Origin: Chromera velia
Lineage: Eukaryota > Sar > Chromeraceae
DNA length: 32,766 nt
Direction: 5' to 3'
Assembly (NCBI GenBank): GCA_018398765.1
Contig: JAHBMJ010003420.1
Location: forward strand, 28,742 to 61,507
The notes beneath the pieces are model-generated. The model worked only from the letters and a program-made list of their open reading frames with translations, did not search any database and had not been told where the DNA came from. Positions 1 through 32,766 of the stretch are shown here, piece after piece. Each line of letters starts with the position of its first letter. The stretch's first letter is position 1. The position numbers and the translations under genes were made by a program.

Positions 1-860
1 GGCACAGCGCTGGTGAGGGGAGGAGCAAAATACGTCTGTCTGAAGGATTGTGGACAGGCGTCTGTCCATACGGTCTCTTTTTGACTGACTGACTGACTGA
101 CTGACGTGATGTCATCGTTCCTGCAGACGTGTCTCAGAAGCCACTGGGTCTCCCTGTCAAGTTCTCTCCTCACATTCGTGAATCTGTAGGAGCCTATCAC
201 CCTGTCCTCTGTCCAGGGGGGGGGTAGCTTCAGCAGCGTCTTCTTCTTGTACACGCTGTGCCGCTCTGCAGAAGCGATTTTATGTATTAGTAACCGGATA
301 CACACTTCAAGACGTCAACAGGTCGAATGATTCCCATCCCCACATCCATCTGTAGATTTTGCAAAGATGCCCTGATGAGTGCTATGTCAAATTGTCAAGC
401 AGACCCCCGCTTTCTGTCTCCGTGCACTTCATAAAATTCGGCATGCAAGAGACGGAAGATCCCCCCCACGGATCAGGTCTGTATATAAAGGTCGGAAGAA
501 AGACTCACCTGTAATGAAGAGGTGCAGCAGACGCATTCCTTCGAAGTTCACCTTGTCGAAGAAATCAGGCCGCTTGCTCAGCCGCCGGCTTTCAATTTCA
601 GCAGCGCGGCACCCACATCTCACCATGTCGTGCGGCTTTCTGCCTGTCGAGAGCCACGCAAAAGGAGACAGAGAAAGAGACGCCATCCGAATGAAGGACC
701 CCGAGAGTGGCGCCAGGGATGAGGGACCAGCACGAGCGGTTTGGGACACGATCAAAAGGCAAAAGAGCGGCAGCAAAAGCCTCTGGGAGACGGCATTCAT
801 CTCATCGGTGTAGACGGAAAGCAGAACACGGAAGTGGACTGAACAGCCTGAAACTGTCAC
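1..860 (-). CDS. Partial gene: hypermodified-thymine-linked helical domain protein (HMUDK-helical / aGPT-pyrophosphorylase-like)
   Basis: Two exons are visible on the minus strand and the gene continues past the left edge. Exon 1 is 860-509, ending at a GTGAGT donor in phase 1. Exon 2 is 265-106, after a TCTGCAG acceptor and ending at a GTCAGT donor. The start is uncertain: Met at 860, or Met at 800, which opens a hydrophobic signal-peptide-like stretch (LLLPLFCLLIV). From about residue 95 the joined protein reads DFFDKVNFEGMRLLHLFI, then ERHSVY, PPPWTEDR, YRFTNVRRELDRETQW. This order (F..F..ER..Y, PWT-D, YRFxNVxRE-DR-T) is what I recall of the helical DNA-glycosylase-like family described for 5-hmdU DNA kinases and alpha-glutamyl/putrescinyl-thymine pyrophosphorylases. 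Those enzymes modify thymine-derived bases in DNA. Which clade this belongs to cannot be decided from the fragment. The leader would be odd for a nuclear DNA enzyme and could mean organelle targeting. Confidence 0.6.
82..105. repeat. (TGAC)6 microsatellite at an intron donor
   Basis: Six tandem TGAC units. On the minus strand they read GTCAGTCAGTCA and begin exactly at the donor that follows exon 2 of the partial gene at the left edge. Confidence 0.9.
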
Positions 861-1450
861 TCAGTTGTCACACGCCGTCTCCCGGAGTTTGACATGTCTG
901 GCATATATACATCGATACAAAACGGCAAAAGAAAATCCACTGACTACCCCATGCAATACACACAGAAGGGAAATCTCGCCGGAAGGGTCATGCATATATT
1001 GGAAAGTGAAACTTCAACCGAAGTTGCTGAGATTTGCTGAGAGTCTGTCATTGAAAGTGCGTACGTCTTTTGTCGATCTGACTATGTCTGACTCGATCAG
1101 ATTGGAAAACAAGATCTTCGCAGGGACAGGGGCTCACAATGCATGGCTCACTGTCAGTGCGCAACGCCATGCATGCATGCAGGTTTACGCTCGCGCATGC
1201 ACGCCCACGCTCGCGCATGCACGCCCACGCTCGCGCATGCACGCCCTCAAGGTCAGTCAATCTGACTCAGACTCAATGATCAATTCTCCTCTGCTATAAT
1301 TCTCCCCTCCTGGTTACGTCGTTACGATGCATCTCTTCAATTGCTCGAAGAGACCGACTGAATGGATGAAACATTTTACATCTCCTATACGTACACCTGA
1401 ATCCTCTCTGCTGTGTTCCAGAGGCTGAGACCCTCTCTGACGACGACAAG
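861..1450. promoter_or_regulatory. Divergent intergenic region with GCATGC cluster
   Basis: This 590-bp gap lies between the start of the minus-strand gene at 860 and the ATG at 1451, so both promoters or 5' UTRs should be here. GCATGC occurs at 1171, 1175, 1195, 1215 and 1235. GCATGC/TGCATGCA is a known AP2-factor site in apicomplexans, but it is also common elsewhere in this window. No convincing gene is seen. No TATA box can be assigned with confidence. Confidence 0.35.
1189..1248. repeat. 20-bp tandem repeat, three copies
   Basis: GCTCGCGCATGCACGCCCAC is repeated three times head to tail, with only the last copy changed (CCTC for CCAC near its end). Each unit holds one GCATGC. Confidence 0.95.
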
Positions 1451-4182
1451 ATGACGAAGAGATTGGTTTTCCTTTCTCTGACCCTCGCCGGGTCGCTTCC
1501 TCACTCGGCCAGAGGTGACAAGGAGCCCGTCTTCAATTTCGAGGGCATGTTTGAGGACTTTAAGCTGAACGTGCAAAAGCCGCTGGAGGGAATGGCCAAA
1601 GTTCCTGGTCTTGACAAGTTGGCCGGAGTGAAAGAAGAAAGATACGAGGAGAAGAAGGAAGCCGCCAACGAAAAGAGGCTTGACATTGTTGCAGACAGGG
1701 ATGCCGACCCAAATAACGAAAAGCAGACCCTTAAGGTTGCAGGAGTTGCCGGAGACCCCACCCGCCTTCTCACCCTGTCCCACGACACCAATGCCCCCGA
1801 CGTGCTGAACATCGAGGACGGAGATGCCGACGACACCAACGAAATCCAGAGCCTTACGGTGTCGGGAAGCAGCGGAGCTGCAACCCGCACCTTGTCTCTC
1901 TCTGACGACCCGTCGGGGGATGACACACTGAACGTTGAGGATGCGGACAGCAGCACCTCGAACGAAATTCAAAGCTTGTCTGTCACTGGGGTCGCTGGTG
2001 ACGCGACTCGCACCTTCACTCTCTCAAGCGACCCCTCAGGAGCCGACGTGGTGAACATCGAGGACGACGATGCCGATCCCACGAATGAGCTTATCACGGC
2101 CTTTTCTTTCGACAGCTCCTCCTCGACCCTCTCAGTCACTGAGGGGGACACCACTTCCACAGCAGACTTCTCAGCTTGCTGTGGGGGAGGGGGGGGCGGC
2201 AGCACATGTTCGACATTCAACACCAACTCGGGTTTTGGCTCCCTCGCCTGTGGGGGGTTGGGAAACGTTGCTTGTCAAGACGGCTCGGCATATTGTTGGG
2301 TCGGGGGTGGGCAGAACAACATTGCACAAACAAACAAGGCAACCATCGCGGGGGGAGAGGGTAACCAGGCGGCGGGATTCGCGTTCGTGGGGGGGGGGCA
2401 GAACAACATAGGCACCGTGTTTGGAGCAGTGATTGCCGGAGGTATAGGTAACTCCTGTCCCTCTGGCACCTACTGCGCGATTGGAGGAGGGCTCAGCAAT
2501 CAAGCAAGTGACAAAGCAACCGTGGGTGGAGGAGAAAGCAATCAAGCGACGGCATTCGGTTCTACTGTCGGGGGAGGTTTCCAAAATATCGCCAGCGGCG
2601 ATTCCGCCACCGTACCTGGAGGCCGAGATAACACAGCGAGTGGGCCCTTCTCAGTGGCGATGGGGAGATCGGCGACAGCAAACATGCAGAGCTCCTTCAT
2701 ATTTTCTGACAACGATCCGTACGATGTTGGGGGGACCTGGGGAACATCCACTTCGATGAACAGCTTTGAAATCTACGCCTCGGACCTTGTCGCATTCAAT
2801 TTGAGGACAGGACGGTGCATCATCGATGGAGGCGACGTCAGTGAATAGTGCCGTCAGCCAGCCAGCTGATCGATCAAAGAGGCAGTTAGTCAGCGAGCCA
2901 GAAATTCTGCAAGCCAGTGTCAAGCAGTTGAATAGTCAGCTATAACTTACACAGATTATGGGGTTCTGCTGAGAACGACAGACGTGAAGAGGCTCGACAG
3001 TAGAGACGCATGCAGGCACTCCCTTGTTTCCCTGTCTGTCTTCTTCCCCTCTCTTACTGCTGTTGCTCTTCCTCTCTGTCCCCTCTCTCCGCCCCCCCCC
3101 CTCTCTCTTTCTCTCCCTCCCTCTTTTTTCTTCTCTTCGCTCTGTCCGATCTACCCATCTCTCGTTTTCTCACGTTTCTTCACTGTCCTTTTCTTTTTCT
3201 TTTGAATTTACTACTCCACTTTGCTCTCTAATTTTGTACATTTCTGTGTCTGCTGGCCCGTCCTCTCGCTTTTGTCTCTCTTGTTTGTCTGCCTTCGTGT
3301 CCTTCTCCCGGGATTTCTGAGCACCTCTCTGGATTCATCTCCTTGCACCGTCGCGCGAACGATTCAAAAACAAGGTCGCAGATTCAAGGCGTTTTCTTTT
3401 CATCGACCACCCTCCATGCTTGGCGCCATGTTTTGGGCTTGGCTTGCGGAGACCCATGCACCCAGTTTCTTGTTTGTTCTTGTTTGTTCTCTCCCGCTCT
3501 GCAGGCGGCAACCGGACTCCAATGCACCGCATCCTCCGACAAGAACCGCAAGGAGCTCTTGGGGGAACCTGAGGGGAAGCAACTGCTCGATACTCTGGAC
3601 GCTCTGGAGGTGCACAGATTCAGGTGGGGGGGGGAGCGAATGAGTGAACAAATCAGAGAGTGAGTGGGTGTCTGTGTGGGGGACTGTGCGTGTNNNNNNN
3701 NNNNNNNNNNNNNNNNNNNNNNNNNNNNNNNNNNNNNNNNNNNNNNNNNNNNNNNNNNNNNNNNNNNNNNNNNNNNNNNNNNNNNNNNNNNNNNNNNNNN
3801 NNNNNNNNNNNNNNNNNNNNNNNNNNNNNNNNNNNNNNNNNNNNNNNNNNNNNNNNNNNNNNNNGGGGGGGAGAGATAGAAAGAGACTCTTCCTATCTGC
3901 TCGTGTGAATTGACTGCACGAGCTATGCTCTGCAGGTACAAACGTCCAGAGGACAACCTGAGAGGAACATCCGAGACGGACAGACAGCGCGCCAGAGCAC
4001 TGCACATCGGACCCACAGCTCAGGTCAGTGGCAGCACTCGCCTTTTCACCTCACGCACGCATGCAGGTGCTCTCTTCGATCACATCTGATCGCCCTCTGT
4101 GCGCAGCCATGCTAGCCAGCTTGCCTGCTTGGTCTCCACTAGGGCTGGTGTGAACTGCATCTGTGCACATGTAGATACATAG

Positions 4183-4213
<31 letters not shown>

Positions 4214-4214
4214 T

Positions 4215-4249
<35 letters not shown>

Positions 4250-5161
4250 AGGTTTCTTGTTGATTTGTGGCTGTAGGAAGATCTCCAGATTTGTGTGCCC
4301 CAGAAACTGTTACCCTCTTGTGCGGAAGGGACGTGAAGGACTGTGCTTACTTACCTTAATTCTATTGCTGCGATCAAAGCTCTTCGATCCTCCCTCCCTC
4401 TGCATGGACGTCTATTGTTTTCTTTTCCACTGCATGCATGCATGCAGGATTTCGCGGCTGCCTTTGGATTCGGTGCTGCAACCGCTGAAGGGAAGGAGGC
4501 GACGACTGTGTCCCCTGCCGACCTGGCCTCCGTCGGTCTGGTCGGTGTGAAGGAATTGAACAGGCAACTGGGAGATCTGAGGAAGACTGTGGCTGATCAG
4601 GTCTGTCAGCTGTAGGGGATAATTTGGGATGGACGATGGATACGCGGAAGGAATGATGCCTGACTGGCTGGATGAATGAATTTTCACCGTGTGAATGAGG
4701 ATATTGACATTTTTGAAACCCCTGTCTGTCTGCCTGCCTGCCTGATCTCGAAGAAGGATGTGTCACGCACCTGTAGGGTCAAATGAGAGAGAGAAGATTT
4801 GCACACTGCTGTCATGTGCGAGAGCAGCTCAAATTTCGTTGCGTATTTTGCCAGTCAGATTCACTTTCACGGGGCTGTAATGTGTCCCCTGTCCCCTCTC
4901 TCTTTGCCTTCTCTCTGTGGTCTCGTTGATGGTGCATGGACAATGCTGTGAGAGGAAGGAAGATCTGACATATTCCACGCCCCAATGAACGCTTGCCGGT
5001 GAAGAAATAGAACTCCGCTTGAGTTTCCTTCTTAGACTCATGTTTGCATTGAACGAACAAATGAGAGGCTGCAGGCGAAGGAGATCGAGGCACTGAAGGA
5101 GGGCTTCGCGCTTCTGTCTGCACAGCTGAAGCAAGGAGGGGTCAAGACCTACGTTGCATAG
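1451..5161 (+). CDS. Secreted fibre-like protein: stalk repeats, YadA-like head and C-terminal S74 intramolecular chaperone
   Basis: Five exons: 1451-2836, 3505-3623, 3936-4023, 4448-4600, 5036-5161. Phases match at every junction, giving 623 residues. Residues 1-22 look like a signal peptide. Residues 84 to about 244 are stalk repeats of 41 residues starting D-A-D-x-T-N-E-I-Q, as in bacterial and phage fibre proteins. A Gly/Cys-rich linker follows. Residues 284-413 are YadA-like beta-roll units (VGGGxxN.A....ATIAGG). After FIFSDNDP...NSFEIYASDLVAFN comes the S74 chaperone: SSDKNRKE with S473 and K478 at the spacing of the self-cleaving Ser/Lys of endosialidase chaperones, then FRYKRPED, the HIGPTAQDFAAAFGFG core and a C-terminal coiled coil (about 540-610). 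S74 domains trimerise fibres and then cut themselves off. The introns argue that this is a resident nuclear gene and not bacterial contamination. The ligand and cellular location are unknown. One intron contains an assembly gap. Confidence 0.9.
1700..2182 (+). repeat. Four fibre-stalk protein repeats within exon 1
   Basis: Three full 41-residue units (residues 84-124, 125-165, 166-206) and one degenerate unit (207 to about 244). Each opens with an acidic D-x-x-x-x-N-E motif, runs through a short beta-hairpin-like stretch (LTVSG...TRTLSLS) and ends in NIED or NVED. The units are clearly similar at the DNA level, so they arose by tandem duplication. Similar units occur as spacers in bacterial surface and tail-fibre proteins. 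Confidence 0.85.
2300..2689 (+). repeat. YadA-like beta-roll head repeats
   Basis: About nine turns of 14-16 residues with a GGG(x)xN(x)A core and small residues between (residues 284-413), matching left-handed beta-roll heads of trimeric autotransporter adhesins. One turn carries extra Cys residues (NSCPSGTYCA), which is unusual for a bacterial head and may form a disulphide in the secretory pathway. Confidence 0.8.
3694..3864. other. Assembly gap (171 N)
   Basis: A run of N inside the second intron of the S74 gene. It is flanked by G-rich, GT-rich sequence, so a simple repeat probably broke the assembly. Exon phases on the two sides agree, so no coding sequence appears to be missing. Confidence 1.
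4181..4246. repeat. (GATA)n/(GA)n microsatellite
   Basis: A compound GATA and GA repeat inside the third intron of the S74 gene. Confidence 0.9.
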
Positions 5162-5734
5162 AAAGAAATAGATCGAGGAAGTGAGGAAGCAAATTCGCTG
5201 ACATGCAGGCTTAGGGCAGCCATCCGGCAGGGCGTTCTGATCGGAGGGAGGCAGTCTAGGAGGATAGAAGGAGAGAGAGAGAGAGAGCAAGTCATTTGGG
5301 GAAACCTTGGCTGGCTGGAAAGTACTTTGTTCAGTACAGGTGTGAAGAAGGTTCGCTCGTTCCAATCAGAAAGTCATGTGTAGAGAGGATTTGCCACAAA
5401 AGAAAAAGCGACTCCGACCCACGTGCAGTCCCCTCTGAAGGAAGCTTCAGCAAACACCCCAATGCTCTTACGCATGCTTCCGTACAGTATGCATTGAAGT
5501 TGTGAATCTTTTTGCTTGTGCGGGCTCTGGCTTGACGTGAATGAAGTCGTTTGTTGCATGTACGATAAAAGCGATGGTAGAAACCTCTCTGTACACCCGT
5601 GCACACAAAGCCATTGGCAGTGCCAAACCTATGGCAAAGAGTCAGCCAAAAAGCCTGTGTCTGACAGACTCTGACAAAACCATACCAAACCACTTTCTCT
5701 GCATGCTTCCAATTCTCCCAATTCTCTCAACTTA
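5162..5734. other. 3' flank of the S74 gene, no gene seen
   Basis: This stretch follows the TAG at 5159-5161. It has a short GA run near 5269-5286 and open frames on both strands that match nothing I recognise and have no convincing splice context. It is probably 3' UTR and spacer. Confidence 0.4.
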
Positions 5735-6640
5735 ATGCAATAGGGCACAAACAAACTTGAACTTACTACTTAAATATTTTTTGTCGTGTATATATATCTA
5801 TGACCTAGCCTGTAACCTAACTAGGTACATACATATTTACCCTAGTATTTTAAGCTGCCTTTACCAAGCATATATTTTTTTTTGCCTGTTATTATCTAAG
5901 TTGTTATCTTGTCAGTGAACTATAAATTGAAAACTTTGGCCCCCACTTTAGCTAGAGCCTGCTCGTCTGAAGTATTGCTAGATATTTATCTGAAAGTATA
6001 TTATTAGATTTAAATGTAAAAATAAATTGATGTTAAAAAAAAATCTAACAATTTATGCTACGGCCCCTACCTTACTGAGTGTTTGATTTATAAAATCATT
6101 GTCCAAATCATTATCATCAATTTGTGGGCACTACCCTGCAAGTACCTAAAAATTTAAACAGGAATTTAGAGGAATTTAGAGGAATTTAGACAGGAATTTA
6201 GGGGAATATAGAGGAATTTAGCTAGGAATCTAAAGGAATTTAAAGACAGGAATTTAGAGGAATTTAGTAATTTTTGGAGGTGAATTTCTCATGAACTATG
6301 ATCAGTTGGAACTTGATATTAACGGTGCTTATAGATCTAATATAGGTCTCTAAGCACTGTCAATATCAACTTCTAACTCATCATCGTTCATAAGAAATTG
6401 ACCTCCAAAATTTAGGAATTTAGAGCTCTAAATTCCTTCAGATTCCTGTCTAGATTCCTCTAAAATCCTGTCTAAATTCCTAGGTCTTTGCAGGGTAGTG
6501 TCGGCATGACAGCGCATAATGCTGTTATACCAGTGTGATTATAATATTCAAACTGTAGCAAAAACACTAGCAAGCACATTTTCTAAGTCATTTCGACCTA
6601 GTTTTTGACAAGTTGACTGACAGGACTTGACATAGTAGCA
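5735..6640. other. AT-rich island
   Basis: Base composition shifts abruptly to AT-rich here, with TATATA, TTTTTTTT and AAAAAAAA tracts, against GC-rich flanks. There is no open frame of note. The foldback element at 6129-6500 lies within it. It may be a decayed transposon or an insertion of foreign composition; its own termini are not clear. Confidence 0.6.
6129..6500. mobile_element. Foldback/MITE-like element with CACTA-type terminal inverted repeats
   Basis: The left end CACTACCCTGCAA and the right end TTGCAGGGTAGTG are perfect 13-bp inverted repeats. The inverted similarity continues inward (ACCTA, AATTTA, ACAGG, GGAATTTAGAGG) and through the centre (GGAGGTGAATTTCTCATGAAC against its partner near 6380-6407), so nearly the whole element can fold into one hairpin. 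The left arm carries extra GGAATTTAG units and is longer. There is no coding capacity, so it would be non-autonomous. The CACTA ends suggest the CMC/CACTA superfamily, but no 3-bp target duplication is evident (GGG before, TCG after). Confidence 0.75.
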
Positions 6641-7465
6641 TAATCAAAATGTCGCCAAAGACTCAGTACGTGGTCACAAGAAAAAGGGAGAACACCTTCA
6701 GCAGGTTGGCTAAGAGCGCAGTGACTGTTTTTTTGCTGACACGACTGAATGTATGTCGCACGCGTCTCTCACCAACAGCCAGCTGGTCTGTCCCGTTTGC
6801 CACAAGTCAGTGTCCAGAAAATAGACTCTACAGATTTTCTTTCTGCCATTGGATTGGTTCCCAAGTGGGGAGAAAAGTCTCGGGTGAAAGAAGAATAATG
6901 ATAAGGACAGAGAGAAAAGGGCCAGCATTCTTGGTTTCTCGTGAGAGCTCTCTCGGCGCCTGGTCCATCCTTTTTCGTGCCTTCTCGTCTCTCTGCCTGT
7001 CTGTGACGTCTCCCCTCTGGAGTTTTTCTTTTCTTTTCTTTTGGGAGGGAGAACCTTGCTCCTTCCTGCTTTCTCCTCCCTTCTTCTGGCTTCCTCTACG
7101 TCCGATGGAGTCCCTCTCTTCCTCTGCCCCTGCGCTTCTCCCTCGCTCTCTCGGCAGCGTCCTTCTGCACTCATGGAAAGACTCAAGATGATGGGATACG
7201 AATCGAGACCCTCGAAGAAGGGGGCGAGGTGTGTGTGCTGAAATTGCAGTCAGTGGCTACAGCTGAGAAGCTGATGCACGGGCGACAGAGTCAGTGCTTC
7301 CAGATGGATTTGAAGGGTCTGCGCGTCTTTTTTTCACCCTAGAAACGATGCTTTTCTTTGTCAAGAGGACAAACGGAGCACAAGGAGAGGCACAAGAACT
7401 TTGAAGAGAAAAAAGAAAAAGAAAGGCTGTTCTCTCTCTCCCCTTCACTTTAGTCTCTTTTCCTC
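6641..7465. other. Intergenic stretch, no certain gene
   Basis: Open frames exist on both strands but are Ser/Leu- or Arg/Glu-rich and unrecognised. The region may hold further 3' exons or the 3' UTR of the minus-strand aspartic protease. A coding-like plus-strand stretch at 7159-7342 is listed separately. Confidence 0.35.
7159..7342 (+). other. Coding-like stretch of unknown origin (possible terminal exon)
   Basis: After a pyrimidine-rich CTCTCTCGGCAG, one frame reads to a TAG at 7340-7342. It includes DDGIRIETLEEGGEVCVLKL and QCFQMDLKGLRVFF and looks more protein-like than the neighbouring frames. No upstream exon or homolog is recognised, and the opposite strand is also open. It may be chance. 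Confidence 0.15.
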
Positions 7466-7761
7466 TTACCTCTGCCTATTCAAAAGAGAAAAAAACAGAA
7501 AAGAAGATAAGACAGATCGAGTCGGGCGGAAGGAGGGCGGACGGACCTGAGAGATCAGCATGCGAGACGGCAGAGGTGCATCCGGATGCCGAGCTAAGGC
7601 GAATCCGACGCTCCGTTTGTCCCTGTCGAACACTGAGTAGTACCGCCTGAGGGACAGAAGGACATTGAAGGATTAATTCTCCCTTTAATTTCGGCATTAC
7701 TCTTCCTTCATTCAGGGCAACTCGGGCATGCCCGTGAAGACTCAGGGTAGTGCACACAGAG

Positions 7762-7796
<35 letters not shown>

Positions 7797-9114
7797 TAGC
7801 ATTCAGAGGAAAGCATGGAACAGAATGGGAGAAAAAAGGGGAGCTCAGCTAAAACGAACAAAAGAATGACAGATCAAAACCGCCAGATCGAGCTCTTCCC
7901 ATACACTTGGTTCTCTCACAGCTTCACCCTGCCTATATTTAAGTGCAGCGTACAGCTTCATGCACATTACTATGAAAGAAGGGAGGAAGGAATGGAAGAA
8001 GAAAGGAGAGAAGGTATCCAGAAAGGATCGGCAGAGTCGTAAGGAAAAAGCAGAAGGAAAGACGCTCAAAAGACTCTCTGTCATGCGGTCGACTTGATGC
8101 AAAGCGAAGGAAAGGGGCAAGCCACGAACAACATCGTCTCCCTCTCTCTCTCCCTCCCTCCCTCGCTCCGTACTGATTCTCATTACGACGCTGACGTTTC
8201 TTGTCAACGCTTGATTGTCCTTTCCCGCTCTCCTCTCGCTCTTCCTGCTGCATTCTCTACCAAAGAGTCTCCATTCTTGCTCTTCTGTACAATGACCTCT
8301 CTCTCTCATCCCTCATGCACTCACTCACCTCAAAAAGGGGTCCCCGAAAATAAAAAGAGGCCCGTTCGGGGGGGCAATGTCCAGAGACATCAGAGCGAGG
8401 GTGCAGCTGGTACCGTCTGGGCTCTTCTCCACATAATCCTGCAACAGGCGAATTTACTTGTTCCATTTCTTCTCAGGCCTTCATGAGAAAGCAGAGCTCT
8501 GTGATGTTCGAAATGCTCTTTCCCTTCCATTCGACGAAAAAACCTGGCTACTTCACAAGAAGCCAAGAAAAAGCAGAGCACAGTACAGCAAAGCCCCGAT
8601 AGATCCATGCAGATGGCCCCAATGCGATTAATATCATTTATTGGTTCAATCTCATGACCTGCTGATCAAAATGCATCACCTGCCCATCATGCAGTTCCTG
8701 TCCTCATCTCCTTCTTCGCTTCAACCGCAACGAAGAGGATAAAAGACTACACCCCCAGGGCAGCCACTGCCTCCCTCCCCTCCTGTATGCCCTATAACAG
8801 AAGAGGAGAGACCAGCCAACGAACGAACGAACCTCGGGTCTGAGGTTGAGAACGTGGGAGCCTACGAGGAACCCCAAGTCCTCCAGATCGTCGAAATTCG
8901 AACAGTCCCCGTTCACCTGAGGGAGGGACACGCAGGGAGGGAGGCGAGGAAAAACGGCAACTTGGGTAAATAGCCGGTAAGTGAGGAAGGGGGGGGCAAC
9001 TGAGCAAGGGGAGGACAACGCGCGAATCGATCGGCAAGAGAGTGTGTGGAAAAGGCAGTGCGCAACTCTAGACCACGAAAAGAGAGAGAGAGAGAGAAAG
9101 AGAGAGATTGAGCG

Positions 9115-9150
<36 letters not shown>

Positions 9151-11217
9151 TGACGTTAAGTCGGGCGGAGAGTTCTGCCACGATGTCAGAGGGTCCGGCC
9201 ATCAAGGACGTGCCTGTGTCCACTGCAACCTGCAAACAGGGAGGGAGAGAGAGAGACAGACCAGCAGGCAGGCGCCCGTGTCGGTGCTTGAGTTTCTTCA
9301 TTCTGTCAATTTGGCAAGTCCAAAGGACCCCACCCGCAAAACGCGTCCTCCAGCTGCCTGCTCAGCTCCCTCACATAAACCTAACAGACAGACAACCAAC
9401 TTGCCTTCACAGTCGACGAGTTTGACCTAGGCCTGGCCTGTCAGGTTTGTTCAGCCCACTCTTCTATCTGTGACACGACGCAAAATAAAGACGACGTGTC
9501 TGTCATTTTCTTCTCTAGAGCAACCAGGCAAGCAAAAACCTCACCCACCCGGCCACCCTTCCTACCTGGCATGTCGAAGCGTTCCAAGCCGGCTTCGACA
9601 CTTCCTCTCTGTGTCCCCTCTTCCCTCTGTGTGCGTGTCCGTTAGCGTGCACATCCGTCCACACACCTTCTCCCTCTTCGCCTCCTTGCCCCTCCCCGTC
9701 TCTGTCTCCCCCTGAGGAGACGGGCGGACTGTCCCCAGCCTCCCCTCCCCCCTCGCTCGAAGAAGCAGACGAGGAAGAAGAGGAGGCGATCTTGCACAGG
9801 CCCTGGGGTTCGTTCCCGATAGAAATGTCTTGCATCGTCACCTGATTGCAGGAGGGGAGGGATAAGTCCGCATGCAGGCCAAGAGAGGAAGCAGAAGAGG
9901 AGACGGAAATCGATAAGCTTGACTTAAGGCAGGAAGGAGGCCTCAAACAGGCGAGGAAGATTCCTGAAAGGACCTGTAAGTAAACTGTTCTCTCGGTCTG
10001 TCAAGCCTGGACCCGACCTCTCGTTTCATTCAACAAAAGTAATTAAAATTACACACGCACCGGTACTTCCAAAGCTGACGTACAAACAAACAAACGAACA
10101 AACAAACAAACAAAAAGAGAGGCCGGCCGACCTGCCAGTACCCCTCTTTTGAGACAGGGATCCAGACGAGATCTGAGTCCATCCTCTCCTTCCTCCAGTT
10201 ACCGAATGTGATCTCAGACTCCTCTCCCTCGCCGTCTCCAAGAAACACAGAAAACACATTGTGTTCCATGTGCCCGCCAGCAGACAGTCTGCAATCATCA
10301 TGTGCTCAGCTGACTGAAGACATTCTCCCACTACTGTGCTTCATTCCCTTCGTTATCTTCCCTAGACCATACAACTGGTCTGTGAGTTAGAGACCCGTAT
10401 CGCTGGGATGCACGCTGTTGAGTAAATATTTGTTTTGACAGAATGACAACCAAATAGATTCCTGTCCCAACAACAACATACAAGGATGAACAGAAGAGAA
10501 AAAAGTCACACGCAGACGCAAAATTCCTTTTTGACAAATCGGCCGAGTGCCAATTAATGCAAAGCGAGTTCACTGGCGGTCAACACATGGAGCGCACACA
10601 CGTTCTGCCTCGTTTTCATCGAAAAGACACTTAAGAGTGGGAGGGAGGACACCTGCACTCACACACCTACCTGTTGAATATGTTGAACTGCACTCCTTCG
10701 CTCATTCCATCCAGGGCGAGACCCAGCACGCCGTCGAAAGGAACGGAGGCGAAGGGGAAGTCTGACTCTTCAGTCGTCGCAAGGAAGTCCGCGTCTGCAC
10801 ACACAGCGCCGTCACCCACGCAGACCGTGTCCCTCACCACCACACCGCTGATCTCTCCCGTGCCAAACGTGATCGTTATTACGTCTCTGCATGAAGAGGA
10901 AGGGCACAGGCTATGAACATGTCCATTACTTGACTTTTATATGCCGTTTGTGACATCGTATTTCGACACGCACGGGGACCCTCCCAAGAAGCGAATGGCA
11001 AAAGCAGAAGAAAAAAGGGAGGAAGGAAGGAAGGAAGAGAGAAGCAGAGCCTGTAGCAACTCCCGCTACCTCAATCGGACCCCCCCAGACGTATTCCCTG
11101 ACCATCTCACCTCACCTCTCTCCCGAGTCCCCCACTTTCTCCAGAGGCTTGTCGGCAAACGCGATCTGGCGACTCGTGCTTGAATTTCCAGGGTCGTACA
11201 AGGGCCGCTCCTGCACT

Positions 11218-11285
<68 letters not shown>

Positions 11286-12647
11286 ACGCCTTCCTGTCTG
11301 CCGCAGCCATCCAGCACCAACTTGGCATTCAAAGCCTCCATACTGCCTCCCCTTTGTCCCCAACACTCGATGAAGGTCCTCTTCCAAAAATCTGTCAGGT
11401 ATTCATTCTCTGACCTGAAGAAATTTTCTGGTGCGATTTCACAAATAAAGAGGTCGCTTTGGATGTGTTTGCTTCCATTCTCTTTTCTCACAAGGCAGTG
11501 GTCGCTGAGTCTCTCTTACTTGTACTCCTTACCGACCGACTGACTGACAGAGCAAGCATCAGAGGTGCAGTCGATGGAGGGGATCAACAGGTTCCCGCTG
11601 CCTGTGTCGAAAACGACAGTGAACTCCTTCGGGGGTCGACCTGCAACCACAGAAATATAATTCTTGCGTAGAATTCTCAATTCATATCGTATATAGGTGC
11701 ATTGACAGCCATCCATGCGATGTTGCAGTAGCAAGATTTTCCTCGCACACAACTCTGGACTCAAGAAGTGGTCAGGAGACAGAGAACAGAGGGCGGAGCT
11801 TCACACAGACCGGAAGTGTCATTTCTTTCACCCGAGTGTTTCTTTCCATTTTTCCAGAGACAGGCAAGCGAGTAGATAGACAAGCCGGCAGGCAAACAGA
11901 TGCAGGCACACACCCACCCACACACACACACAGAGTGTGACTAAATTGCGGATAGGTGGAAGAAGACAAGTCGGAAGGAAGTACAGTCAAAGATCCCGGC
12001 AAAGTTTCTCAAGGTCTGTCCTTTCCTTTTTGGCGTTGCTTTCTCTGAAAACAGGGCGCAAGAAAGGAAGAGTGAAGACACGTACCGACGGAGATCTTCC
12101 CGAAGTACTCAGTGGCATGGAGCACCGCCTCCAAGTCTCCTCCCCTTCGCCCGTATCCGTAAGCGTGGGCGTGTCTGAAACGGCCTGAATACCGGAGAAG
12201 CGCGTCGTGTCGCTGCATGAGGCCGGTCTTCTTCTTCCTCGTCAATGGAATCGTGCGGGAAAGCTTTTGCTCTTGGTTTATTCTTCCATCTCCCTCAGAC
12301 CTGTGCGTTGCTTGTTCTGTGTCCTCCCCTCCGTATCCAGACTGCAGTGACGCAATCGTCATGTTCACTGAAAACTCTGGAGTGCCCCCCCTTCCGGCAT
12401 CCTCTCTACCTGCCCCTGCCAGACCGTCTCCACTCCCGTGGCTTTGCTGCAGCAGCGGCGGGGGCTGAAGGGCTTGAGAGGCATGGTCGCGTTCCGCGGA
12501 GTCCGGCAAGAGCTTTGGACCCGCAGCTACACCCAGACTCCTTGCAATGGAGTGGCTTGGAGTCAGAGAAAGAAGGGGAAACAGCAGGTGGAGGGAGAAA
12601 GAGAAAAGTCCCAAATGCCAGGACTGCCGAAAAAGGACCCAGCGCAT
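7466..12647 (-). CDS. Pepsin-family (A1) aspartic protease
   Basis: Ten exons on the minus strand: 12647-12086, 11640-11549, 11210-11116, 10886-10671, 10288-10132, 9841-9566, 9229-9155, 8916-8833, 8438-8329, 7646-7466. Phases agree throughout, giving about 615 residues. An in-frame Met at 12758 would add 37 residues. Residues 1-187 hold an uncleaved-looking hydrophobic segment (signal or signal-anchor) and a propeptide-like region ending EYFGKISVG. The first catalytic motif is [14 protein letters not shown] (D199), with a following Cys pair. The flap is [10 protein letters not shown]. The second catalytic motif is [12 protein letters not shown] (D470). The C-lobe signatures [13 protein letters not shown] and [14 protein letters not shown] close the fold. 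A Ser/Glu/Gly-rich insertion of about 70 residues lies just before D470. The 3' end is unsure: reading through gives a TAA at 7468-7466, but GTCCGT at 7546 could be a donor to a further exon. It probably acts in the secretory or endosomal system. Confidence 0.9.
7767..7793. repeat. (GA)n microsatellite
   Basis: An AG/GA dinucleotide run inside the last modelled intron of the aspartic protease. Confidence 0.9.
9115..9150. repeat. (GACA)9 microsatellite at an intron donor
   Basis: On the minus strand this reads TGTCTGTC repeats and follows directly on the GTCAGTC donor at 9154 after exon 7 of the aspartic protease. Confidence 0.9.
10082..10115. repeat. (CAAA)n microsatellite
   Basis: A CAAA/ACAA run with one CGAA interruption, in the intron after exon 5 of the aspartic protease. 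Confidence 0.85.
11224..11282. repeat. (CT)n(CA)n compound microsatellite
   Basis: About 15 CT units run straight into about 14 CA units, in the aspartic-protease intron just upstream of exon 3. Confidence 0.95.
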
Positions 12648-13162
12648 TGGAGCGTCCACAGCGCGACACAGACGAATCGAGACTGAAAGGGGACAAAGAC
12701 CCCACAAGAGCGTACGTCGCTTTGACTGTGCTCCCAAGCGTGTCCCGGCTGTTGACACCTCTAGGAGGGTGTATCTGAGTCCATCGCAAAGGGAGGGGCC
12801 CTATTTGTGTTGTTCCCTGAGCACCCCCCGTGTACTCCTTCGATCACTAATCGCGACAGATTTTCTTTATCTCCAACTCAGACAAGGAATGAGGACTGAA
12901 ACGGATCGGGTCGGAACGCGGGAGCAAGATTCAGACAGTCCACTGAAGCCCCCCACGCCTAGCTAAGTCAGAGAAACACCAACCGCTCAAGCCGACCCAG
13001 CATTAGAAGCCCGCGGTGGTCTCCTTCAAGGTTTCGTGCGTCACTCTGTGCTCCACGACAGCTGTGCTCCATCGACACGTCTGCGTCTTAGAAAGACAGT
13101 TGGCGAGTTTTGAAGTCACCACAGAACTCAGAACAATCAGTCTGAGGTTGGTGAGGCAAAGA

Positions 13163-13236
13163 ATGGCAAAGATCTGGCTGCATGTATTCTTCGCTGGCTG
13201 CAAAGATCTGCAAAGATCTGCATGGCTGCATGCTCT
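13163..13236. repeat. Short imperfect repeats of GCAAAGATCTG and GGCTGCATG
   Basis: GCAAAGATCTG occurs near 13166, 13199 and 13210, interleaved with GGCTGCATG near 13176 and 13223. It looks like a small local duplication of no known function. Confidence 0.6.
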
Positions 13237-13305
13237 TTCCGCGTCTCCTAAATTCTGATAATGACTCGTCCTCTTGCTTGTGGGGCACGTAATTTTTTTC
13301 GGCAG

Positions 13306-13449
13306 TCAGAAATTCGACCGAGAGACGCGCGGTTCGGTCAGCCGTCTCCTAGCCTCCTCCGAGATAAGTTCGTCTTTCCCAAATCCGGATGTCTTCAAAG
13401 CCGATCCCCAGCCCCCAAGTTCCTTGAACCGAGCGACTAGGCATCGGAC
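13306..13449 (-). other. Coding-like stretch, possible terminal exon of an unidentified minus-strand gene
   Basis: After a CTGCAG on the minus strand, a 47-codon frame reads through FKELGGWGSALKTSGFGKDE and ISEEARRRLTEP to a TGA at 13308-13306. It looks protein-like, but no donor or upstream exon was found, and the frame is closed just above the acceptor. It may be chance. Confidence 0.12.
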
Positions 13450-13935
13450 CTGCAGTCATGTATTGCTGACAGACGTACAGAGCCACTTCGTGATTGCTTT
13501 CTGCTCCCTGGCGGAGGCTGCCGTTTTCTTTTTTCCTTCCTTTCCCTCCGTCGTTCGCTAGAAGATCGATCCATGGAGCATCGTGGTTGCAGGGAAAGGG
13601 GGGAAAGGAGGAAGTTTCAGACCGATCGTGAGATCCCCTGTGGAGCAGCAAAGCGAGCCTCTGTGTATCCGACTCCTCCGTCCTTTATTCACCCGCATCC
13701 GATTGCCAAGGTGAAGACCTGAAACTCCAGGACAGACTCATGCATAAACAGCCTTCGATGCCCCCCCCCGCTTCCTCCCCAACGGCAGGAGCCCAGTGAG
13801 ACAACGCGGTGGTGCACACTTTCGCGGAGACGGAAGACGGAAGGTTTGGTGACCACGCGATCTTCCAAGTGACAAAAGACACGAACAGAAAGACAGACAT
13901 ACCGTTGTTCCGATCCTCTTGCACTATCAGTTCAG

Positions 13936-14651
13936 ATGTATTCTTCCAATGCGGGAGACAAAAAGAAAGCCAGCAGGAGGGCCCAGGCAGCTTCAAGCAC
14001 GAAGGCCGCAGAGCTGCTTCCCTCTGCGGCTACTGGATCACAGACTGCCGACATCTTTGCGCAATTCGCAAATGTGGGGAGCGGTCTGGCTACGGGGTCC
14101 CATGAGGGGGGCGTCGCGGATGTGAGTGGTCATGCCTCATTCGCGTCGTTGCCGACCGCTCTGCAGTCGGAGGGGGATGCGGAGATTGCCATGGCATTGA
14201 AGAAGCTGGCAAAAAAGGATTCTGTTACGAAGCAGAAAGCGATCGCAGAACTGCAGCAACTGGTCGAACGGAAAGATCAAGATGCTCTCGCTTCTTCCCT
14301 CAGCTCCTTTGCGGTCTCCTACCGTCGGGTGGCCTTGTTGGACCCCGACAGACGTGTCAGAGAGCAGATGGCGATGTGCCTAGGGAGACTTGCCGAGAAG
14401 ATAGGTCGCCGGCTGAGTGAGCAGCTGAAGGCTCTCGCGCCCTTCTGGCTCTTTTCTGTACACGACAGCAGCAGAGAGGTCGCAGCCGCAGCACGAAGCG
14501 CACTGGATAAAACCTTTCCGCCGGCTCAGAAGAAAAAAAGGGTGGACCTTCTCCGATTCTGCCAGTCAGTCTGTCACTCAGTGAGCCAATTCTGCACGGA
14601 GGCAATCAGTCACCTCAAAGCAGTCTTCTTTTGGGCGCAGCACCCCAACGG

Positions 14652-14717
<66 letters not shown>

Positions 14718-14755
14718 CGTGCGTGCATGTGCGTGCCTCTCTCTCTCTCTGCCTC

Positions 14756-14790
<35 letters not shown>

Positions 14791-17700
14791 GTGGGGGGGG
14801 GAGGGGGGGTGCGCGCGCGTGCGTTTGTGAATACTTGTGTACATGCCGTGGATCGTGACCATCTTTCACACTCTTTTGCTTGCGTTTGCAGAAAGGAGTT
14901 TGTGGGAGAGATGTTGAAAGCCCTCGGACAGACGGAGAGAGGATTTGAGGAAGAATTTGGCCTCTCGGGAGAGGAGCAACAGGAGAGGGAAGAGAGATTC
15001 GACAGGGTCAGTACTTCCTTGAACTGCAGGAAGAAGAACGGTTCTGCTTTGGAATACTGGGTACTCGGGTATGTCATGGGGACAGTCAGTAGCGGGAAGG
15101 AGGAGCTCTGCTTGTCCATGCATACACTTCTTTTCGTGCCAGATTGAAGAGGAAAGGTCGATGGCAGTGAAACGAAACACTCAGTCAAATCCCAGCCAGC
15201 CGCTTTTTCTCGACGCTCGTGATGGATGTGGGCACTTTTCTTTGGGTTGTTTTCTTTTCTTTTTTTTTTTCAACCTTTGTCCAGCAGCCACTGTCACGCG
15301 TTTTTTTCTTATTTTCAGACAAAAGCACAGTTCACTTTCGATTTTTTTTTCGCTTGGTCCTTAGTCCCTTCTTGTCTGTCGCTTGTCCTTCTCTCACTTT
15401 TCTCGATCCGTCTCCAAATTTCCCTTCCTCCCTCCCTCGTCACTTCCCTCCCCTCGTGTTGGGATTCTCTTCGAGTTCAGGTCCTCTCGGCGGTCCTCTC
15501 CGCTCTCGCCGAAGCCCTCCAGCTGCTTGCACTGCCGTCCTCCTTCACCCAGCCTGCCCCTGCGTCCTCAGCTGCGAAAGGCACGCAGAAGGGGAAAGCT
15601 GCAGGAGGGTCTGAGGACGTGGGCGTGCCTCCTTTACGTGACTGGTCTGCGTCCCTTGCGCCCCTTTTCGGGGGAAGAACCGCAATTTGGATGTTCGCAG
15701 CGAATCCGTACAGACCTCCCGTCAGACTCGCAGCCCTTCAGGCCCTTCGCGCGGCTCTCGAAGCGTTTGCAGCTGCGGAGTGCCCTCTTCCTTTACAACA
15801 GAAAGAAAAAGAGAAGCACAAGAAACGAGAAACTAGTGAGGGAGACACGGACTGTCAGCCGTCTCCCGCTGCCTCAACTCACAGCGCTCGTCCTTCTGTG
15901 ACGTCAACGGCACCGCCTCCCGCCCTGGTGTCTGCGGTGATGAGTGCCATGCACGATAAGGAAGTGGTTGGAAAGGTGCGTCTCGTACATGTAAGATATT
16001 TCCTGGTGTTTCTTGAGACATCCCTCCTACATTGCCTTCTCTTGCTCGTCCGTACTCCAGCTTTGCCGTGGCATGTGGTGTTCCTCTTCCGCTCCGTAGA
16101 GTCACACCGCAACTGTTAGAGGAATTGTTGCTGTTTTTTTGTGTGTATGGTTGTTTCTGGTTGCATGCGTGGCAAAGAGGATATTGACGCGACTATGAGT
16201 CGTTTGACTCATTTCTTGCTTCCTCCTCTTCCTCTGCGTGCAGACTGGCCTTCCGGGACTTTTGGTCGCCTTCTTCCGCGTGTTTCCTCCTGCAGAAGTT
16301 TTCCCTGACGCCTGTGGAAAGGTCGGCAGGATGAACAAACGGCCTTTCACTCAACTCTTCTTATGCATTCCACACTGTGATGTTAGAGTTGATGGTCAGA
16401 CATATGTCTCTGGAGGCAAAGTTCTTTGACTTTCAGAGCCAATAAATGTTGGTTGGCCTGTAAGTGAGTGAATCCTAAAGCCTGAGTGTGCAGAACCTCC
16501 CAAAGTCTGGCACGCTTAACTGTTGAAGTCCGCCTATGCATTGTGCAGCCAACATGGGAGTCCTGCGCGACAAATCTTTTCACATGTGTACTTTCCGAGA
16601 ATGTGGTGGTCCTGCACATCCTTTTGTAGTCCGTCGGCTCACCCTTGACCAAATCATGAATAGTGCATTCACACGCCATTCTCTGACTGGTATGCCTGTC
16701 GCAGAACCTCCTGCGGTCGTCTTCTCTGCTTCCTTGGGAAGGTTATAAGATTTTTGCTCTTTAGTGTATGTGTGCGTCTGTTTGTGTGTGTGTCCCTCCC
16801 GTGCCTGCCTGTGCAGGGGGGGCCTTCTGGGAGCAGCAGTAGCAGCAAAAATTTCTTCCAGAGACTGTTTGGGGTCTTGAGGAACGCGGGCTTGAGTGCG
16901 TTTCCGTCTCGAGATTTCTTCCCTCACCTGCCTGCCCTCCTCTCCTCCCTTCCGACAGAGATCCTCACAGGAACAGGTGGAGGGGGCGAAGGGGGGGGAA
17001 GCGGGTCTCCGTCGGAAGTCTCGGAGGAATTTGTGCGCAGTCGCTGCGTGTCGAGTCCCATATTTCTCTTCTTCGTCTCTCTGCTGGAAGGACTCCATCC
17101 AAAGGGACAACCACCCCTGAGTCCCCCGGATGCTTCGGAACTCTTCCAGACACACTTTCAGGTCAACAGCCGGGTGCCTTGCAAGATGCGTGAACATGCA
17201 GCGGAGTTTTTGCCCTGAGAAAATCCAGGCTCATCGTTCTTCTGCTTCCCTTCTACGTTTTCCTTGCTTGCTTGCTTCCTTCCTTCCTTCCTTCCATTCA
17301 TTCATTCATTCATTCATTCATTCATTCATTCACTTTTTCTTGGCGCGACCGTCCGTGCCTAAGGCTCCCCTCTGAACGTTTGAAATCGACTCATCAACCC
17401 CACGCTGACCATTTTATTTTATTCAGGTGCTTGTCGGTTATATCGCTCTGCATTGACTCATCTTTGCTGGACGACTTTTTTTTTCTTCTCTTGGTGATCC
17501 TTTCTGATGCAGTCGCTCCTTTTCCTTTTCGTCCGACGACTCCCTCTGCAACCAGACGGAGAAGCGAAAGAGGAACAAGAAGGAGAGAGCGCTGCAGAAA
17601 AGACCGGAAGAGAAGACATCCCGAAGGCCCTCGCCTCCGTTTTGGCAGACCAGGTCAGTAGATGGGTGGGGGAGAGGGCATGGCGTTTTCATTCTGAGTC

Positions 17701-20700
17701 TTTTTGTGAAGGCAAGCGCGGTGGTACCCATCTATCTTCTCTGTCTGACGTTCGTACTGTCCGCCTTTCTCTGTTTTTTTGGTGTGGCTGTCTGTCTGTC
17801 CTTCTGCCTGCAGGTTCTGTGGTTCCCTGTCGCTCTGTTTCTCAGTGCGCGCACTCCCGTATCGTCCCGCATGAGAGACGCCGCCTCCAGAGGTGAGGGG
17901 GAGGCGCGGCAGTACCGTCGACAGGGGCAGGCCGACGCCTCTTCCTCCTCTGCGGCTGTTGTTGGGTCAGATTCGGGAAGAGACAATGGGAGAAGGGCCT
18001 CAGCCTCGCGAGAAGTGTCAGATGCCACTGCAACACCTCTGCCTGTTCCCTCTTCACGAGAAGTGTCTGCTGGAGATCCTGAGGGGAGTGAAGTTGCGGG
18101 AGGTGCGTCTGTGCGGTCTGGGTCTGCCGGTGGAGGGGCGGGCCCTGAGAAGAAGGCAAAGAGCGGGGGGCTGCAGTCTGGAGGGTCTGCTCGTCTGATG
18201 GCCCTCTTGGAGGAGAGGGGCATGTTTGAACAAACCGCAGGGATGCCGGCAGTAGTTTCGGGTGTCACTCGGGTCAGTCAGGCAGTCAGTCAGTCAGTCA
18301 GTCGGTCGGTCGGTCAGTGAGAATCAGGCAGTCCGGCCATGCAGTCAAGCACAGTTGATTTGAGCAAGTTTTACCCGCCGGTTGGTTTCGCCTGAATCTG
18401 CAGTCGCCTCTCTATGATGTGTCTCTTTGTCTCTCACATGTGCTTTTTCTCTTCCTGTCTGAGTGAGTGTGTGTGAGGTGTATCTGTGTGTCCACATATG
18501 CGTTTGGTTTCTGTTCCTGCCTCAGGAAATGCTCCGCCGTGAGCTTCCCTCCTCTGCGTTCATGCCCCTGCTGGTCCTCTTCGGGGCCTTCTTCGACTCC
18601 CTCTGCCCTCGGCAACCTGCATCTTCGGTGTGTGGGTGGGTGGGGAACTGGTCTCAAAGAAAGCCGTTTTCTGCTGACCAACCTACCCAGTCGATCAATC
18701 GATTCATTCATTTATTCATTCATTCATTCATTCATTCCTTCATTCATTTAACCATGTATGTTTTTATTTATTTATCCATGTATGTTTTTGGTTGAATGCA
18801 TGCATGCATGATCTTCGTGGAAAATTGGCATGTGGGTGTTCTTTCTGGTCCTTTGAGAAGCATCCGAAGCAGCAGAAGGACTTGCGTAAAGGGAACTGAA
18901 ATCCATTTCTCTCCCTCAGTCACTGTCTCTTCCTCGTCTCATGCCATTTTCTTTTTCTTTGCAGCCTGTGCAGAAGGAGACGGAGACGGGCCCTGTGGAT
19001 GCCACCCAAGTCCTCAGGGCCCTCTCCCTCGTAGAGGCCGTGTGTGAGGCGGCTGCTGCAGCTGCAGCTGTAGGGTCAGGTGCTGCGCCTGTGACGGCTC
19101 CCTCTTCCTCCTCCTCGACCCAGGAAGGAGGGGCAGAAAAGAAGAAGCAGCAGGCAGGGTCGGGAGGGCTGTGGCTGCTCGGAGCGCTGCAGAGGCTGCT
19201 TGCAGAGGCGTGGCGGCGGGGGCTGCGTGCCCTCACAGGGGGACTTCAGGGACGAGTGGCGGCGGGACTTCGGAAACTTGGACTGGGGCCCTCGTCTGTG
19301 GGTGAGTGCCTCGACGTGCCGCCCGTCCCCGTGACACAGCTGTGGTTTACCAGTGCCTTGGTTCAATCTGCGGCTGGGGCTGAATGGGCTGGGAGGGGTG
19401 GCTGTGCTCGTTTGGCAGCGGTTGTTCAGTTGTCTGGGTGTGTGGCTGAGTGGGATGGCGGTATGCTCGAATTAGCTCGCCAGCTGGGGCCTCTTTCTGC
19501 ACACTGCAGTCAAAAGGAGGGGGTCGTAGGCACTAGCGGTGGTCGGTCTGAGCTGAGTGACTTTCTTTGCCGTCATCTGATTCCTTCTGTTGCTGTTCTT
19601 CTCGACCAACTCTTCCCTGCCGTCTGGCAAGCGAGCCTCGAGAAAGAAGGGGGGGACGCCCCTGACGTCCCAATCGAAACGTTGATGGAGGAGGTGGAGG
19701 AGTTCCTCTTTGGAGTGATTGGACCTCTTTTGGTCCTCTCAGTGGGGGAGCGACAGGCAGAGGAGGAAGATGAAGACTCATGGCAGGGCTGGGAGACGGT
19801 CCTCGAAGTCGGTCCATTAAAACAAAAGCGTGTTCAGATTTGTCTTGCTCTTGTCCGAGAAGCGGCAGTGTTGGGAGACTAGAAGCTGTATCGTGTCTCT
19901 CCTTTTTGTTGCCTGTCCCCTGGCCGCGAGCGTTTTCTCTTGCTTTCCCGCTAGGAGAACCGCAGGTGAACTCTCACACAGTACGAAGTACATACATAGA
20001 GGCTTAGAAACGAACACTCGATTTCATACATGTCTGCCTGGCTGTCTGCAGGGACTGTTTCTTCCCGACAGAGCAAGGCCAAGGTGCGAAGGAGAATCAG
20101 GTGAAAGCATGTCCGCTCCCTCAAGTGAATTCATGCCCCCCTTTTCTGTGTGGAGCACGGAACCCTCCATGGGCCCTGTAGATCAACGGTTGGGGTTCTG
20201 TCTCTCTTTTCTGTTCAGACTCCAATCCCGTGCACGGGCGGGGGGGAGCTTTCTTCTCTCCCTCTCCCATTCTCATGTGGGGGGGGGGACTGTGGGTTCA
20301 GCGGGTCTGGCTGGCAAGAGAGCCGAGCGGAGACGGGACCAACTCGAAAAGGAGGGCGCACGGGGGGAGAAGAAGAAGGGAAGCGTGTTGTTCTCGCTGC
20401 CTCTGAGAGATCCCCTCCTTGAAGCCGCCCTCGTCCGGTGCGCCCAGCACTTTCTCCTCCCGTTTGTGCTCTTGCATTGCGGTCTGCTCGGACTCGTTCT
20501 GCCTGACCTTGACGCTCCTGTGGCCGTGCCTGCAACAGCAACAGCAGGCGCTTCTGAAAGTGTTGGGGCAGACGGGAAGAGAGAGGATGACGAGTCGCTT
20601 TTCCTGTGTGCCAAGCTGGTGAGAAGCAGAGCCTTCGGATACCTGGCACAAGCGAAACTCTTTCAGGTCGGCACACGCTTGGGGGTGGGAGTNNNNNNNN

Positions 20701-20937
20701 CATGCTGAGTGGGCGGGTCGGGCAGCAAGTCCTGATGGATGGTGTTGGGTTCCATGACTCACCCTTTTTTGTGTCTCTTCGATTCTTATGCGTGTCATTC
20801 TCTTTGTTACGAACTGAGTGAATGAAGTATTTAGGTCAAGTAGCGAAAAGGAATATCAACAAAGTCTTGCAGGACGTCAAACAGATTTCCTCCTTTTCAT
20901 CTGCAATACTGGAGATTGAGATGTTTCTTATTCGCTC

Positions 20938-20989
<52 letters not shown>

Positions 20990-23900
20990 CTGATCGTGAA
21001 TCGGAACAAAGCCATCGAGAAAGAACAAGACATACAATCTGTCTGCATACATGTGGGTCTCTTTTGGTGTGGGGAGTGTATGCAGCCAGTTGCGCAGGCA
21101 CTCGCCTCAGCACTGAAACCAAGTGCTGCGTCTGCTTCCCTCGGTACCTCCTCCTCCTCCCTGCGTGGAGGAGAAGGGATGGGGGGCCTGTCAGGCTGCT
21201 CCTGGGATCTGGACGACGACGGCAGCTGCTGGCTGCAGGTGAGGGGGGGGGGGAATGAATTTCATCATCATCCTTGTCGGCCCTCTGGTCTGAATGTGTG
21301 CGTGTACGCATGCATGCCGATCTATCAATTTTTTGTTCGCTCCATTGTTGACTGTGAATGGCCCAGTTCATTGCTTTGTCTGCTTGTAAAAAAGAAGCAG
21401 AAAGGTTGTGCGGCCTCTCTGCATACACATACATACATACATACATACATACATATCCGCATGCACTTTGGGGGAGGTACAGTCGCTGTGGCCTTGTCCC
21501 TTTTAGCACTTGAAATGCAATTAGTTCTCGTTAGAGCATTCAACGACTCTTCATCTGACGCTCTAGCTGTGATACCCCAGCCAGATGCACACACGAGTTC
21601 CTGGGAGAGTCAATCATGTAGAGTCACTCCAATTCAGCAACTCTGCATTCTTTCGTTTCATTGACCTGCAGGTGGCAGAAGCTGTACAGCTCTCTCTGCT
21701 CTCGGCAGCGCTGGCAAGCAGGACGGGCAAGGGCCCGAGCAACCTGAAGGGCCCAGGCTCTGGGTCTGCAGAGACAGTGAGTATTGCCGGGGCCCTTGTT
21801 GACCTTCTCTCTCAGTTGGCTGCTGTGAGTGCCCACCTGCAGCAACAGGAGGGCGAAACAGGGGCACGGCAGTCGAACGGGTGCACCTCCAGAAGGGGTG
21901 TGGTGCTGCAGGATCTCTGCAGTGCTGCCCTCCAACTGCTGCTCTTCTGGGACCACAAGGCGGCAGCCTCCTCATCCTCCTCCGTCTTAGTATCTGTCTC
22001 TGGGGGGGCAGACGGAGACGGAGACGAACTCGCACTACGAGAGGCTCTGGTGGCGCTTATTGCTGCCACAGGTGCTCCAACAGTGCGCCCAGTCTGCAGG
22101 CTTATTGTTGTCCCCTCCATCTGTGCCCCGACCCCGCCTCCTCCCCTTCTCCCACCACCACCGTCAGCTGCGCGCTCAACTGGTTCTCTTGAAGCCCACA
22201 AAACGGGAGGCCTCGCGATGTCTCCGCCCGCTCTTCTGCCCACAGGTCCCGGTTCCCAGTCTTCTTACGAGCGTCTGGCGAATCGGATCTTGAATTTCTT
22301 TGACGAGCTGGAGGAGTCCCTTGAGACCGGGGGGATGGGGGCAGGGGCGATTGCAGCTGCAGTCCCTCATGTGCCCCTCCCATGGTTGAATACAGAGGCA
22401 GATGAGATGTCGGGGGTGATTGCAGAAGGAGATGGAACGACAGGGGTGCACCCGAATGGGGCAGCAGTCACCCGAGAACCTGTCACGCGGCAGTCGACGA
22501 CCGACAGCGAGAGTGGACAAGGGGGGTCCTGTGCAAGTGCCCCGGTGGCCGCTTCACAACTTGCTAAGGGCCTCTTGGATCTTTCCACAGGGGTCGGGGA
22601 GACGGGGGAACCTGGCCACGCGCGTGCACGTCGATCGGGGATCCCGGATCCGTTCCGTGCTTTGCTTCTACTGGAAGAGAGCGCAGGAGGGTGTGCCGTC
22701 TCTGTGCCTTGGACCTCCCGTGAGTTTCGGTTGCGTTTTGTGCCCTCCACATCAGCAGCAGGTGGTACATCGGCCTCGCTCCCCAATTTCCTCCGTCTCC
22801 CTGGAGATGTGGGAGATCCGTCTCCGTCTCCAGGGCCATCGGGACCTTCATCGACAGAGACGGCGGAACGAGGCGGAGCACTACCGGCAACTTCTTCCGC
22901 TATGACGGTGACCCAGGGTTCGTCTCTGAAGTTTATTGGGTCCTTAGGAAGGCGACTGGCGGCAGGTGGGCGGGGGTGGGTGCGTGCAGAGGGCGAGGAC
23001 GAGTCGGATGATTCGGATTCAGACGAGGAGCAAGAGAGCGAGGTGGATGAGGAGAAGGAAAGGGAGAGCGAAGAGGCAATCACAGAGATCGGGCCGGGCA
23101 CAGGAACGCTGACACCGGAAAGAGAGAGGGGGGGCGGCGGGGCAGCAGGAGATGGTCTTCAGTCGTCTGCCCGTTTTCTCTCCGGCCTCTCTCTGGTCAG
23201 GGAGACCGAAGTCCTCGGGAGGGGGCGTCTCCTCTTCGTTGCTGAAAGAATTGCGGCACTGTTCGAGACGCACATCATGGAGGAGGGCGCAGGTAGGCAG
23301 AGGGAGTAATGATGTAATGAATTTGAGAGGGTTCTGTGCGCATATGGATCACTCAGTGGTTGTCCAGTTCTCTTTCTACTGCGCGATCTAGAGCAACGGT
23401 AGAAGCTGTTGGGCGAAGGATGCATGCTTATTTGTCTTTTCTTTTTGTCCATTTTTCTTTAGTCTAACGGAAAAGGGTCTTTTAGCCTGGCTTGCCTCGA
23501 ACTGTTTCTGTGAAAGCTGTTTGGCTGATGATGTTGTTGGTTCCTGCCCTCTTCCTTTTGTCCGCCTCTCTTCGTTGTCCGCCTCTCTTCGGTGCTCGAG
23601 AGGAGCTACGTGAGGGAATTCAGCTTTACAACCCTGTTTGTCCCCCCACTGAATTCATGCGATCGCTCTGCGCTCTTCTGTATCCAGATGACTTCTGGGA
23701 CAGGATGGATGAGGCGCTCGTTAGCTCGGACGGGAGACGGGAGACGGCGTTATTCTCTCTGCACCTTCTTCTGGTAGCTGCAATGGCCTCTAATTCTTCT
23801 GCCAACACGGCAAGCGGGGGGGATTTGTCTGACCCTCTTCAGGGAATCGGGGGCGTGGCTGTGCGGAGGGGGAGGGGGGACGAGATAACAAAATCGTCAG

Positions 23901-26900
23901 TCATCTTTTCTGGAGCAGGATCGTCAGGAGGCAAAATTTGTGTAAATGCTACCGGCAGTATTGCACCTAGTCGACACTTGGGTATTCTTTCCTTCGTCTG
24001 ACTTGTCTTGCCTCTCTAAGAATATGAGTGAGAGAGAAGGGGGATGTGTGGGTGGACATGTCTCCCGTCGGTGTACTTGTTTTTTGTTTGGCTCATTCAT
24101 TTTCCTGCAGATGCGGTTTCAGCTGCTCCGGGACTCGGTGGGCCACGTCAACATGTGTCTTTTCGGCCGGGGCCCGGTCCCTCGTGTTTGACGTCCTGCT
24201 GCCGGGACTTGTCGAGAGGTGGGTAACTGTGCTGACCCGTGCTGTATGAATTCCTTTCATCTTCTCCTCCTTCTTCCCCATTTCTGCTTGGATACGGACA
24301 GACACAGAATGCTAGTGACACATTGTCTGACGGAAGGACCGACACACTGCTGCATCGGCACTCACGCACACGCACATTCCATGTACGCACGGAATTGAAT
24401 GCTTAATCTCTTTTCTGGATGCAGGTGGGGTGAGAGAGACTTTCTTGACCTCTGTCGCATCGCTCTGGTGTTTGCGCTCTTCGAGAGCGTAGATGGAAGC
24501 GGGTCGGGGGGCGGAAGAGGGAGGGGGGGGCACTCGCCTCCCATCTCTCCTGCCTCTGTCCGAGTGCCTCCAGGCACAGAGATGGAGGCAATGTCGTCCT
24601 CGGCTTCTGCAGGTGCGGGGCCGCGTGATCCTCCTCCCGCTTCATCCTCCATCAGATCTCTCCGGCAGCAATTTGAGCAGGCCCACTACTTTTGCCTTCC
24701 TTTTCCGAGAGAAGGGGCGACTCAGGGAATGAGAAGAACTGAGAGTCTCGAGGGGGCACCGGCACTCCGTGTCCTCCTAAGAGCTGCTCTTCTCTCTTCC
24801 GAGGTGTGTGGGCTTATTTTTTCAAAAGAAGATTGAGGTGAATTGTTTGTTAAATTTTTATGTCACCAACATTGTTCTCTCATGCGTACTGGCCTCCGTT
24901 CCGACGGGGCTCGAGAGAGAACAAGATGGAGAGAGCTTGATAAGGTCTTTCCCTTTGCTGTTCTTTGCTGGACTGATTGGTCGAGTGTTCTCTTTCCTGA
25001 AATTGAATTGCGTGAAACAGTCCTGTCACTTTGTCAAGAGCTTACTTAAGGCACTCACATACGCTCACGGTCTCTCCCTCCCCTTTCACCTCTTCTCTGC
25101 ATGTGTCTGCAGAGGGAGATCGAATCTTCCCCCCGACCGTCGAGGGCCTCCTCCAGGAGCCGTGTGAGTCCCCTGTCTCTCTGGGAAGGCCTGGCAGCCC
25201 CCCTGCTGGAGGGGGTCTCCGCCCCTGCCTCGTCTTCATCCTCAGCCTCGGCAGTCGTCCCGCTGCCATCGTTTGCTCTAACCCTCAGCTCCCTGCTCTC
25301 TGAAACGGCAGCGCCTGCAGCCGAAGCAGCAGTTGCAGCCGAGAGAGAGGGAGACGCAGAAGCAGTCTCATCTGTTAAAACTGTGAAGCGCTTGTTGCTC
25401 AAGGGAAGGGATTGGGCTGTGTCTGCTTGTCAGCAGGCGGCCGCAGAAGTCAGGAAGTCGTCACGGCGACCGGCTGATGGAAGCCACGGAGAAGGTGAGG
25501 TGTCTCTTGCGAAGCTCTCTGGAAGCTGTCGCGTTGCGTCTGCATGCGTGTTGGCGCTTCGCAGGGTGAAAGAAGTGCAGAGCCGAAACCGTGGGGTGGA
25601 CCGCGAGGAAAGTGGGATGACGGGTGTGAAGGCCCAATTGTCTCCTCTCCAGGGAGTCGTTCAGGCTGTCAACTTTGAAGTTTCAGGGGAGACTGCAGTT
25701 GGGGGGGGTGATTTTCTTGATGCTCGCGAGGAAGAGGAGGAAAAGGAAGAGGACGAGGAAGAAGAAGAGATGACGACAGAAGCAGTGGATCTAGCAGACG
25801 ATCTACTTTCACTTCTTGACTCTACCTCAACTTGTCTCCGTATAGCAGCCCCCCCGCCTCTGCTTTCTCCTGACTCCTCCAGGCCCCGTTCTCGCAGGTC
25901 CCCTCCGGGCCGAGCGGGCCGAGACCCTTCACAGCAGCCGGCCGGGGGGCAAAGGGGCTCGAGCGACGGGGTAGCCCGCACCGCTCCTTCCCCGTCTCCA
26001 CCATCACAATCTCCAGCAGCGTTAGTTCCCGTCTCTCTGTCTGCCATCGTTGATTTCTCTGAGGCAGCCTGCACGTGTCTTGCATACGCGCTTTTGCCCA
26101 CTCCCGGGGTATTCAGCTCACTCGCACGGACAGCCGCTGGTGTCAGTAAGTTAGGGCGAGCAGCAGCACAGACGACGGCAGTCTTTCTAGCCTCAATGGG
26201 GTGCGGTCCGTGTTGGGAAGCTCTACGGTCAGATGAGGACACAGGGGCAGGACAGCTGCAGGGGGGGGAACGCAAGTCGGGTAGAGAGACTGGGGAGTCG
26301 GGGGTGGATTCAGGGAGTAGTTCTTCGGGACAACAGGGAATGCAGGGAACAGTCGCACTACACTCTTCTTTGCGTCCCGATGTTTCGTCGCTTTTGGCTT
26401 TTGTGTGTGAGTTGAGAGGTGTGTGGCATAGAACAGTCGCCTTTCCTTTTGGAGGGCTTCCTTCTTTCATTCGGCAGCTTCGGGGAGAGGGGGGGAAGGA
26501 ATTGAAGGAATCACCCCTGATGGCAGAACTGCAAGAGTCTGTAGTGGACCTTATCTTGGGGGCTGACCTGTTTCTTGAGAGTTCGGTGTTTTTTTCTGTG
26601 CAGTTGACAGGGGTGAGCGGGATGGGACATGGGGGAGAAATGACGGGGGGGGGTTGGGAAGGGGCAGGGGTTCGTCCTTCCTCTGCTCTGGCGCTTTGCG
26701 ATCTTCCTGTAGTATCTTCACGTCAGCGGTCGTTTGCTGTGGAGACAGTGCGGTTGTTGTCGTACGTCGCCGCGTGTGTTGATGCAGCTGCAGAGAGGGT
26801 GAGGCTCGGTGTGCTTCGAACATCTGCCTGCTGGGACCGTGTGGCCTCGTGTAGGCGAATCAGCGCGGTGGTGCCAGCAGTAGCGTTCCTCTCTGCTGCC

Positions 26901-29900
26901 CGTCTGGCGGTGTTTCCGGAAAGCGTTTCATCTTCAGAGACTGCAGGTGGAGACGGGGAGGGGGATGTGGAGAGGGTCGAGGGAAGGGGGAAAGGGGATG
27001 TGCTGGGTGCTCTGGAGGTGTTTGCGAAGTCGGTGGACCCATACGGAGACGGGGCTGCGGCTGCAGAGACAGAAAAAGAGGGAGACGGGGAGACGGAGGG
27101 GAGTGGAGGGGCAAAGGGGGAAAAGAAAGTGGATGCAAATTTTGCTGTTTGGTCAGTTGGTTGGCACAGCTTTTATTTATGACTCTATACTTTTCGCAAT
27201 TGATCATGGGCGCCTCCCTCCTCACATGCTTGCCTTAACTTCAATTCCTTTCCTTTCCTTTCTTGCGTGAAAGCGTGCCTGATTGAATGCATCAGTAACT
27301 GTTCGTTCATGCATGCATCGATAGAGTCCGCGACTCCGTCTCAAGACTGCCATGTGTAATCAGGAGACACCATCAGCTCTCTTTCGATCCACTGTGTGTG
27401 TGTGAGAGAGAGACAGAGAGAAGGGATACAGTGAAGGCACATGAAGAAAAGAAAGATATTTGCAATTTTGTTTTTTTGGGCCCTCTTCCTGGTCCGTGTG
27501 CAGCTGTGAAGGCCTCGCGGCTGTCGAGACAGCGGTCGCAGCTGTGACTGGTGCCTCTGTTGCCGCCAGACTTGTAGAAGCCTATCCTCTGGCGTCTGCT
27601 CTGTATGGGGCGCACGAGGGGGAGAGAGAAAAGGGGAAACAGCCAAGAAGGCAGCAAGGACAAGGACAAGCGGGAAGTGACCGAAGGGGAGCGGGGGGGA
27701 GGAGAGAGAGTAGTGGGGGGGGCCCGGTGTATGCCGGGTCCAGGGGGCTGGGGGCTCTTGGTCTTGGGGATGTGGCGGCTTTGTCGAGGTGCTTATCCGG
27801 TTGGGCCGCTGTTTTAGAGGGAGTAGTACGACTTGCAGCGTCAGCTTTATCCGAAAAGGTAATTTGGGGTTCTCTCCGGTCCGGTCCTTTGCCTGGATGG
27901 ATCAGGTGGCGTAAAGAAGTTGCTGTGCTGTCGTCTTCTATTTATCCTTCCTCGCAATCTGAATGATCTTTGTCTGCATGTGTGATTTGGGAGTTTCAGA
28001 TGAAGCTTTTACAGGAGATGCTCACGCTCTTGTGCTTGTATGGTGACACACAAGGCTGAAATGTGACTCGCTCACCCGTTTTCTTGTTTTGACTGCGTAC
28101 TGACGGCCTTCCGTTTGGCAACTGCAGGATGAAGGTGCTGGTGACAGCGCAGAGCAGGAGACTGGTGGGGCGACGGGGGGGCCCTCTCGCGCGTCTCGGC
28201 TTTTGAAGCCTCTCGCTTCAGCTCTGCATGCGGCGCCAGCCGATGCGGCCATTGCACAGGGCACAGATGTCTTACGAGCCCTCACAAGGACTGGCGCCGC
28301 CACATCACACATACGTGCTTCTCCGGGAGGGGGTGCCGCCGTTTCATCGAAGGGCAGCGGCAAGCTGCACGGGGGTGCTCCCCCACGAGTACCCTCTTTT
28401 TTGGAATCGTTATGTCGCATCCAGGGGGGGGGGGTTGACGCTGAAGGCAAAGGGCAAGGCAAAGCCGTCCGTCAGAACGCACCCGTTGAGGGGTCGCGGT
28501 GTCAGAGCGCAGTGGAGTCGGCACTGCCGCCTGGGGAAGCAGCCGCACTCGAGCATCTTTTGGAGAAAGACATGGTCAGGTGTGCTCTAGAGCTTTGTGT
28601 TTTGTGCATAGGAGCATTTGCACCCACTGAAGGCGATGGAAAGGCTCAGGGCGGAGTACCGTCTCTGTGTCTTCGTTTGGCTTCTTTGGGAGTGGATGGA
28701 GGGAGACGGGGGGATTCAGAGACGGGGGTTGGAAGAGCTGTTGTTCCTCTGGGGTTCCGCATGTTGTCAGAGTTGCGTGACCATCCTCTAACGGGGGGAG
28801 ACGGCAGCCCGAAGGCAGAAGAGAGCGGCCCCGGAAAACGTGTGGGTGCATCCGCTGGTGCGACCAGTTTGAGAAAGGTGGTGGCGCCGGGTCTTTTGGG
28901 GCCGCGTGAAGTGCTGCCAGCTCGACCGCCGCCGCCCCTTCCAAAAGGTCGTCCGGGTTCCCTCCCGCCTCAGCAACAGAGCCAGCAGGCCGTCTCAGCA
29001 TCCCAGCCGCCCCTCGTTCCCTTTCAGACTCTCTCGAGGACTGCGGACATTGCGTGGTTCGACTGGAGTGCTGCTGCTTCCTCGGCAGCTGCTGCAGAGG
29101 AGTCGGAGAGAGACAGAAGGGGTAGGGGGTGGAGGGGTGAGGGGGGCAGCACAGAGGGTGATGGGGACCTTGACGGGTCTCTCTTTGATGACGGGGGGGT
29201 TGGAAGAGGTGTTTCTTCTTCCTCTTCCGCTTCTTCCTCGTCCTCCTCCTCGAGTAGCGCTTCTGGCCGCTTCCCCCCTCCCCTGACGGACTTCGACTTC
29301 CCTCTCGGTGCAGAGCTCGTCGAGATGGCACGCAGAGACAGGCAGTCTCCCCCTCACCAGGCCTCGGTGGCTGACCAGTCATGTGTGCCTGTGTGGCAGA
29401 CTGCGGGTGTGTACTTCAATGAGGAAAACCCGGCGTTCATCTGGCTCCTTGCGGTATGTTTGTTGGTTTGTGTGTGCATTTCTCATCATCATCGTCAGAA
29501 GGGGGGGGCGCGGGTTTTCGTCGAATTCGGACAGAATGTTCTGCTTGTCAGTGACAGAGAAGTCTGAGTCTGGTCATGAAGTTTCGGTTCTCCTCAGCCG
29601 TCTGTATGTTCTCTCGTGCATGTTGAGACCCATCTCTTGACTGTCTTTCCGAAGCTTGCACAAAGAGAGAGAGGGCATCCAGACACCAGCAGATGCATCA
29701 TTGTCTCCCTTCCTTCCCTCCCTCTCTCCCTGTTCTCCATGGTTATATGCAGGCACGGGTATACGCCCTGCTCCTTCGAGCTTTCCCCGCCGCCGTGCGA
29801 ACGGCCTGGGCGCATGCCGGGGCCGGGGCAGCCCGGCAGGGGCTCGAGCGTTTCACTGCGACTTCCATCTCCCCTGCTTTGATCTTCTCAGAGGCAAGGA

Positions 29901-30463
29901 GGGCCCAGGAGGCCTGCAGGGCTGCTGTTCTGTCGGGCACTGAGGACGCATTGGAAGATGTGACGGTCAGATTCAACAGGTTGGTGCGACACACGATGAA
30001 AGAGAGATCATCTCAATTTGTCCATTTGTGTGTCTGTTGTCATGTGCTTGATCTGGTTGGAATAAATGTGGGCAGGTGGTGGGTGGTGGGACGAACTCTC
30101 GAATTTGCATGCAGTTTGTGCTTGGCAGGTTTTGGTGTTTCAGTCTGGGGCAGCATCGCGGAGCATTCATATGCTTCCATTTCTGCCATTTTGCAGTTGC
30201 ACGTCGTTCTTTGTCACACTATCTACTCCACACCGACTCATTTCCAAGACAAGCAGTCAGGCAAACAGACATGCGTTGCCCCCGGTCGTTTTCCTCCGTT
30301 TGACTGTCTGCAGACGGCAGCGAGTGTTGACAGCCCGGTTCGAGAAGAGCGAGACCCGTGTGGAGGTGCAGCTCCAGTTCCCCGAGGCCTTCCCTCTCCG
30401 TCCTGTCGCAATCGATACCGAGAAAACGGGGGCAGAGATGGTCTGTCTGTCTGTCTGTCTGCC

Positions 30464-30497
<34 letters not shown>

Positions 30498-32099
30498 CGC
30501 CTTTCCTCTCTTCCTTGCTTCCTGTCTGTTGTTGTCGTTCCTTCTTTTCCTGTCGGTTCGCCCGCGTGCACCGCTTTCCTTCTTTCAGGATCTAGCTTAG
30601 GCCCTTCCCGTGAGCTACGCAAGGCTGTGTGCCGCCGCATGTTGCTGAATATACGTCCAGAGATGTGTTTCTTTTCATTCATCAGCTACTCTTGCATTCA
30701 AAACTGACGGGAGGAAAAGTGTGAAAACAGGCAGGAACACGAACAGCATAATCCCGATATGGCTTCAATCCGCTTTCTCTCTCCTCCACTAATTTCACGG
30801 CACCATCCCAAATCTGAATGCTCCCCTCAAAAGAAGAGACAGACAGATTGGTGGTTATTTCTGCCCTCAAAAGAACAGGGTTGTTTCTCCACACGAACCT
30901 TCAATTCAGGTTGGCGTGCCTCGAAAGAGAGCTGCTGGGTGGACTGTGTCGATTGTGAAGGCTCTCCAGACCAACGCTGTGGGAGCGGGTGGGTGGAGGG
31001 GTGCTTTTGTCTTCCGAGGCTTTTTTTTCACTTTTGTCGATCTGTCGTTCGCCCCAAGGTTGCATTTGTTCTTCCGTCAGTCCCCTCGAGTTTTTCTTTC
31101 TACGCTTCAAGCGTGCTCTTGCTGTCGAGGTTTCCTTTCCCTTACTGCCTTTCATGCTCTTCTCCTGTTCGTCTGTGCATTTGGGTCCGTTGGTCAACGC
31201 GTCAAGTGACAGATGAAGGTCTGTTCTTGGTCGCATTGATTTCCTTAGTGCCGACTTCTCAGTCTTCTGTTTACCTTTCTGCAGGCGGGGGTGGTACTGT
31301 TGCGGGGGCTCTTCGCGTGTGGGCTGGAAACCTCCGGGCGTTCTTTGGAGGCGTGGATGACTGCCCGATCTGTTACTCTGTGGTGCATCCCCAGGTCTGT
31401 CTGTGTCCCTGCATGCCTCTCTCTCTTCCTCCCTCTTTCCCTTTCACTGTCTCTCTATTCGTCTACTTGCGTTTCTGGACTGAAGATGGAAAAAAGGCTT
31501 CTGACTCTTTATGTGATTCGCTCACACGGGACAATAGAGCGACGAAAGGATATGGATTTGAAAAGGGGAGGGAGACTTCATTGTTGTACATGGAGTGTGT
31601 AGGAAGCAAGTCTAAATGAATTCCTGACTGGCGATGAATCTTCTTGCCTCCCTCGTTCGCGCAGCACAAATCCCTCCCGCGGCAGCCCTGCGCAACCTGC
31701 AAGTACAAATTCCACTCAGAGTGTATCTATAGGTGGGTCCGCTGTCACTATCTCTCCTTAAATCTCCCTTGTATATCTATGTATACGTATATGTATATAT
31801 CAGTGTGTGTGTCTTCCTCTCTCTCTCCCCCCCCCCTCTCTCTCTCCCTCTCTGTCTCCCTCGCTCTCTCTCTCTCTGTGTGTGTGTGTATGTGTGTGTG
31901 TGTGTGTAGTCGCTGTGTACTCGGAAAGGCGAAGGGGACAGCCAGCAAATATCAAAAAGGCACCACAGAGAAATTTATCCGTCTCCACCTGGAGAGAAAA
32001 GTGTGATGGCCCTCTCCATGTCTGTGCAACGTGGCTGCTTGCAGATGGTTCCGCACGTCCCACAAGACGACCTGTCCGCTCTGCCAGTCGCCATTCTAA
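13936..32099 (+). CDS. LTN1: Listerin E3 ubiquitin-protein ligase
   Basis: Listerin ubiquitinates incomplete nascent chains on stalled 60S subunits, with NEMF/Rqc2 and p97 as partners. My model has 24 exons: 13936-14564, 14892-15006, 15481-15975, 16244-16321, 16817-17161, 17513-17653, 17814-18272, 18526-18627, 18965-19807, 20052-20666, 21086-21238, 21672-23292, 23601-23895, 24111-24218, 24425-24803, 25113-27151, 27504-27858, 28128-29453, 29753-29979, 30314-30440, 30910-30988, 31285-31394, 31665-31732, 32045-32099. It encodes about 3587 residues. The N-terminus matches listerin (MALKKLAKKD near 86, DPDRRVRE near 137, then FPPAQ). The middle is helical HEAT-like sequence with Ser/Gly/Glu-rich inserts. 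The C-terminus has RVYALLLRAFPAAVRTAW, an RWD-like segment (VEVQLQFPEAFPL) and the listerin RING. Least certain: the end of exon 9 and the start of exon 13 (23517 is possible). The protein is about twice the usual listerin length. Confidence 0.93.
14656..14790. repeat. (GT)n(CT)n(GTCT)n compound microsatellite
   Basis: About 33 GT units with GC interruptions, followed by CT and CTGT runs, all inside LTN1 intron 1. The frame stays open by accident and would encode Cys/Val and Leu/Ser repeats, but this part is intron. Confidence 0.95.
17262..17333. repeat. (CTTG)n(CTTC)n(ATTC)n compound microsatellite
   Basis: Three tetranucleotide families follow one another in LTN1 intron 5. Confidence 0.95.
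18273..18318. repeat. (GTCA)n/(GTCG)n repeat starting at an intron donor
   Basis: LTN1 intron 7 opens with GTCAGTCAGGCAGTCAGTCA and continues into GTCGGTCGG. The first GT of the repeat is the donor GT used after the codons for VTR. Confidence 0.9.
18704..18750. repeat. (ATTC)n microsatellite
   Basis: About ten ATTC units, some interrupted, in LTN1 intron 8. A (TTTA)n-like stretch follows. Confidence 0.9.
20693..20700. other. Assembly gap (8 N)
   Basis: A short N run in LTN1 intron 10, within G-rich sequence. The flanking exons are both phase 0, so the coding model does not need anything in the gap. Confidence 1.
20938..20990. repeat. (CT)n(GT)n compound microsatellite
   Basis: About 12 CT units followed by about 14 GT units in LTN1 intron 10. 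Confidence 0.95.
21427..21454. repeat. (CATA)n microsatellite
   Basis: About seven CATA units in LTN1 intron 11. Confidence 0.9.
30441..30495. repeat. (GTCT)n repeat starting at an intron donor
   Basis: LTN1 intron 20 begins GTCTGTCTGTCTGTCTGCCT and continues for about 13 units. The donor GT is the first dinucleotide of the repeat. Confidence 0.92.
31285..32099 (+). other. Region encoding the listerin RING domain (last three exons)
   Basis: Joined across two introns, the C-terminus contains DDCPICYSVVH, PCATCKYKFHSECIYRW and TTCPLCQSPF before the stop. This gives eight zinc ligands in the order C-C-C-C-H-C-C-C, the RING-CH-like pattern of listerin. The Trp after the sixth ligand, used for E2 contact, is kept. 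The final exon is only 55 bp and ends in TAA at 32097-32099. Confidence 0.93.
31807..31908. repeat. (CT)n/(GT)n microsatellite region
   Basis: Runs of CT, C and GT in the last LTN1 intron (intron 23), between the two RING-coding exons. Confidence 0.9.
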
Positions 32100-32766
32100 A
32101 GAAGTTCCGCGAACCTCATGCAGAGCGGGGCTCGCTCAGTCTGGCTGTGTGTCTGCCTGTCTACGTATGTGTGTACGTTGAAAAAGGAGACAGCGTTCGA
32201 ATAAGGCGAACAGACAAGCAGGCGGGTGGGAGGGCTTACAACGAGACAGAAAGAAAAAGAGAAAGAGAAAGAGAACAGCTACAGAGAGACAGGCAGCCAA
32301 ACAGACGGAGCCCCTTACACACGGGAAGAGTCTAACATGTTTGAGGTGCGGATTTTCTTGAGTGATTGAGAGTGTATGATGTGTATGTCTACGTGTGTGT
32401 AATGCGTGCGCGCTGGTGCGTGCGTGCGTGCGTTTGTCAACGGGAGGAGACAGAGAGGGTAGCGTAGATTGAGTAAGGAGATCCGTGGAGCTCTCAACTT
32501 TATGCTCTAGGCGCTTGCCCAGACGTGACCTATGTCATCAAATGATTGTATGGAAACCCGCCAGGCCGCTTACAGTACGACATCGGTTGAATGACCCGGA
32601 TTTGTTTCTCTATCATGCAGTGCGTTTCAATTTGCAAGTTCGTAACTATGAATTAGATAGTGTGACAAATTGCATTGACAATAAAGCATTTTTATGATAT
32701 AAAGGGTCATCGAAAAATTTATTTGCCGCTGGGATCCCGTAGCTAGGTTGCACATCCGCAAGAAGG
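32100..32766. other. 3' flank of LTN1, no gene recognised
   Basis: This follows the TAA of LTN1. The first part is GA/AG-rich with CGTG runs. A 70-codon frame at 32485-32697 matches nothing I recognise. The only polyadenylation-like hexamer noted is AATAAA at 32680-32685. Confidence 0.4.
32680..32685 (+). promoter_or_regulatory. Possible polyadenylation hexamer AATAAA
   Basis: AATAAA occurs 581 bp after the LTN1 stop in an AT-rich stretch. It could serve LTN1 if the 3' UTR is long, or an unseen gene. The link is weak. Confidence 0.2.

Follow-up and report, generated by a model that had tools for sequence, protein, structure and literature searches.

Does Chromera velia carry, as a gene of its own, a trimeric fibre of the kind built with a self-cleaving S74 chaperone in bacteria and viruses, and if so, where did the gene come from and would it still work? 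We addressed this for the fibre gene at 1451–5161 (+ strand) of the window, the whole stretch of 32,766 nucleotides that was analysed. The reading that we favour, with a probability of about 0.6, is that a single-copy nuclear gene encodes a horizontally acquired bacterial-type fibre, which would be secreted, trimerised by S74 and then freed of it by cleavage. The gene as read from the DNA has five in-phase exons with GT–AG borders, its introns being predicted. Gene and protein are laid out as follows.

1451–2836, + strand: exon 1, aa 1–462, with signal-peptide-like start, N-terminal region, stalk and head
1451–1516, + strand: predicted signal peptide, aa 1–22 (MTKRLVFLSLTLAGSLPHSARG), from hydropathy, boundary by eye
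1517–1690, + strand: N-terminal region, aa 23–80, in the place of the bacterial YQG/YQA domain
1691–2164, + strand: stalk, about aa 81–238, four 41-residue repeats of D-x-D-A-D-x-x-N-E type, from period analysis
2213–2800, + strand: UspA1/YadA-type left-handed beta-roll head, about aa 255–450, nine GGxxN motifs, from sequence, profile and models
2837–3504, + strand: intron 1; if retained, a stop after 3 codons gives a 465-aa fibre without S74
3505–3623, + strand: exon 2, where S74 begins; Ser473 codon at 3535–3537, Lys478 codon at 3550–3552
3694–3864, no strand: run of 171 N within intron 2, from the base count
3936–4023, + strand: exon 3, S74; its end falls inside GPTAQ/DF
4448–4600, + strand: exon 4, S74 from DF to GLVGVKELN, then the start of the coiled coil
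5075–5161, + strand: exon 5, C-terminal coiled coil; stop codon TAG at 5159–5161

For exon 5, the most probable acceptor is 5075. The resulting product of 610 residues, rather than the 623 given in the original prediction, is identical to P0001, a C. velia CCMP2878 protein that UniRef, EukProt and Metaclust all contain and to which UniRef gives the name "Peptidase S74 domain-containing protein"; an alternative acceptor at 5036 yields the 623-residue form. According to the available text of the genome paper, RNA-seq was used as intron evidence for gene prediction in C. velia (PMC4501334). Frame, phase and heptads are unbroken across the exons, and no part of the gene other than intron 2 contains a run of N. 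Exon 1 matches P0001 exactly and was the top match when the alga's own genome was searched. The spliced reading frame, the N-terminal hydropathy peak and the identity to P0001 bear out the eukaryotic introns and the secretion-type start that had been proposed.

Hydropathy peaks at 1.94 over residues 5–16 (11-residue windows); no second hydrophobic segment or membrane anchor was found, the maximum in 19-residue windows being 1.13. The N-terminal region that follows, with a weak helix at aa 55–73 in the second structure model, has no counterpart among the bacterial relatives listed. Within the best 120 of 896 database rows, 87 of the 119 relatives carry YQG/YQA in their first 120 residues, and the Chromera protein does not. 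The stalk has a period of exactly 41 residues (identity 0.412; the highest value in 2000 shuffles was 0.217), and its repeats were modelled with low confidence. Used as a query, it retrieved 33 relatives beyond itself from the protein database, of DADPTNE type in the 5 sequences inspected; none bears a eukaryotic label or comes from EukProt, and the two rows with an organism name are a Bacteroidota bacterium and Salibacter. Motif counts in the best 120 of 896 rows found the stalk motif in none of the 119 other proteins and an S74 domain in 102 of them, while none of the 33 stalk relatives matched the S74 model built for the relatives of the Chromera protein. Stalk, head and Chromera-type S74 were therefore not found together elsewhere in the sets compared. 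Two stalk relatives (P0122 and P0140) are listed with PF13884. The Chromera protein contains 10 cysteines, compared with a median of 3 in its relatives.

The head, like those of UspA1 and YadA, forms a left-handed beta-roll whose repeats are about 15 residues long. It was modelled with pLDDT values mostly of 89–98 in the first model and of 81–98 over most of residues 271–420 in the second, and structure comparison gave UspA1 as its best match among solved structures. A beta-roll could also be that of an ice-binding protein instead of an adhesin; in the PDB profile search, such a protein was matched at E 6.3e-7, compared with 8.5e-48 for UspA1 and 0.085 for MyRF, and we regard this identity as highly improbable.

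The S74 domain keeps the SDxxxK motif (Ser473, Asp474 and Lys478) together with His525 and the GPxAQDF core. At the catalytic-motif positions, 218 aligned S74 domains have Ser in 205, Asp in 202 and Lys in 215 cases. Residue 559 is Ser in Chromera and Gly in 214 of the 218, and an insert of about 13 residues, recognised by eye, precedes HIGP. PF13884 matched the protein over profile positions 1–53 of 58 at E 3.6e-4, with 21.2 bits against a cut-off of 22. The S74 region as sole query matched only itself (E <= 1e-3, 4101 candidates), and a single-sequence search of the PDB gave no S74 match. In the second model, residues 471–560 contain blocks with pLDDT of 74–93 and residues 554–602 form a single long helix; MyRF was absent among the best 50 structure matches listed for this model. 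A signal-peptide-like start, 41-residue repeats, a YadA-like head, S74 with coiled coil and five phase-matched exons, all part of the original prediction, were confirmed as observations on the sequence.

Ser473, Asp474 and Lys478 occupy the positions of the dyad in MYRF and phage endosialidase. MYRF is cleaved before S587, and S587A and K592A abolish this cleavage, according to the text available (PMC8326128); for Bd3182 of Bdellovibrio, the accessible part of the source reports self-cleavage at S782 and a requirement for the serine of SDxxxK (PMC10769870). By its sequence, the Chromera S74 domain would likely cleave itself before Ser473. Some relatives deviate at this position: Cys-Asp replaces Ser-Asp in the bacterial protein P0025, and among the 218 domains, 11 have Cys in place of Ser, IMG/VR being the source of 4 of these.

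The locus has two eukaryotic neighbours, both identified by Pfam scan.

9071–11800, − strand: eukaryotic aspartyl protease exons (PF00026)
from about 13873, + strand: listerin (LTN1) N-terminal domain (PF22958), in a gene that probably continues up to the window's right edge

Upstream of the window, beyond a long run of N, lies an aldo/keto reductase C-terminal exon (L116, 2768–3361). The window also contains, at 6129–6500, an insert that is AT-rich and palindromic. Its terminal inverted repeats are CACTACCCTGCAA...TTGCAGGGTAGTG, with 52-nt arms of 87% complementarity, and a 79-nt hairpin lies inside. We take this insert to be a MITE-like element with CACTA-type ends.

We asked whether the gene belongs to the alga or reflects bacterial contamination or faulty scaffolding. 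According to the available text, 20% of the Chromera reads were bacterial (PMC4501334); the 171-N run divides the gene, and long N runs, either gaps or stretches withheld, lie on both sides of the window. However, exon 1, intron 1 and exon 2 share one N-free stretch that can be read through only when spliced, and exons 3–5 lie on an N-free stretch, reaching to 20692, that also carries the aspartyl protease and the first part of listerin. The GC3 of the fibre gene (0.63–0.66) is also near that of four long listerin-side frames (0.54–0.62), the first of which alone has the listerin match. Introns restoring an S74 domain are not expected in a bacterial contaminant, and contamination is unlikely because the gene adjoins these two eukaryotic genes. 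Since the sequence combines predicted spliceosomal introns, in-phase exons and eukaryotic neighbours, as a eukaryotic gene should, a foreign or misassembled locus is very hard to credit. The non-coding DNA itself gives no proof of Chromera origin, as intron 1 has only weak matches elsewhere in the genome, confined to its pyrimidine-rich part, and the DNA upstream of the gene has none.

Searching the Chromera genome with the fibre protein returned its five exons only, and searching with a bacterial relative returned exon 1 only. Neither search found a paralogue, and by these results the gene appears to be single copy. PF13884 missed the fibre gene itself in the unspliced genome, presumably because introns split the domain, and is thus uninformative for further copies; MYRF_ICA gave no match in the genome, and neither did its controls. 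Matches to PF21300 on contig C3653 were full of stops and were set aside as repeats. Among the best 120 of 896 rows, the 34 stalk rows and the single S74 row, nothing besides the Chromera protein itself had a eukaryotic label or came from EukProt. The protein-database search relies on shared 5-residue words and lists the best rows, so that distant eukaryotic copies could escape it. In the literature searched on Chromera velia and eukaryotic S74, mainly open-access, the matches listed held no discussion of this gene, and no description of a nuclear-encoded secreted S74 fibre was found. As far as this literature shows, the gene is already annotated and has not been discussed.

For the origin of the gene, bacterial and archaeal genomes gave at least 582 stretches matching the pattern and at least 533 relatives; of the at least 79 loci kept, all have bacterial titles (best E among those listed, 2e-41). 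Relatives with both head and S74 are mostly fibres from bacterial genomes, including Chloroflexota, Zixiibacteriota and Verrucomicrobiota. The label "phage/bacterial-type" therefore holds in its bacterial half; a tblastn search of 50,697 phage records with P0001 returned nothing at E <= 1e-3, PHROGs gave no match, and IMG/VR contributed 36 loci, mostly with S74 only (best 4e-19, others 3e-11 or weaker). Phage origin was accordingly rejected as the best label. The best IMG/VR locus (L080, 4038–6137), judged by eye, is a bacterial-type YQG–head–S74 gene beside an apparent integrase, and may represent a mobile element of a bacterium, not the fibre of a phage. In 120 stretches listed by a head-motif scan, P0001 alone finds one relative, which matches in the head only (E 1.6e-32): a UspA1-like head protein (L158, 9970–12387, − strand) of a tailed phage that also encodes terminase and sheath. 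On the same stretches, a 120-record query set added weaker matches: L156, L151, L212 and L239 at no better than 1e-18, and further ones around 1e-5. A neck-plus-S74 model gave two weak matches (E 2e-4).

The gene may instead have come through a giant or polinton-like virus of eukaryotes with a bacterial-like fibre, and so be a domesticated viral fibre. The seven best matches of a BFVD structure search, the first with E 2.8e-8, carry giant-virus names and include S74 and YadA-head proteins of Solivirus and pithoviruses; a tailed phage comes eighth. The cited texts, as far as available, report endosialidase-chaperone fibres and one YadA head for polinton-like viruses in protist genomes (PMC12220804) and a peptidase S74 match for Ostreococcus viruses (PMC12906663). 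In the S74 tree (218 rows), P0001 groups with 21 IMG/VR rows (SH-aLRT 88). In the neck-plus-S74 tree, built from 91 of 208 rows (P0001, 45 bacterial loci and 20 proteins chosen by score, and 25 viral rows), the row nearest to P0001 by path is bacterial. Both trees rest on few columns, and in each the very long Chromera branch exceeds all others (2.57 and 4.78, respectively). The AU test tolerates the viral grouping (p 0.885) and, equally, the bacterial one (p 0.883), and in the neck-plus-S74 tree long branches meet. Against the viral route also stand the absence of viral families from a Pfam scan of 20 neighbouring frames, out of 222 listed for window and flanks, the S74-only nature of most IMG/VR relatives with a best locus of bacterial appearance, and the lack of any relative in IMG/VR viral contigs with P0001 as query. 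We consider this route rather improbable. The suggested search for relatives yielded mostly bacterial sequences, the giant-virus relatives are structural ones, and tree and AU tests favour neither donor. Because bacterial relatives, viral structures and indecisive trees stand side by side, our claim is limited to acquisition from outside eukaryotes, which agrees with the horizontal origin first proposed: the loci listed all have bacterial titles, the head best matches UspA1, and the donor was likely a bacterium or a virus.

How would such a protein work? The signal peptide would take the nascent chain into the ER, where three chains would assemble via the C-terminal coiled coil and S74, which together would serve as a template on which the beta-roll head and the stalk fold. 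Correct folding of the trimer would be followed by a cut before Ser473, made by the Ser473/Lys478 dyad; a 138-residue chaperone would come free, and a fibre of about 450 residues would remain. As the protein has ten cysteines and lacks a second hydrophobic segment, this fibre is likely to be an adhesin braced by disulphides, either soluble or placed in the cell wall or matrix; the high cysteine content fits an oxidising secretory route, and an adhesive role is suggested solely by the relatives of the head. It is unlikely, though conceivable, that S74 is instead a dead relic and that the fibre is never cut, or is made only as the 465-residue form with intron 1 retained. The longest branch in the trees means that constraint may be relaxed and activity lost, the PF13884 score lies below threshold, and a transcript that keeps intron 1 would encode a protein stopping very close to the predicted cut. 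Against a relic stand the retained Ser473, Asp474, Lys478, His525 and GPxAQDF core, and the intact frame, phase and heptads over the exons.

For the active, self-cleaving fibre, which we prefer, the gene structure offers a further idea. Exon 1 (462 codons) stops ten residues short of the predicted cut, so that it corresponds roughly to the mature fibre and exons 2–5 to the disposable chaperone; the intron-1-retained product nearly equals the predicted trimmed fibre. More tentatively, splicing at this border might act as a switch between a chaperoned and a chaperone-less fibre, in a captured bacterial fibre with S74 that is run through the host secretory pathway.

The original prediction knew of no described eukaryotic system of this kind. 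The available texts do describe eukaryotic S74 systems, namely MYRF with its Dictyostelium orthologue MrfA (PMC3742443, PMC8326128) and fibres of polinton-like viruses in protist genomes (PMC12220804). The Chromera gene adds a new eukaryotic form to a fibre design already known from bacteria and viruses. If active, it would be the second case, after MYRF, in which eukaryotic cells employ the S74 chaperone; a photosynthetic apicomplexan relative would then possess a horizontally acquired adhesin of bacterial type, and the gene would show how a prokaryotic device for trimer assembly can be adapted to the ER. We know of no other eukaryotic cellular S74 protein that builds an extracellular fibre.

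Unlike the ICA of MYRF and MrfA, the Chromera protein is a fibre in which no DNA-binding or membrane segment was found, and Pfam (E <= 1) detected none of the MYRF-type DNA-binding or transmembrane families. Giant-virus and polinton-like-virus fibres, from viruses of eukaryotes, have the same kinds of S74 and YadA-head domains, in the text available (PMC12220804), whereas the Chromera gene is nuclear and bears introns, and the Pfam scan of nearby frames gave no viral family. With the trimeric autotransporter adhesins UspA1 and YadA it shares the head fold; its C-terminus, in contrast, consists of S74 and one helix instead of an outer-membrane anchor, and no YadA anchor-barrel family (type Vc) was detected by Pfam (E <= 1). 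The MAT fibres of Bdellovibrio are surface proteins with a signal peptide, 13 of 21 ending in an SDxxxK S74 domain, as the accessible part of the source states (PMC10769870). They resemble the Chromera protein in their signal-peptide-type start and C-terminal S74 with SDxxxK and differ in the fibre tip; the MAT N-terminal domain (NF053851) gave no match on P0001, nor did any NCBIfam family at E <= 0.01. Bacterial S74 fibres annotated as "tail fiber domain-containing" or "trimeric autotransporter adhesin" share the UspA1-type head, the neck, the SDxxxK S74 domain and the coiled coil, with 28–39% identity where most of residues 250–610 is covered. Compared with these, the Chromera protein lacks YQG/YQA and has four introns in its gene, an ER-type start, a 41-residue stalk repeat and ten cysteines.
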